A stretch of DNA of 64,000 nucleotides from Clostridiales bacterium (lineage in GTDB: Bacteria > Bacillota > Sulfobacillia > RBS10-35). Positions 1 through 64,000 of this stretch are shown piece after piece. Every line of letters starts with the position of its first letter. Within the stretch, counting starts at the first letter, position 1. Made by a program: the position numbers and the translations under genes. Below the pieces are notes generated by a model. The model was not told the origin of the DNA. It made no database searches and was given only the letters and a program-made list of their open reading frames with translations. The DNA is taken from assembly GCA_018729555.1 (NCBI GenBank), contig JAHHQG010000030.1:1-64000 (forward strand). The letters are read 5' to 3'.

Positions 1-1132
1 CCTCGAAACCGTCGGGATACCCTGCTTCCGCCAGGAGGCGCCGGGCCTTTTCCAGATCGTAATCATAGGGCTGAAGGCTGCCGCTATGACCCCACACCGC
101 CGACGGGAGGGGCGCCGTCATGGGTTGGGCCAGTCCCCGGTAGAGACGGCGATTCAGGTCATCCTTATCGACGGCATGGTTGAGAGCCTGCCGGACCCGC
201 CTATCGCTGAAGGGCGGCCTCTCCACCGGCAAGGAGAGGAACAGCTGGAAGGGCCCCGGTACCGACAATATCTTGATCTGGGGGTCGTCTTTGAGGCTGT
301 CGACGTCGGCCCAATTCACGTCTGCCAGGATGTGGACCTCCCCATCCCGGAGCAGGCCAAGGCCAGCGGAGGAATCCGGTACCACCCTAAAAACCAGCTC
401 CGGTATGGCAGGTGCCCCACCCCAATAGTGGGGATTGGCCGCCAGCCGGATATGCTCCTCCGGTTCCCACTCCACCAACCTGTAGGGACCGGTCCCCACC
501 GGATGCCTCCCGATATCGAGGCCATAGCGCTCATCGGCGGCCGGGCTGGTGATGCCGGCCCGGGGATGGGCTAGCTCCTGCAGAAGGGAAGGCACCGGTT
601 CCTCCAGCTTCAGCACAAAGGTGTCGTCGTCCACCGCCTCATAGGCGACCACATGGAAGAAAGCGTCGAAGGCCACAGAGGAATAAGCATTGCGCCGCTT
701 TTTGTGGTAATAAGGACTCTGCGGATTCAAGAGCCGGTCCATCCACTGCACGACAGCCCCCGCATTCAAGGGGGCCCCGTCGTGGAACTGGACACCCTTG
801 CGCAAATGGAAGGTATAGGTGAGCCCGTCGGAGCTGATATCCCAGGATTCCGCCAGGCCCGGCTCGATCTCCAGGGTGCCGGGTTTATAACGGGTCAGGC
901 CGTCAAAAAGGGTGGATACCACATAGTCTTGCGTCATGTCGTAGCTGGTGGCAGGATCCAGCTCCTGGGGATCCTTGCCGATGGCCACCACCAGGGTGGT
1001 GGCAACGGGACCCTCCTCTTGGCTAAAAAGCTTCCCATCGGGGGAGGCCGTCGGTGACGATGGGCCGCCGCAAGCCGTAAAAAAGAGGCTCGTCCCCAGG
1101 ATCATCGCCGCCCACTTATGGACGCTTTTCAT
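1..1132 (-). CDS. ABC transporter substrate-binding lipoprotein, family 5 (peptide/oligopeptide type), C-terminus cut by window edge
   Basis: Minus-strand reading starts MKSVHKWAAMILGTSLFFTACGGPSS (lipobox) and continues ...GLTYTFHLRKGVQFHDGAPL..., ...GTGPYRLVEWEPEEHIRLAANPHYWGG..., typical of SBP_5 proteins. Runs off position 1, so absent from the ORF track. Confidence 0.9.
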   Translation of the reverse strand, partial: MKSVHKWAAMILGTSLFFTACGGPSSPTASPDGKLFSQEEGPVATTLVVAIGKDPQELDPATSYDMTQDYVVSTLFDGLTRYKPGTLEIEPGLAESWDISSDGLTYTFHLRKGVQFHDGAPLNAGAVVQWMDRLLNPQSPYYHKKRRNAYSSVAFDAFFHVVAYEAVDDDTFVLKLEEPVPSLLQELAHPRAGITSPAADERYGLDIGRHPVGTGPYRLVEWEPEEHIRLAANPHYWGGAPAIPELVFRVVPDSSAGLGLLRDGEVHILADVNWADVDSLKDDPQIKILSVPGPFQLFLSLPVERPPFSDRRVRQALNHAVDKDDLNRRLYRGLAQPMTAPLPSAVWGHSGSLQPYDYDLEKARRLLAEAGYPDGFE

Positions 1133-1366
1133 CGGGACCCCTTTCTCGGCCGGGCGCCTTCATCCAGGAAAGCCTAAGGCTTAGGCTTCTCCTGATCCGC
1201 CTTGTCTCTGGCGAGCCCTTCCAGCCCTTTCGCGACCAGTTTAGCGGCCCAAGGTCGGAAGGGACAGTTAAGGATTCTCCCCATGGAGGATGGGGATGAA
1301 AGGGCCTAAACTTATGAGTCCAGCCCCTGCCACGAAGGACTCAACGAGAGGTCGGTTCCGGCAGCC

Positions 1367-1943
1367 CTAACGAGCCGGTCGGCCACGGGCGCAATCACCA
1401 TGCCTTGGATGGGGGTGCTGCCGCCGGCGATGCCGGCGGCCATAGCGATACAGCTTTTCCCAAACTTTTGGCGCCATTTCAAAAGGAGCCTCGGGGTCTC
1501 TCAGAAGGCGGCGCGGGCGGTGCCAACCCGGGGTAGAGTTCTTCTTCACAAAACCCCTCCCCTTGCGGGGCCCATCCTGTCTCGCCCAGGCGTTACTCTT
1601 GAACGCCGCCACCGCCCGGCCGATATCCACTTGATCTACCCTCACCAGCCAGTGCTGATAGAGAAGGAGGAGCAGCGTGAAGAAAAGGGCGTCCCGAAGA
1701 CCATCCTTTACGCAAAAGCATGAAGAACCATAGCCATCGCACGGGGCGAGTATCACAAGGACTTTTCCCAACGAGAGGGGTATGGACCTCATCGTAAGCT
1801 TTTTCCGATGGCTTCACTCCATGCTGGAACTCCGACAAGGGGCCCTCAAGGTCCTTCTTGAAAAACCCGAGGGCCAAGCTTCCGCGAATAGATCCTCCAG
1901 GATCTTCACCAAGTTTTAGAGCATGCGACGGTGAAAAAGCCAC
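1367..1943 (-). pseudogene. Possible decayed coding remnant (frames broken)
   Basis: Two overlapping minus ORFs (1367-1792, 1593-1943) contain protein-like stretches (YQHWLVRVDQVDIGRAVAAFKSNAWARQ; in another frame CIAMAAGIAGGSTPIQGMVIAPVADRLVRAAG) but no continuous frame. Confidence 0.25.
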
Positions 1944-2020
1944 CTCCGCCGCCCCATCCCTGACCTTGAGGGCTTGGAAGAGCTACCCGAAAGAAACCCC
2001 TTCGCCCGCACCTTTGACCG

Positions 2021-3007
2021 TCAGAGAAGCTCCAGGAAATCCTCCCGGGAAAGCCCTCCGATGTACCGGGACACCTCCACCCCCGCCAGGACCTTCGCCA
2101 GGTCCTCCTTCCGGTAAGGCTTACCGATGAGGAGCTTCTCCAGCTCTTCCAAGGGCCGATGCCCGAAGAAATCGCCGTAGATGGTGCAGCTCTCGATGAT
2201 GCCGTCTTTCACCCAGAGGCGGACATCCACCGTCCCCACCCCTTCCACCCTCCGGCTCACCTGAGCATTGAAGGCGGGCGACCGCCCAAAATTCCACTCC
2301 CAGTTCTCGTAGCGTTCCTTCACCAGCTTCCGGATCTTCCGCCAGTCCTCCTCGGTCAACCGATAAGGCTCCGCCGACGATCCCCGAAAGATATGCCTTA
2401 AGAGATGGGCCCGCAACGCCTCTACATCCATGGGCTCCTTAAGGAACTCCTGGATGTTGGCCACCCTCGCCCTCACCGACTTGGTGCTCTTGGACTGAAA
2501 CTTCTCCGCCTTCGGGGTCAGGGCCCGCTGCATCCGCTCCAGATCCAGGGAGAGGGTCAGGGTCCCGTGGGTCATCAGGCGGCCTCCCGAGGCATACTGC
2601 GCATTTCCCGAGATCTTCCGCTCCCCCACCTGAATGTCATTCCTTCCCGTCACCTCCGCCGGCACCCCCAGGGCCCTTAAGGCTTCCGCCACCGGTTGGA
2701 TGAACCGGCGGAAATTCATGAAGCTCTCGCCCTCATCCCTGGTGATGAAGCTGTAGTTTAGGTTTCCCCGGTCGGTGTAGACGGCGCCTCCGCCGGAAAG
2801 CCGCCGCACCACCTGGATGCCCTCCTTCCGGCAGTAGGCTTCATCCACCTCCTCCCAGGCGTTCTGGTACCGCCCGATGATGACCGACGGTTCGTTCACA
2901 TAGAAAAAGATGTAATCCTCGTCTGACCCCTTCCCGAGGAGGTATTCCTGGATGGCCATGTTGACGCTGGCGGGCAAGTAGAGGTTGCCCTGATCCACCC
3001 ACCTCAC
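2021..3007 (-). CDS. lplA: Lipoate-protein ligase A family
   Basis: MRWVDQGNLYLPASVNMAIQEYLL...VVRRLSGGGAVYTDRGNLNYSFI; LplA signature RRLSGGGAVYHD-like. Confidence 0.92.
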   Translation of the reverse strand: MRWVDQGNLYLPASVNMAIQEYLLGKGSDEDYIFFYVNEPSVIIGRYQNAWEEVDEAYCRKEGIQVVRRLSGGGAVYTDRGNLNYSFITRDEGESFMNFRRFIQPVAEALRALGVPAEVTGRNDIQVGERKISGNAQYASGGRLMTHGTLTLSLDLERMQRALTPKAEKFQSKSTKSVRARVANIQEFLKEPMDVEALRAHLLRHIFRGSSAEPYRLTEEDWRKIRKLVKERYENWEWNFGRSPAFNAQVSRRVEGVGTVDVRLWVKDGIIESCTIYGDFFGHRPLEELEKLLIGKPYRKEDLAKVLAGVEVSRYIGGLSREDFLELL

Positions 3008-3128
3008 CGCACTCCCCCCTTTTTATCTTTCAATAAACTTTCGTCCGAAGACCGACAGTCCTGGTACTTTAGTCCTGAACTACATCGTTTATAGAGGAAT
3101 TGTGTCGATTGGGGTCGAAATAGCCCGC

Positions 3129-4103
3129 ATGGATCGCAGGCTGTGGATACTCGTCCTACTCTTCGCTTCGTTTCCCTTTCTCCTACCCGCTTGCGGAGGT
3201 CAGAGCCCTCCTGCCCTTTTCCGGGTCGCCCTTGTAGTCCCCGGCACTCTTGGGGATCACGGCCTTTGGGACGGCGTCTACGAAGGCCTCAAAGCGGCCA
3301 AGGAAACGGCGCCTATAGACTTGGACGTCTACCAGTCCCAATCCGAAATCCCGTCCCAGTGGGAAGAGCAGCTCACCTCCGCCAGCCGCTCCGGCCGTTA
3401 CGACCTCATCATCACCGGAGGCCGGGACCGCGGCCACCTCTTCCTCCCCATCGCCCGGCAGTTCCCCCAGCAGCATTATGCCTACTTCGGGAACCCATCC
3501 GCCCTTCCCAACACCGCCATCTTCCTCTTCCGCACCTCCGAAGCCACCCGCGCTGCCGGAGTTTTGGCCGGCCTCATGGCTCAAAGCCTTGACCCAAAGG
3601 GGAAGCAGTCGGTAGCCTGGTTCGCCACCCGGGGGGTATCCAGCCCCGAAAGCGTCGCCTTCGAACAAGGTCTCCGCTCCGTGGACCCCCATCGGCCCCT
3701 GGAATTCATCCCCGTCCCGGAGGATCCCAAGGAAAGCTACAGCATCGCCTATGCCGCCTTCCAGCAGGGGGTCCTTATCGGCGCCACTGACAGCAGCATC
3801 AGCTCCCTGGGGATCCTCCGCGCGGCCGCTGCCGCTGACGCCTACGCCATCGGGTACGGGGAAGATCAGCGGGATTACTACCCCGGCCATGTCCTGGGGA
3901 GCATCATCCTGAAGGCACCGGAGGTGGCCCGCTCCATGGTCCTTCAGGCCAAAGCCGGAACCCTTCCCTTCGGGGACACGGTAGAATTGGGGCTGGAGAG
4001 CAGCCACGTCCTCTTGCTCCTCTCCCCGGATCTCCCGCCCACGGTCCGCCGCGACCTCCAGGAGATCCTGCACCATCCCCAGGGCATCGCCCTGGCTCCC
4101 TGA
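3129..4103 (+). CDS. BMP family (Med/PnrA-like) lipoprotein, putative nucleoside-binding
   Basis: Lipobox LLPACGG, then FRVALVVPGTLGDHGLWDGVYEGLKAAKE; BMP family pattern. ORF extends to 3102. Confidence 0.75.
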   Translation: MDRRLWILVLLFASFPFLLPACGGQSPPALFRVALVVPGTLGDHGLWDGVYEGLKAAKETAPIDLDVYQSQSEIPSQWEEQLTSASRSGRYDLIITGGRDRGHLFLPIARQFPQQHYAYFGNPSALPNTAIFLFRTSEATRAAGVLAGLMAQSLDPKGKQSVAWFATRGVSSPESVAFEQGLRSVDPHRPLEFIPVPEDPKESYSIAYAAFQQGVLIGATDSSISSLGILRAAAAADAYAIGYGEDQRDYYPGHVLGSIILKAPEVARSMVLQAKAGTLPFGDTVELGLESSHVLLLLSPDLPPTVRRDLQEILHHPQGIALAP

Positions 4104-4117
4104 AGGAGGTTCGTCCC

Positions 4118-5077
4118 TTGGAAACCATTCCCCTCATCTTGGATTGCGACACGGGCGTCGATGATGCCCTGGCGTTGCTGGTGGCCCTCCTCCACCCCAA
4201 AGCCAAGCTCCTTGGCGTCACCTCCGTCCACGGGAACATCCCCGTCCAAAAGGCCGCCGAAAATAACCTCAGCATCCTGAAGCTCTTCCACCGAGAGGAT
4301 ATCCCCGTGGCCGTAGGGTCGGCCCTCCCCTTGGCAGGGGAAAACCACTTCGCCTTCCAGGTCCACGGAAAAGACGGCCTGGGGGAAACCTACCTCTCTC
4401 CCGGCTCTCTATCGCCCATCGATGAACCGGCCGCCCTCTTCATCGCCCGCTTGGCCCGGGAACATCCCGGTGAGATCACCCTAGTGGCCACCGGCCCCCT
4501 CACCAACGTGGCCTTGGCCTTCCTCCTGGAACCTGAACTTCCGCGGCTTTTGCGCCGGGTGGTGGTCATGGGCGGGGCCGTCACCGTGCCCGGGAACGTG
4601 ACGCCCCTGGCCGAGGCCAACATCTTCAACGACCCGGAAGCAGCCCGCCGGGTCCTCAACGCCGGTTTTCCCCTGACCCTCATCGGCCTCGACGTGACCA
4701 TGAAGACCCTCTTTGGCCCAAAGGAAATGGCCCGCCTGAAGAACCTGGCGGCGGAAAAACCGGCCCTCCAGTTCATCCACCGGGCCCTCGCCTTCTATAC
4801 CGACTTCTACACGCCCATCCTGGGAACGGCCGCCTGCCCCCTCCACGATCCCCTGGCCCTGGCGGCGGCTTTAGATCCTTCACTGGTAAACTGTCAACCG
4901 ATGTCCCTTTACGTGGAGACGGCCCCCGGTCAGGCCCGGGGGGCTACCCTGGCGGATCGCCGGCACGGAAGGGCAAAAGCCTTCACCTCCCCGCCTGTGG
5001 ACGTGGCCCTGGAGGTGAAGGCTGAGGACGCCGTAGAGTTCATCTTTTCGGCCCTGGAGAGGGCACGTTCTCAGTAG
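4118..5077 (+). CDS. Inosine/uridine-preferring nucleoside hydrolase
   Basis: [27 protein letters not shown] (DxDxGxDD motif), [19 protein letters not shown]. Confidence 0.95.
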
Positions 5078-5640
5078 GGTTTCTTGTTGCGGATGAGGGA
5101 GAAGAATTCATCCCGGGCCCGCGTGTCATGGACGAAATGGCCGCGGGCCGCCGCCGTGGTGGTGATGGTCCCGGGCCGCTGCACCCCCCGCATGGTCATG
5201 CAAAAGTGCTCCGCCTCCAGCACCACCATCACCCCTTCGGGGTTCAAGGTCTCGTAGAGGGTGTCGGCGATCTCCTCCGTCATCCGCTCTTGGATGGTGA
5301 GGCGGCGAGCCGCCGCCTCCACCAGGCGGGCCACCTTGGAGAGGCCCACCACCTTTCCCCGGGGCACATAGCCCACGTGGGCCTTCCCGAAAAAGGGGAG
5401 GAGGTGGTGCTCGCAGAGGGAGTAAAAGGGGATATCCCTCACCAGAACAAGGCCGCCGTAGCTTTCCGTGAAAACGGTGTTGAGGGCCTCTCGGAGGTCT
5501 TTCCCCTGGCCCATCAGAAGCTCCGTCTCGTACATCCGGGCCACCCGGGCCGGGGTATCCCGAAGGCCTTCCCGGTCGGGATCCTCCCCGATGGCCTCCA
5601 GGAACTGGCGCACGATGGCCTCCAGGCGCTTACGGTCCAT
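5071..5640 (-). CDS. folE: GTP cyclohydrolase I
   Basis: [65 protein letters not shown]. Confidence 0.97.
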
Positions 5641-5651
5641 GACCTTCCTCC

Positions 5652-7568
5652 TCAAAGCAGCCGTTTTTTCACTCGCTCCGCCAGCTCCTGGGCCAGAACC
5701 CTCCAGTCGCGGGCTCCTTCATCCCCCTGGCGCCGGGAGCGCACGGACACCTCCCCCTTCGCCGCTTCCCGGTTTCCCACCACCAGCATGTAGGGGATCC
5801 GCTCCAGCTCCGCCTGACGAATCCGGTAGCCCATCTTCTCCTCCCGGTCGTCCACTTCCACCCGGAGGCCCATGGCCCGAAGGCCCTGGGCCACCTCATG
5901 GGCATAGGCCCGCACCCCCTCGTGGACGGGGAGGATCCGCACCTGCACCGGCGCCAGCCAGAGGGGGAAATCCCCCGCGAAATGCTCCACCAAAATGCCG
6001 GTAAAGCGCTCCAGGGACCCGAAGATGGCCCGGTGGATCATGACGGGCCGCCGGTGGGACCCATCGGGGGCCACGTAGGTCAGATCAAAGCGGATGGGCA
6101 GTTGGAAATCCAGCTGGACGGTGGCCGTCTGCCACTGGCGCCCGAGGGCGTCGGTGACGTAAAAGTCCAGCTTGGGCCCGTAGAAGGCCCCATCCCCCGG
6201 ATTGACGTCAAAGGAGCGCCCCAAGCTCTTCAGGGTGTCCGCCAGCTGGGCCTCCGCCTTTTCCCAGAGGGAAAGCTCCCCCATGTAATCCTCGGGGCGG
6301 GTGGAGAGGACCATGCGGTACTCCATCCCGAAGGTGCCGTACACCTCATCCACGATGGAGAGGACGTCCGCCAGCTCCTCTCCGATCTGATCCTCTCGCA
6401 CAAAGAGATGGGCATCATCCTGGTGGAAGCCCCGCACCCGCAAAAGTCCGTGGAGGGTCCCCGAGCGCTCGCAGCGGGCGAGGGGCCCGTATTCCGAGAT
6501 CCGGAGGGGAAGATCCCGGTAGCTTCTCACCTTTTCGGCGTAGAGGAGGCAGTGGGCCGGGCAGTTCATGGGCTTGAAGCTGAAGATCTCCCCGTCGTTT
6601 TCCCCCACGTACATGTTCTGCCGGTAGTGGTCCCAGTGACCCGACCGCTGCCAGATTTCCGGCCGGAAGATGTAGGGCGTCCGGACCTCCTGGTAGCCGT
6701 GGCGGGCCTGGACTTCCCGGGAAAAGTTCTCCAGCTCCCGGAAGATGACCCACCCCTTGGGATGCCAGAAGGCAAATCCCGGGGCCACATCGTGGAAGGA
6801 GAAAAGGTCCAGCTCCGGCCCCAGCTTCCGGTGATCCCGCCGCCGGGCTTCCTCCTGCACCCACTGGAAGTGTTCCCACTCTTCCTCCGTGGGAAAGGAG
6901 GTGCCGTAAAACCGGTGGAGCATAGGGTTTTTCTCATCGCCCCGCCAGTAAGCCCCTGCCACGGAAAGGATATGGATGACCCCTACCTGGCCTGTCCGGC
7001 GAAGGTGGGGCCCCCGGCAGAGGTCCACAAATTCCCCTTGGCGGTAGATGCTGACCGTCTCCCCCGGGATCCCGTCAAGGATCTCCACTTTGAAAGGCTG
7101 GCCCTTCTCCAGAAAAAAGCGCCGGGCCTCCGCCTTGGGCCACTCCTCCCGGACGATGGGTAGATCCTCCTGGATGATCCGCTTCATCTCCTCTTCGATG
7201 CGCTGGAGATCCTCCGGCGAAGGCGCTTTCTCCAGGCCGATGTCGTAGTAGAAGCGGTCCTCCAGGGCCGGCCCCGTGGCCAGCTTCGCCTCGGGAAAGA
7301 GGCGCAGCACCGCCTGGGCCAGGATGTGGGCGCTGGTGTGGCGATAGACCTGGCGGCCTTGTTCGTCCATAAAGGTGTAAAAGGTCAGGTGGCCCGATCC
7401 GGGAAGGGGCCGCGCCAAATCCCAGAGCTGGCCTTCGTACTGGGCCACCAGGAACTTCTCCAGCTCTTCTTCGCTGTAGCCAAGAGCCCTTGCCGCCTCA
7501 AGAGGTGTAGCCCCTTCGGGAAGGGTCGCCGTCTGGCCCCCCGGGAGGGTGAGTTTCAGGACACCCAT
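5652..7568 (-). CDS. thrS: Threonyl-tRNA synthetase
   Basis: TGS domain, [11 protein letters not shown], class II motifs [59 protein letters not shown] extends to 7583 with a GTG. Confidence 0.98.
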
Positions 7569-8722
7569 GTGGTCTGGCTCCACTCCTTTTCCGCCGCCTC
7601 CAGGGCCAGCCGCCCGTCGGCAGGAAGCCCCCAGCGGGAAAGGACCTCCCCCAGGGCCAAAAGGGCCCTCCGGAGGGATTTCTCCGTGACGGCCCCCATA
7701 TGGCTGATGCGCACCACGCGGCTGGCCATCTGGCGAAGGCCCCGGGCCAGGACTACCCCATGGCGCTCCTCCAGCTCCGAAAGGAGCTCCTGGGGGGTAT
7801 GGCCTTCGGGCACGTAGAAGGCTGTCACCGTGGGCGACGCCAGCTCTTCCGCCGCCAGGATCTTGAGGCCGAGGGCCCTCAGCCCCGCCCGTACCCCTCG
7901 GGCCACCCGTTCATGGCGCTCCATGACCCGGGTCCAGCCCTCCCGCTCCATGAGGCGCAGCGCTGCCGCCAGCTGATACCAAAGGGAGAGGGCCGGGGTA
8001 TAGGGCACATCCCCTTCGGGAAGCCCCTTGATAAAGGGCCGAGCATCGAAGTAATAGCGGGGCATGGTCTCTTCCTGCAAAAGGCGCCGCCCTTCTTCGT
8101 TGAAGGCCACGATGGCCAAGCCCGGCGGCACCATGAGGGCCTTCTGGGACGCCGTGGCAAGGGCCGTGATCCCCCAGCCTTCCACGTCGATGGGGGCGCC
8201 CCCCGCCCCGCTGACGGAATCCACCAGCAAAAGGAGCCCTTTGGCCCGGGCCAGATCCCCCACCGCCGCCAGATCGGTGAGGACACCGGTGCTGGTCTCG
8301 TTGTGGGTCACCAGGAGAGCCCGGGTATCGGGTTCCTTCTCCAGCTCCCGTTCCAGGAGCTCGATAGGAACCCCCTCCCCTTCCGGCACCACCACCGTCC
8401 GCACCTGGACCCCGTGGGCTGCCGCCATGTCGGCGTAGATCTGCCCGAAGACCCCCATCACCGCCGCCAGGGCCTTATCCCCGGGGCGAAGGAGATTGAC
8501 GATGCTGGCCTCAAGGGCCGCCGTCCCGGAGCCAGGGAAGATCACCACCGGCCCCGAGACGGAAAGAAGCTTTTGCAGCCCCCGCTGCACCTCCGCCGCC
8601 AGCTCCACAAAGGCCGGGCTGCGATGGGTGATCATGGGCTCCAAGGCCGCCATGCGCACTTCTTTCGGCAAGGGTGTGGGCCCCGGGGCAAGGAGCAGCT
8701 CATCTTCCCACAAGTAGCTCAT
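7556..8722 (-). CDS. Class V aminotransferase (alanine-glyoxylate / serine-pyruvate type)
   Basis: MSYLWEDELLLAPGPTPLPKEV...ITHRSPAF..., VDSVSGAGGAPIDVEGWGITALATASQKALMVPPGL (PLP Lys). Confidence 0.9.
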   Translation of the reverse strand: MSYLWEDELLLAPGPTPLPKEVRMAALEPMITHRSPAFVELAAEVQRGLQKLLSVSGPVVIFPGSGTAALEASIVNLLRPGDKALAAVMGVFGQIYADMAAAHGVQVRTVVVPEGEGVPIELLERELEKEPDTRALLVTHNETSTGVLTDLAAVGDLARAKGLLLLVDSVSGAGGAPIDVEGWGITALATASQKALMVPPGLAIVAFNEEGRRLLQEETMPRYYFDARPFIKGLPEGDVPYTPALSLWYQLAAALRLMEREGWTRVMERHERVARGVRAGLRALGLKILAAEELASPTVTAFYVPEGHTPQELLSELEERHGVVLARGLRQMASRVVRISHMGAVTEKSLRRALLALGEVLSRWGLPADGRLALEAAEKEWSQTTWVS

Positions 8723-9243
8723 ACCCGGGCCTCCAGGTGCTGCAGGATGGCCTTCAGGAAGGCGGGTAGATCCGCCGGGGTGCGGGAAGTGACGAGGTTC
8801 CCGTCTACCACCACTTCTTCGTCCACGTACCGGGCTCCGGCGTTGATGAGGTCCGTCTTGATGGCCGGGACGCAGGTGAGGGTCTTCCCCCGGGCCACAT
8901 CGGCTTCGGCCAGCATCCACCCCCCGTGGCAGATGGTGGCCACCAACTTCCCTTCGTCGAAGATGGTCTTCACCAGCTGCACCATCTCGGGCCGCCGCCG
9001 CATCTTGTCGGGGGCGTAGCCGCCGGGGATCACCAATCCCTGGTACTCGTGGGCCTTCTCCAGGGCTTCTTTCATGCCCACCGTGGCCTTGGCTGGGTAA
9101 CCCTCTTTGCTTTTGTAGACGGCCCCTTCCTCCGCTCCCACGATATCCACGTCAAAGCCCGCTTCCCTCAAGCGCAGGGCCGGATACCAGAGCTCCAGAT
9201 TTTCGTACAGATCATCCACCAAGATGGCCATCTTGCGTTTCAC
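8719..9243 (-). CDS. DJ-1/PfpI family type-1 glutamine-amidotransferase-like protease/deglycase
   Basis: ILVDDLYENLELWYPALRLREAGFDVDIVG...GLVIPGGYAPDKMRR...VATICHGGWMLAEA. Confidence 0.95.
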   Translation of the reverse strand: MKRKMAILVDDLYENLELWYPALRLREAGFDVDIVGAEEGAVYKSKEGYPAKATVGMKEALEKAHEYQGLVIPGGYAPDKMRRRPEMVQLVKTIFDEGKLVATICHGGWMLAEADVARGKTLTCVPAIKTDLINAGARYVDEEVVVDGNLVTSRTPADLPAFLKAILQHLEARV

Positions 9244-9306
9244 GGCAGTCCCTCCTTTCCCAGTACTATAGCCCTTGGGAACCCGGGAGGGCCAGGTGAA
9301 GATCCG

Positions 9307-11505
9307 TCAGCCTGGGTAGCCTTCCGCCGAGGTATCGTCCATGGGAAGCCCGCCGTACGTTTCCAGCCAGCGGAGGATCCGGATGAGGCGATCCAGGGCC
9401 CGCTTCGGCCTGCTGATGGCGTGGTGCTCCCCCTGGTAGATCACCAGCTCCGTGGGCACCCCCCGTTTCTTCAAGGCGAGGTAGAGCATCTCCGCCTGAT
9501 CCAGGGGGCAGCGCCAGTCCTCCTGGCCCGCCGTGATCAAAAGGGGCGTCTTGATGCGGCTGACTCCCACCTTGGGGGAAGACCGCCGGTATCCTTCGGG
9601 ATTCTGCCAGGGCACCCCGTAGTCGTACTGCCACCAGAGGTGGCAGTCGTCGGTGCCGAAGGCTGCCTCGTAGTCGTAAAGGCCGTGCTCCGAAACCGCC
9701 GCCCGGAAAAGGTCGCTGTGACCCACGGCCCAGTTGGTCATGATCCCGCCGTAGGAAAAGCCCGTGACAAAGAGGCGCTCCCGGTCCACCCAACCCTGCT
9801 CTAGGAGGTACTTCACCCCGGAGATGAGATCGTCATGCTCCATGGGCCCCCAGCGGCCTTCGATGGCCTGGCAGAAGCCCTCCCCGTAGGAGATGGACCC
9901 CCGGTAATTCACCTTCAAGATGGCATAGCCCCGGCTGAGAAAGTACTGCTCTTCGAAGCTGAAGCGGGGCTGATCGTAGGACTGGGGCCCCCCGTGGAGG
10001 ATGGCCAGGAGGGGCGGCGGCGTCGATGGAGCCTTGGGCGGAAGGGCGAAAAACCCTTCGATGGCTTCGCCGTCAGAGTTCAAAAAGGTGATCCGCCGGT
10101 AGGGGGAAAGGAGGCGCTCCTCGCGGAAGAAGGCGGTGAAGGTGGTGATGAGCCGGGCCGATGAGCCTTGGGGAAGATCCTTTGCCGAAAGGACCCCCAG
10201 CTCCCTTCCCCCCTCCGGGCGGGACCAGAGAAAGGCGAGGGTGCCCCCAGCCCCATGGGCCGAAAGGATGGTCTCCTCCCTTGAGGGGTAGCCCAGCTCC
10301 ACTTCTCCCTCCACCGTCACCACCCCCAACCTTCCCTGGCCCCGATCGGCCACCAGGACCCACAGGCGACCTTCGTCCAGCCACCCCAGATCCAGGACAT
10401 CCCGGTCCAAGGAGGCGGTGAGCTTTCGGAAGGGGGTCTTTTTCTCGGGGACAGGGTACGCGCGGGCATGGGCCAGGGGATCCTCCGGCTCCCCATCGGG
10501 AACGATCCCCCCGATGGTGACAAACCCCACCCCCACGTAGTCCTTGAGGGGCCGATCCAGGGGCTGGCTATCCTTGAGGTCCACCAGGTAGATCCCCGGC
10601 GCCCGGGTGCTCCGCTCCGGTTCCTCGTGGGCGAGGAGGGCCACCCTCTCCCCCGAGGGGGAAAAGCAAAAGTCCATCACCCGAAGATCCCCAAAGGTCA
10701 CCCGCCGGGCTTCGGCCCCATCGGGAGAAAGGAGCCAGAGGTCGGTGCGGCGGTTGTTGTCGGGATCTCCCGTACGGTTGGAGAGAAACCCGATCCAGCG
10801 CCCGTCGGGGGAAAAGCGGGGCTTCCCTTCGCTGGCGGGGCCTTCCGTCAGCTGGCGCACCTCTTCCGTCTGGAGGTCCAGGAGAAAAAGGTGGCTCTGC
10901 ACCGGATCCAGGTAGCCCTGTCCGTCATACTTATGCTGCACCCGCCGGAGGACAATGGGCCCCCCGTCCTTTCGGATGCTCTTCAAATAGGCCTCTTCTT
11001 CCGCCGTGGGCTGGCGGCCGCTGAAGACCAAGTAGCGTCCATCGGGGGACCAGGCAAAGGACTCCACCCCTTCCTGGTGAAGGGTCAGCTGACGGGGTTC
11101 CCCGCCCCGCTCCAGGTCCAAAAGCCAGATCTGGGGGCGGGGCTTTTCGTCTTTCTCGTCGTCCTTCGCGGAGGGCTCCCCTTGACCTTGCCCCTTCCCT
11201 TTCTCCCGCTCCGTCACCTTTTCTTGGAGCTCGGGATCATAGGGGCGGGGGGAGAGAAAGGCCAGCTTTCGTCCTACCGGCGACCACCGGGGATGGGTTC
11301 CCCCGTGCTTTCCCCGTGTCAGGCGGTGGGGTTCCTCCTCGCCGCTGGACGGCACCACATAGAGATGATCCCGGAATTCATCGTCTTTCCGATGGACGCT
11401 TCGCACCACCAGGGCCACCAGGGATCCGTCGGGGGAAACTTGAAGGTCGGTGATGAGCTGCAGCCGGTGGTAATCCTCCAAACGCAAAAGCTGTTTCTCC
11501 GCCAT
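9307..11505 (-). CDS. S9 family serine peptidase (acylaminoacyl-/dipeptidyl-peptidase type)
   Basis: WD40-like beta-propeller repeats (FSPDGRWIGFLSNR), catalytic GFSYGGIMTNW, late QGEHHAI. Confidence 0.95.
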   Translation of the reverse strand: MAEKQLLRLEDYHRLQLITDLQVSPDGSLVALVVRSVHRKDDEFRDHLYVVPSSGEEEPHRLTRGKHGGTHPRWSPVGRKLAFLSPRPYDPELQEKVTEREKGKGQGQGEPSAKDDEKDEKPRPQIWLLDLERGGEPRQLTLHQEGVESFAWSPDGRYLVFSGRQPTAEEEAYLKSIRKDGGPIVLRRVQHKYDGQGYLDPVQSHLFLLDLQTEEVRQLTEGPASEGKPRFSPDGRWIGFLSNRTGDPDNNRRTDLWLLSPDGAEARRVTFGDLRVMDFCFSPSGERVALLAHEEPERSTRAPGIYLVDLKDSQPLDRPLKDYVGVGFVTIGGIVPDGEPEDPLAHARAYPVPEKKTPFRKLTASLDRDVLDLGWLDEGRLWVLVADRGQGRLGVVTVEGEVELGYPSREETILSAHGAGGTLAFLWSRPEGGRELGVLSAKDLPQGSSARLITTFTAFFREERLLSPYRRITFLNSDGEAIEGFFALPPKAPSTPPPLLAILHGGPQSYDQPRFSFEEQYFLSRGYAILKVNYRGSISYGEGFCQAIEGRWGPMEHDDLISGVKYLLEQGWVDRERLFVTGFSYGGIMTNWAVGHSDLFRAAVSEHGLYDYEAAFGTDDCHLWWQYDYGVPWQNPEGYRRSSPKVGVSRIKTPLLITAGQEDWRCPLDQAEMLYLALKKRGVPTELVIYQGEHHAISRPKRALDRLIRILRWLETYGGLPMDDTSAEGYPG

Positions 11506-11525
11506 GAAAGGTCGTTCCACCTCCG

Positions 11526-12446
11526 TCAGGATTCCAGGATGTCGGTCCCTTCTTCGAACCACGACTGAGGCGCCGGAGCCCCCCAATAGGTCTGGCGCCG
11601 GGGATCGTGGAGCTTCCACCCCCGGGGAGGAAGGTCGGGGTCCAAGGTGGAGTAGTCGCCGGTGTAAAACTCGATCCGATGGCCGTCGGGGTCCCTCAGG
11701 TAGAGGAAAAAGGCGTTGGAGATCCCGTGGCGCCCCGGCCCCCTTTCGATGGCGTGATGATGGCCCGCCGCCGCCAGAATGTCGCATGCGGCCAGGATCC
11801 GGCTTGGCTCGGGGACCCAGAATCCTACGTGGTGGAGCCGGGTTTTCGGTCCCTGCATCAAGGCCACATCGTGGACGTTGGGCTTTCGAAAAAGCCAGGC
11901 CGCCCAGAGGCGGGGCGGACGATCGTCCGTCTCCGTATACTCCGAGAGGCGAAACCCCAGGGCTTGCCGATACCACCGGTAGGCTTCCTCCACATCCGGC
12001 ACCTGCAGGTTGAAGTGGTCCAGGCGCATGGGAGCTCCTCCCCGGTGGTGGTGGAATTCCCGCAGTTCGGATGCCACATGGGCCATCTCAAAAAAGTACT
12101 CCACCGGGAATCCCATGGGATCGACGGTCAAAAGGGAATCCCCCTTGACGCCGTCCCCTTCCTGCCACCTGAAGGGAAGGCCCTTCTCCCGGAAAAAGGC
12201 TTCGGCTTTTGGAAGTTCGTCCGCGCTGGCCAATCGAAAGCTGATGGCTCCCAGGGCCGGCCGGGGGCCCTTCCGGAGGACCAGGGAGTGGTGCAAAAAC
12301 TCCTCCACCCCCCTTAAATAAAGGGCCTCCTTCGTCTTCTCCGTCTCCACAAACCCCAGGACATCCACGTAAAAATGGCGGGAACGTTCCAGATCCGTCA
12401 CATAAAGCTCCGCCGCCGCCGCCCGGAGGATGTTGAAGGACGCCAT
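11526..12446 (-). CDS. hpaD: Extradiol (VOC) ring-cleaving dioxygenase, homoprotocatechuate 2,3-dioxygenase type
   Basis: Two glyoxalase-like modules; RLHHVGFWV and DPDGHRIEFYTGDY metal-ligand contexts; located in an hpa cluster. Confidence 0.85.
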   Translation of the reverse strand: MASFNILRAAAAELYVTDLERSRHFYVDVLGFVETEKTKEALYLRGVEEFLHHSLVLRKGPRPALGAISFRLASADELPKAEAFFREKGLPFRWQEGDGVKGDSLLTVDPMGFPVEYFFEMAHVASELREFHHHRGGAPMRLDHFNLQVPDVEEAYRWYRQALGFRLSEYTETDDRPPRLWAAWLFRKPNVHDVALMQGPKTRLHHVGFWVPEPSRILAACDILAAAGHHHAIERGPGRHGISNAFFLYLRDPDGHRIEFYTGDYSTLDPDLPPRGWKLHDPRRQTYWGAPAPQSWFEEGTDILES

Positions 12447-12464
12447 CCTAAAGCCTCCTCTCCC

Positions 12465-13016
12465 TTACGGCTCATGCTCGTGATAGATGGGCTCCGGCGG
12501 AAGGGGCGGCGCAAAGGGATCCGCTTCCTGGAGGGGCGAAAGGGAAGGCTCCCGCAAGAGGCGGTAGCCTCCCCGCCAAAAGACCAGCGGTCCCCCGGGC
12601 TCGCCTTCGTAAAGGGCCTCCACGCGCCCCAAAAAGAGGAGGTGATCCCCTCCAGGGTACACCGCCTCCAACCGCAAACCCAAGCTGGCAAGGGCCCCTT
12701 CCAGGCGCGGGCCTCCCGCAAAGGGTAGGAAGGTCACCGGCAAGCCTTCCTGGGGTTTGCCCGCAAAGTGGTTGGCCAAGGCCAGTCCGTCCTCCCGCAG
12801 GATGTTGACGGAAAACCCTTCCGAGCGGCGGATGGCCTGGCCGGTGCGGCTCTCCTTGTGGAGCCCCACCAGCACCAGGAGGGGCTCCAGGGAGACGGAG
12901 GTGAAGGCGTTGACGGTGGCCGCCCGGATGGCCCCTCCATCGTATGCGGCCACCACCGTCACCCCTGTGGCAAAAAGCCCCATGACCCGCCGGAAATCCT
13001 TCGCCGTAGGGGCCAT
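12465..13016 (-). CDS. hpaC: Flavin reductase, partner of HpaB
   Basis: FRRVMGLFATGVTVVAAYDGGAIRAATVNAFTSVSLEPLLVLVGL; start/stop overlap with hpaB. Confidence 0.88.
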   Translation of the reverse strand: MAPTAKDFRRVMGLFATGVTVVAAYDGGAIRAATVNAFTSVSLEPLLVLVGLHKESRTGQAIRRSEGFSVNILREDGLALANHFAGKPQEGLPVTFLPFAGGPRLEGALASLGLRLEAVYPGGDHLLFLGRVEALYEGEPGGPLVFWRGGYRLLREPSLSPLQEADPFAPPLPPEPIYHEHEP

Positions 13017-14485
13017 CAGCCATCCCCTTCGCCGTCGGCCCGCTCCAAAAAGGCCCGCACCTTTTCCCGATAGGGTTCCTTGTCATAGGTCTGATAGAGG
13101 GCGCTCCACATGCGCACCGGATCCCCGAAGAAGAAGCGCTCGTAGAGGACCTGGCGGCCGCCAAAGGCGCTCACGGCGATATCCCAGGCCAGGCGGAAGA
13201 GCCTGACCCGGTGCCAGGCATCGGCGTTTCGCCCTTGGAGATAGCGCTCCACCGCCGGCCCGATGGGCCCGCGGAAATCGGCCTCCGTCGGAAGGGCCAT
13301 GAGGCCGCTGGCCCCCAGCTGCTGGATGATCTCCGCCAGGCGGGGGTAGAGCTTGGGATAGAGGTTTCGGGCCGCGTTCAGGGGATTCCAAGCCGGCGTC
13401 ACGATGCCCCAGGCGTCGGGTCGGGCATCGGCTTCCGCCGCCCGCAAAAAGGCCCGCATCATCTCGAGGGTGAGGATCACCTCGGCGGCTTTTTCCTGGA
13501 CATGCTGGAAGCCGTCGATGCCGATGGCATCCATCATCTCCAGAACCACCCCCAAGATGAACTCGGTTTTGGCTACGTTCTTGATGACCACCTGGTGGGC
13601 CATGTGGACCACGGCGTTGGTGGCGGCATAGACCTCGTTGCATTTCTTGGTGTCCTTCAGGAGAAAGACCCTTTCCCAGGGCACCAGGACGTCCTCGAAC
13701 ACCACCACCGCGTCCATCTCTTCGAAGCGGGCCCCCAGGGGATGGTCGAAATGGCTCTTGCCGTAATCGAAGCTCTCCCGGCAGATGTACTTGAGGCCCG
13801 GGGTGTGGGAGGGGATGGCGAAGGCATAGGCGTAGGGGGCATCTTCCGGTTGGTTCTTCAGGACTGTCGACGGAAAGACGATGATCTCATCGGCAAGGGG
13901 CCCCAGGGTGGCCAGCATCCTCGCCCCCCTAACCACGATGCCTGCATCCGTCTCCTTCACGATCCGGGCCGCCAGGTAGGGGTCCTTTTGCCCCGAGGGT
14001 CCCGCGCTCCGGTTGATCTGGGGATTGATCAAGGTGTGGGTGAGGCAGAGGTCGTTTTCCCGCACGTATTCGTAATACCGCCGGATGTTCTCCCCAAAGG
14101 CGGGATCGGCCTCCTCGAAAAAGCCGGCGGCCGCCGCCATGGCCATGAGGCTGGAGTTGAGGTAATCGGGGGTGCGCCCCATCATGCCCCCGGAATAATC
14201 GGCCCACCGCTTCATCATGCGCCGCCGCCTGGCCAGATCCTCATGGGTCCGGGGCTGCAAAAAGCTCATCCCCACCCGATCCCCCGTGGTGGGGGAGATG
14301 TAGGTCATCTCATCCCGGAGCCGGGGATCGTGCTGCATGTCGTAGAGGGCTGCGATGCTCCGGCTGATGTTGCGAAAGGCGGGATGGGACGTGATGCCCG
14401 TCACCACCCGCTCCCCTTCGATCCACACGTCCCGCGGTTCTTCATCCAGCCGCTGCAGATAATCCTGACCGCGCCTCGCTCCCAC
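13016..14485 (-). CDS. hpaB: 4-hydroxyphenylacetate 3-monooxygenase, oxygenase component
   Basis: VTSHPAFRNISRSIAALYDMQHDP, INPQINRS, ARMLATLGPLADEIIVFPS. Confidence 0.95.
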   Translation of the reverse strand: MGARRGQDYLQRLDEEPRDVWIEGERVVTGITSHPAFRNISRSIAALYDMQHDPRLRDEMTYISPTTGDRVGMSFLQPRTHEDLARRRRMMKRWADYSGGMMGRTPDYLNSSLMAMAAAAGFFEEADPAFGENIRRYYEYVRENDLCLTHTLINPQINRSAGPSGQKDPYLAARIVKETDAGIVVRGARMLATLGPLADEIIVFPSTVLKNQPEDAPYAYAFAIPSHTPGLKYICRESFDYGKSHFDHPLGARFEEMDAVVVFEDVLVPWERVFLLKDTKKCNEVYAATNAVVHMAHQVVIKNVAKTEFILGVVLEMMDAIGIDGFQHVQEKAAEVILTLEMMRAFLRAAEADARPDAWGIVTPAWNPLNAARNLYPKLYPRLAEIIQQLGASGLMALPTEADFRGPIGPAVERYLQGRNADAWHRVRLFRLAWDIAVSAFGGRQVLYERFFFGDPVRMWSALYQTYDKEPYREKVRAFLERADGEGDG

Positions 14486-14500
14486 CGGCGTCCCTCCTCT

Positions 14501-15973
14501 TCACGCCTCGCCTACCCCAAAGCGAGGAATGGGATGATCCCCCACCGCCACATGGACGGTGGTGGTCTCCAGGTAAAACTCGAAGCTGTACCGGCCTCCT
14601 TCCCGCCCGATGCCGCTGTCTTTCCAACCGCCAAAGGGGGTCCGGAGATCCCGGACGTTCTGGGAGTTGATCCAGAGAAGGCCCGCCTCCAGCCCCTGGG
14701 CAAAGCGCATGGCGCGCCCCACATCCCGGGTCCAGACATAGGCCGCAAGGCCGTAGCGGACATCGTTCGCCTGGGAAAGGACTTCTTCTTCGTCCTTGAA
14801 GGAAAGGACCGAAAGAACCGGCCCGAAGATCTCCTCCTGAGCCACCCGCATGGAGGGCTTCACCTCCACCAACACGGTGGGTTCCAGGTAATTCCCGTGA
14901 GGAAGGTGGGGCGGCCGCCTCCCCCCGATGGCCACCTCCGCCCCTTCCTTCTGCGCCCCTTCCACGTACCCCATGACCCTCTCCCAGTGCTGGGGGTGGA
15001 TGAGGGGACCCACTTCCGTCTTCTCATCTTCCGGCGGCCCCACCCGGATCTTGGCCACCCGCTTCAATAGGGCATCGAGGAACTCCCGGTAGATGGCCTC
15101 ATGTAAAAAGAGGCGGGAGCTGGCGGTGCACCGCTCCCCGTTCAAGGAAAAAACCCCGAAGATGGCGGCATCCAGGGCCCGCTCCAGGTCGGCGTCGGGA
15201 AAGACGATCATGGGGGATTTCCCCCCCAGCTCCATGGAAAAGCGCTTCAAGGTTCGGGCGCCGTTTTGCATGATGATCTTCCCCGTCTCCGTCTCCCCGG
15301 TGAAGGAGATGAGCTTCACCTTGGGATGGGCTACCAGAGCCGCCCCCGCCTCCTCACCTAGGCCGTGGACCACGTTGAAGACCCCCTCGGGCACCCCCGC
15401 CTCCGCCGCCAGCTCCGCCAGGCGGGTGGCCGTCAGGGGCGACCATTCCGCCGGCTTCAACACGCAGGTATTCCCCGCCGCAAGGCAAGGGGCCACCTTC
15501 CAGGAGGCCAGCATCAAAGGGGTGTTCCAGGGGGTGATGAGCCCCGCCACCCCCACAGGCCGGCGGATGGTGAAGTTCTGAAACTGGCCTTCCACCGTAA
15601 AGCTCTCCCCCACCACGTGGGGCGCTTCTTCGGCAAAGAAGCGGAAGTTCAAGGCCGCCCGCTGGGCCTGGCCCCTGGCCTGCCCGATGGGAAGGCCCGT
15701 ATCCAGGACCTCGATCCGGGCCAGCTCCTCCCCGTGGGCTTCCAGGAGATCCGCCAGGCGATGGAGGACTTTGGCCCTTTCCCTCGGCTTCTTCGCCCAC
15801 CAGCTCTCCCGAAAGGCCTTTTCCGCCTCTTCCACCGCCCGTGCGATGTCCTCCCCATCCCCCGCCGCCGCCTCCGCGATGACCTCATTGGTGGCGGGAT
15901 TAAGGTCCTCCATCCATCGCCCCCGGGCGCTCTCTACAAGCCGGCCGCCGATGAAGTGCAGGGCTTTACGCAT
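14501..15973 (-). CDS. hpaE: 5-carboxymethyl-2-hydroxymuconate-semialdehyde dehydrogenase (ALDH superfamily)
   Basis: ALDH motifs ELGGKSPMIVFPDADLERA, FSLNGERCTASSRLF; operon context. Confidence 0.9.
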   Translation of the reverse strand: MRKALHFIGGRLVESARGRWMEDLNPATNEVIAEAAAGDGEDIARAVEEAEKAFRESWWAKKPRERAKVLHRLADLLEAHGEELARIEVLDTGLPIGQARGQAQRAALNFRFFAEEAPHVVGESFTVEGQFQNFTIRRPVGVAGLITPWNTPLMLASWKVAPCLAAGNTCVLKPAEWSPLTATRLAELAAEAGVPEGVFNVVHGLGEEAGAALVAHPKVKLISFTGETETGKIIMQNGARTLKRFSMELGGKSPMIVFPDADLERALDAAIFGVFSLNGERCTASSRLFLHEAIYREFLDALLKRVAKIRVGPPEDEKTEVGPLIHPQHWERVMGYVEGAQKEGAEVAIGGRRPPHLPHGNYLEPTVLVEVKPSMRVAQEEIFGPVLSVLSFKDEEEVLSQANDVRYGLAAYVWTRDVGRAMRFAQGLEAGLLWINSQNVRDLRTPFGGWKDSGIGREGGRYSFEFYLETTTVHVAVGDHPIPRFGVGEA

Positions 15974-16730
15974 CGTCCAACCCTCCCTCTGCCACCACTT
16001 CGTTTTGCAGCACCGCCAGCCCCGGGATGGCCACCTCCATCACGTCCCCCGGTTTCACCGGCGAGATGCCCGGCGGCGTACCCATGAGAACCACATCCCC
16101 GGGGTAGAGGGTCATAAAGGAGGTGATGAACTCCAACACGTCTCCGATGCCGAAAAGCCAGTCCGAGGTCTTTCCCCGCTGGCGCACTTCCCCGTTGACC
16201 CGCACCTCCAAGGGAAGGTTTCCCGGGTCCCCCACCTCGTCCCACGAGTAGAGGGCGGGTCCTAAAGGGCCGAAGGTGTCAAAGCCCTTGGCCCGAACGG
16301 GGGGCCGGTAAAAGTTCCCGACAAAATCCCGGACCGTCACGTCGTTGGCGAGGGTAAACCCCATGACCGCCTCTTTCGCCTCCCTCGCTCTGAGGCGCCG
16401 GATCTCCTTTCCCACCACCACCGCCAGCTCCCCCTCGTAGTGCATGTACTGCACCCCCCGGGGATAGCGGACGGGAGCCCGGTGGCCGACGAGGGAGCTC
16501 AAGGGTTTGATGAAAAGGATGGGCTCTTTCGGCACCTCCAGGGAAAGCTCCCCGGCGTGGTCGGCGAAATTGAGGGCCAAGCCCACGACGGTCCGGGGCT
16601 TCACGGGGGGAAGGAAGGTGACCTCCTCCTCCGAAAAGCGGCGCCCGCCCGAGGTTAAAAGGACCCTTTCCTCAAAGCGCCACTCCCCTTCGAAAAGCCG
16701 GCCTTCCGCCAGGAAGCGGGCCCGGCTCAT
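15966..16730 (-). CDS. hpaG: Fumarylacetoacetate hydrolase family (HpaG-like decarboxylase/isomerase)
   Basis: YEGELAVVVGKEIRRL, DVTVRDF, GPLGPALYSWDEVGDPGNLPLEVRVNGEVRQ, MGTPPGISPVKPGDVMEVAIPGLAVLQN. Confidence 0.87.
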   Translation of the reverse strand: MSRARFLAEGRLFEGEWRFEERVLLTSGGRRFSEEEVTFLPPVKPRTVVGLALNFADHAGELSLEVPKEPILFIKPLSSLVGHRAPVRYPRGVQYMHYEGELAVVVGKEIRRLRAREAKEAVMGFTLANDVTVRDFVGNFYRPPVRAKGFDTFGPLGPALYSWDEVGDPGNLPLEVRVNGEVRQRGKTSDWLFGIGDVLEFITSFMTLYPGDVVLMGTPPGISPVKPGDVMEVAIPGLAVLQNEVVAEGGLDDA

Positions 16731-17641
16731 GCCGCCCCTCCTCCAAGGAGCCCCCATGCGGCCATGGCTACCCGGAGCCTCTCCTGGTTCGGGCCCGATG
16801 GCGGCACAAGGGGCGGCCGAAGGCGAGGATGGATCTCTCCCATCCAGCCCAGGGCCGTCTTCAAGGGGCCGGGGTTGGTCTCCAGGAAGAGGGCCACGTT
16901 CAGGGGAAGCAGGCGGTAGTGGAGCTCCCGCGCTTCGTCATGCTTGCCTTCCGCCACCAGGTCGTAAAGGCGGGCCAGCTCCCGAGGGAGGAGGTTGGCG
17001 GTGGCCGACACGTGGCCGGCGCCCCCTAAGGCCAGCATGGGGTAGCAGAGGGCCTCGATACCCGAGTAGACGTTGATCCCCGGGCATAGGAGGATCTCCT
17101 GGCTCACCTGCAGGAGATCGGTGTGGGATTCCTTCACCCCGATGATGTTGGCGCAATCGTCGTAGAGGCGGGCCAAGGTCTCGGGCTGCAGGTTCAACGC
17201 CGTCCGCCCGGGGATGTTGTAGAGGATGAGGGGCAGGCTCACCTCCTCCGCAAGGGCCCGGAAATACTGATAAAGCCCCTCTTGGGAGGGGCGGTTGTAG
17301 TAGGGGACGATCACCAGGGCGGCATCGGCCCCTTCCCGTTCGGCAAAGCGGGTGAGGCGAAGGGTCTCTTTGAAGTTGTTGGTGCCGGTCCCCGGCACCG
17401 TGGGCACCTTTCCCCCGGCCTCTTCCACCAAGAGGGCGATCATCCGCTCTCGCTCGTCTAACGTAAGGCTGCTGGGCTCTCCCGTCGTCCCCGTCACGGA
17501 AAGGCCGTGGCTGCCTTCCTCGATATGCCAGCGGATGAGGCGTTTCAGCGCTTTCTCGTCGATGGCGTCGTCTTCCGTAAAGGGCGTCACCAACGGCGCA
17601 ATGGAACCCCGAAGGCGCGCTTGGGCCGCCGGGCGGTCCAT
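16727..17641 (-). CDS. DapA-superfamily aldolase (4-hydroxy-tetrahydrodipicolinate synthase-like)
   Basis: GSIAPLVTPFTEDDAID, GTTGEPSSLTLDER, YYNRPSQEGLYQYF, LILYNIPGRT, IIGVKES (Schiff-base Lys). Confidence 0.9.
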   Translation of the reverse strand: MDRPAAQARLRGSIAPLVTPFTEDDAIDEKALKRLIRWHIEEGSHGLSVTGTTGEPSSLTLDERERMIALLVEEAGGKVPTVPGTGTNNFKETLRLTRFAEREGADAALVIVPYYNRPSQEGLYQYFRALAEEVSLPLILYNIPGRTALNLQPETLARLYDDCANIIGVKESHTDLLQVSQEILLCPGINVYSGIEALCYPMLALGGAGHVSATANLLPRELARLYDLVAEGKHDEARELHYRLLPLNVALFLETNPGPLKTALGWMGEIHPRLRPPLVPPSGPNQERLRVAMAAWGLLGGGAA

Positions 17642-17654
17642 CCCTCTCCCTCCT

Positions 17655-18815
17655 TTACCCCTCATGAAGGAGCTGGTGGATCCGCCGGAGGCCTTCCCGG
17701 ATCTCTTCGGCAGACGCCGCCAGCGAAAGCCGGAGCTCCCCCGCCGACACCTTTCCGAAGGCCGTCCCCGGCACCGCCACCACTCCCTTTTCCAAAAGGA
17801 GCCGCTTGGCGAACTCCCGGCTATCCCCCGCCCGGCTCACATCCACCATGAGGTAGAAGGCCCCCTGGGGGGTGTACCGGTAAAGGCCCAGCTCTTTCGC
17901 CGTCTCGACGGCTTGATCCCGCCGATCCCGATACGCCAGGCGCATGGCAGCCACGTCGTCGGCCGCCCCCCGGAGGCCCGCTAAGGCTGCCTTTTGGGCC
18001 ACCATGGAGGTGGAGCTGTAGAAGGCTTCCGCCACCTTTTGCACCTTCTCCAAAAGCTCTTCCGGCCCCACCAGATACCCCAGACGCCACCCCGTCATGG
18101 CGAAACTCTTGGAAAAGCTGTAGACCGCCAGGGTTCCTTCGGGGTAAAGGGCCCGCATGGACACCGGAGGCTCCCCGAAATAGATCTGGTCGTAGGCTTC
18201 GTCGGAGATGACGAAGAGGCCCTCCCGCCGGGCCACCTCCGCCAGCCCCTCGAGGACCTCCCGGGGAAAGACGGCTCCGGTGGGGTTGGCGGGGCTGTTG
18301 ATGAGGATGGCTTTGGTCCCCTTGGGGATGGAGAGGCGGGAAGGATCGAGGATGTAGCCGTTTTCCGGGTAGAGGGGGTAGAAGGTCGGCCGGGCCCCCA
18401 GGGCCAGGGCCTGGCTGATGGGGTTGGGCCATCCCGGATCGGGGAAGAGGATGATGTCCCCGGGATTCAGGATGGCCGCCTGGGCGAGGAGAAGGGCCCC
18501 GGTGGCCCCGTGGGTGACGAAGACCTCCTCCGGCCGGCAGGGATACCCGTTCACCTCCGCCACCTTCTTGGCGATGGCTTCCCTCAGCTCCAGAGGTCCC
18601 GGCGTCGGGGTATAGGTCATCCGCTCCTCCTGAATGGCCCGGGCCGCCGCCTCGCGGATCACCTGGGGCGTCATGAAGCTGGGCTCGCCGAACTCCAGGT
18701 GGATGAGGCCGGAGCGCCCCTGGCTGAGGGCGGCCATTTCCCGGATGCCGGAACGGGGCAAAACCTCCAAGAGACGGGCAGCACCGTGAAAGGTGAGGGG
18801 ATTCAAGATCGTCAT
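17655..18815 (-). CDS. Class I/II PLP aminotransferase (aspartate/aromatic type)
   Basis: LEFGEPSFMTPQVIREA, ILINSPANPTGAVF, VISDEAYDQIYFG, VYSFSKSFAMTGWRLGYLVGP. Confidence 0.92.
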   Translation of the reverse strand: MTILNPLTFHGAARLLEVLPRSGIREMAALSQGRSGLIHLEFGEPSFMTPQVIREAAARAIQEERMTYTPTPGPLELREAIAKKVAEVNGYPCRPEEVFVTHGATGALLLAQAAILNPGDIILFPDPGWPNPISQALALGARPTFYPLYPENGYILDPSRLSIPKGTKAILINSPANPTGAVFPREVLEGLAEVARREGLFVISDEAYDQIYFGEPPVSMRALYPEGTLAVYSFSKSFAMTGWRLGYLVGPEELLEKVQKVAEAFYSSTSMVAQKAALAGLRGAADDVAAMRLAYRDRRDQAVETAKELGLYRYTPQGAFYLMVDVSRAGDSREFAKRLLLEKGVVAVPGTAFGKVSAGELRLSLAASAEEIREGLRRIHQLLHEG

Positions 18816-18832
18816 TCCTCCCCCCGCATCTT

Positions 18833-19720
18833 CTACGCCTGGGGGGAAGAATCCTTTCCGGAAGGAGCAGGAAGGCACGCCCGGCAACCCGGGCAGCGAT
18901 GGAATCGCGGGCCAAAGATCTGGCCCAGCATCTCCGCCGCCTCGGCAAAATCCTCCGCGCCGGGCCCCTCATGGAGGAGGATCCCTTCGGGATTCCAGGC
19001 CACAAGGAGGGTCACCAAACTGTCGTCGCCCTCCACCTCCGCCGGAGCGGGAAAGAGCCCCAGAACCCGGTGGCGGCCTTCCCGCCCCGGATGGATCTCC
19101 ACCTTTAGAGCCCGGAAGGGATGGGTCTCCACATGCTCTCGCAAAAGGGCCATAAAGGCGTCGTATTCCTTTTGCAAAAGGTAGCGGTCCACCGCCTTTG
19201 CCAGGATCTCCTCCAGCTGCTGCCGATAGTCGGCCAACCGAAAACGCAAGAACCCCTCGAGGGTGAGGTGGGCATCGTGGAGGAGGTAATCTTCCAGGCG
19301 GGCGGCGATCCGGGTGCGGCGGGCGAGGAGGTGGCTCCTTTGATTGAGCTCCTTTTCCGCCTCCGCCAGCAACAGGGCCTGCTCCTCGGGGGTCAAGAAG
19401 GGGTAGTCGTGGCGAAGGATGTTCTTTAGGATCCGGCCTTCCCAATCCCGGAGGATGGCGTCGGCCAGGAGGAGGGCGACCCGCCGGACCACCGCCTGGC
19501 GGGGCCGCTCCCCCTCTCCCTCCACCTGGATGGCCACCACCTTAAAGGCTCCCCGCTGGTATTCCTTCACGGAGAGCTGGGCGCCCAGGCGCTGCCATTC
19601 CTCCTGGCTCTTTTCCAAAAAGGCACCCAGGGGCGGCAGGGAGTAGCGGCTGCCGACGGAAAGAGTCACCAACGGGCTGCCTCCCGTTGGGCTAGTATAT
19701 GAAGGAAGCCGAAAGGCCAT
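18833..19720 (-). CDS. ytxC: Putative sporulation protein YtxC family
   Basis: RVALLLADAILRDWEGRILKNILRHDYPFLTPEEQALLLAEAEKEL...LEGFLRFRLADYRQQLEEILAKAVDRYLLQKEYDAFMALLREHVE. Confidence 0.75.
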   Translation of the reverse strand: MAFRLPSYTSPTGGSPLVTLSVGSRYSLPPLGAFLEKSQEEWQRLGAQLSVKEYQRGAFKVVAIQVEGEGERPRQAVVRRVALLLADAILRDWEGRILKNILRHDYPFLTPEEQALLLAEAEKELNQRSHLLARRTRIAARLEDYLLHDAHLTLEGFLRFRLADYRQQLEEILAKAVDRYLLQKEYDAFMALLREHVETHPFRALKVEIHPGREGRHRVLGLFPAPAEVEGDDSLVTLLVAWNPEGILLHEGPGAEDFAEAAEMLGQIFGPRFHRCPGCRACLPAPSGKDSSPQA

Positions 19721-19744
19721 GCACTTTGGGAAGGAGCCCTCATC

Positions 19745-20209
19745 TTGGCCCGAGTGGCATATTCCCATCATTGCTTTGTGTGCGGCCAGGACAATCCCTA
19801 CGGCCTTCGGGCCCGTTTCCGCATCGACGGAGGGACCAGCGAAACGAACCTCCGTCCGCCCGATCACGTCCGAGGGTTTCCCGGCATCCTCCAGGGCGGA
19901 GTGGTGGCGGCCCTCCTGGACGAAACCATGTGGTATGCCGCCTTTGGGGCGGGGTTTTTCACCTTGACAGCGGAACTGCAAGTCCGCTTCCGCCGCCCCA
20001 CACCCCTTTCCACCCTCCGGGCCCACGGAGAAGTCCTCTCCCACAGGCGCCAGATCGTCCTCTGCCGGGCGCAGCTGGTGGACGAGGCGGGGGAGATCCT
20101 TGCCCAGGGGGAGGGGAAATTCTTCGTCATCCCGCCCCAAAAGGTGCTTCAGGACAAAGAAGAGGTGGTGGTGGAAAGCTGTCCCGGGAGCCTCCATCCT
20201 CCCGTCTGA
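19745..20209 (+). CDS. PaaI-family hotdog-fold thioesterase
   Basis: HHCFVCGQDNPYGLRARFR...FPGILQGGVVAALLDETMWYAAF...TAELQVRFRRPTPL. Confidence 0.85.
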   Translation: MARVAYSHHCFVCGQDNPYGLRARFRIDGGTSETNLRPPDHVRGFPGILQGGVVAALLDETMWYAAFGAGFFTLTAELQVRFRRPTPLSTLRAHGEVLSHRRQIVLCRAQLVDEAGEILAQGEGKFFVIPPQKVLQDKEEVVVESCPGSLHPPV

Positions 20210-21342
20210 GCCTCCTTCAACGGTGGCGCCTCCTGGGCCGCCGCTGGCCCCCAGGATATCGCCTCTTCCACTGGGCCTTCCTGGGGGCTACCCTCCTCCT
20301 GGCCCTGACGGGGCTCGGCCTCTACGCTCCCTCCCTCCGCACTCCCCTCATCCCCTACCTCCCCTTCCTCCACCACCTCCACAGTTGGCTGGGCCTCCTT
20401 TGGGGAGGGGCCGCCCTTGGGGCTCTCTTTCTTCCCGGTCTCCGGCGCCGGCGGGCCTGGGACTGGATCTGGCCCCTCTTTCTAGGAGGCCTCCTCCTTC
20501 TCTCCGGCATCCTCCTCTGGTTCGGCCCGGCCCTTCCCGCCCCTTACAAAGTGCAGGCCTTCTACATCCACGGGAGCGCCACCCTCCTTTACCTCGGGTG
20601 GATCCTCTACCACGGCATCCAGCGCCTCTTTCGCATCCCCCGCCCAAGGCCCCTTTCTCCATCCCTTTCCTCAAGGCGGGCCTTTCTCGCCTCCTTTCTC
20701 GCGGGGATCGGCGTGAGCGCCCTTTGGACCCTCGGCGGAAGGCCCCTCTGGAACGCCTGGGTCCGCTGGACGTCCCCTTCTCCCGAAGACCAGGGGCCTC
20801 CTTCCCGGGCCTATACGGGCTTTCAACCCTATACCGTCACGGGGGGCTACCCTCGCATCGATCCCGGCACCTTTCGGCTGACGGTCGAAGGGGAAGTGGA
20901 AAACCCCCTCTCGTTAAGCCTCGAGGACCTTTTGAACCTTCCCCAGACCTACCTCACGCGGGATTTCCACTGCGTCACGGGTTGGTCGGTGGCGGGAGCC
21001 CGCTGGGGAGGGGTAAAACTCACCGAGATCCTCCGCCTGGCCCGTCCCACGCCCCAGGCCCGCTACCTCCACTTCTTCTCCCTGGACGGCATCTACACCG
21101 AATCCCTCACCCTCTCCCAGGCGGAAGAGGACGTGCTTCTGACCCACAGCCTCTACGGCCGTCCCCTCCCCATCCCCCAGGGCTATCCCCTGCGGCTCCT
21201 GGTACCCCGGATGTACGGCTACAAGTCCATCAAATGGCTGGGGGCCATCCACCTCAGCCGGGAGCCCCTCCTGGGCTATTGGGAGCAGCGGGGCTACCCG
21301 GTGGATGCCTACTTCACCCGCCAGGAAGATACGGCCCCTTAA
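20206..21342 (+). CDS. Membrane-anchored molybdopterin-dependent (sulfite-oxidase-fold) oxidoreductase with N-terminal cytochrome-b561-like helices
   Basis: Four hydrophobic segments with HW/HH/HG residues, then DFHCVTGWSVAGARWGGVKLTEIL (Moco Cys) and VPRMYGYKSIKWL. No ATG/GTG/TTG near the N-terminus; CTG at 20206 overlaps the upstream stop. Confidence 0.85.
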   Translation: MSLLQRWRLLGRRWPPGYRLFHWAFLGATLLLALTGLGLYAPSLRTPLIPYLPFLHHLHSWLGLLWGGAALGALFLPGLRRRRAWDWIWPLFLGGLLLLSGILLWFGPALPAPYKVQAFYIHGSATLLYLGWILYHGIQRLFRIPRPRPLSPSLSSRRAFLASFLAGIGVSALWTLGGRPLWNAWVRWTSPSPEDQGPPSRAYTGFQPYTVTGGYPRIDPGTFRLTVEGEVENPLSLSLEDLLNLPQTYLTRDFHCVTGWSVAGARWGGVKLTEILRLARPTPQARYLHFFSLDGIYTESLTLSQAEEDVLLTHSLYGRPLPIPQGYPLRLLVPRMYGYKSIKWLGAIHLSREPLLGYWEQRGYPVDAYFTRQEDTAP

Positions 21343-21413
21343 ATCTCATTGAATACCCCTGACAGATGAGGAGGAATGGCCCCCTCCAGGCCGAATGAAG
21401 ACGTGGGAGGGAT

Positions 21414-22601
21414 GTGGGTTTGAAGCCCATAGCGACGGCCACCTACCGTCAGCGACAAAAGGATGTCATCCGCCAGATGGAGGTGAGGGGGCTGGCGGGC
21501 CTGGTCCTCTTCGACACCTTGTCCCAGCGCTATCTGGCAGGCGCTTATTTCATCCCCACCGAACGGCCCATCGCCCTGGTCCTCACCCAAGAAGGACAGG
21601 CGGCCCTCTTCGTACCGTACCTTGAAGAAGAGCATGCCCGTCAGGTGGAGGCGGTGGACCGGGTCCACTCCTACCCCGAATACCCCGGCCAGCGCCACCC
21701 CATGCAGTACCTGGCGGATCTTTTGGATGACCTGGGTCTGATGGGAAAGGCCATCGGCGCCGACCGCCCCGGCTATGGCGGCTTCGGCTACCGGGGTCCG
21801 GCCCTCTCGGAGGTGGCGGAAGGGAGCACCATCGTCCCCGCCGGAGATATCGTCGAGACCATGCGGATGGTGAAATCCCCCGAAGAGGTGGAGCTCATTC
21901 GGGAGAGCGCCCGGTGGGGGAATTTGGCCCATCGCCTGCTGCAAAAATACAGCGGGCCGGGAGCTTCGGAAGTGGACGTCTCCATGCGGGCGTCGACCGA
22001 AGCCACCTTGGAGATGTTCCGCTCCCTCGGACCCGATTTCATCCCCAAGGGAAGCACCGGCGCCCACGCCGGTTTCCGGGGCCAGATCGGACCCAATTCC
22101 GCCCTACCCCACGCCGTGACGGTGAACGCCGTCATGAAGCCGGGGGATACCCTGGTCACCGGCGCTTCCGCCGACATCTGGGGGTACCACAGCGAGCTGG
22201 AGCGGACCATGTTCGTTCCGCCGGTCAGCCGGGAGCAGCGGACCTTCTTCCAGCACATGCTGGCCCTTCAGGAGATCGCCTTTAACGCCATCAAACCTGG
22301 GAAACCCTGCAGCGCCGTGGACGAGGCCTGCAACGCCTACATCGAAAAGCACGGCCTTCAGAAATACTGGCGCCATCACACCGGCCACAACATCGGCCTC
22401 AACTACCACGAGCCCCCCTTCCTGGATGTGGGGGACCACACCATCTTGGAAGAAGGGATGCTCTTCACGGTGGAGCCGGGGCTCTACGTGCCGGGGCTGG
22501 GGGGCTTTCGCCACTCCGACACCGTCCTCGTGGTCCGGGGCGGCATCGAGTTCATCACCGACTACCCCCGGGACCTCCAGAGCCTTCTGGTGGGATCCTG
22601 A
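21414..22601 (+). CDS. M24 family metallopeptidase (Xaa-Pro dipeptidase type)
   Basis: GYHSELERTMFVP, HHTGHNIGLNYHEPPFLDVGDHTILEEGMLFTVEPGLYV. Confidence 0.95.
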   Translation: MGLKPIATATYRQRQKDVIRQMEVRGLAGLVLFDTLSQRYLAGAYFIPTERPIALVLTQEGQAALFVPYLEEEHARQVEAVDRVHSYPEYPGQRHPMQYLADLLDDLGLMGKAIGADRPGYGGFGYRGPALSEVAEGSTIVPAGDIVETMRMVKSPEEVELIRESARWGNLAHRLLQKYSGPGASEVDVSMRASTEATLEMFRSLGPDFIPKGSTGAHAGFRGQIGPNSALPHAVTVNAVMKPGDTLVTGASADIWGYHSELERTMFVPPVSREQRTFFQHMLALQEIAFNAIKPGKPCSAVDEACNAYIEKHGLQKYWRHHTGHNIGLNYHEPPFLDVGDHTILEEGMLFTVEPGLYVPGLGGFRHSDTVLVVRGGIEFITDYPRDLQSLLVGS

Positions 22602-22629
22602 GGAAGTTGGCGTAAAGGAGGAAAAGCCG

Positions 22630-23490
22630 ATGGCTGAGGTGGAAAAGCTGGGGGTCTTGGGGGCCGGGGTCATGGGGGCGGCCATCGCCCACACCGCCGC
22701 CCTCCACGGGATCCCCGCCGCCTGCGTCGATCTGGAGCCTTCCATCCTGGAGCGGGCCCGGGCCCGCCTGGATCACCTCATGAAGGACCGCATCGCCAGG
22801 GGCAAGATGACGGAAGAAGAGCGGGAAGCCGTCTGGGAAAGGCTCCATTTCTCCGTGGACTTCGATGCCCTTGCCGATGCCACCTGGATCGTAGAGGCCA
22901 TCGTGGAGGATCTCGCGGCCAAAAGGGATGCCTTCTCCCGCCTGGATGCCCTGAATCCCCGGGCCCGGATCCTCGCCAGCAACAGCTCTTCCCTCTCCAT
23001 CACCGCCATGGCGGCGGCCACCCGCCGCCCCGAACGGGTCCTGGGGCTCCACTTCTTCAACCCGCCCCAGGTCATGAAGCTGGTGGAGGTCATCGCCGGC
23101 CTCCAGACGTCTCCCGAGGCCCTGGAAGAGGGAAAGGCCCTCGCCCAGCGCATGGGCCGGGTGCCAGTCCTCGTCAAAAAGGACCGGCCGGGCTACATCG
23201 TCAACCGCATCCTCATGGCCCAGTTCATCGAAGCCCTCCGCCTCCTGGAAGAAGGGGTCGCCTCCATGGAGGACATCGACACCGCCGTCAAGCTGGGCCT
23301 GAACTACCCCATGGGCCCCTTTACCCTCATGGACTTCACCGGGAACGACGTGAACTACCACGTGCTGGAGTATCTCTACAATGAGACGGGCGATCCCTAT
23401 TACAAGCCGCCCCTCGTCCTGAAAAACCTCTATCTCTCGGGCCACCTGGGGAGAAAGTCAGGGAAAGGGTTTTACACCTACGACAGCTGA
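22630..23490 (+). CDS. 3-hydroxyacyl-CoA (3-hydroxybutyryl-CoA) dehydrogenase
   Basis: LGVLGAGVMGAAIAHTAA, NSSSLSITAMA, LHFFNPPQVMKLVEVI, DRPGYIVNRIL. Confidence 0.96.
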   Translation: MAEVEKLGVLGAGVMGAAIAHTAALHGIPAACVDLEPSILERARARLDHLMKDRIARGKMTEEEREAVWERLHFSVDFDALADATWIVEAIVEDLAAKRDAFSRLDALNPRARILASNSSSLSITAMAAATRRPERVLGLHFFNPPQVMKLVEVIAGLQTSPEALEEGKALAQRMGRVPVLVKKDRPGYIVNRILMAQFIEALRLLEEGVASMEDIDTAVKLGLNYPMGPFTLMDFTGNDVNYHVLEYLYNETGDPYYKPPLVLKNLYLSGHLGRKSGKGFYTYDS

Positions 23491-23556
23491 CGAGGAAAGG
23501 CCTGCGGAGAAGAAAGATCAGCCAAGGGCCATCAGGGAAGGACCGAAGGAGCATCG

Positions 23557-23582
23557 GAGGGGCACCCCCGGCGGTGCCCCTC
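23557..23582. terminator. Perfect hairpin between convergent genes, possible bidirectional terminator (no T-tract)
   Basis: GAGGGGCACC-cccggc-GGTGCCCCTC. Confidence 0.5.
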
Positions 23583-24373
23583 TACCGTCCCAGAAGCTCC
23601 CGAAAGCTGCTCAAAGACATCCCCGGGAACACGATGAGCCGGGGAAGGGCCAGGGGATCGTCTCCCGCCCCCCAGGACCGCCGCTCCACCGTGAAGGCGG
23701 CCGCGATCCCTTCCGCCCGCAGAGCCTCCTGGGCAGCCTTGGTGGTGGCCCCCCAGGGATAGGCGTAGGCGTTGACATAGGGAACTCCGGCCTTGAAAAG
23801 GGTTTCCTTCTCGAGGCGGAGATCCTCCGCCACCTGAGCCTCGCTCCATCCCAAAAGGACCGGCCCATCCCCCTCGTATCGGTGGCCGTGCATGGTGTGA
23901 AAGCCTATCTCCAGGACTCCTGACGCCGCGCCTTCCTTCAGTTCACCGAAGGTCATGTACTGAAGTTCGGGGCTTTGGTACCCGATGCGATCTCCGATGA
24001 CGAAGACCAGGGCGGTGAAGCCGTATTGCTTCAAGACCGGCAGCGCCAAGGTGAGGGTGGAGCGGTATCCATCGTCAAAGGTGATGAGAACCCTTTTCTT
24101 GGGCATATCCTCGCCCGCAAGAACCCTTTGGAATTCCGCAAAGGTCAAGGAACGATACCCCAACCGGGATAGCTCCGCCATCTGAGCTTTAAACTCTCTA
24201 AGGGGCACCACCGCCCCATGGGTGGAAGTATCCGCCGGGGTGATCATGTGGTAGAGAAGCACCGGCACCTTTCCCCCTCCGATGGCCCTGGGGGATGAAG
24301 CATAGGAGAGCCATCCAAAGGAAAGGATGCCCAAAAGAAGGAAGATCAAGGACTCCAGCCAGGACCGATTCAT
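23582..24373 (-). CDS. Polysaccharide deacetylase family protein
   Basis: N-terminal TM, VPVLLYHMITP, VLITFDDGYRSTLTLALPVLKQYG, EIGFHTMHGHRY. Confidence 0.93.
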   Translation of the reverse strand: MNRSWLESLIFLLLGILSFGWLSYASSPRAIGGGKVPVLLYHMITPADTSTHGAVVPLREFKAQMAELSRLGYRSLTFAEFQRVLAGEDMPKKRVLITFDDGYRSTLTLALPVLKQYGFTALVFVIGDRIGYQSPELQYMTFGELKEGAASGVLEIGFHTMHGHRYEGDGPVLLGWSEAQVAEDLRLEKETLFKAGVPYVNAYAYPWGATTKAAQEALRAEGIAAAFTVERRSWGAGDDPLALPRLIVFPGMSLSSFRELLGR

Positions 24374-24470
24374 CGACCTTCGGCGGCGCGGAGACCCCTG
24401 CCTTCAGGTATGGGGAGGAGCGCCGCCTCCCTCCTTTCGTGTTGTGGTATAATTCCTCCAGGACCTTGAC

Positions 24471-24725
24471 AAGCAAGGGTTCCGGAGGTTCTGCCAGCGA
24501 ATCGTCTGGCAGGTAAAACCCTTGGCGTAACCGACGGCCCCGCCCGCGAACAAGGCACCCTTCGGGGAAACGGCTTACCGGCAACGGTGCGGGTGAGGGA
24601 TGGTCCGCCGTCTTGCCAGCGGTGGCATGCCTGCCGCTGGCGGGCCGCCGTCAACCGGCCTATCGTGCCAGCCCGCGCCAGCGGGCTAGGTGCAAGCCCC
24701 TAGCTTTAGCTATGGGGTAGTTGAC
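24471..24725 (+). mobile_element. Solo IS200/IS605-type structured element (omega-RNA-like ncRNA plus right-end hairpin), no tnpA/tnpB/iscB
   Basis: Dense nested stems: AAGGGTT..AACCCTT around CTGCCAG..CTGGCAG; GACGGC/GCCGTC; CGCCCGC/GCGGGTG; ACCG-GCAA-CGGT; GCCAGCGG/CCGCTGGC; AGCCCGC-GCCA-GCGGGCT; terminal CCCCTAGC-TTTA-GCTAtGGGG followed by TAGTTGAC, typical of IS605-family right ends. Confidence 0.65.
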
Positions 24726-25147
24726 CGCTCCTGCTCGTCCTCTTCCTCTCCTTCTTCTTCCTCCGCCCCTCGTTCCGCCTCCGCCCGCAGGCGAAAGAGC
24801 TCCATCACATCTTCTTCCACCAGATCGTCTACCCCGGCCAGGGTCTCCACATGGTGGCGGAGCTCGTGCCAGATGGTGTTTTCCAGCTCGTCCCGCCATA
24901 CCTCGGGCGGTTCGTCCCGAAAGATCTTCCGGAAGGATCCGTAGTAGAGGATGATCATATGACCCAAGTAGGGATCGACGATGTACTCGCCGAGATGATA
25001 GACGCCCGGTGGATCGGTGGGTTCCCGCCGGGCTTCCCTGGAGAGCTGGATCCCGCCGTGAAGTTCCCTCAGGAGGACTTCGGGGACCTTTTCCAGGATC
25101 TCGTCGGCCCACTCAGCGAACTGGGAAAAGGATACGTCTCCTTCCAT
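24710..25147 (-). CDS. Zincin-like metallopeptidase family protein
   Basis: NTIWHELRHHVETLAGVDDLVEEDV (HExxH), IILYYGSFRKIF; last codons (..STTP*) fall inside the mobile-element right end. Confidence 0.85.
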   Translation of the reverse strand: MEGDVSFSQFAEWADEILEKVPEVLLRELHGGIQLSREARREPTDPPGVYHLGEYIVDPYLGHMIILYYGSFRKIFRDEPPEVWRDELENTIWHELRHHVETLAGVDDLVEEDVMELFRLRAEAERGAEEEEGEEEDEQERSTTP

Positions 25148-25160
25148 ATGGGCAGTATAG

Positions 25161-25655
25161 CTAAAGGACGAGGCGAATGGCCTGGAAGACGCCGGCCGTG
25201 GCCAACCCCACGGTGATGCCCGCCCCCGCCACGCCGAGGGCCGACCAGAAGAGGACGGTGTTCCAGGGGAGCTGGAGGAGCTTTCCCAAGATGACCCCCG
25301 TCCACACGCCGCTTCCCGGGAGGGGGATGGCGATGAAAAGGAAGATGCCTACAGGTCCGTAGCGGCGGATCCAGTGGGCGTGGCGCTGGCCCCGGCGGGC
25401 CAGCCAGTCGAAGAGCTTTCGGAGGGGCGGGATGTACCGATACGCCAGGGTCTCGGCCGTCCAGACGATCCAGACGGCCACGGGCGTCAAGAGGAGGGTC
25501 CCTAAGGTTCCCCAGAAGATGGCGGAAGGGAGGGTCATGCCCCGGGCGAAGGCATAAGGGATGGCCACTTTCATCTCCAGACCCGGCAAGAGGGACATGA
25601 TAAAGACCTGCCAGATGAGGGACACGCCCAGCCTCCCCTTCAGTACCTCGGCCAT
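25161..25655 (-). CDS. Small multidrug-export-family (COG2426-like) membrane protein
   Basis: MSLLPGLEMKVAIPYAFARGMTLPSAIFWGTLG...AIPLPGSGVWTGVILGKLLQLPW. Confidence 0.85.
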   Translation of the reverse strand: MAEVLKGRLGVSLIWQVFIMSLLPGLEMKVAIPYAFARGMTLPSAIFWGTLGTLLLTPVAVWIVWTAETLAYRYIPPLRKLFDWLARRGQRHAHWIRRYGPVGIFLFIAIPLPGSGVWTGVILGKLLQLPWNTVLFWSALGVAGAGITVGLATAGVFQAIRLVL

Positions 25656-25756
25656 TATGGCACGGGGCGTCTCCCCGCACAACCGCCCCTTTCCCTGGAA
25701 AGCATTTCCCCGAAGCCATAGAATGGGAGTACCATCTTCAAGGGAGGTGAAGGACG

Positions 25757-25975
25757 GTGAATCTCCTCAAGATCCTTGAGGAGGAGCTGCAGCGCTGGGG
25801 CGAAGTCATCATCCGTACAGCCTCTGGCGCCACCTTCGAGCTCCACCGAGGCGACACCAAAATCGATCACGAGAACCAGATCATCCGGTTCAAGAGCGCC
25901 GATGCCGAGTGGGTCATCGACGGCAAGAGCCTGGAGGTCCTGAAGATGCACTGGAGCCACCCTGAGGAGGCCTGA
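25757..25975 (+). CDS. Small hypothetical protein (72 aa)
   Basis: MNLLKILEEELQRWGEVIIRTASGATFELHRGDTKIDHENQIIRFKSADAEWVIDGKSLEVLKMHWSH; 2-nt gap to the next gene. Confidence 0.75.
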   Translation: MNLLKILEEELQRWGEVIIRTASGATFELHRGDTKIDHENQIIRFKSADAEWVIDGKSLEVLKMHWSHPEEA

Positions 25976-25977
25976 CC

Positions 25978-26538
25978 GTGAACCAAAACCGGACCATCGC
26001 CTTTTACGAACCGCCTTTCGCCCGCTGGCTTTTCGCCAGCACCTCCGCTGCTCCTATCTGGCTGGTGGTGCGCCTCTACCTCGGATGGGTGTGGCTATCA
26101 GCGGGCCTTCAAAAGCTGGGCTCTCCCGTCTGGACGGGATCCCAGGCAGGGGCCGCCGTGACGGGATTTGTTCAGGGAGCACTCCAGAAGACGGCCGGCC
26201 CTCACCCCGACGTATCCCCCTGGTATGCCTCCTTCCTTCAAAACGTCGTCCTCCCCCACGCTGCCGTCTTCAGCTGGCTGGTGGCCGTGGGGGAAACCCT
26301 GGTGGGGATCGCCCTCATCCTGGGGCTCTTTACGGGCATCGCCGCCTTCTTCGGAGCCTTCATGAACGTCAACTTCCTCCTGGCGGGGACCGTCAGCACC
26401 AACCCCATCCTGTTCCTCCTGGCCATCTTCCTCATCCTCGCCTGGCGGAACGCCGGCTGGTGGGGATTGGACCGCTGGGCCCTTCCCCTCCTGGGGACTC
26501 CTTGGCAGCCGGGCGAGCTCTTTGAAGGCCGCCGCTAG
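25978..26538 (+). CDS. DoxX/DoxD family membrane protein
   Basis: GTG start; LVVRLYLGWVWLSAGLQKLGSPVWTG...LVAVGETLVGIALILGLFTGIAAFFGAFMNVNFLLAGTVSTNP. Confidence 0.9.
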   Translation: MNQNRTIAFYEPPFARWLFASTSAAPIWLVVRLYLGWVWLSAGLQKLGSPVWTGSQAGAAVTGFVQGALQKTAGPHPDVSPWYASFLQNVVLPHAAVFSWLVAVGETLVGIALILGLFTGIAAFFGAFMNVNFLLAGTVSTNPILFLLAIFLILAWRNAGWWGLDRWALPLLGTPWQPGELFEGRR

Positions 26539-27425
26539 ACCAGGCGGGCCACCCAGCCTTCCGCCTCGCCGGGAAGGAGATACACCGGCGGCACTTCGAT
26601 GAGGGTATAGGCGCCCGGCGCCATCTTCACCGCCGCCCGGGCCGCCGCTACCATCATCTGGCCGGTGAGGGCAGGGTTATCGATCCGCATCTCGAAGCGC
26701 AGGAGCTGGTTCGCACTGGCTCCTGCACTTCCTTTCCGGGAGATGACCACCCCATGGCCGGCATCCATGAGGGACGCCACCTCCTCCACCACCTCCACAT
26801 GGGTTTCGTCGTGGGCAAAGTAGGGATCTTCCTTGATGGCCCGGGTCACCTTCTCGGGATCCGCACCGTCTTCCAGGGCCACATACACCACCCGCCGGTG
26901 GCGGCCCGTTCCCATGGGGAAGGTGAGGGAAAGGGCATCCTTCACCCCCGAAATGGCCTTGGCAGCGACGGTATGCCCCAGGCTAAGGCCTGGGCCAAAG
27001 TCGGTATAGGTGATGCCCCTGGGGGCCGCGGCCTGGAAGAGGGCCCGCATGACCGAGTCCAGGCCAGGGTCCCAACCTACCGCCGTAAGGGCCGCCTTTC
27101 CTCCCTTCCGGCCGGATTCATTCAGCGTCTTTCGAAGGGCCGGGATCTCCGAATGGATATCGAAGGCATCCACGGTGGCATAGCCTTTTTGTAAAAGCTC
27201 CGCCGCCTTTGCGGGAACTTCCCGCGACGGGATGGCCAAGAGGACCACGTCCACCTCACCCAAGTCCTCCACCCGGGCCACCTGGGGGATCTTTCCTTCC
27301 CTTGACGGGAGGGACGATGCCCTGCGGACGACCCCGCAAAGTTCCATGTCAGGGGCCAGCTCCACCGCCTTCGCCGCCGCCTGACCCACATGTCCCCAGC
27401 CCATGATGGCAACCTTCAGCGCCAA
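26535..27425 (-). CDS. ddh: meso-Diaminopimelate dehydrogenase family
   Basis: TTG start; LKVAIMGWGHVGQAAAKAVELAPDMELCGVVRR, VDAFDIHSEIP, TAVGWDPGLDSVMRALF, DFGPGLSLGHT. Confidence 0.9.
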   Translation of the reverse strand: MALKVAIMGWGHVGQAAAKAVELAPDMELCGVVRRASSLPSREGKIPQVARVEDLGEVDVVLLAIPSREVPAKAAELLQKGYATVDAFDIHSEIPALRKTLNESGRKGGKAALTAVGWDPGLDSVMRALFQAAAPRGITYTDFGPGLSLGHTVAAKAISGVKDALSLTFPMGTGRHRRVVYVALEDGADPEKVTRAIKEDPYFAHDETHVEVVEEVASLMDAGHGVVISRKGSAGASANQLLRFEMRIDNPALTGQMMVAAARAAVKMAPGAYTLIEVPPVYLLPGEAEGWVARLV

Positions 27426-27634
27426 GTCCCTTCGCCTCCCCCCACGACTATACGTTTTCCCCGGCGAGGCCATCAGCAAAAGGGTAGCCCCAGCCCGTCG
27501 GCCGGGGAAAGGATCCGCCCCAAGTTCTCCGGTGCTCTTGAAGGAAAGCCTTCGGCCACCTTGAACTTTCATCTTGCGGGGCGGATGGCATCCCGGGCGC
27601 GGGGGCTCGCCCTAATGAAAGGCGGGATCGATGG

Positions 27635-28198
27635 ATGGCGGAAGAGATCTGGGAGGACGAGAACTGGCCCTTTGAGCTGGAGGCCCGGCGGCTCACCAGC
27701 GATGAGGTGGAATTCCTCTGGGAGCTCATGGCCCTGGAGCTCATCAAGCCGAGGGGCCCTTACCACCGGGCCTTCTGGTTTCATTTGATGCAGACGGTCA
27801 TGTGGGAGGACTGGAGGCGAAAGAATCGGCCCGACGACCATCCCTTCACCGCCGCCTTCGTCCACGATCCCGATGCCACCGAAGAGGAGCTGGGCCATGC
27901 CCACTCCACCCTTCTCATCGGCACCATCGCCGCCATGGACGAGGAGCACTGGAACGAGGTGACCTCCAGCGCCATCGGCCTCCTCTCCATGGTCAAGGCG
28001 ATGCGGTTTGCCGGTAAGAAGCGGATCTCCTCGGCCATGGTGGAGTACCTGGATCAGGTGAAGGAGCTCCTCTTCCGCCGCGAAGAGATGCTCCGGGATG
28101 TCCTGGAAGAGGCGGGGGAAGAAAACCTTCGCCACATACGCCAGTACATCGAAAGTTCCTTTGGGGAGAAAGGGGGGAACCCCATTCAGGACCTCTAG
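27635..28198 (+). CDS. Hypothetical protein (187 aa)
   Basis: MAEEIWEDENWPFELEARRLTSDEVEFLWELMALELI...; long open frame with protein-like composition. Confidence 0.7.
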   Translation: MAEEIWEDENWPFELEARRLTSDEVEFLWELMALELIKPRGPYHRAFWFHLMQTVMWEDWRRKNRPDDHPFTAAFVHDPDATEEELGHAHSTLLIGTIAAMDEEHWNEVTSSAIGLLSMVKAMRFAGKKRISSAMVEYLDQVKELLFRREEMLRDVLEEAGEENLRHIRQYIESSFGEKGGNPIQDL

Positions 28199-28199
28199 C

Positions 28200-28547
28200 T
28201 CATCCGATGGCCATCGGCCCCTGCCCGTGGCGGTAAACCACCACCTCCACGTCCTCCAAGACCACCAAGCCCTCCTTGACCGCCTCTTTCACAAAGGAGA
28301 GAAAAGCCTGAATCTTTCGCGCATCATCGACCATCTCCATCTTGATGGGTAGATCCTGGGAAAGCTCCAGCAGCTTGACGCTCCTCACCCGGGAGTGGGC
28401 GCCAAAGCCCTCCACCCCTTTGAAAACCGTGGCCCCCGCCAAGCCCATCTCCCGCGCCTTTCGAAGAAGGGCCCGGTAGAGGGGCTGCCCCTCCCACCGG
28501 TCCGACTCACCGATGTAGATGGTCAAACGCTTCGCCCGGGCATCCAT
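28200..28547 (-). CDS. DUF190 family protein
   Basis: AKRLTIYIGESDRWEGQPLYRALLRKAREMGLAGATVFKGVEGFGAHSRV. Confidence 0.93.
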   Translation of the reverse strand: MDARAKRLTIYIGESDRWEGQPLYRALLRKAREMGLAGATVFKGVEGFGAHSRVRSVKLLELSQDLPIKMEMVDDARKIQAFLSFVKEAVKEGLVVLEDVEVVVYRHGQGPMAIG

Positions 28548-28566
28548 CGGTTCCACCTCCTCTCCC

Positions 28567-28950
28567 CTACCGATCCAACCAAAGATAGCCCACGGCAAAC
28601 CCGGCGCCGATGGCCACCAGGCCCAGGACGATGCTGCTCCCCAGGTAGAGGAGGGCCATACCCACCTCATGGTCGCGGAGAAGGGCCAGGGTTTCCCACT
28701 GGAAGGTGGAAAAGGTGGTGAAGGCGCCGATGAGCCCGCTCATGATGCCGGCCCGCACCCAGCTGGGGGCCAGCCCCACCTCGCCGTATACCCCCAGGAT
28801 GCCCAGCACAAACGTCCCCGCCAGATTGACAAGGAGCGTTCCCCAGGGGAACCCCTGGCTCACCTGGGCCAGGGCCAGGGTCAGGGTATAGCGGCCGAGG
28901 GCGCCGATAGCGCCCCCCACCGCCACCCACAAGAGGGTCATGCCGCTCAT
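28567..28950 (-). CDS. crcB: Fluoride efflux transporter CrcB/Fluc
   Basis: VAVGGAIGALGRYTLTLAL, PWGTLLVNLAGTFVLGIL, GLIGAFTTFSTFQWETLALL. Confidence 0.96.
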   Translation of the reverse strand: MSGMTLLWVAVGGAIGALGRYTLTLALAQVSQGFPWGTLLVNLAGTFVLGILGVYGEVGLAPSWVRAGIMSGLIGAFTTFSTFQWETLALLRDHEVGMALLYLGSSIVLGLVAIGAGFAVGYLWLDR

Positions 28951-28970
28951 CCTCTACCCTTTCCTCCCAT

Positions 28971-29001
28971 CAAAAATGGCTCCTCCCGTGAGGGAGGAGC
29001 C
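28971..29001 (-). terminator. Intrinsic terminator controlled by the fluoride riboswitch
   Basis: Minus strand GGCTCCTCCC-TCAC-GGGAGGAGCC-ATTTTTG; 5' arm contains the riboswitch pseudoknot strand. Confidence 0.9.
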
Positions 29002-29043
29002 ATCACCGCCTGACCGGCGGAATTAGGGCGAGCTCCATCGCCC
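28994..29043 (-). promoter_or_regulatory. Fluoride riboswitch (crcB motif aptamer)
   Basis: Minus strand GGGCGATGGAGCTCGCCCTAATTCCGCCGGTCAGGCGGTGATGGCTCCTCC; matches crcB-motif layout GGGCGAUG..CGCCC-[hairpin]-UGAUGGC with pseudoknot GGAGC/GCTCC, directly upstream of crcB. Confidence 0.95.
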
Positions 29044-29080
29044 GAAGGATAGGGCCCTCTCGTCCGAGGGGTCCCTTCGG
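29042..29080 (-). other. Inverted repeat between csp stop and fluoride riboswitch
   Basis: CCGAAGGgacCCCTC ggac GAGAGGGccctatCCTTCGG. Confidence 0.6.
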
Positions 29081-29082
29081 TG

Positions 29083-29283
29083 TTACAGAGGCTGCACTCT
29101 TTGAGCCTGGGGCCCTTTGGGGCCTTGAGCCACTTCAAACTCGACCCGCTGGCCTTCGTTCAACGTCCGGAATCCGCTGCCCACGATCTCCGAAAAGTGC
29201 ACGAACACATCGCCCTGACCGTCATCCCGGGTGATGAACCCGTAGCCCTTTTCGGCGCTGAACCACTTCACGGTGCCTTGCAA
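29083..29283 (-). CDS. Cold-shock (CspA family) protein, TTG start
   Basis: [36 protein letters not shown]1/RNP2 motifs. Confidence 0.97.
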
Positions 29284-29289
29284 AGCTCA

Positions 29290-29349
29290 CTACCTCCGAT
29301 CCCGCTATCTTGCCTCGTCCCACCATCCATCGATAGCGGGAGTCGGTAG
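29290..29349 (-). promoter_or_regulatory. Long hairpin in csp 5' UTR overlapping the Shine-Dalgarno
   Basis: CTACCGACTCCCGCTATC...GATAGCGGGATCGGAGGTAG; 9-10 perfect bp plus imperfect extension through GGAGGT. Confidence 0.7.
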
Positions 29350-29389
29350 GCTCACTCTACACCCCCGGGAAGGGTTTGTCAAAACCCTT

Positions 29390-30280
29390 TTACGAGGAGG
29401 TCACCGCCATGCGCCGGGCCCGTTCAAAGATCCGACGGGGCGAGATGAGATTCCGGTGGAGCCCCAGATCTTTGGCGTCCAAGCCAAAGGCGATCCCCAA
29501 AAGTTGGGGAAGATGAAGGATGGGCACATCCAGGGAGCGTCCCATAACCTTGGCCGCATCCACCTGCTGGCCATCCAGGTTCAGGTGGCAAAGGGGGCAA
29601 GGCGTCACCAGGAGATCGGCCCCCTTATCCTTCGCCTCGGCGATATGAGTCCCCGTCATCTTGAGGGCGCTGATGCGGTTCATGGTAGTGAGGGGAAACC
29701 CGCAGCACTTGGTGGCTCCGCTGTAATCCACCGCATTGGCCCCCAAGGCTACGATGATCTGCTCCAGGTAGGTGTCCCGGTCGTGGTGCTGAGGATCCAT
29801 GAGGCGGCTGGGGCGAAGGATGTAGCAGCCGTAGAAGGGCGCCACATTGAGGCCGCTCAAGGGCACCTTCACGTAGGAGCGGAGCTTTTCCAACCCAATC
29901 TTCTCCACCAAGATCCACATGAGGTGGTAGATCTCCGTCGTGCCGTTGTACTGCAGCCCTTCAGGGGCGAGGATCTCGTTGATCTCCGCCCGGTAGGCTT
30001 CGTCCTTCAGCCTCTCGTGGGACGCATACATGGTCCCCGTGCAGGTGCTGCAGATGGTCATGATGGGGAGGCCCATCTGCTCGGCCATGGCGAAGGTGCG
30101 GGCGTTGAGGGCGTCGGCCAGACGGGGATTGCGCTCCGTGAGGACCCCGGCCCCGGTGCAGGCCCCGCCCACCAGCTCTTCCACCTCGATGCCCAGAACT
30201 CCCAGGGAAGCCACTGTGGACTGGTAGAGCTCGGGCGCTCCTTGCTTGGCGACGCAACCGGTCCAAAAAGCGTATTTCAC
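29390..30280 (-). CDS. HdrB-like CCG-domain subunit of non-canonical succinate dehydrogenase (SdhE type)
   Basis: Two CCG modules: TGCVAKQGAPELYQSTVASLGVLGIEVEEL...CSTCTG and KCCGFPLTTMNR...CPLCHLNLD; ATGA overlap with sdhB. Confidence 0.88.
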   Translation of the reverse strand: MKYAFWTGCVAKQGAPELYQSTVASLGVLGIEVEELVGGACTGAGVLTERNPRLADALNARTFAMAEQMGLPIMTICSTCTGTMYASHERLKDEAYRAEINEILAPEGLQYNGTTEIYHLMWILVEKIGLEKLRSYVKVPLSGLNVAPFYGCYILRPSRLMDPQHHDRDTYLEQIIVALGANAVDYSGATKCCGFPLTTMNRISALKMTGTHIAEAKDKGADLLVTPCPLCHLNLDGQQVDAAKVMGRSLDVPILHLPQLLGIAFGLDAKDLGLHRNLISPRRIFERARRMAVTSS

Positions 30281-31329
30281 TTCGGCTCATCCTTTCTGGG
30301 AGGAATCTGGACAGGTGCCGTCAGCTCACCCACCAGCGCCGTCGCGGATGGATGGGGCATAGCCCTGCGCTTCTTCTTTTGCCGCTGGGCCTCGGGACCG
30401 GTCTCCAGCTGCTGAAAGATCCGCCGCACGTGATGGACACCCGGAATGGTCTTCATACGGAGAGGCACCTTCCCCCGCCAGAAGGAACGCCAGCCCACCC
30501 CGGCAAACTGCAAAAGCTCCCCGATCCCCGACACGGACCGTATGGCCACCTTCGTTTCATCCAGGCGGCCGTAGGCGGACACCGTATCCACGAAGGCCTG
30601 GCTATGCCGCGATCCGTTGTTATCGGTGATGCCCGCCTCCATGGCCATGCGGCGGGTATCCACGATGAGCTCCATGGGAGCCACCCCCTTGGGGCAGACC
30701 TCCACGCAGTAGAAGCAGTGGGTGCAATCCCAAATGCCGTTGGGCTGGGAGACGTACTCCAGCCGCTCCTTCGCTGCCGCATCACGGGGATCGGCCAGGA
30801 ACCTCCAGTTCTTCGCCAGGGCCGCCGGCCCGATGAACTGGGGATTCACCTCCATGGAGTTGCACGCCGCCACGCAAAGGCCGCACATGATGCAGGCCAT
30901 GGCCCCTTTGACGCTCTCCATGTCCTCGAAGGGAACGATGTACTCCCGCTCCGGCTGGTGGTCGGGCTGGAGGTAGGGCTTGATCTGCCGGACCTTTCCC
31001 CAGAAGGGCTCCAGGTCCGTCACCAGGTCCTTCACCACCCCCATGTTCCCCATGGGCTCGACGGTGATGACCCCGTCGTCGCTGACCACATCCCGGACCT
31101 TCGTTTTGCACCCCAGGGCCATCTGGTGGTTGATCTGCATGCCGCAGGAACCGCAGATCTGGCTCCGGCAAGAGCACCGGACGCTCAGGGTTTCGTCCAC
31201 ATACTCACGGATGTGGATGAGGGCATCCAGCACCGTGCCGTGTTCATCCACTTCCACCTGGTACTCCTGCCACTGGGGCTGGTGGCCCGTCTGCTCGTTC
31301 TGGCGGCGTACCCGCAGCTTGACTTCCAT
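30277..31329 (-). CDS. sdhB: Succinate dehydrogenase/fumarate reductase iron-sulfur subunit
   Basis: RCSCRSQICGSCGMQINHQMALGCKT; CIMCGLCVAAC; CTHCFYCVEVCPKG. Confidence 0.93.
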   Translation of the reverse strand: MEVKLRVRRQNEQTGHQPQWQEYQVEVDEHGTVLDALIHIREYVDETLSVRCSCRSQICGSCGMQINHQMALGCKTKVRDVVSDDGVITVEPMGNMGVVKDLVTDLEPFWGKVRQIKPYLQPDHQPEREYIVPFEDMESVKGAMACIMCGLCVAACNSMEVNPQFIGPAALAKNWRFLADPRDAAAKERLEYVSQPNGIWDCTHCFYCVEVCPKGVAPMELIVDTRRMAMEAGITDNNGSRHSQAFVDTVSAYGRLDETKVAIRSVSGIGELLQFAGVGWRSFWRGKVPLRMKTIPGVHHVRRIFQQLETGPEAQRQKKKRRAMPHPSATALVGELTAPVQIPPRKDEPK

Positions 31330-31350
31330 GGCAACCTCCCCTTCGCCTCG

Positions 31351-33024
31351 TTAGTATTGGCGGACTTGCGGCTGCCAGCGCGTGATGGTCACCGGCAGCG
31401 TGGAGAGCTCATGCTGGCCGTCGCGGTACCTCACCAGGGTGTGCTTTAGCCAGTTCTCGTCGTCCCGCTCCGGGTAATCGGTGCGGTAATGGGCTCCGCG
31501 GCTCTCGGTCCGGAAGAGGGCGCTCTCGATGATGACGTGGGCCAACTCCAGCATGTTCTCCAGCTCCAGGACGGAGAGGAGGTTGCTGTTGTAAACCCTC
31601 CCCTTGTCCTGCACCGAGACCCTGGCGAAGCGCTCCTTGAGCCGGAGGATGGTCTCCCGGGCTTCCTCCAGCCCCTCGGCGCTCCGGAACACCCCCACGT
31701 TCCGGGTCATGATGGTGCCCATCTCCAGGCGCAGGGCCGCCGCCTTCTCCCCCGGCGGCCGATCGAAGAGGGCTTTGATCCGCTTCTCCTGATCCGTCAC
31801 CCAGCTCTGGCTGAGGCGGGGCTCCTTTTGCCCCTTGGCATATTCCGCCGCCTTGGCCCCCGCCCGCTTGCCGAAGACCACCGTCTCCAGAAGGGAATTA
31901 GCCCCCAGGCGGTTCCCGCCGTGGACGCTGACGCAGGCCGTCTCCCCCGCCGCAAAGAGGCCGGGGATCTCCGTCTGGCCCCACACATCCGTCTTCACGC
32001 CGCCCATCTGGTAGTGCATCCCGGGCCTTACCGGCACCGGCTCGTGGATGATGTCCACCCCGGCGAACTCCAGGGCCAGTTCCCTCACCTGCGGGAGCCG
32101 CTCCATGATCTTGGCCGCCCCCAGGTGCCGCATATCCAGAAGGACGCACCCGTCCACCCCGCGGCCCTCGTTGATCTCGATCTGCTCCGCCCTCGAGACC
32201 ACATCCCGGCTGGCCAGCTCCATCTTGATGGGCGCCGACTTTTTCATGAAGCGCTCCCCGTGCTTGTTGATGAGGTAGGCGCCTTCACCCCGGGCCGCTT
32301 CGCTCAAAAGGGCGCCGTTGCTCTTCAACGTGGTGGGGTGGAACTGGACCATCTCCATGTCCATGAGGGGCGCTCCCGCCCTGTAGGCCAGGGCCATACC
32401 GTCCCCCGTCACGATGAGGGCGTTGGTGGAGGGCTCATACACCCGTCCCAGGCCCCCGGTGGCCAAGATCACCGCCTTGGCGGGAACCAGTTCGATGGTC
32501 CCCCGCTTGATGTCCAGGGCCACCACCCCCCGCACGGCCCCCTCGTCGTCCCGGGCCAGCTCCAGGACAAACCACTCGTCGTAGGAGGTGACGCCATGCT
32601 TTAGGAGCTGCTCGTACATCACATGCAAAATGGCCTGCCCGGTGAAATCGCCTACGAAGTAGGTGCGGGCATGGCTGGCACCACCGAAATTGCGGGAGCC
32701 CAGGCGACCCGTTTCGTCCCGGTTGAAGGGAACGCCGAAATTCTCCAGCTCGATGATGGCCTGGGGCGCTTCCTTGGCCAGAATCTCGATGGCATCCTGG
32801 TCGCCCAGGTAGTCGCTCCCCTTGACGGTGTCAAAGGCGTGGGACTCCCAGGAATCCTCTTCGCTCAACGCTGCGTTGATGCCGCCCTGGGCGGCGTTGG
32901 AATGGCTGCGCACCGGGTACACCTTGGACATGATGGCCACGTCCACACCCTTGGCCTGAGCCTCCAGGGCAGCCCGCATGCCTGCCAGACCTGCACCCAC
33001 CACCAGGACATCGTGACCGCGCAT
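31351..33024 (-). CDS. sdhA: Succinate dehydrogenase/fumarate reductase flavoprotein subunit
   Basis: [78 protein letters not shown]. Confidence 0.96.
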
Positions 33025-33157
33025 GCCGGCTCTCACCACTTTCCCTCACCAGTGTTTGGACGAATCCCGTCCTCATCTTAAACTTAAGAAAAACGGGATG
33101 CCAGAAAAGGAACACTCCTGCTCCTGGATGCGTCTCGAGGAACGAGGTGATCCCTCG

Positions 33158-34090
33158 GTGCCCAAATGGCAGGAGGCCCTTTCCCTCTTGAGCCAGGTGG
33201 TGCGGGGCGCTGACATGCCCCTTCGCCTGGCCCTGGCGGCCCTCCTGGCCCGCCAGCATATCCTCATCGACGATGTCCCAGGCGTGGGGAAAACCACCCT
33301 CGCCAAGGCCCTAGCCCGAATCACGGGCCTTTCGTTTTCTCGCATCCAGTTCACCCCCGACCTTCTGCCCGGAGACCTCACCGGGGGCCTCTATCCCGAT
33401 GGGAAGGGCTCCCTTTCCTTCAAGCCCGGCCCCCTTTTTGCCGGCGTCGTCCTGGCCGACGAGGTGAACCGGGCCTCGCCCAAAACCCAGTCCGCCCTCT
33501 TGGAAGCCATGGAAGAAGGTCAGGTGACGGTGGACGGGCGCACCTACCCCCTGCCCAGGCCCTTCCTCCTCCTGGCTACCAAAAACCCCTTAGAAGAGGA
33601 AGGGACCTTTCTTCTCCCGGAAGCCCAGATGGACCGCTTCGGCATCTCCTTCCGCCTGGGCTATCCCCCGACAGAAGTGGAAGTCCAGCTCCTCATGGGC
33701 CAAAACCCGGCAGAGCTCATCCCCGAGCTCCCCGTCCTCTTCACCCCCGACGAACTCCTGGCTCTCCAGACGGAAGTGGCGTCCCTCCACCTCCATCACC
33801 GGGTGGCCCTTTACATCGTCCACCTGGTCCAGGCCACCCGCCGCCACAGCAGCCTCGCCGTCGGAGCCAGCCCCCGGGCCGCCATGATCTGGGCCCGCAT
33901 GGCCCGCGCGTGGGCTTTCTTGAAGGAACGGACCTACGTCATCCCTGATGATGTGCAGGAGGTGGCGCCTTACGTCCTGGGCCATCGCCTCCTTCCCCAA
34001 GGGGAGGCCCGCTGGAAGAGGGACCATGTGGAAAAGGCGGTGGCGGAGATCCTGAAGGACACTCCCCTTCCCCGGGAGATGGTGCGATGA
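33158..34090 (+). CDS. MoxR-family AAA+ ATPase
   Basis: HILIDDVPGVGKTTLAKALARITGLSFSRIQFTPDLLPGDLTG, LADEVNRASPKTQSALLEAMEEGQVTVDG; GTG start with AGGTGA upstream, ORF extends to 33023. Confidence 0.95.
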   Translation: MPKWQEALSLLSQVVRGADMPLRLALAALLARQHILIDDVPGVGKTTLAKALARITGLSFSRIQFTPDLLPGDLTGGLYPDGKGSLSFKPGPLFAGVVLADEVNRASPKTQSALLEAMEEGQVTVDGRTYPLPRPFLLLATKNPLEEEGTFLLPEAQMDRFGISFRLGYPPTEVEVQLLMGQNPAELIPELPVLFTPDELLALQTEVASLHLHHRVALYIVHLVQATRRHSSLAVGASPRAAMIWARMARAWAFLKERTYVIPDDVQEVAPYVLGHRLLPQGEARWKRDHVEKAVAEILKDTPLPREMVR

Positions 34091-35136
34091 GGATCGCCTT
34101 CCGCCAGCCCAGGTATGGGCTCCTCCTCATCCCCCTCTTGGGCGCTGCCCTTTTCATCGGGGACCGCACCTGGTGGGGCCTCTTTCTCATGGCCCTCCTG
34201 GCTCCCGCCACGTCCCTCGTCTTCCTCGGTCTGGGCCGCCCTTCCTTTCGCCTGGCGGCCCCATCTTCGTCGGAACCGTGGGAGCGGGTGCAAGGGGAAC
34301 CTTTTACCGCCACGTGGGTGAGGGGCTTTTCCCTCTTCCGCCCTGTGGTCCACCTGGAACACCCCTGGTTTCCCCAAGGTGGCCGCGAGCTCGCCCCCTT
34401 CGAAAGGGAGATCACCCTGACGGCCCCTCCCCTTCCCCGGGGCGTCCACCCCTTGCCTCCCCTGATCTACCGCTGGTCCGACCCCTTGGGCCTCCTCCAG
34501 GGCCAGGGGGAAGCCCCCTTCCCCCAGCCCCTCCGGGTCCTCCCCGCTCCCCTTCCCCTTCGCCGCCCTTTTGTCTTCGCCCAGCCGGGGCGGCGGAGGC
34601 ATCTGCCCCTTCTCCGGGACCCTTCCGCCTGGTCGGGCCTGCGGCTCTTCCGCCCGGGGGATGATCCCCGCCATATCCACTGGCCCTCCTCCCTCAGGCT
34701 GGGAAAAACCATGGTGCGGGACTGGGATGAGGAACGCGGCCGCCGGTTCCTCCTCCTCATCGATCCCCGGCCCTTTCCCTCCGAGGACCTTTTTGAAAAG
34801 GCCCTTCGCCTGGCGGTCACCCTGGCGAAGGAAGGCGAGGCCCAAGGGGTGGGCCTCTACTACCAGGAACCCGACCGCCCCTACCCGCCGGAGCGGCTGT
34901 CCCCCTTAGAGCTGGCCCGGCGGCTGGCGGAGCTGAGATCGAAGAGTCCTTCGTTTTACCCCGGCCGCTGGCGCCCCCTTGAGGGCGACCACCTCACCCT
35001 TTTTTTGGGGGCTGCCCCTACCCCCGACCGCCTGGCCCTGGCGGCCCGCTCGGGGGTCATCTTCATCGCCCCCGGGCATGGAGACGACGAGGGCTTCTCT
35101 CTCCTCACCTTCCCCCGGGGGAAGCGGGCGGAATGA
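34087..35136 (+). CDS. DUF58 domain protein
   Basis: GLRLFRPGDDPRHIHWPSSLRLGKTMVRDWDEERGRRFLLLIDPR; follows moxR. Confidence 0.9.
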   Translation: MRIAFRQPRYGLLLIPLLGAALFIGDRTWWGLFLMALLAPATSLVFLGLGRPSFRLAAPSSSEPWERVQGEPFTATWVRGFSLFRPVVHLEHPWFPQGGRELAPFEREITLTAPPLPRGVHPLPPLIYRWSDPLGLLQGQGEAPFPQPLRVLPAPLPLRRPFVFAQPGRRRHLPLLRDPSAWSGLRLFRPGDDPRHIHWPSSLRLGKTMVRDWDEERGRRFLLLIDPRPFPSEDLFEKALRLAVTLAKEGEAQGVGLYYQEPDRPYPPERLSPLELARRLAELRSKSPSFYPGRWRPLEGDHLTLFLGAAPTPDRLALAARSGVIFIAPGHGDDEGFSLLTFPRGKRAE

Positions 35137-36908
35137 AAGGGAGCGCTTTTCCATATAGCCTCGGAGCGGCCTTCCTCCTTTTGGCGGCGGCGTCCCAGCT
35201 GGCCCACCGGGAGGGGGTCCAGGAGGCGGTGCCTCCCCCGCTTTTGTGGGGCACCGCCGGCCTCATGGCCCTTTTCACCCTGGCGGCGGCCCAGACGCAA
35301 AGGACCCTTCTGGCCCTCTTCCTTCCGGGGGCGACGCTGGCCGCCGCCTGGGGCCTGGAGGTGCCCGCCGCCTCGTGGGGTCTTCCCCTTCTCTTCCTCC
35401 TCTGGCTCTTTTTCCTCGTAGGGAGGCCCAGCCTGGCGGCCCTCCTGCAGCTCACCCTGGTGACGGCCATCCTTCCCCTGAGCCCTTCCCGGATCCCCGA
35501 GACGGCCGACGCCCTCCAAGCCTGGGCCCTCGATCGCTTTCCCCGCCTGGCCTCCCTCATGGAAAGCCCGGCCCCCTACGGGGGGTTTATCTTCAGCGGC
35601 CCCTGGCTAGACCTGGAGGGCCCCTTTCGCCCCGGCCGCCAGGTCCTCTTCGAGGTGGCCGTCCGGGGAAAGGAGCCCCTCTCGGTCCTCTATCTCTACA
35701 CGGGGATCCGGAGTTACTACGACGGCCGCCGGTGGCAGGAGGACCCCGTCCCCCTCTTTCTCCACGTCCCCACCGGCACCACCACGGTGGAGTTCCAGCT
35801 CAAGCCCCGGGTGCCCCTTCCCACCACACCCCTTCCTGGGCCTTACCGGAAGGGCGGGGAGGCGGTGGCGGTGAGCACCGTCTTCACCCATCCCTCCCAG
35901 TCCCTTATCGACCGGGGACGCCAGCTTCCCGATCTCCCGCCCGAACTGGTGGACCTGGCCTTGAAGCTGGGAAAGGACGTCCCTTGGGATGCCCAATCCT
36001 TGAGCCTAAGGGTCATGACCTACCTCCGCACCCTCCAGTACGACCTCAACCCTCCGGCCCCACCTCGGGGGGAAGATTTCGTGACCTACTTTCTCCTGGA
36101 ATCCCAGCGGGGCTACTGCACCGCCTTTGCCTCCGCCATGGCGGTCCTCCTTCGCATGGAGGGCATTCCCACCCTTTTGGCGGAAGGCTACCGGGTACCC
36201 TTGGGTCCTCCCGACGAAGACGGCTGGCAGCACGGGGTGGTCACCGCCTCCATGGCCCACACTTGGGTCCTGGTCTACGACCGGGAGGAACGCCACTGGC
36301 GCCGCTATGATCCGACGCCGGGGCTGGGGGATGTCCTCCCCGGTGAAGGGGAGACGGCCGCCTCCCCGGCCGTGGAAGAGCTGCGCCCTCTGCCCCTTGC
36401 GCCCGCCTTGGGCGAAGCCGCCCCTCCCGCTGCCCCCGCGGACGATCCCGTGGCCTCATCCCCCCTTCCCGAGGCGGTCGCCACCACGCCGCCGCCCCCG
36501 GTGGATCCCCAGACCTTCTCCCTGGAGCTGGCCTTCGTGCTCTTTCTCCTCCTGGCGGCGGCCGCCGCCGGCACGATGATCTTCCGCCGGCCCTCCTGGA
36601 CCTGGCCCCAGCTGGGGGAATACACCCTTCAGGGGCTCACCCTCCTTGGGATCCGGCGTCAGCCGGGGGAAACCCTGGCCCGGCTCTTGCGGCGGACGGC
36701 CGACCATTACCCCGAAATAGCGGGTGCCCTCCTCACCCTGGAGGAAGGCTGGCAGGCCTGGCTCTTCGGCGCCCCATCCCATCCCCCAGCGCCTCCCTCC
36801 CCGGAGCTGGTGGAGGCCTTCCGCCGGTTCTTCCGCCGCCAGCTGGGATTCATGCGGGAAGAAGCCCTCTACCTGGATCGACCTTACGAAGAAGCCGCTC
36901 CTTCATGA
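35133..36908 (+). CDS. Transglutaminase-like membrane protein (DUF3488/TgpA type)
   Basis: Multiple TMs then YFLLESQRGYCTAFASAMAVLLRMEGIPTLLAEGYRVP...HTWVLVYDREERHWRRYDPTPG. Confidence 0.93.
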   Translation: MKGSAFPYSLGAAFLLLAAASQLAHREGVQEAVPPPLLWGTAGLMALFTLAAAQTQRTLLALFLPGATLAAAWGLEVPAASWGLPLLFLLWLFFLVGRPSLAALLQLTLVTAILPLSPSRIPETADALQAWALDRFPRLASLMESPAPYGGFIFSGPWLDLEGPFRPGRQVLFEVAVRGKEPLSVLYLYTGIRSYYDGRRWQEDPVPLFLHVPTGTTTVEFQLKPRVPLPTTPLPGPYRKGGEAVAVSTVFTHPSQSLIDRGRQLPDLPPELVDLALKLGKDVPWDAQSLSLRVMTYLRTLQYDLNPPAPPRGEDFVTYFLLESQRGYCTAFASAMAVLLRMEGIPTLLAEGYRVPLGPPDEDGWQHGVVTASMAHTWVLVYDREERHWRRYDPTPGLGDVLPGEGETAASPAVEELRPLPLAPALGEAAPPAAPADDPVASSPLPEAVATTPPPPVDPQTFSLELAFVLFLLLAAAAAGTMIFRRPSWTWPQLGEYTLQGLTLLGIRRQPGETLARLLRRTADHYPEIAGALLTLEEGWQAWLFGAPSHPPAPPSPELVEAFRRFFRRQLGFMREEALYLDRPYEEAAPS

Positions 36909-36909
36909 C

Positions 36910-37074
36910 ATGGCCCTCCCGGAAGGCATCCCCTTGAGCCTCGGGGCCTGGCGCCTGGCCCTCCCCAAAGACGGCGAGGTGCCAAAACTCTCCGTCCGCC
37001 TGGAGCGCCCCTCCCTCTGGGAAGCCGACCGCTATCTTTCACCTGGATTTCCCTTCCGCCTTCCCCTAAGCTAG
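36910..37074 (+). CDS. Small hypothetical ORF (54 aa)
   Basis: MALPEGIPLSLGAWRLALPKDGEVPKLSVRLERPSLWEADRYLSPGFPFRLPLS; fills the tgpA-pspA gap. Confidence 0.45.
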   Translation: MALPEGIPLSLGAWRLALPKDGEVPKLSVRLERPSLWEADRYLSPGFPFRLPLS

Positions 37075-37105
37075 AAGAGAAAGCCCTCAAAGGAGGCGAA
37101 TCCCC

Positions 37106-37801
37106 ATGGGAACCTTCGATCGCTTCGCCACCATCGTCAAGAGCAAGATCCATAAGCTCCTCAACCGGTGGGAAGATCCCCGGGAAACCCTGGATTATTC
37201 CTACGAAAAGCAGATGGAGCTTCTTCGCCAGGTGAAGCGCAGCCTCACCGATGTGGTCATGGCCAAAAAGCGCCTGGAGCTGCAAAAGATTCAGCTGGAA
37301 GAAAAGGCCCGCCAGTGGGAAGACCAGGCTCGCCGGGCCCTCCAGCAGAACCGAGAGGACCTGGCCCGCCAGGCCCTCAGCCGCAAGGCCGAGATGGAGG
37401 CCCAGGCCCAGGCTTTGGTGTCGCAGATCCAGGAGCTCCAGCAGGAGCAGGAAAAGCTTCAGCAGGCGGAAGCCCAGCTCAGCGCCAAGGTGGAAAGTTT
37501 CCGCTCCCAGAAGGAGATCATCAAGGCGCAGTACTCCGCCGCCGAAGCCTCGGTGAAGATCGGCGAAGCCCTGACGGGCCTCAGCAAGGAGATGGCCGAT
37601 GTGGGGCAGGCTATCGAGCGGGCCCAGGATAAGACGGCCCAGATGAAGGCCCGCTCCGCCGCCATCGACGAGCTGGTGCAGGAAGGCATCCTGGAGGAGC
37701 CGGGGTGGAAAGACCCGGTGTTGCGGGAGCTGGATCAGCTGGAAGCCAAGGAGAAGGTGGAAAAGGACCTGCAGCGCCTCAAGGAAGAGCTGGGCCGCTA
37801 G
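37106..37801 (+). CDS. pspA: PspA/IM30 family protein
   Basis: FDRFATIVKSKIHKLLNRWEDPRETLDYSYEKQMELLRQVKRSLTDVV; long coiled coil. Confidence 0.95.
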   Translation: MGTFDRFATIVKSKIHKLLNRWEDPRETLDYSYEKQMELLRQVKRSLTDVVMAKKRLELQKIQLEEKARQWEDQARRALQQNREDLARQALSRKAEMEAQAQALVSQIQELQQEQEKLQQAEAQLSAKVESFRSQKEIIKAQYSAAEASVKIGEALTGLSKEMADVGQAIERAQDKTAQMKARSAAIDELVQEGILEEPGWKDPVLRELDQLEAKEKVEKDLQRLKEELGR

Positions 37802-38409
37802 ATCGCCTCATCCTGAGGGGGAAGGGGCTCCAGCTTTCCCAAGGGCACATCCCAAAGGGGATACCAGCGCTGGACGTCCTCTTCCCATGGGAGATCGGGG
37901 GACAAGAGGGAACGCCACCGGAACTCCTCGGTGGCGTTTCGTTGGTCGCCCTCCCCCGGGATGAAGCTGTAGAACCGGGCCCTCCGGTAGTTGTAGATGA
38001 GGTAGCCGGGATGGGGATCCTCTTTGCGGGAAAAGGAGAAGACCGCCGCCAGAAGCTGCCCCTCCAACCCTTTATCCCGCCACACTTCCGCCAGGCCGTG
38101 GAGGGCCGGAACGGCGTCATCCAGGCGGGGTGCTTGGAGGAGGAACCAGCGGTAGCCGTAGCTGTCGTCCTCCGCCCGCACCTTTACCTGGAATTCCTCC
38201 GCCAAGAGGCGGAGGAGCTGCTCCCCCTCGAAAAGGGCCTCATCCGACGCTTTCCCTTCCCGGCGCTTCACCGCCTGGCCGGCCCGGCCGTCGAAATACC
38301 AGGAGGTGGCCAGCTCCAGGGAAAGGGCCGCCGCCGGCAACCGGAAGAGGGGTTCCAGGCGGCCTTTGGGGGGCGCTCCTGCCCCGAAGATCATGTCCCA
38401 GAAGCTCAC
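37798..38409 (-). CDS. PspA-associated protein PspAB-like
   Basis: PKGRLEPLFRLPAAALSLELATSW...AEDDSYGYRWFLLQAPRLDDAVPALHGLAE...YLIYNYRRARFYSFIPGEGDQRN...; resembles PspAB, adjacent to htpX. Confidence 0.75.
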   Translation of the reverse strand: MSFWDMIFGAGAPPKGRLEPLFRLPAAALSLELATSWYFDGRAGQAVKRREGKASDEALFEGEQLLRLLAEEFQVKVRAEDDSYGYRWFLLQAPRLDDAVPALHGLAEVWRDKGLEGQLLAAVFSFSRKEDPHPGYLIYNYRRARFYSFIPGEGDQRNATEEFRWRSLLSPDLPWEEDVQRWYPLWDVPLGKLEPLPPQDEAI

Positions 38410-39305
38410 CGTCGCTGGCCCCTCATCTCCCGCTCGATCTGCTCCAGGTATCGCAGGCGCCGCTCCAGGGAAGGATGGGTGGCAAAGAGCTCCATGAGGG
38501 ACTCGCCGCTCAGGGCGGGCACGATGTAAAAAGCGTTCAGCCCTTCAGCCTCCCGGAGGTCCTGCCGGGGCATCCGCTCCATGACACCGCTGATTTTCAA
38601 GAGGGCCGACGCCAGGTGGGAAGGGGCGCCCGTCAAGAGGGCGGCGCCGCGATCGGCGGCGAACTCCCGGTAGCGGGAAAGGGCTCTCAGGAGGAAGAAG
38701 GAGAGGAACCATACCACGACGGACGCCAGGTACACCAAGGCGATGGCGCTGCCGTTTCGGTCCCGCCGGTCCACAGGTCCGCCGTACCAAAAGAACCAGC
38801 GCATCAGGTAACCTGCCAGGGTGCCGAAGAAGCTGGCGAAGGTCATGACCATCACGTCCCGGTTGCGGACGTGGGTGATCTCGTGGGCCAAAACGGCCTC
38901 CACCTCTTCGGAGGTAAGGGTTCGCAAAAGCCCTTCCGTCACCGCCACCACCGCGTGCTGGGGATCCCTCCCGGTGGCGAAGGCGTTAGGCACCCGGCTG
39001 GGCACCACCGCCACCCGAGGTTTGGGGACGTCCGCCAGCTGGGCCAAACGCGCCACCATGGCGTGCAGCTCAGGGTACTCGGCAGGGGTTACCTCCCGAG
39101 CCCCCGTGGAAAGGAGCACCAGCTTATCGCTGTAGAAGTACTGGAGGGCCATCATGCCCCCCACCAGGAGTAAGGTCAAGGTGTAGTCGACGCCGGCCGA
39201 AAGGAGCACCCAGACAAAAAGGGCGTAGAGGGCAAAAAGGAGGAAAACCGTGACGCCCATGCGAAAAGATAGGCCAGGATCGCGGAAGCGAAGCTCCATC
39301 CCCAT
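38406..39305 (-). CDS. htpX: M48 family membrane metalloprotease HtpX
   Basis: VAVVPSRVPNAFATGRDPQHAVVAVTEGLLRTLTSEEVEAVLAHEITHVRNRDV. Confidence 0.96.
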   Translation of the reverse strand: MGMELRFRDPGLSFRMGVTVFLLFALYALFVWVLLSAGVDYTLTLLLVGGMMALQYFYSDKLVLLSTGAREVTPAEYPELHAMVARLAQLADVPKPRVAVVPSRVPNAFATGRDPQHAVVAVTEGLLRTLTSEEVEAVLAHEITHVRNRDVMVMTFASFFGTLAGYLMRWFFWYGGPVDRRDRNGSAIALVYLASVVVWFLSFFLLRALSRYREFAADRGAALLTGAPSHLASALLKISGVMERMPRQDLREAEGLNAFYIVPALSGESLMELFATHPSLERRLRYLEQIEREMRGQRR

Positions 39306-39388
39306 CCGCTCCTTTAAGCGGTACAGTAGTGCTGAGGTTATTCTATCATGAGGGAGCACCAGAACCGGAACGGGAGGAAGGTGCAGCC

Positions 39389-39874
39389 ATGGCGCAAAGG
39401 GAAGGGCTTCTAGCCCCGGTGGAAGCATGGTGGGAAAGCCTCCCCCTTTTGACCTGGGAAACGGTATCCGGAGGTCGGCCCGACCGGGTGGCCGTCGCCC
39501 TCTTCGGCCCCGAGGAAAAGGAGGTGCCCGCCGTGCGCTCCCTGGCCCTCCATGCCCGGGCCGCCGGCGCCCACCTGGACCGCTTCCCCGACCCCCTCAT
39601 TCCCGGCGCCCAGCCCCTTTTTTCCCACCGCTCCTGGGAAGCTTGGCTGTCTAGCGGAGTCGACACTGTCCTCCTGGTGGGCAGCCTTTCCCTCCCCAGC
39701 CTCATCTACGGTGGCCTCCTGGGAAGGGTCATGGCCATGCAGACCCAGCCCCTTTTGCGGACCATCCTCCCCCTCGCCCAGCTTGACCTCCGTCCATCGC
39801 CCCTGGAGCGGCCCTGCCTCTTTCAGATGGCCCAAGCGGGGGTGGAAGTGGTGAGGGGCATCGCGATCCCCTGA
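39389..39874 (+). CDS. Hypothetical protein
   Basis: MAQREGLLAPVEAWWESLPLLTWETVSGG...; 14 nt upstream of an M20 peptidase gene. Confidence 0.65.
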   Translation: MAQREGLLAPVEAWWESLPLLTWETVSGGRPDRVAVALFGPEEKEVPAVRSLALHARAAGAHLDRFPDPLIPGAQPLFSHRSWEAWLSSGVDTVLLVGSLSLPSLIYGGLLGRVMAMQTQPLLRTILPLAQLDLRPSPLERPCLFQMAQAGVEVVRGIAIP

Positions 39875-39887
39875 AGGGAGATGCCTT

Positions 39888-41237
39888 ATGCCCGACTTTG
39901 CCGCCGCCGCCAAAGACGCGGCCCAGCTCCTGAGCCGCCTCATCCAGTTTGACACCACCAATCCCCCGGGCCAGGAGCTGGCCTGTCTCCAGTTCCTTCA
40001 GAACACCCTTCGGGACCTGGGCCTTGAAACCCGCCTTTACGAATCGGCGGAAGGGCGAGGAAACCTTTTGGCCTTCCGGCCGGCCACCCGCCCCGATGCC
40101 CTCCCCTCCGACAAAGCCCTTCTCCTCATGGGCCATGTGGACGTGGTGCCGGCCGAGCCTCAATACTGGACCTACCCTCCCTTTTCCGGCACCATCGCCG
40201 ACGGGTACGTGTGGGGCCGGGGCGCCCTGGACATGAAGCACCTGGTGGCCATCTGGGTGGTCCTTTTGAAGCTCCTCCAGCGGGAAGGCCCCCCGCTGCG
40301 CCGCCCCATCAAGGTGATGTTCAACGCCGACGAGGAGGCGGGGGGCCACCTGGGAGCCGGCTGGATGGTGGAGCACCACCTGGAGGAGATCCGGGCAGCG
40401 GCGGCCCTCAACGAGGGCGGCGGCGAGGAGATCCGGCTAGGCAGCCGCTCCTACTTCACCTATCAGCCGGCGGAGAAAGCCTCGGCGGCCTTTGAGCTGG
40501 TGGCCCGGGGCACCCCCGGCCACGGATCGGTGCCCCACGACGACAATGCCCTTTTGTGGCTGGCCCGGGCTTTGGAGGCCCTGGCCACGGCCCAGCCGCC
40601 TCTCGTGGTGACGGAACCGGTGCGGGCTATGGTGGAGAGCATGGCCCGCCATCAGGAGGAACCTATGAAGAGCCTCCTCCTGGATTTCCTCAAGCCGGAG
40701 AAAGCCCACGACGCTTTCCGCCGCTTCCAGCTTCCCCAGCAGCGCTGGACCCTCTGGGCCCTCCTCCACAACACCGTCACCCCCACCATGCTGACGGCTG
40801 GCTCCCGCCCCAACGTCATCCCGTCGGAAGCTCGGGCCGTCTGCGATTGCCGCCTCCTCCCCGGGGAAACCTCGGCCTCCATGGAGCACTGGATCCGGGA
40901 AGTCTTAAGGGCTCACGGCCTCCACGAAAAGGTGACGGTCAAGATGCCGCCGGCCGCCAGCAGCCCTTCCTCCCCCTTGGACCATCCCCTGGTGGAAAGC
41001 ATGGCCCGCGCCCTCCGGCGCCACCGGCCCGAAAGCCCCCTCATCCCCACCATGCTGACGGGCGGCACCGACGGCTCCTGGCTCCGGCCGGCGGGGATCC
41101 CCACCTACGGCTTTGTACCCCTTCCCGAAGGGGAAGAATACGAGCGGGTCCACGGCATCGACGAGCGCGTCTCCATCGGGGGGCTGGAATTTGCCTTGAA
41201 AGTCCTCTACGACACGGTGGTGGATTTTTGCCGGTAG
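39888..41237 (+). CDS. M20 family metallopeptidase
   Basis: LLLMGHVDVVPAEPQYWTYPPFSGTIADGYVWGRGALDMKH; MFNADEEAGGHLGAG. Confidence 0.95.
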   Translation: MPDFAAAAKDAAQLLSRLIQFDTTNPPGQELACLQFLQNTLRDLGLETRLYESAEGRGNLLAFRPATRPDALPSDKALLLMGHVDVVPAEPQYWTYPPFSGTIADGYVWGRGALDMKHLVAIWVVLLKLLQREGPPLRRPIKVMFNADEEAGGHLGAGWMVEHHLEEIRAAAALNEGGGEEIRLGSRSYFTYQPAEKASAAFELVARGTPGHGSVPHDDNALLWLARALEALATAQPPLVVTEPVRAMVESMARHQEEPMKSLLLDFLKPEKAHDAFRRFQLPQQRWTLWALLHNTVTPTMLTAGSRPNVIPSEARAVCDCRLLPGETSASMEHWIREVLRAHGLHEKVTVKMPPAASSPSSPLDHPLVESMARALRRHRPESPLIPTMLTGGTDGSWLRPAGIPTYGFVPLPEGEEYERVHGIDERVSIGGLEFALKVLYDTVVDFCR

Positions 41238-41911
41238 ACGAAGATCCTGTGGCCACCCCGGCCGCCCATCGCCGGGTCCCCTGGGTCACCGGGACCCTGG
41301 TGGTCCTTCTGGTGGCCATCTGGATCCTTTTGGAGCTCAACGGAGGTTCCACCAACCTCCAAGTCCTCATCCGGGCCGGAGCTCAGGAGAACGTCCTCAT
41401 CCGGGCGGGCCAGTGGTGGCGGCTCATCACGCCCATCTTCCTGCACTTCGGCCTTCTCCACCTGGCCTTCAATGCCCTCGCCCTTTGGTTTGCCGGCAGC
41501 GCGGTGGAGACCATGTTCGGCCACCTGCGCTTTCTGGCCATCTTCTTCCTCGCCGGCATCGGGGGCTCCTTGACGGAGCTCCTCTTCGATCCCCGGCCCC
41601 ACCTCATCACCGTCGGGGCTTCGGGGGCCATCTTCGGCCTCTTAGGTGCCCTCGTCTACCTCGCCACCCTTCCCTTTGGGCGGGGGGAATTCCGGCGCTC
41701 CGTCCTCCTCGCCATCGCCTTGGGGCTGGCCTACGGTTTTGTCCCGGGCTCCGACATCAACAACTACGTCCACGCCGGCGGCCTCGTGACGGGCCTGGCT
41801 GTGGCCGCCACCTTAGGGGTTCCCGGGTACCCGGGCCAGGAGACCCGCCGCGGCCTGGGGCTGATCCTCGTCACCCTTCTCGTCTGGCTGGTGATCTCCC
41901 GCCTGGATTAG
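41228..41911 (+). CDS. Rhomboid family intramembrane serine protease
   Basis: RLITPIFLHFGLLHLAFNALALWFAG, TVGASGAIFGLLGALV, NNYVHAGGLVTGLAV; TTG start (or GTG 41249). Confidence 0.93.
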   Translation: MPVDEDPVATPAAHRRVPWVTGTLVVLLVAIWILLELNGGSTNLQVLIRAGAQENVLIRAGQWWRLITPIFLHFGLLHLAFNALALWFAGSAVETMFGHLRFLAIFFLAGIGGSLTELLFDPRPHLITVGASGAIFGLLGALVYLATLPFGRGEFRRSVLLAIALGLAYGFVPGSDINNYVHAGGLVTGLAVAATLGVPGYPGQETRRGLGLILVTLLVWLVISRLD

Positions 41912-42690
41912 CCGTCGGCCGCCGCCCTGACCGCTCCGCCGGCCATCTCCGCCAGGTAAAGGGCCTTTTCCGCCGCGGCCCTCAGGCCGGCGGCATCCTG
42001 GGCATCGGCAGGGATATCGGCCACGCCGGCGCTGAAGACCCCTTCCGGGAGGACCGCTTGCAGCCGCTGCACCACCCGGGCCGCCACCCGCTCCGCCCCC
42101 GGGGCATCGGCCCCGGGGAGGAGAAGGGCAAAGCGGCGCCGCCCCTCCCGGCCCACCACATCCCCCAGGCGGGTGCTGGCCGTCAGGATCTGGCCCAACT
42201 TCCCTTCCCAGCTCCCCTCCCGCGGTTCCTTCCCGCCCAGGGAGAGGAGGACCAGGGCCAGGGGCTGCCGCAGGCGAAGGGACCGGGCCACCTCCTCCTC
42301 CAGGCGGCGGGCAAAAACTTGCTTCGACCAGAGGCCCGTGGCAGGATCCCATAAGCTGTCCGGCCGTCCCTGAGCCAGGAGAAGGGCTTCCGCCGCCGCC
42401 ACCCATTTGAGGGCCAAGAGGAGGGACGCCTCCCGCTCCCCCTCCAGGGCCGTCTCCGGCCCCAGGACCCTCGCCCTCACCCCCCACACCTCCACCTGCC
42501 GCTGAAGGGTGGGCCCTTCCCCGCGCTCCCCTTGCCGGGCCCGAAGGATCCAGCGCCGGCCATCCCAGAGGTGGACCTCCACCCAGGGCCATCCCCACCC
42601 TTCCGCCAAAAGCCGACAAACATGGGGAGCTACCGCCGCCGGCGGCGCTCCCTCCAGGGATGCCAAGAGAAGGTCCTTAGCCTCGTCCAT
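41908..42690 (-). CDS. Degenerate GGDEF-domain protein
   Basis: DPATGLWSKQVFARRLEEEVARSLRLRQPLALVLLSLGG... with GREGRRRF in place of GG(D/E)EF. Confidence 0.65.
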   Translation of the reverse strand: MDEAKDLLLASLEGAPPAAVAPHVCRLLAEGWGWPWVEVHLWDGRRWILRARQGERGEGPTLQRQVEVWGVRARVLGPETALEGEREASLLLALKWVAAAEALLLAQGRPDSLWDPATGLWSKQVFARRLEEEVARSLRLRQPLALVLLSLGGKEPREGSWEGKLGQILTASTRLGDVVGREGRRRFALLLPGADAPGAERVAARVVQRLQAVLPEGVFSAGVADIPADAQDAAGLRAAAEKALYLAEMAGGAVRAAADG

Positions 42691-43849
42691 GGCCCATATC
42701 CTCCAGCAAGGACCGCCCGATGATCCACCGCTGGATCTGATTGGTGCCCTCATAGATCTGGGTGATCTTGGCATCCCGCATCATGCGCTCGGCGGGGTAG
42801 TCCACCATGTAGCCGTAGCCGCCCAGGATCTGGACGGCATCTTCCGTCACCTTCATGGCCACGTCGGAGGCGTAAAGCTTGGCCATGGCCGCCAGCCGGG
42901 ACACCGCCGGGCTCATGCGCTTTAAGCTCAGCCCCTCTTTATCCAAGGCCCGGCACGCATGGTAGGTCAGCTGGCGGGCCGCCTCCACTTGGGTGGCCAT
43001 ATCCGCCAGCATGAACTGGATCCCCTGGAACTGCCCGATGGGCTGGCCGAATTGCCGGCGCTCCGCTGCATAGCGCACCGCCAGATCCAGGGCCCCCTGG
43101 GCGATGCCCAGCGCCTGGGCGGCGATGTTGCTGCGGGTCCGGTCCAAGGTGGCCATGGCGATGCGAAAGCCGTCCCCTTCTTCCCCCAGCCGGTTTTCCA
43201 CCGGCACTTCCGCTTCCTCAAAGATGAGCTCCCCCGTGGTGGACCCCCGGATGCCCATCTTGTGCTGGAGCCGCCCGATGGAGAATCCGGGGGTGTCGGG
43301 GTCCACCACGAAGGCGGAAATCCCCCGGGGTCCTTCCTCCCCCGTGCGGGCGAAGACCACGTAAAGGCCCGCCACCCCCGCATTGGTGATGAAATGCTTG
43401 CGGCCCGTGAGGTAATAGCGGTCGCCCTTTCGCACCGCCCGGGTGGTGAGGTGGGCCGCATCGGAGCCGGCCTCCGGTTCCGTCAGGCCGAAGGCGGCCA
43501 GCCACTCTCCGCTGGCGGCGGGAGGGAGGAAGCGGGCCTTTTGCTCCGGACTTCCTCCCAGGATGATGGGAAGGGTCCCCAGGACCTGGACGGCCAGGAG
43601 GAGGCCCCCCACGGCATCCACCCGGGAGAGCTCTTCCACCGCCACCGCGAGGGCCTCAAACCCGGCTCCCAGCCCCCCGTACTCCTCCGGGATTGCCAAG
43701 CCGAAGAGCCCCTGCTCCCGCAGGGCCTGGACGTAATCCCAGGGGAACTCCCCTTTAGCATCCACCTCGGCGGCCCGGGGCGCCATGACCCTCTGGGCCA
43801 GCTCCCGCACCGCCTCTCGGAGATCGTGGAACTCTTGTTCCGTCTTCAT
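42677..43849 (-). CDS. Acyl-CoA dehydrogenase
   Basis: AAFGLTEPEAGSDAAHLTT, KHFITNAGVAGLYVVFA, QILGGYGYMVDYPAERMMRDAKITQIYEGTNQIQR. Confidence 0.97.
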   Translation of the reverse strand: MKTEQEFHDLREAVRELAQRVMAPRAAEVDAKGEFPWDYVQALREQGLFGLAIPEEYGGLGAGFEALAVAVEELSRVDAVGGLLLAVQVLGTLPIILGGSPEQKARFLPPAASGEWLAAFGLTEPEAGSDAAHLTTRAVRKGDRYYLTGRKHFITNAGVAGLYVVFARTGEEGPRGISAFVVDPDTPGFSIGRLQHKMGIRGSTTGELIFEEAEVPVENRLGEEGDGFRIAMATLDRTRSNIAAQALGIAQGALDLAVRYAAERRQFGQPIGQFQGIQFMLADMATQVEAARQLTYHACRALDKEGLSLKRMSPAVSRLAAMAKLYASDVAMKVTEDAVQILGGYGYMVDYPAERMMRDAKITQIYEGTNQIQRWIIGRSLLEDMGHGRG

Positions 43850-44850
43850 ACGGCTGCTTTCTCCAGCCGGGGCCACTGAGGCTTTTGGCCGGCATCCCAC
43901 TTTCCGAGGTAGGCCTCCGCCTCCAGGGCGGCCGTCGCCCCCTCACCGACGGCCGTGGACACCTGGGCCAAGGATCCGGCCCGGGCATCCCCCGCCACCC
44001 AGATGCCCGGTGCGCTGGTCTTGAGGTCCGGGGTCGAAAGGATATACCCGGCGGCATCCCGCTCCACCACCCCTTCGAGGAAGCCGGTGTTGGGGATCAT
44101 GCCGATGTAGATGAAGACCCCGTCCACGTCCAGCTCTTTCGTGGAGCCGTCCTTGGTGTTCCGGAGGATGAGGCGGCGGAGCTTCTCGTCCCCTTCCATC
44201 CGCTCCACCACGTGGGAGAAGATCCACCGGATCTTGGGGTTGGCCTTGGCCCTCTGCTGGAGATCGTGGGCCGCCCTCAGCTCATCCCGCCGGTGGATGA
44301 TGGTCACTTCTTCCACCACCCGGGTGAGGTAGAGGCCTTCCGTCAGGGCCGAATCGCCGCCCCCTACCACCGCCACCTTGCCGCCCTTGAAAAAGGCTCC
44401 GTCGCAGATGGCGCAGTAGGATACCCCGCGGCCGCGGAACTCCTCTTCGCCGGGGACCCCCAGCTTGCGCTCGTAGGCGCCGCTGGCCACGATGACCGTC
44501 CGGGCCACCTTCGGCCCCCCGTACATTTGCACTTCCCAGGTCCCGTCTTCCCGAGGCTTCAATCCCGTCACTTCGTCGTAGATGAGCTCAGCGCCGAACC
44601 GGACCGCATGCCGCTCCATGAGCTGGCTGAGGTCAGGCCCCAAGATCCCGTCGGGGAATCCCGGGTAATTGTCCACCAGGTCGGTGGTGGCGATCTGGCC
44701 CCCCGGCGTTCCCTTTTCCACCACAGCTGTCTTCAGCCCGGCCCGGGCAGCGTAGAGGCCCGCCGTCAACCCGGCGGGACCGGCGCCGATGATCAGCACG
44801 TCATAGCGATCCTCCGCCAAGGAGATCCCTCCCTCTTTCCAGTGTAGCAT
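43846..44850 (-). CDS. trxB: Thioredoxin reductase
   Basis: YDVLIIGAGPAGLTAGLYAARAGL, GVSYCAICDGAFFKGGKVAVVGGGDSALTEGLYL, APGIWVAGDAR. Confidence 0.96.
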   Translation of the reverse strand: MLHWKEGGISLAEDRYDVLIIGAGPAGLTAGLYAARAGLKTAVVEKGTPGGQIATTDLVDNYPGFPDGILGPDLSQLMERHAVRFGAELIYDEVTGLKPREDGTWEVQMYGGPKVARTVIVASGAYERKLGVPGEEEFRGRGVSYCAICDGAFFKGGKVAVVGGGDSALTEGLYLTRVVEEVTIIHRRDELRAAHDLQQRAKANPKIRWIFSHVVERMEGDEKLRRLILRNTKDGSTKELDVDGVFIYIGMIPNTGFLEGVVERDAAGYILSTPDLKTSAPGIWVAGDARAGSLAQVSTAVGEGATAALEAEAYLGKWDAGQKPQWPRLEKAAV

Positions 44851-44868
44851 GGTGGGCCAGACGCCCTT

Positions 44869-45990
44869 TTAGCCGCGGCCGAGGCGCCTCAAAAGGGCGA
44901 GGAGAAAGGTCTCTTCCCGGCGCAAAAGCTCGCCGTCCACGTGCTCCAGGATATCGCTCTCGTGATGGTAATGGGGGATTTCCCCCGACGGGAGGGTGGC
45001 GCAGAAGGTGAGGGCCGGCCATTTCTGCGCCAGGAAGGGAAGGCCGTCGGTGGGTAAAAGAAGGGAAGGTAGCGGCCTCAAGGAAACGCCCGCCTCCTCC
45101 GCCACCATCTGGGCGAGCCGCCGCAAGGACCGGGGGTAGCGAAGGGGCCAGAGGGCGCCTTCCCGTTCCAAAAGGCGCATCCCGCCGGCGCCCAGATTGT
45201 CGAGGTTGATGAGGGGCGGCTTTTCGGAAAGTTCCTCGGCAAACTGCCGCAAAAAGGCTTTGGCCCCCCGCTCCCCGACTTCCTCCGCCCCCGTGAGAAC
45301 AACCCAAAAGGGCCCAGGCCCTTCGTCCTTCAGGGTTTCCGCCAGGGATAGGGCCAAAGCGGTGCCGCTCCCGTTGTCGTTGGCTCCCGGCACGGGCCGT
45401 CCCGTGAAGGCCGCTTGGAGAAAGCTGAGGCCGGCTGTGAGGAGGAGGAAGGCCTCTGCCGTAAGCGCCCATGGCTCACCCCAAAGGAGCAAAAGGGGCG
45501 CCGCGAAAAAGAGGAGGTACACCCCCAAGAAAAGAGGGCGGAGGCCCTTTTTCAGCCGGGGATGGAAAAGCCAGCTCCCTTTTTGGGTATCGTAGTGGGC
45601 CATGAGGATGAAGGCAGGCGATCCCTTTCCGAATCGCGCCAGGACGTTTTGGCTCCCCCCTTTGGGGAGGATCCGGTCCAGGTCCCAGGTAAGGCTTCCC
45701 TGCAATTCTCCCACCAGAAGGGAGAGGAGGACCAGGCAAAGGAGAAGCCCTCCCCAGCGAAGGGCGGGCCAAAGGGCCGACAGGGCCAGGGCCAGGGCCA
45801 TGAGGAGGGCAACCAGGGCCGGCCCCCGGTAGAGGGTGTCGGAGGGGGCCCGGAAGGGGATGACCTCCACCTCCGCCCCCATGGCCTCCAGCTTTTCTTT
45901 CAGCCACCGGGCGGCCCGGGCTTCCTCCGGGGTGGTGGATCCCCGGTGGGGAATGCGCATCAACTCCTGGAGAAAGGCCCAGGCGTCCAC
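44869..45990 (-). CDS. M28 family metallopeptidase with TM segments
   Basis: AFILMAHYDTQKG, PVPGANDNGSGTALALSLAETL, VVLTGAEEVGERGAKAFL. Confidence 0.9.
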   Translation of the reverse strand: MDAWAFLQELMRIPHRGSTTPEEARAARWLKEKLEAMGAEVEVIPFRAPSDTLYRGPALVALLMALALALSALWPALRWGGLLLCLVLLSLLVGELQGSLTWDLDRILPKGGSQNVLARFGKGSPAFILMAHYDTQKGSWLFHPRLKKGLRPLFLGVYLLFFAAPLLLLWGEPWALTAEAFLLLTAGLSFLQAAFTGRPVPGANDNGSGTALALSLAETLKDEGPGPFWVVLTGAEEVGERGAKAFLRQFAEELSEKPPLINLDNLGAGGMRLLEREGALWPLRYPRSLRRLAQMVAEEAGVSLRPLPSLLLPTDGLPFLAQKWPALTFCATLPSGEIPHYHHESDILEHVDGELLRREETFLLALLRRLGRG

Positions 45991-46009
45991 GGCGACACCC
46001 CGCTCCCTC

Positions 46010-47164
46010 TCAGCGCACCACGTTAAATCCTTCCTGGATCTCGAAGTCCACCCAGGAAGGGAACCGGGTGGCTCCGTACTTCTCCTTGGGGAGGAAGGAT
46101 TCCTCCCCTACCACCAGCTTGGCGGCCTCTTCCCCCACGGCCGGGGCCCTCATGATGCCAAAGCCGTTGAACCCCACGGCCACGAAGAGCCCCTGGGGCC
46201 CGTAGGCTCCCAGGAGGGGATGGCGGTCGGGGGTGGCGTCGCAGAGGCCTGCCCAGCCCCCCTGCAGCCGAGCTTCTTCGCCGAAGATGAACCGCCGGGC
46301 CAAGCGCTCGCCGGCGGAGAGGAGGAAATCCTCGTCGTTGTAATCTTTCCATTGGTCGGGATCCGACTCCACGTGTTCCGTCCCGTCGCCGAAGATGATC
46401 TTGTGGCCGTCGGGAACCCAGTAGAACCCCAGATCGAGGTCGTGGAGGATGGGGAGGCGCACCTCCTCATCGGCCGTCCAGACGGAGATCTGGGTCCGAT
46501 AGGGCTTGATGGGGATAGTCAAGCCCAGGGGCTCCAGGACCTTCCGGGTCCACACCCCCGTCGCCAGGAGCACCCGGGGAGCCCGGAGGACGGCGTCGCC
46601 CGCCTTCACCCCGGCCACGTCCCCGCCTTCGAGAAGGATCTCTTTCAAGGGATGATGGAAATAAAAGTCCACATGCCCCTGGAGCTCCTCCAGGACCACC
46701 TGCACGTAATCGTAGCCGTAGACCTGGCCGTCGCCGGGGGTGTACCAGAGGGCCCGGGCATCCTCCATCTTCAGATGGGGCCAGCGCTCCTTCGCCTGGG
46801 CTGGGGTCCAGTCTTCCACCGCCAGGCCCAGCTCTTTCAAGGACCTCACCCGTGGCTCCATGGCCTCCACCGTCTCCTGCCGCTGGGCCACCGTCAGCAT
46901 GCCGTCGCCGTGGTACCGGAAGCGGCCGGGATAGCGGGTCGCCAGTTCCCGGTACACCTCGGCGGAGCGCTTCACCAGGAGGGCATCGTCCTCATCCCAG
47001 GTGAGGACCGACACGATGCCCGCCGCCCTGGAGGTGGAACCGGCCGCTGGGCCTTCCCGCTCCACCACCGCCACCCGAAGCCCCCGCTGCCGCAGGCTGC
47101 GGGCGGCGCTCATCCCCACGGCCCCCGCTCCCACCACGATGACGTCATAGGTTTTCTGCGTCAG
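46010..47164 (-). CDS. FAD-dependent oxidoreductase (DAO family)
   Basis: TYDVIVVGAGAVGMSAARSLRQRGLRVAVVERE (start upstream of tracked GTG at 47137); GQASLCD-like and GFNGFGIMRAPAVGEEAAKLV. Confidence 0.88.
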   Translation of the reverse strand: MTQKTYDVIVVGAGAVGMSAARSLRQRGLRVAVVEREGPAAGSTSRAAGIVSVLTWDEDDALLVKRSAEVYRELATRYPGRFRYHGDGMLTVAQRQETVEAMEPRVRSLKELGLAVEDWTPAQAKERWPHLKMEDARALWYTPGDGQVYGYDYVQVVLEELQGHVDFYFHHPLKEILLEGGDVAGVKAGDAVLRAPRVLLATGVWTRKVLEPLGLTIPIKPYRTQISVWTADEEVRLPILHDLDLGFYWVPDGHKIIFGDGTEHVESDPDQWKDYNDEDFLLSAGERLARRFIFGEEARLQGGWAGLCDATPDRHPLLGAYGPQGLFVAVGFNGFGIMRAPAVGEEAAKLVVGEESFLPKEKYGATRFPSWVDFEIQEGFNVVR

Positions 47165-48002
47165 AATACCATCTCCCTTCGCCGTCCTGGCGAGCCCGCC
47201 CCTGGGCCTCCAGCTTTAGAAGATGGGCCAAAAGGGTCTTGGAAGCCAAGAAGGCCACGGGCTCGCCCAAGTTATCACCGTACACTTGCGTCAAAAGATC
47301 CTCAAGACGGGCACCTTCGGCATGACGGCGAAGGGCGGCCACCACCTGGGCCTCCCGCTCGCCTTTGTGGGCTAGGGCCCGCTTCGCCCCTTCCTCCACC
47401 GACGGCAAGAGATCCCCGTGGGCCGGAGCCCCCAGGACGTCCCCCAGGGCCGCCACCCGATGAAGGCTCTCTTCGTAGGCGAGAAGATCCCCCTCGGGCG
47501 GCGCGATGACCACCGTCCCCGAGCCTTCCCCCACCAAAAGGTCCCCCAGGAGGACCACCTCTTCCCGGGGAAGGTAAAGGGACACATGGCCGGGGGCATG
47601 GCCGGGGGTGTAGAGGACCCGGGCTTCGACGTCCCCCTCCTTCAGCACCTCCCCGTCGGAAAGGTCGGGGCCGAACCGGATGCCCGGAAAGCTGGAAGCG
47701 AGGTACTCCCTTGTCCACGGGTGAGCCCTCACGAAAGGTCTTCCCAGAGGCTCGTAGACTTCCTTCAAACCCGACACGTGGTCGGGATGATGATGGCTCA
47801 AGATGACGGTCCTGACGGGCTTCCCCAGCTCCTCCACCGCGTGGAGGAGCTTTCCCCCTTCCCCCGGGCGAGCGCCCACGTCAAAAAGGACGAGGTCGTC
47901 GCCACCGAAGAGATAGGTGTAGGTGATCTCATGGGGAGGGAGGGTATAGGAGGGAAGCCCTATCCGAAGGATGGACCCCCTTACTGGCTCGAAGGCTGCC
48001 AC
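47145..48002 (-). CDS. MBL-fold metallo-hydrolase
   Basis: VILSHHHPDHVSGLKEV, LYTPGHAPGHVSLYLPREEVVLLGDLL; GTG start overlapping upstream stop. Confidence 0.93.
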   Translation of the reverse strand: MAAFEPVRGSILRIGLPSYTLPPHEITYTYLFGGDDLVLFDVGARPGEGGKLLHAVEELGKPVRTVILSHHHPDHVSGLKEVYEPLGRPFVRAHPWTREYLASSFPGIRFGPDLSDGEVLKEGDVEARVLYTPGHAPGHVSLYLPREEVVLLGDLLVGEGSGTVVIAPPEGDLLAYEESLHRVAALGDVLGAPAHGDLLPSVEEGAKRALAHKGEREAQVVAALRRHAEGARLEDLLTQVYGDNLGEPVAFLASKTLLAHLLKLEAQGRARQDGEGRWYSDAENL

Positions 48003-49015
48003 ACCACATCCCCCTCGTTCTTCACCCACTGGATCCAGAGGTTCCCCCGGGCCAAGGGTAAAACCTCCTCGTCCGAGGAAAGGGCCGTGAGGCTAAACCC
48101 GGTGGTGGTCCACTCCACCCGGCAGGGGATGGCTAGGCCGTCGCGGAGGAGCCAGGCTTTCGTTGGATGTTCGAAATCGATGTCGATGGAGCCGGGGGTC
48201 CAAGGATCTTCCTTGGGACTCACCCGCGCCACCACGATGAGGACGTTATTGGCCGTCAGGGGGACCCCCGCCGCCGACTGGTCGGCCTTGCCGTTTTGAT
48301 AGCGATGCCACCGGCCCTCTTCGTACCGCCACTCCACCCGGTAGACCGACTTTCCCTGGGGGTACCGGAGCTCCACCCCGGCCACGGCCTCGCCATCCCC
48401 CGCCCACTCTCCCGAAGGAAAGGTCAGGCGGGCCGGAGGGATCTTCCGGCCCTCCAGGACCTTTTCCACCCGTTCCGCCGTGGTGTAGGTGTTATGGGGC
48501 GCCTTCCGCTCATTGATGCGGTAAAAGGCACTGGTTCCTCGCCGGACATCATCGATGTCATACGCGGGGTACCGGTTCCAGTCCTCCAGGGCATCCTTGT
48601 TGCCTCCCACATGGGCCATGGGGAGGCCCCACAGGTGCACCAGCCGGTTGAAGTAGATCCGGGCGGAGCGCACCGGGCCGATAGGCGTCCCGGGATCCCG
48701 GGTGAAGATGGCCAGGTACCGGGTGATGCCCCCTTCCGTCAAAGCCTCCACCACCACCTTCGCCCCTTCCAGCCCCGACTGGGGGCGAGCCGCCGCGATG
48801 TTATCCACCACCACGGCAAAGGGGTAGGCCAAGAGGTCGCCTTCCTCATCCTGATCCTGGGCCCCGTCTCCCGGAGGAACCTCTTCTTCTTCTTGCGGAA
48901 AAGGAGCCGGATCTTCCATCGACGGGGGTTCTCCCGAAGCCGAAGGGCCAGGATGGGACCCGCAGGCCGTCACCAAAAGGAGGCTGGCCAGGAGAAGCCC
49001 CGCCAGGCGGCGCAC
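47981..49015 (-). CDS. DUF3048 (YerB-like) lipoprotein
   Basis: Lipobox LLLVTACGS; PFAVVVDNIAAARPQSGLEGAKVVVEALTEGGITRYLAIF, PVRSARIYF. Confidence 0.92.
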   Translation of the reverse strand: MRRLAGLLLASLLLVTACGSHPGPSASGEPPSMEDPAPFPQEEEEVPPGDGAQDQDEEGDLLAYPFAVVVDNIAAARPQSGLEGAKVVVEALTEGGITRYLAIFTRDPGTPIGPVRSARIYFNRLVHLWGLPMAHVGGNKDALEDWNRYPAYDIDDVRRGTSAFYRINERKAPHNTYTTAERVEKVLEGRKIPPARLTFPSGEWAGDGEAVAGVELRYPQGKSVYRVEWRYEEGRWHRYQNGKADQSAAGVPLTANNVLIVVARVSPKEDPWTPGSIDIDFEHPTKAWLLRDGLAIPCRVEWTTTGFSLTALSSDEEVLPLARGNLWIQWVKNEGDVVWQPSSQ

Positions 49016-49021
49016 CCCACC

Positions 49022-49927
49022 CTACCTCCCCAGAAGACGCAGCCGATCGTCGATATCAGCGCTCCTGCGGAGGTTTTCCAACCAGGGACCGCTCATCTGG
49101 ACGATCTGCTCGTCGATGTAGTCCTGCTTCACCTGCTCCTTAACGTCTTCAAAGGACACTTCCCGCCCTTCCTGACGGTCTTCCACCTGGATGATGTGCC
49201 ATCCGTAGTAGGACTCCACCGGCTGGCTGATCTCCCCGACCGGGAGGCTGAAGGCCGCCTCTTCGAACTCCGGCACCATCTGGCCCCTCACGATCCAGCC
49301 CAAGTCACCCCCCTGAGCAGCGCTCCCTCCATCCTTGGAATACGCTTCGGCGACTTGGGCGAAATCCTCGCCTTGGAGGAGCTTCTCCCGCACCTCCTGG
49401 GCCGTCTTTTCATCATCCACCAGGATGTGCCGCACCTTCACCTTTTCCGGCTGGTTGTACCGGTCCTTCCGCTCCTCAAAGTAAGCCTTCAGGTCCTCCT
49501 CGGTAACCTCCACCTGAGGTTCCAGGATGGCCTTCACCAGAAGGTTCGTCTCCAACTGGCGGCGCAAGGATGCTTCCGTATACCCATAGAGGGCCAGCGC
49601 CTGGTGAAACGCCTCCTCAGAAGGGAATTGCGCCGCCATCTCCTCGATCTGACGATCCACTTCCTGGGGCGACACCGTCACGCCCTTCTTGCGGGCTTCC
49701 TGCCGCACCAGGAGATCGGTCACCATCCGGTCCAGAACGGCCGGCCCCGCTTGGGCCACCAGCTCCTCGTAAAAGGCGTCGCGGGTGATGGCTTCCCCGT
49801 TGACCCGGGCCACCACCCCGCCGCCCTCCTTGGTGCTGACAAAAAGAAAGAGGGCGACAGCCAACGCCACGCCGCCGATGCCTGCCACCACCCAGCTCCA
49901 AAGAGCGGGTCCTTTGCTGGTCTTCAA
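49022..49927 (-). CDS. Parvulin-type peptidylprolyl isomerase (PrsA/SurA-like)
   Basis: [72 protein letters not shown]. Confidence 0.95.
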
Positions 49928-50006
49928 CCTGCAAAACTCCTTTCCGTTGACTCCCCTATGGAGACGCTTGCGGCCGTGTCTTCGTTCCTCCAGAGGAGGC
50001 GCCCCC

Positions 50007-50645
50007 TCACCCCCTTCCCTCCCCTTCCTCCAAGGGCTTTAGGTATCCTCGCCGTTCTGCCTCCCTGAGGAGCTCCTCCACATAGCGGGCTAGGGCCGGG
50101 GCTGCCCGCTCCAGGACCTTCGCCCGCTCCCCCACCTCCCGGCGGGTCACCCCTGCTTCCTTCCAGGGCCCGCCCCGGTTGCTGAAGTTCAGGAGGATGG
50201 GCGCCAGGCGGTCCATGGCCCGGGCAAAGAGGGCTTCCGAGGTGTCCCCTTCTTCGAATTCCCGCCAGAGCTCCCACAGGCCCCCCTCCTGATCCTCGGG
50301 CAACAGGGGAAAGAGGCGGCGGGCCGCCTCTTCCTCCCGAAGGCGCCGCAGGCGTTGACCTTCCCCGTCGTAGATAAAGGTGTCCCCCGCCTCGATCTCC
50401 ACCAGGTCATGGATGAGGAGCATGGCCAGGACCTTCTGGAGGTCCAGGGGCTGTGGCCCGTACTCCGCCAGGAAGAAAGCCAGGAGGGCGGCATACCAGG
50501 AGTGCTCGGCGCTGTTTTCCCGGCGTCCCAAGGTGGTGTAGTTGCGGCGCACCACCCCTTTCAGCTGATCGGCCTCCAAGAGGAAGCGAAGCTGCCGCGC
50601 CAGCCGGGGATTCTCAGGCACAAAAAGGGTAAGCTCCAACCCCAT
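50007..50645 (-). CDS. HD-domain hydrolase (YfbR-like)
   Basis: [40 protein letters not shown]. Confidence 0.9.
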
Positions 50646-50677
50646 CCCTCCTGCCCTCCATCATGCCCTCTTTGGGG

Positions 50678-53302
50678 CTAAGGTTGGAGCTTCACCGTGC
50701 GCAGCCGGGTCACCAGGGTTTGGGGGTCGGCGTAGGGGTTGGGCCCGAGCTCCGCTCTCTCCCCTGCCACCGGCTCCGCAAAGAACCAAAGAAACTTGTA
50801 GCGGCCGTCTTTCCACAAGGGAAACTGGTCCTCGTAGTGGGGGCTGGCGGGATCCTGGGATTGGCCCCCCGGATAGATCCCCATGGCCCAGGCGCCCCCA
50901 GGGGAAAGCTCCGCCACCATCCGCCAGCTGGCGTAATCGCTGGCGGGCACCCGGGGCCCTCCGTCGGCGGGATAGGGCGGGATCCCCAGGGCCTTCGCCT
51001 CCAGGAGGGAAGGCACCGACCGGGTATGGTACCAGCCCCACTTCACCTCCTCGAGGGGTACCCCTGGGTGATCCTTCTGGATCTCCTCCACCGCTTCCGA
51101 AAGGGCCTGGAGGAGAAGGGACTTCACCGACCGCATCCCTCCCGTCTGAGGATCCTTCAGCCACTCCCAGAGGCGCCCGTCCACCCGGTCCCGGTTTTCC
51201 GGGTGGCCCTCGACATAGGTGAGGGCATCCACCGCCTGGAGGATAAAGGACCAGTAGGTCTGGAGCTCCAGGGCAGGCCGCCCCTGGAGCTGGGCCCAGG
51301 ACCACCAGGGGCCGAAGATGTCCTCCACGTACCGGTCGATGAACTTCTGCCAGATGGCCGGCGCCGCCTGATCCGCCTCCATCTGAAAGTTCCAGCGGGA
51401 GAGAAGCTCCGCCGCCTTCCGCACATCCGCTGAGGCCCCCGGCGCGTCCCGCACCGCCTCCACCAGGATGGGAACCGTCCGCTGGGCAAAGGCGTTGTGG
51501 ATGGAGAGCTGCAAGGCCGCCATGTCCTCCACCCCCAGGGGGCCCGGCCGGGAAAGCCCCTCGTAGATGGTCTGGGAACGGCTCCCAAAGACCCAGAACC
51601 CCGACACCCCCACGTAATAGGGGTAGTCGGGAGGCATGTTCCGCTGGTTGGCGCTCCATACAAATCCCCACGGGGGATTTTCCGTCTGGGGGATGTAGGC
51701 GTAGGGGATGAGCCCTTGCCAGTCGCTGGCCCCTTGGCCGTCCAGGACCCTCCACGGGGCGCCCTTGGCCGGGTCCACCACGGGATAATAGCCTGCCGAG
51801 ATGACGCCGATATCGCCGTCCACCGTGGCATAGGCGAAGTTCAGGGTGGGAGATCCCCACCAGCGAAGGGCTTCTTTCACCTGGGCGGCGTTTTTGGCCT
51901 GCATGAGGAGATAGAGGGCCTTCATGTCGAGGGAGTAGAGGTGACCGGTATAGGCCAGGCTGATGACCTCCCCCTGAGGTACAGGAAAGACGTCGTCATA
52001 TTGAGGGCCCAGATCGCTCACCACCGGGCCGTGGACCGACCAGCGGATGTCCAGCTGCACCTCCTCGCCGCCCTTCACGGCGATCCGGGGGCGGTAATGG
52101 CGGAAGGTCTTCCACTCCCCCTGGTGAAAGTAACGCTCCCCGTCCTCCGCCACCCGTTCCCGGTAATAGAACACCTGCTGGTTGGTGGTGTTGGTGAGGG
52201 ACCAGGCTACATAGGCATTTCGCCCGATGATGATCCCCGGCGTTCCTGGGATGCCCACCCCGTAGACCTGAAGGTCGGGAGCGGTGAGCTGGACCTCGTA
52301 CCAGATGGCGGGGAGGGTGAGCTTGAGGTGGGGATCCCCCGCCAGAAGGGCATGGCCCGTCTTGCTCTTGGAAGGCGCCACCGCCCAGTTGTTGCTGTGG
52401 CCTTCCCGGGGCATCCCCGCTTCCCGGAAGGTGTCCAGCCATGCCAGGGCGAGATCCGCCACCCCTCCCGGCACCCTCCCGCCCGCCGGCCTTCCGGCAC
52501 CCTCCCCGGAGCCCGGAAGGTCTAGCCGCCTCGCCACCAAGGTGGCCTCGTCGGGGACGGCCGTCTCGGGGAAGGGCCCTTGGTGATAAGGCTGCTTCTC
52601 CACGTAGGGGAGGTGGGCCGTCACGGGGATGGGGGGAAGGAGAACCGCCATGGCGTCTTCCCCAAAGGCCCGGGCAAAGGCTTCGTACTGCAAGGGCGCG
52701 ATGCTGAAGGCGAGGGTCTGCTGCATGGCCCCCTGGATGAGAAAGCTATCCACCGGGGTCCAAGGCTCCGGCTCGTATTGGAGGAGGCGGAAGAAGGCCG
52801 GCATCCGGTGGGTCCGGTGGGCTTCGGCGATCCAAGCGTTAACTCCCTCGGCATAAGCCTCCACCAGGCGGTAGATCTCGGGGTCCTCTTGCGCCATCCG
52901 GGCCGCCGTAGCTTCCGCCACGGGCCGCAGGCCCAAAGCCAGCTCCACCGCATCGCTTTTCACCGCCTGCGGTCCCAGGATCTCCGCCAGGCGTCCGCCG
53001 GCCTGGCGGCGCATGAGGTCCATCTGCACCAGTCGCTCCCGGGCCGTCACATAGCCCTGGGCGAAATAGAGGTCGCGGTCGTTTTTCGCAAAGATGTGGG
53101 GAACGCCGAAGGCATCGTACTGAACCGTCACGTCCTCCTGAAGGCCGGGCAAGCGAAGGGTACCCGCCGGCTCCCCCGCATAGGAAGCCGCCACCCCCCT
53201 CCCCGGGTTGAAGGTGGGACCCAGGGGAGGGAGGGGTCCCAAGGGAAGGCCCAACGCCGCCACCAGCACCGCCGCCACCAACCAGGACAAAAAAGTCTTC
53301 AT
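50678..53302 (-). CDS. Penicillin acylase family Ntn-hydrolase (copy A)
   Basis: Signal peptide; VQYDAFGVPHIFAKNDRDLYFAQGYVTARERLVQMDLMRR; cleavage/catalytic region GHSNNWAVAPSKSKTGHALLAGDPHL. Confidence 0.95.
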   Translation of the reverse strand: MKTFLSWLVAAVLVAALGLPLGPLPPLGPTFNPGRGVAASYAGEPAGTLRLPGLQEDVTVQYDAFGVPHIFAKNDRDLYFAQGYVTARERLVQMDLMRRQAGGRLAEILGPQAVKSDAVELALGLRPVAEATAARMAQEDPEIYRLVEAYAEGVNAWIAEAHRTHRMPAFFRLLQYEPEPWTPVDSFLIQGAMQQTLAFSIAPLQYEAFARAFGEDAMAVLLPPIPVTAHLPYVEKQPYHQGPFPETAVPDEATLVARRLDLPGSGEGAGRPAGGRVPGGVADLALAWLDTFREAGMPREGHSNNWAVAPSKSKTGHALLAGDPHLKLTLPAIWYEVQLTAPDLQVYGVGIPGTPGIIIGRNAYVAWSLTNTTNQQVFYYRERVAEDGERYFHQGEWKTFRHYRPRIAVKGGEEVQLDIRWSVHGPVVSDLGPQYDDVFPVPQGEVISLAYTGHLYSLDMKALYLLMQAKNAAQVKEALRWWGSPTLNFAYATVDGDIGVISAGYYPVVDPAKGAPWRVLDGQGASDWQGLIPYAYIPQTENPPWGFVWSANQRNMPPDYPYYVGVSGFWVFGSRSQTIYEGLSRPGPLGVEDMAALQLSIHNAFAQRTVPILVEAVRDAPGASADVRKAAELLSRWNFQMEADQAAPAIWQKFIDRYVEDIFGPWWSWAQLQGRPALELQTYWSFILQAVDALTYVEGHPENRDRVDGRLWEWLKDPQTGGMRSVKSLLLQALSEAVEEIQKDHPGVPLEEVKWGWYHTRSVPSLLEAKALGIPPYPADGGPRVPASDYASWRMVAELSPGGAWAMGIYPGGQSQDPASPHYEDQFPLWKDGRYKFLWFFAEPVAGERAELGPNPYADPQTLVTRLRTVKLQP

Positions 53303-53343
53303 GGCCGATGATTTCGCCGGGATATCCTCCCGTTCCTGCAATC

Positions 53344-53370
53344 GAAAAAAGCCCGCCGTTCGGCGGGCCT
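53344..53370 (-). terminator. Intrinsic terminator after tRNA-Leu
   Basis: Minus strand GCCCGCCG-AA-CGGCGGGC-TTTTTT. Confidence 0.88.
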
Positions 53371-53379
53371 ACAAAAATT

Positions 53380-53464
53380 TGGTGCGGAAGGTGGGACTTG
53401 AACCCACACGGCTTGCGCCACACGCCCCTCAAACGTGCCTGTCTGCCAGTTCCAGCACTTCCGC
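53380..53464 (-). tRNA. tRNA-Leu (anticodon GAG), CCA encoded
   Basis: GCGGAAGTGCTGGAACTGGCAGACAGGCACGTTTGAGGGGCGTG...TGGGTTCAAGTCCCACCTTCCGCACCA; anticodon loop TTGAGGG, long variable arm. Confidence 0.95.
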
Positions 53465-53471
53465 ACAAACT

Positions 53472-53559
53472 TGGTGCCGAAGGTGGGATTTGAACCCACA
53501 CGAGCGCGAGGCTCACGGCGCCCTGAACACCGCGTGTCTGCCAGTTCCACCACTTCGGC
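53472..53559 (-). tRNA. tRNA-Leu (anticodon CAG), CCA encoded
   Basis: GCCGAAGTGGTGGAACTGGCAGACACGCGGTGTTCAGGGCGCCG...TGGGTTCAAATCCCACCTTCGGCACCA; anticodon loop TTCAGGG. Confidence 0.95.
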
Positions 53560-53593
53560 GCGAGAGCATCTTAGCATGGATGGCGGTGAGAAA

Positions 53594-54163
53594 TCAACGG
53601 GGGTCTTCGGGAATCCGGTAGAGCCACCGGTAGATCACCATCGACCGCCGGACTTTCTGCAAAAATTGCCGGGTCTCGCCGTAGGGGATGCTGCCGACGG
53701 TCTCCCACGTCCCGTCCCAGAGGCCCTCCGCCACCCATTCCTGGACCCGCTGGTGCCCGGCGTTGTAAGCCGCAAGAGCCATGGGGAGGGAACCGCCGTA
53801 CCGCTCCAGAAGGTCGGCCAGGTAGAGGGAGCCGAGGAGAATATTCACCCGAGGTATGAAGAGCTCGCCTCCCCGAGGCGCCGGAAAGCCGTGGCGCAGG
53901 GCCACCTCTTCTGCGGTGGACGGCATCAGCTGCATGAGCCCCACGGCACCGCTCCGGCTCACCGCCTCCCGATGAAACCCCGATTCCGTTCGGATCACCG
54001 CCAGGATCACCGCCGGTGAAAGGCCACTTTCCTCCGCCGCCGCGTCGATATCTTCCCGATAAGGAAAGGGGTACAGGACCCGGTACACTTCCACCCAAAG
54101 GAAAACCAGGGCCAAGACCGCCAGGGCCAGGGAGCGCCCCCTCACGACGAAAGCTCCTGCCAC
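53594..54163 (-). CDS. Lytic transglycosylase (SLT domain)
   Basis: AAEESGLSPAVILAVIRTESGFHREAVSRSGAVGLMQLMPSTAEEVA. Confidence 0.93.
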   Translation of the reverse strand: MAGAFVVRGRSLALAVLALVFLWVEVYRVLYPFPYREDIDAAAEESGLSPAVILAVIRTESGFHREAVSRSGAVGLMQLMPSTAEEVALRHGFPAPRGGELFIPRVNILLGSLYLADLLERYGGSLPMALAAYNAGHQRVQEWVAEGLWDGTWETVGSIPYGETRQFLQKVRRSMVIYRWLYRIPEDPR

Positions 54164-54735
54164 GCCCGGTGCAGCTCCGCTTCCAGCTCCTCCACCGTTC
54201 CCCGGTTGGCGATGACCCGGGTGGCGCGCGCCAGCCGCGCTTCCCTTGGAATCTGGGCCTGGATGCGGGAAAGGGCTTCCTCCCGGCTGAAGCCCCTCTC
54301 GCGCATCAGGCGCTCCACCTGCACCTCCACGGGCACATCCACCACCCAGACCTCATCCACCCACCGGTCCCAGCCGGCCTCCACCAAAAGGGGCACCTCC
54401 AGTACGGCCCAGTCGTGGCCTTCCGCCTCCTGCTGGGCGATCCAGCGCCGGACTTCCGCTTCCACCAGGGGATGGACGATGGCTTCCAGCCGGCCGCGGG
54501 CCTCCGGGTCGGCGAACACCTTTTTCCCCAAGCGCCCTCGGTCGATGCGCCCCTTCCCGTCGAGGATATCAGGGCCGAAGGTTTCCACCACTCGGGGATA
54601 GGCCGCGCCCCCGGGCTCCAAAAGGCGGTGGACCACCTCATCGGTGTCCAGGACGGGAAGACCCAGGGCGGCCAGGATCTTCGCCGCCGTGGACTTCCCG
54701 CTGGCGATGCCCCCCGTCAGGCCGATGAGACGCAT
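54142..54735 (-). CDS. coaE: Dephospho-CoA kinase
   Basis: MRLIGLTGGIASGKSTAAKILAALGLPVLDTDEVVHRLLEPGGAAYPRVVETFGPDIL. Confidence 0.97.
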   Translation of the reverse strand: MRLIGLTGGIASGKSTAAKILAALGLPVLDTDEVVHRLLEPGGAAYPRVVETFGPDILDGKGRIDRGRLGKKVFADPEARGRLEAIVHPLVEAEVRRWIAQQEAEGHDWAVLEVPLLVEAGWDRWVDEVWVVDVPVEVQVERLMRERGFSREEALSRIQAQIPREARLARATRVIANRGTVEELEAELHRAWQELSS

Positions 54736-54746
54736 GGGCCTTGGGA

Positions 54747-55124
54747 TCAAGAGGAACGGGAGGCGGAAGCCTGGTTGGGGGAGAAAAGATGGGCCATCCC
54801 CACCGCCGCCAGCCCCGCCGCCAGGGCGATCAAAAGGGCCGGCACTGCCGCGAAAAGGGCTCCCGCCCAGGCGGGCAGCCCCGCCAAGGCCGCCACCGTC
54901 CAAAGTTCCCCCCAGCCGCGGTGAAAGGCGATCTGATAGGCGTACCAGACGGCCCAAGCCGTCAGGGTGCCCCAGAAAGGCGGCCAGAAAGGCGAGAGGC
55001 GGCCGGCGAGGAGCTGGACCAGAAGGGCCGCCGGCACCGCGGCCCACCACCACCCGAAGTAGAGGCCCACCGCCGCCAGAAGAGCTACCAGGAAACTCCG
55101 CATGCTGGGCGACGCCATCGCCAT
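54747..55124 (-). CDS. Small membrane protein, hypothetical
   Basis: 125 aa, several hydrophobic segments. Confidence 0.6.
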   Translation of the reverse strand: MAMASPSMRSFLVALLAAVGLYFGWWWAAVPAALLVQLLAGRLSPFWPPFWGTLTAWAVWYAYQIAFHRGWGELWTVAALAGLPAWAGALFAAVPALLIALAAGLAAVGMAHLFSPNQASASRSS

Positions 55125-55136
55125 CCTTCCCTTCCC

Positions 55137-57812
55137 TTAAGGTACCATGCGGACGGCCCGCAAAAGGCGCGCCCGACCGTCATCCACAAAGGGGCTCTTC
55201 ATGAGGGGGTTTCCCTGGCCCTTGATCCCCGCCCGGTCCGGGCCCTCCGCCAGCTGCCCCTCCCCCAAAAAGGCGGGGAGGTAAAGGAGGGGCTTGTATC
55301 GGCCATCCCGCCAGAGGGGGAATTGGTCCTTGTAATGGGGGCTGGCGGGATCCTCGGACTGGCCGCCGGGATACACCCCCATGGCCCAACCGCCGCCCCC
55401 CCTGGGGATCTCCACCACCTGGCGCCAGCTGGCGCTGTCGGAGTTGGTCACCCCACCCCCGCCATCGGCAGGGTAGGGCGGGATCCCCAAGGCTTTCACC
55501 TCCAAGAGGGAGGCCACCTGGCGGGTATGGAACATCCCCCACTGGAGATCCTTCAGGGCCACCCCCGGCTGTTCCTCCCCCAGCTGGTCCAGCGCCTTCT
55601 GCAGCGCCTTTAGCATCAAGGAGGGGATGGTCCGCACCTCCTCCGTCCCCGGATCCTCCAGCCAGATCTGCAAGGCCTCGTCCACCAAGGGCTGATCCTC
55701 GGGGTGGGCCGCCACGTGAGTGAGGGCGTCGGCGGCGTGCATCAGGGGAGGCCAGCTGGCCTTCAGCGAGAGGCCCGGCTCGTTTTTGAGCCCGGCCCAG
55801 CTCCACCAGGGATCGAAGATCTCCAGGACGTAAGCATCCCAGAACTTTTGCCAGATGGCAGGGCCCGGTTCCCCAACCCGCATCTCGCTGTCCCACGCCT
55901 CCAGAATATCCGCCGCCTCCCGTTGGGCGGCCGAGGCGTCGGGCGCCTGGCGCACCACCGACACCAGGAATGCCTTGTGGCGGGCTGCCAGAGGATTATG
56001 GAGGGAGAGCTGCAGCCGTGCCATGTCATCAAAGGTCAAGGGCCGGTCGCGGTTCAGGAATTCGAAGATGGTCTGGGAGCGGTTCCCAAAGTCCCAATCC
56101 AACCCCGATACCCCCACGTAATAGGGGTAATCGGGCGGCATGTTCCGCTGGTTAGCGCTCCACACAAAGCCCCAAGGGGGATTTTCCGTCTGGGGGATGT
56201 AGGCGTAGGGGATGAGGCCGATCCAGTCGCTGGGCCCTTCGCCGTCGAGGATCCGCCAGGGAGCCCCTTCCCGGGGATCCACCACCGGGTAATACCCGGC
56301 GGAAATCACGCCGATGTCCCCCTGGGCCGTGGCATAGGCGAAGTTCTGGGTGGGTGCACCCCACCACTGAAGCGCCTCTTTCACATCGGCCGCCGTTTTG
56401 GCCTGCATCAGGAGGTAGAGGGCCTTCACGTCGAGGGAGTAGAGGTTTCCCGTGTAGGCGAGGGAGATGGTTTCCCCCTCGGGATAGGGGAAGCGGTGCC
56501 GGAAGTTGGGCCCGAGATCGCTGATGACAGGGCCATGGACCGACCAGCGGATCTGCAGGACCACATCCTCTTGGCCTCGGACGGGGATGGTCACGCGGAC
56601 GTTATGGAACTCCTTCAGCTGGCCATCATGCCAATAGCGGCCCCCTGTCTCATCGACCTTTTCCCGGTAGTAGAAGACTTGCTGATTCTGGGTGTTGGTG
56701 AGGGACCAAGCCACATAAGGCGTTCGCCCGATGATGATCCCCGGCGTCCCCGGGATGGAGACGCCGTAAGCGTCCACCTTCGGGGAGCGCAGCTGCACCT
56801 CATACCAGATGGCCGGAAGAGTGAGGTCCAGATGGGGATCTCCCGCCATGAGGGAGTTGCCGCTGGCGCTCCGCTGGGGAGCCACCGCCCAGTTGTCGCT
56901 GGCTCCTTCCCCAAAGGCGAGGGCGTCCCAGACCTGGGCCACCCATGCCAACCCCACCTGGACGGCCGCCGCGCTGGGGGCACCGGGTCCGAGGCGGGTG
57001 CGGGGATAGGCCTGGGGCGCTTCCAGGAGGTCCAACCGACGGTCCTCGTAGGTCTTCACGTCGGGGATGGGCTCAGGGGGAAAAGGCCCCGTGTGGTAGG
57101 GCTGCTGCCGCATAAAGGGGAGGCGAGCCGTCACCGGAACTGGCGTCGCCAGGGTATCCACCCGCTCCGGCCCCAAGGCCCGCGATAACCCGTCGTAGAT
57201 GAGGGGCACAGTGGTAAAGGCCAGCCGCTGGGTCATGAGGAGCTGGATGAGAAAGCTATCCACCGTGGACCACTCGTAGGGTTCGTACTTCAAAAGGCGG
57301 AAGAAAGGTGCGAGCTTATGGGTCCTTTTAGCCTCCTGGATCCAGGCGTTGACCCCCTGGGTATAGGCCTCCACCAGCTGATAGGTCTCGGGGTCGGTGG
57401 CCTTCATACGGGCGGCTGTGGCTTCCGCCACCCGCCGCAGGCCCAGGGCCCCTTGGATGGCGTCGCTTTCCACAGCCAAAGGACCCAGGATTTCCGCCAG
57501 GCGGCCCCCTGCCATGCGGCGCATGAGATCCATCTGGACCAAGCGATCCCGGGCCACCAGGTATCCCTCTACCAGGTAGAGGTCCCAGTCGTTTTGGGCA
57601 AAGATATGGGGGATACCGTAGGCATCCCAATCCACCTCTACAGGTTCCTTGAGGCCGGGAAGCCGGAGCTGGCCGCGGGGAAGGTCGGCGTAGGCAGCCG
57701 CCACGCCGGTGCCTGGATTGAAGGTGGACCCCAAGGGGGGGAGGGGTCCCAAGGGAAGGGCCAAAAGGCCCAGCAAAAGGGCGCTTGCCAACCAAAAGGC
57801 AAAGGTCTTCAT
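55137..57812 (-). CDS. Penicillin acylase family Ntn-hydrolase (copy B, paralog of 50678-53302)
   Basis: Same architecture as copy A; GASDNWAVAPQRSASGNSLMAGDPHL; shared IPYAYIPQTENPPWGFVWSANQRNMPPDYPYYVGVSG. Confidence 0.95.
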   Translation of the reverse strand: MKTFAFWLASALLLGLLALPLGPLPPLGSTFNPGTGVAAAYADLPRGQLRLPGLKEPVEVDWDAYGIPHIFAQNDWDLYLVEGYLVARDRLVQMDLMRRMAGGRLAEILGPLAVESDAIQGALGLRRVAEATAARMKATDPETYQLVEAYTQGVNAWIQEAKRTHKLAPFFRLLKYEPYEWSTVDSFLIQLLMTQRLAFTTVPLIYDGLSRALGPERVDTLATPVPVTARLPFMRQQPYHTGPFPPEPIPDVKTYEDRRLDLLEAPQAYPRTRLGPGAPSAAAVQVGLAWVAQVWDALAFGEGASDNWAVAPQRSASGNSLMAGDPHLDLTLPAIWYEVQLRSPKVDAYGVSIPGTPGIIIGRTPYVAWSLTNTQNQQVFYYREKVDETGGRYWHDGQLKEFHNVRVTIPVRGQEDVVLQIRWSVHGPVISDLGPNFRHRFPYPEGETISLAYTGNLYSLDVKALYLLMQAKTAADVKEALQWWGAPTQNFAYATAQGDIGVISAGYYPVVDPREGAPWRILDGEGPSDWIGLIPYAYIPQTENPPWGFVWSANQRNMPPDYPYYVGVSGLDWDFGNRSQTIFEFLNRDRPLTFDDMARLQLSLHNPLAARHKAFLVSVVRQAPDASAAQREAADILEAWDSEMRVGEPGPAIWQKFWDAYVLEIFDPWWSWAGLKNEPGLSLKASWPPLMHAADALTHVAAHPEDQPLVDEALQIWLEDPGTEEVRTIPSLMLKALQKALDQLGEEQPGVALKDLQWGMFHTRQVASLLEVKALGIPPYPADGGGGVTNSDSASWRQVVEIPRGGGGWAMGVYPGGQSEDPASPHYKDQFPLWRDGRYKPLLYLPAFLGEGQLAEGPDRAGIKGQGNPLMKSPFVDDGRARLLRAVRMVP

Positions 57813-57897
57813 GGAGCTGGGTATTCGATGAGGCGGGAAGAACTCCTTTCTCGCCCCCAAAAGGCGGCGTCCCCCTTCTTCTTTCCCAACGTCCCGG

Positions 57898-58473
57898 CTC
57901 ACCGTGCTGAAGAAGGAAGAAGGCGGCGTGAGGGCCAACTCTTGTGGTGATTCGGACACAAGAAGGAGGTCTCCTGCCGCTTCTGGAGAAGGTATGGCGA
58001 ACGTGCTGGGCGTGAAAGGGTGGATGGTTTACAAAGTCGAAACCGGGACTGACGAGGCCGATGTCTACGTAGGACGGCCCAAGAAAGAGGCGCGCTGCCC
58101 CCACTGTGGTGCCGTGACTCGCCATACAGGGATAAAATCTTCAGGGTGGTGACGGCGACGCGTGCGTGGGAAATCGTGCCATCCGGGGAGCCCCGAAGGA
58201 CCTGTCACCAAGGATCAAGGTACTGGTCAGGTCTTCCGCCTGTGTTCCTTGCCGTGCCTCCACAGCCATCCGTTCGGCCCATTGCGCCATCTGCTCCACA
58301 GGCGGTATCCTTTTCATAGGTCTGGGCCTCCTTCGGTGTTTCCCTTTCCGGGGTCTTTTTTGTGCTACCACCGATGGTTGTCCAGCCCCCTCTCTTTTTA
58401 CAGACACCTTAAGCCATGATTTCTGGGCGTTCTGCCATGGTTTTCCTTGGAACTGACATCACGCTCATTGGCG
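57898..58473 (+). mobile_element. ISL3-like insertion sequence copy 1, heavily decayed
   Basis: N-terminal transposase fragment MANVLGVKGWMVYKVETGTDEADVYVGRPKKEARCPHCGAVTRH; right part TTGGAACTGACATCACGCTCATTGGCGTA matches end of copy 2. Confidence 0.8.
58141..58410 (-). mobile_element. Unidentified fragment nested in copy 1, possibly another IS left end (IS256-like)
   Basis: Minus strand begins GGTGTCTGTAAAAAGAG then encodes ...MKRIPPVEQMAQWAERMAVEARQGTQAEDL...; interrupts the copy 1 transposase. Confidence 0.3.
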
Positions 58474-58863
58474 TACAGCCGCCTGCCGTGCGTTTCCGGT
58501 AATATTTTTGAAGACCCATCGTGGAAGACCATCATATATACCCAGCAGAATTAGCAGCTTAATAGACAAGTCCTGCACAAGATTTGGGTATACCGATGGC
58601 TGCGTAAGGGTAACGACCATGGCTCCGGTTACCATGCCCACGAGAAATGTTTGAACCGGCAGAGGTAATGGTAACTCCGAACCCAACGAGGCTTGGAAGA
58701 ACCTTGCGGTGGCTCCGATGAAGAATACGGCCGACCAAACGCCTAGAAACGGGCGGGGTGTTCGGAAAATATCGTTGTCATACGCTACAAAGACTATGCT
58801 CGCGGCGAAGAGCATTCCGAGGATCCTCAGCCCCCAACGATAGGCCAACCGAGACCCGTCCAT
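58465..58863 (-). CDS. Small integral membrane protein, C-terminus fused into IS end
   Basis: MDGSRLAYRWGLRILGMLFAASIVFVAYDNDIFRTPRPFLGVW...; stop codon supplied by the copy 1 terminal repeat. Confidence 0.55.
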   Translation of the reverse strand: MDGSRLAYRWGLRILGMLFAASIVFVAYDNDIFRTPRPFLGVWSAVFFIGATARFFQASLGSELPLPLPVQTFLVGMVTGAMVVTLTQPSVYPNLVQDLSIKLLILLGIYDGLPRWVFKNITGNARQAAVRQ

Positions 58864-58959
58864 GTCTGCCACCACGCCCTTTCTAAGACATACGTCTCTT
58901 CTCGACGCCAATTCCTCCCATATTTACTCCATGGGAGGATTAGGGCACCGGGTACATGA

Positions 58960-59101
58960 ATGCTGCCAGCTACGACAACAGTGGATTAGCGCGTTTAAGC
59001 CGGCCGCCGCCCTCGGCCTCGACCTGCGCTGCCAACCGGGTGCAAAACCCGCAGCCGGAGTCGAACAGTAGATAGCGCCGCCCTTGGGAATCGCGATTCA
59101 T
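58960..59101 (-). pseudogene. Truncated DCC/DUF393-like thiol-disulfide oxidoreductase fragment
   Basis: ATG-initiated MNRDSQGRRYLLFDSGCGFCTRLAAQVEAEGGGRLKRANPLLS*; CGFC motif in DCC-family context; too short for the ORF track. Confidence 0.55.
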
Positions 59102-59225
59102 GGGGCATCCCCCTCCCATGTTAAAAGTCGATCAGGGGGTCCGTTGTCCCCGATCAGGCAACCCCCTCCGTCGAGACCACCGTAGTCGCCAATGGGAACC
59201 GCCCCCAGAAAAAGGCTCTTAAACA
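59098..59225 (-). CDS. Small ORF (about 42 aa, TTG or truncated start), translationally coupled to the DCC fragment
   Basis: FKSLFLGAVPIGDYGGLDGGGCLIGDNGPPDRLLTWEGDAP*, with ATGA stop/start overlap. Confidence 0.35.
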
Positions 59226-60004
59226 ATAAGTGTGGTGGAGAAGAATAAAGGCGGCAGGAGGGCCAACTCTTGTGGTGATTCGGACACAAGAAGGAGGTCT
59301 TTTGCCGCTTATGAAGAAGGGTATGGCGAATATGTTGGGCCTGGAAGGGTGGATGGTTTACAAAGTCGAGACCCGGCGTGACGAGGCCGGTGTCTACGTA
59401 GGGAGGCCCAAGAAAGAGGCGCGCTGCCCCCACTGTGGTGCCGTGACCCGCCGCGTCCATAGCCGTTCTAAGGCATGGCGCAGGGTGTTTCATGGCACGG
59501 TTGTGGGGCGCAAGGCATTCCTTCGCATACGGCCCCGGCGGTTTTACTGTGGGAGCTGTAAGAAAGCCTTTACCGAAACCTTTCCGGGTATCGAGAAGTG
59601 GTCCAGGCGGACGATTCAAAGGAAGAGGCGATCCTCTCCCACCTGGTGGGGACCAGCCTTCACCAGGCGGCCAAGCGTAACGGGGTGGGAGACGGAGGGG
59701 TCCGGCGGGTGCTGAAGCGCCGGGTCATGGGTGAAGTTCCGATGGAAGTGGCCTTGGAAGGGTTGTCGGAGGTGGTGCTGGGCATCGATGAGCACAGCTT
59801 CCGGGGCCAAAAGATGATGATCACGGTGACCTCTTTGGCGCCTGTAAGGCGGCTTTTGGCCATCTTACCGGAGGGCACCCCCACCAAGATCAAGCTCTTG
59901 AAACGCTTGAGTTATGGGTTCAGGAACGCGGAAACCTATATCCGCAAGATGCTTTTGGGCCTCCTGCCATGGTTTCTCTTGGAACTGACACCACACTTAT
60001 TGGC
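59223..60004 (+). mobile_element. ISL3-like insertion sequence copy 2, non-autonomous
   Basis: Terminal inverted repeats CAATAAGTGTGGTG ... CACCACACTTATTG; transposase MANMLGLEGWMVYKVETRRDEAGVYVGRPKKEARCPHCGAVTRRVHS... frameshifts near 59595 into ...SHLVGTSLHQAAKRNGVGDGGVRRVL...LGIDEHSFRGQKMMITVTSLAPVRRLLAILPEG then jumps to the C-terminal KLLKRLSYGFRNAETY. Confidence 0.85.
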
Positions 60005-60092
60005 GTAGGCCCGCTTTCCCTTGACTATTTCCTCCCGCCGTAGGACAAAGAGGGATGAATCGTTTCGACAGAGGAGGTGAAGGGGCCGTCCC

Positions 60093-61592
60093 ATGGGTGG
60101 CCCCTCCTCGTTGAAGTTCCTTCCTTACGTCGGCGCTCTCGCCGTCATCGTGGCGGTGACGGCCCTTGGCAAATGGGTCCTCCCCACTTACGATCCCTCT
60201 GCCATCGCCGTGATCTACGTCCTTTCCGTGGTGGTCTCGGGCCTCCTCTGGGGACAGGGGCCCGCCGTCCTGGCGGCCGTGGGGAGCATCGCCGCCTTCG
60301 ATTATTTTTTTGTGCCCCCCACGGGAACCCTCGCCATCGGCCGCCAGAGCTTTCTCCTCACCTCCGTCGCCCTTTTTCTCGTGGCCCTGGCGGTCGGGAA
60401 CGTCACGGGGCGGCTGGCCGACCATGTGCGGGCCCTTCGGGAGAGGGAAGCCGAAACCCTGGCCCTCTACGAATTCACCCGCAGCCTGGCGCCCGCCCGG
60501 GGGATCACGGAGATCAGCAAGACAGCCCTCCGCCAGATCGAGTACAGCTTCCACGTCCGGGGAAGCATCGCCCTCTTGGACGTGGGGCGGCCCGGCTTCC
60601 ACCTGGTGGTCCTGGGGGAGCCCCTTTCGCCCGAAGCGGAGGCCCATTGCCTGGCCCTTCTTAGGGGCGAGGAGAGCCCTCCCCCTCCGCCGGCAGAAGA
60701 AGAGGTGCGGACCCTCTACTTCCCCCTGGAGACGGCCGACCACCGCTTCGGCGTCCTGGTCCTTCCTTGGAAAGGACCGGGGCCCAAACCGGTGGAGCGG
60801 CGGCTTTTAGAGGCCTTTGCCAGCCAGATCGCCGTCCTTTTGGAGCGGGCCCAGCTCCACGAGGCGGCCCGGGAAGCCCAGATGGAGGAGGAGCGGGACA
60901 AGCTGCGGGAAGCCCTCTTCCACTCTATCTCCCGCTCCCTGAGAACGCCCCTTGCCTCCATCCAGAGCCGCCTCACAGCCCTCTTGCAGGAGGGGGATCT
61001 CCTTTCCCCCGAAACCCGCCAGGCCCTTGAGGAAACCTTGGAGGAAGTCCAGCACCTCAGCTGGCTGGTCCACAACCTTTTGGACATGACCCGCCTGCGG
61101 GCAGGTCGCCTCCACCTAAACGTCGACTGGCACGAGCCGAGGGCGCTGGTGGGGGCCGCCCTGGAGGAAGCCCGGCTCCTTTTGAAGGGCCGCCCCCTGG
61201 AGGTGAACATTCCGGAGGACCTCCCTGCCCTTCCCACCGACCTGGTCCTTTTGGTCCACGCCATGGTGAACCTTTTGCAAAACGCGGTGGAGTATTCGCC
61301 GGCGGGGAGCCCCATCCACATCGAAGCGTGGAGGGAGAACGGAGGGGTGGCTTTCGCCATCACCGACGAAGGTCCCGGGGCCCCGGAGGACCAGCTGCCC
61401 CACCTCTTCAAGGAATTTTTCCGCGGGACATCCCGGGAGCCTTCCCTCGGGGTGGGGCTGGGGCTGGCGATCGCCAAAGGCATTGTGGAAGCCCACGGGG
61501 GGCGGATCTGGGCGGAAAATGCGCCGGGAAAGGGCCTTCGCATCACCTTTACCCTCCCCACCCGCTCCCGCACCATGGATGACTGGGTCTGA
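60093..61592 (+). CDS. KdpD-like sensor protein (DUF4118 TM + GAF + HATPase), lacking the N-terminal KdpD sensor domain and the H-box His
   Basis: SAIAVIYVLSVVVSGLLWGQGPAVLAAVGSIAAFDYFFVPP; GAF region; ALFHSISRSLRTPLASI; N-box LVNLLQNAVEYSP; GVGLGLAIAKGIVEAHGGRIWAENAPGKG. Confidence 0.9.
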   Translation: MGGPSSLKFLPYVGALAVIVAVTALGKWVLPTYDPSAIAVIYVLSVVVSGLLWGQGPAVLAAVGSIAAFDYFFVPPTGTLAIGRQSFLLTSVALFLVALAVGNVTGRLADHVRALREREAETLALYEFTRSLAPARGITEISKTALRQIEYSFHVRGSIALLDVGRPGFHLVVLGEPLSPEAEAHCLALLRGEESPPPPPAEEEVRTLYFPLETADHRFGVLVLPWKGPGPKPVERRLLEAFASQIAVLLERAQLHEAAREAQMEEERDKLREALFHSISRSLRTPLASIQSRLTALLQEGDLLSPETRQALEETLEEVQHLSWLVHNLLDMTRLRAGRLHLNVDWHEPRALVGAALEEARLLLKGRPLEVNIPEDLPALPTDLVLLVHAMVNLLQNAVEYSPAGSPIHIEAWRENGGVAFAITDEGPGAPEDQLPHLFKEFFRGTSREPSLGVGLGLAIAKGIVEAHGGRIWAENAPGKGLRITFTLPTRSRTMDDWV

Positions 61593-61616
61593 GGTGGAAG
61601 TGGAAAAGGCTTTTCC

Positions 61617-63296
61617 GTGGAGGCATACTGGATGGCGATGTTAGGCGTGTGGCTCCTCCTCCTTCTCGCCCTCATCCTCGGGATCCCTACAGGACGCTAT
61701 CTCTATGCCGTCTTTTTGGCCGAAAAGTCACCCGGGGACCGGTGGCTCCTCCCCCTGGAACGGGCTCTCCTTCGCCTGGTGGGGGTCCGGGAACCCCACC
61801 CCATGGACTGGAAAACCTACAGCGCCGCCGTCATCGGTTCCAACGGCTTCATGGCCCTCTTGGGGTATTTCATCCTGCGCCAGCAGGGGAGCCTTCCCTG
61901 GAACCCCCTGGGGGTCCCCGGCATGAGCTGGCATTTGGCCTTCAACACCGTCGCTTCCTTCATCACCAACACTAACCTCCAGCACTACGCCGGCGAAGCC
62001 CAGATCAGCCCCCTCTCCCAGATGTTGGTCATCACCTTCCTCATGCACGCCAGCGCCGCCACGGGCCTGGCGGCGGGCATCGCCTTCATCCGGGGTCTGA
62101 CGGGCCGGCCCCTGGGGAATTTCTGGTGGGATCTCATCAAAGCATCCCTGCGGGTCCTCTGGCCGGCTTCCCTTTTGGTGAGCCTCCTCCTCGTCTCCCA
62201 GGGGGTGCCCCAGACCTTCACCTTCGTGCGGGAGGCCCACACCCTGGAAGGACCCCTCCAGACCGTCCTCACAGGCCCCATCGCCAGCTTTGAGAGCATC
62301 AAGCACCTGGGGACCAATGGAGGCGGCTACTTCAACGCCAACGCCGCCCACCCCTTCGAAAACCCCACCCCCTTCACCAACCTCCTCCACATGCTCTCCA
62401 TGATGTGGATCCCCGTCGCCCTCCTCTTCACCTTCGGCCATGCCGCCCAAAACCGGAGGCTTCCCTGGGTCCTCTTCGGCGCCGCGGGGATCATCTTCGT
62501 GGGGCTCCACGGGCTCCTCCTCCATGCCGAAGGTTCCGGGAACCCCCTCATCCACCAGCTGGGGATCGCCGGCCCCAACTGGGAGGGGAAGGAGGTCCGC
62601 TTCGGGATAGAGGGGACCAGCCTCTTTGTGAGCGTCACCACCGGAGCCACCACCGGATCGGTGGATAGCGCCCACGGAAGCCTCATGCCCTGGGGCCAGC
62701 TGGTGCCCCTTTTGCAGATGATGCTCAACGCCGTCTTCGGGGGCATCGGGGTGGGGGCCATGAACCTTTTGGCCATGGCCCTCCTGACGGTCTTCCTCAT
62801 CGGCCTCATGGTGGGGCGTACCCCGGAGTTTTTGGGGCGGAAGGTGGAGCAGCGGGAGATGGCTCTCTTGGCGGCTGTCATCCTCATCCACCCCGTCATC
62901 ATCCTTATCCCCACAGCCCTCGCCCTCTCCCTGCCCCAGGGCGTCGAGGGCCTGACGGCCTCCACCTTCCAAGGGCTCACCCAGGCCCTTTACGAATACA
63001 CGTCGGCCGCCGCCAACAACGGCTCCGGCATGGGCATCAACGGAGATCAGCCCTTCTGGAACGTCAGCACCGGCCTGGTGATGCTCCTCGGCCGCTACCC
63101 GTCCATCGTCCTCCTCTTGGCCGTGGCCGACAGCCTGCGGAAGAAGAAGGCCGCCCCCTTGGGGCCGGGGTCCCTCCGCCTGGATACAGGCCTTTTCGCC
63201 GGCATTCTGGCCTTCATGATGCTCCTTTTGGGCGCCTTAAACTTCTTCCCGGCCCTGGCTCTGGGTCCCCTGGCCCAAGCCTTCATGCTTCCTTAA
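61617..63296 (+). CDS. kdpA: K+-transporting ATPase subunit A
   Basis: GSNGFMALLGYFILRQQGSLPWNP, FNTVASFITNTNLQHYAGE, LGTNGGGYFNANAAHPFENPTPFTN, AAANNGSGMGI. Confidence 0.98.
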   Translation: MEAYWMAMLGVWLLLLLALILGIPTGRYLYAVFLAEKSPGDRWLLPLERALLRLVGVREPHPMDWKTYSAAVIGSNGFMALLGYFILRQQGSLPWNPLGVPGMSWHLAFNTVASFITNTNLQHYAGEAQISPLSQMLVITFLMHASAATGLAAGIAFIRGLTGRPLGNFWWDLIKASLRVLWPASLLVSLLLVSQGVPQTFTFVREAHTLEGPLQTVLTGPIASFESIKHLGTNGGGYFNANAAHPFENPTPFTNLLHMLSMMWIPVALLFTFGHAAQNRRLPWVLFGAAGIIFVGLHGLLLHAEGSGNPLIHQLGIAGPNWEGKEVRFGIEGTSLFVSVTTGATTGSVDSAHGSLMPWGQLVPLLQMMLNAVFGGIGVGAMNLLAMALLTVFLIGLMVGRTPEFLGRKVEQREMALLAAVILIHPVIILIPTALALSLPQGVEGLTASTFQGLTQALYEYTSAAANNGSGMGINGDQPFWNVSTGLVMLLGRYPSIVLLLAVADSLRKKKAAPLGPGSLRLDTGLFAGILAFMMLLLGALNFFPALALGPLAQAFMLP

Positions 63297-63309
63297 AGGA
63301 GGTGGTGCC

Positions 63310-64000
63310 ATGCCTTACCTGGGAGCCTTGAAAGTCGCCCTGTCCAAGCTGAATCCCCTCTACCTTTGGCGAAACCCCGTCCTTTTGACGGTGGAAGCCG
63401 GAGCCCTCTGGGCCACCTACGAAGCCCTCTTTACCCCCCAGGGCGGCCCCTTCCCCCTCCTCGTCGCCGTCATCCTCTGGCTGACGGTGCTCCTCGGCAC
63501 CTGGGCCGAATCCTTGGCCGAAGCCCAGGGCAAGGCCCGGGCGGAAAGCCTCCGGCGCACCCGCCAGGAAACCATGGCCAAAAAGCTGACGGGGAAGGAC
63601 CGGGAGTACCGGCTGGTGCCGGCCTCCAGCCTGCGGAAGGGGGACCGGGTCCTGGTGGAAGCCGGCGACATCATCCCCGGCGACGGCACCGTCCTGGAGG
63701 GCATCGCCACCGTGGACGAATCGGCCATCACCGGTGAATCGGCCCCCGTTCTCAAAGAACCGGGAACCGACGTGGCTTCCAGCGTCACCGCCGGCACCCA
63801 GGTGGTGAGCGACTGGCTCATCATCCAGATCGACGTCAACCCGGGGGAAAGCTACCTGGACCACATGATCCGCCTGGTGGAAGGCGCCACCCGCAAGCCC
63901 ACCCCCAACGAACAGGCCCTCCAGGTCCTCCTCGTCGCCCTCACCCTCATCTTCGCCCTGGTGGTGCTGACCCTCTGGCCCTTGGCCCGCTTCCTCGGGG
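63310..64000 (+). CDS. kdpB: K+-transporting ATPase subunit B, truncated by window edge
   Basis: NPLYLWRNPVLLTVEAGAL, VLVEAGDIIPGDGTVLEGIATVDESAITGESAPVLKEPG, SSVTAGTQVVSDWLIIQI, PTPNEQAL. Confidence 0.97.
   Translation, partial: MPYLGALKVALSKLNPLYLWRNPVLLTVEAGALWATYEALFTPQGGPFPLLVAVILWLTVLLGTWAESLAEAQGKARAESLRRTRQETMAKKLTGKDREYRLVPASSLRKGDRVLVEAGDIIPGDGTVLEGIATVDESAITGESAPVLKEPGTDVASSVTAGTQVVSDWLIIQIDVNPGESYLDHMIRLVEGATRKPTPNEQALQVLLVALTLIFALVVLTLWPLARFLG

Follow-up and report, generated by a model that had tools for sequence, protein, structure and literature searches.

The stretch of DNA analysed here (the window, 64,000 nucleotides of a Clostridiales contig) contains at 24455-24730 of the plus strand a sequence that the first-pass annotation had read as an omega-RNA with an IS200/IS605 right end and no nuclease gene. 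This raises the question of what kind of element the locus is, which nuclease its RNA belongs to and how such an RNA is kept. The folding energy of this stretch was -139.5 kcal/mol, with z = -3.4 against shuffles (z = -2.45 for the minus strand); folding, repeats in the host genome and covariation in a 35-sequence alignment (see below) confirmed that the structured stretch is real and located where it had been placed. The true extent of the element was set by comparing flanks between copies and is 24374-24725, the left end lying about 80 nt upstream of the start given before. In the 5' to 3' direction the element comprises a left-end hairpin, an extended -10 promoter-like sequence, a structured RNA of about 265 nt, a right-end hairpin and a GTTGAC end. 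The 352 bp contain no transposase or nuclease gene, tnpB being reduced to its last 26 codons (stop included). The target, ends and coding remnant are:

24369-24373, plus strand: target/TAM TTCAT left of the insertion; [T/C]CAT in related insertions and at an empty site of the sister species G012
24374-24725, plus strand: whole element, non-autonomous IS200/IS605-type, 352 bp; the C35, C16 and C25 copies have the same extent and other flanks
24395-24415, plus strand: left-end imperfect palindrome CCCCTGCC-TTC-AGGTaTGGGG, conserved in copies and found directly upstream of TnpB genes
24612-24689, plus strand: what is left of tnpB, its 3'-terminal codons LASGGMPAAGGPPSTGLSCQPAPAG-stop, doubling as omega-RNA stems; C-terminus identical to that of the tnpB remnant of G012 (C139)
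24720-24725, plus strand: right terminus GTTGAC, predicted cleavage site, where the scaffold ends and the guide follows; similarity between copies stops here

A search of the host genome (2.27 Mb, 70 contigs) yielded four full copies, namely that in the window (contig C24) and those on C35 (99.7-100% identity), C16 (98%) and C25 (88%), together with fragments on C50, on C49 and at the start of C25. Flank comparison showed that the flanks of the host copies are unrelated. The C49 fragments were considered as a full-length relative with a coding insert, and this was rejected, the insert being host sequence in an inverted duplicate: a host ORF is present at 220-1494 and 1537-2460 of locus L007 as an exact inverted duplicate around a right-end fragment of the element, a pattern due either to misassembly or to rearrangement at the element.

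The insertion sites defined the target. In 22 of the 25 related sites read, [T/C]CAT stands directly 5' of the element, and in the sister species G012 the dnaE site is empty, with TTTCAT followed directly by the right flank and no target duplication; the element thus inserts 3' of a short fixed target without duplicating it. The counterpart of the insertion site in the window was also located in G012, its junction being too diverged for base-by-base reading. These flanks replace the TTGAC-type target proposed earlier. Since the TTGAC at 24466-24470 is internal and unconserved in relatives, it is neither an element edge nor a TAM, and the second TTGAC lies at 24721-24725 instead of 24720-24724. 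Insertions often adjoin the ATG starts of minus-strand genes (24373 in the window; dnaE in L004/L032; position 2776 in L007), because [T/C]CAT reads as ATGR on the opposite strand; in the window, TTCAT is at the same time the reverse complement of the start codon of a minus-strand deacetylase ORF (23582-24373). Effects of such insertions on the expression of dnaE and other genes are possible.

Both ends of the element are homologous to those of IS200/IS605 TnpB elements. The left end (CGGCGGCGCGGAGACCCC...GGGG) immediately precedes TnpB genes on two plasmids of Allomeiothermus silvanus and on host contig C69, where the TnpB gene behind it runs off the contig, and the right end was found after the TnpB genes of relatives. 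The remnant at 24612-24689 closely matches the TnpB ends of G218, Gloeobacter and G011, and G012 (C139) carries the left end, a tnpB with its middle deleted and the right end. Since the ends and the C-terminal codons are those of TnpB elements, the sequence identifies the element as a TnpB-element derivative that has lost nearly all of tnpB. For the same reason its guide RNA is read as TnpB-type, encoded on the plus strand with the guide downstream, and not as IscB/HEARO. The related copies next to tnpB that the first-pass annotation had asked for thus exist, and its TnpB-like version of a nuclease-less omega-RNA is upheld by them and by strong covariation. A plain deletion derivative was also observed in G014 (L109, contig C179), in which the left end is joined directly to the zinc-finger end of tnpB; the same genome has a related full TnpB C-terminus elsewhere (L110).

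The promoter-like sequence of the left end, which places the predicted RNA start at about 24460, the features of the 3' half and the flanking guide are:

24445-24453, plus strand: extended -10 promoter-like sequence TGGTATAAT, read in the sequence
24615-24641, plus strand: P7 hairpin GCCAGCGG...CCGCTGGC; pairing in 90% of cells, with two-sided changes at four pairs
24643-24647 with 24656-24660, plus strand: omega-RNA stem 1 (covariation helices 5-7; ISDra2 plan)
24650-24655, plus strand: GTCAAC of the stem 1 loop, which pairs in a pseudoknot with GTTGAC at 24720-24725; compensatory changes
24665-24669 with 24689-24693, plus strand: omega-RNA stem 2 (covariation helices 5-7; ISDra2 plan)
24671-24676 with 24681-24686, plus strand: omega-RNA stem 3 (covariation helices 5-7; ISDra2 plan)
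24697-24717, plus strand: right-end hairpin (stem 4) CCCCTAGC-TTTA-GCTAtGGGG, read in the sequence
24726-24741, plus strand: predicted guide CGCTCCTGCTCGTCCT, assigned by the TnpB rule; flanking DNA, antisense to the 3' end of a zincin-like ORF

TANAAT-like boxes occur at the corresponding place in relatives of the element. In the cryo-EM structure of the ISDra2 omega-RNA, the loop of stem 1 forms a pseudoknot with the nucleotides that immediately precede the guide, and a UUUA hairpin lies near -20 (PMC10097598). The predicted RNA of our element reproduces this plan, with the TTTA loop at -21 to -18 of the right end (UUUA at -20 to -17 in ISDra2). The pseudoknot was paired in 167 of 180 cells over 30 copies, compared with 146 after shuffling (0/20000), and in solo copies alone in 104 pairs compared with 91.6 (0/20000), the pairs being read by eye and a few solo copies with a truncated or unclear right end being left out. 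Compensatory sets in relatives include GTCAGG/CCTGAC, GTAAAC/GTTTAC, GTCAGT/ACTGAC and GGCAAC/GTTGCC. The likeness to ISDra2 of Deinococcus radiodurans extends to the overlap of the RNA with the 3' codons of tnpB and the right end (PMC10097598, PMC8612924), and to the downstream-flank guide and left-flank TAM. The two differ in that our element is without tnpB, that its scaffold measures about 82 nt from stem 1 (116 nt in ISDra2), and that it has an extra 5' domain of about 140 nt and a predicted promoter of its own in the left end that would drive the RNA. TnpB elements take their guide from the DNA that follows the right end, and the left-flank target serves as their TAM (PMC10097598); the downstream guide suggested earlier for a TnpB-like element (CGCTCCTGCTCGTCC...) is thereby supported, with a predicted start at 24726. 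A pattern of TAM plus guide, with up to 3 mismatches allowed, matched the host's own genome at this flank only, so the natural target would be the vacant insertion site.

Upstream of this scaffold, solo copies share a further RNA domain of about 140 nt (24474-24612):

24474-24481 with 24517-24524, plus strand: P1, which encloses P2; 103 of 112 cells paired, 95 when shuffled (4/20000)
24491-24497 with 24506-24512, plus strand: P2 hairpin; 106 of 112 cells paired, 77 when shuffled (0/20000), the arms of P1 and P2 being read by eye and one 5' arm (G006, C148) lying partly outside the aligned stretch
24533-24538 with 24607-24612, plus strand: P3; all six pairs changed on both sides
24542-24547 with 24589-24594, plus strand: P4, tentative; only 66% paired
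24558-24567, plus strand: P5, UUCG hairpin CCC-UUCG-GGG, read in the sequence
24577-24588, plus strand: P6, GNRA hairpin ACCG-GCAA-CGGU, read in the sequence

The UUCG and GNRA loops and the terminal hairpin noted at first pass are therefore all present in the sequence. Two covariance models were built, R1 for the 5' domain plus scaffold and R2 for the whole 5' domain. R1 gave 42 matches in 7 of the 13 genomes of the order, most of them without a TnpB zinc-finger frame, and in a 399-genome sample of the phylum one further genome, G218, which has one solo copy and one TnpB copy; the solo copy contains P3-P6 and is without P1-P2. R2 gave 40 matches in 6 genomes, and none of these matches fell within an intact TnpB-coding copy. 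A pattern scan of genome contigs returned 62 matches, and the RNA model confirmed only those in the MAGs TL1-3.bin6 (JAJZXK) and YP3.bin25 (JAKAUG); the remaining ones are other sequence. Rfam searches of the element and its relatives matched no family. Elsewhere in the window, a fluoride riboswitch just above the cut-off (28987-29051, minus strand) lies upstream of a CrcB-like ORF (28567-28950, minus strand), and two adjacent tRNA genes are at 53383-53559 (minus strand).

In an alignment of 35 sequences, 89% of cells were paired and 24 of 39 pairs had changed on both sides. The covariation score was 0.300, compared with 0.110 for shuffled sequences and at most 0.074 for slid structures; this alignment was fitted to the model and is biased towards it, a bias lessened by the slid and shuffled controls and by the separate arm counts, and covariation as such does not distinguish an RNA structure from one in single-stranded DNA. 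The P3 and P4 arms of the divergent G009 copies had been misaligned by MAFFT, and were anchored and then realigned with the covariance model. The covariation check was thus strongly positive in the alignment, the pseudoknot and P2, and modestly so in P1. Since about 40 related loci in the order covary strongly, the structure is not the product of random decay. Of the earlier proposal of a decayed element, one part holds, in that plain deletion derivatives exist in relatives; simple decay does not account for everything, because TnpB-coding relatives lack the conserved, covarying domain that makes up the 5' half.

The R2 matches in G011 belong to a second class of solo elements, which are gene-less, IS200-like and about 450 nt long (L226-L231, on contigs C51, C47, C390, C144, C383 and C105) and carry the P1-P2 module. 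In their 3' half they resemble a decayed IS200-like TnpA element on host contig C25 (L032, 1265-2050), whose non-coding 3' region (CGGGATGTTGTAGCG...) they match at about 62% identity, and an Rfam search of these elements gave no match. Because it is also found in this second class, the P1-P2 module is modular. In place of a part of the transcript that the tnpB coding sequence once supplied, the 5' domain would probably keep the RNA stable or recruit shared machinery.

The locus thus has TnpB-derived ends, copies with differing flanks, a conserved covarying structure and a TTCAT target. We consider it probable that it is a TnpB-less guide-RNA element, which kept the full TnpB-type scaffold, gained a structured 5' domain and parasitises TnpB and TnpA in trans, this trans use being what we infer. 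The readings that compete with it differ in what they make of the RNA. Were the element a passive MITE- or PATE-like derivative, that is, an internally deleted TnpB element moved by TnpA via its ends, the RNA would have no present role. Plain deletion derivatives do exist nearby (G012 C139 and G014 C179), and an IS605 element of Halanaerobium hydrogeniformans that resembles palindrome-associated transposable elements (PATEs) carries the final 58 nt of tnpB between its left-end hairpin and its right end (PMC7290912). However, structure is under selection in solo copies, including the pseudoknot tested on solo copies alone, and the 5' domain is supplied by no TnpB element and would not be created by plain deletion, so this reading is unlikely. 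Somewhat less likely still is that the structure works as single-stranded DNA in transposition, or regulates TnpA/TnpB expression, and is not a guide. Transposition of IS200/IS605 elements does proceed through single strands that carry terminal hairpins, and P1-P2 is also found in the G011 class, whose 3' half is of TnpA type and not a TnpB omega-RNA; against this, the pseudoknot, stem 1 and UUUA hairpin match those of the TnpB-bound omega-RNA, and the promoter-like sequence and the GNRA and UUCG loops point to RNA.

The two other alternatives are far less plausible. A position next to start codons, that of the deacetylase (24373, minus strand) and, at the C25 copy, that of dnaE, would suit an ordinary cis-regulatory leader of a neighbouring gene, but the [T/C]CAT target explains this coincidence. 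In addition, no plus-strand gene follows closely behind the element, flanks are unrelated among copies and the site is empty in a relative, so that this check, also named at first pass, spoke against a leader, which is very improbable. The IscB/HEARO version of the first-pass reading, with an omega-RNA on the minus strand and the guide upstream, did not survive the search with HEARO (RF02033) and is the least credible of all. The weak minus-strand match, mainly to the terminal hairpin, reached 18.6 bits (E 0.09) against a cut-off of 83, whereas a true HEARO in the same genome, which served as a positive control, scored 144.5; the host does carry an IscB element, yet the coding remnant and ends of the element are those of tnpB, on the plus strand. 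The GTCAAC-hairpin terminus of HEARO resembles the reverse complement of our right end, and the two RNAs differ in nuclease, strand and guide side. The host HEARO RNA (144.5 bits) lies with an intact-looking IscB gene on contig C35 (L029, 44-1706), about 3 kb from a solo copy. Standalone IscB omega-RNAs have been reported.

Under the preferred reading, as a TnpB-less guide-RNA element, transcription would start from the promoter in the element's own left end and continue beyond the right end, so that every copy would acquire a guide of its own from the flank. This RNA would be bound by a TnpB encoded at another locus, which would cut TTCAT plus guide wherever the insertion site is vacant, be it through excision or on a sister chromosome; repair would then copy the element back, with movement depending on a TnpA likewise supplied from elsewhere. 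Retention via TnpB borrowed in trans is the simplest account, and the supply of a cognate TnpB its weakest link; persistence through TnpA alone would be possible. G010 (MAG TL1-3.bin6), which has two intact cognate TnpBs and more than ten solo copies, is the only relative in which intact partners were seen. Of a cognate TnpB of the host, only 83 N-terminal residues at a contig end (C69) are assembled, and a right end that matches stands at the start of contig C25. The tnpB relatives of G006 and G218 are interrupted or incomplete, and G009 and G007 have only distant or fragmentary ones. Since these are draft genomes, the absence of an intact TnpB is weak evidence. Y1 transposases are present in the host.

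In the open-licence literature, only PATE-type elements and RAGATH-18 were found as precedents for standalone or trans-acting TnpB guide RNAs. Our element shares with PATEs the combination of ends and last tnpB nucleotides, the lack of transposase and nuclease and a predicted movement in trans, and differs from them by the covarying RNA domain of about 140 nt between the ends and by forming a multi-copy family over several genera. RAGATH-18, the reRNA of IS607 TnpBs, adjoins a TnpB gene at 64% of its loci, and at about a third it does not (PMC11061315); the likeness is that of a TnpB guide-RNA class with part of its loci apart from the TnpB gene, and the difference that it belongs to the IS607 family and is a different RNA. 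The open-licence literature gave no precedent for a family that spans several genera in multiple copies and conserves an extra 5' RNA domain. The new part is therefore the large conserved 5' RNA domain, ends-only PATE-like relatives being already known.

A bolder extension, which we put forward tentatively and hold to be rather doubtful, is that these elements are a distinct, actively selected class of hyperparasites, in which P1-P6, with P1-P2 shared with the TnpA-type class of G011, would be a portable RNA domain recruiting TnpA, TnpB or both in trans, and gene-less elements would outcompete their autonomous parents. The extra 5' domain of the solo family is a natural long scaffold, open to tests of guide-RNA stability or recruitment. 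Cas12 descends from TnpB, whose guide RNA is normally carried within the nuclease gene itself. Were a family of elements indeed to keep just an enlarged guide RNA under selection, it would make trans use of TnpB directly testable and would illustrate the separation of guide RNAs from their nucleases, which has been proposed as a step in the origin of the guide RNAs of CRISPR systems.
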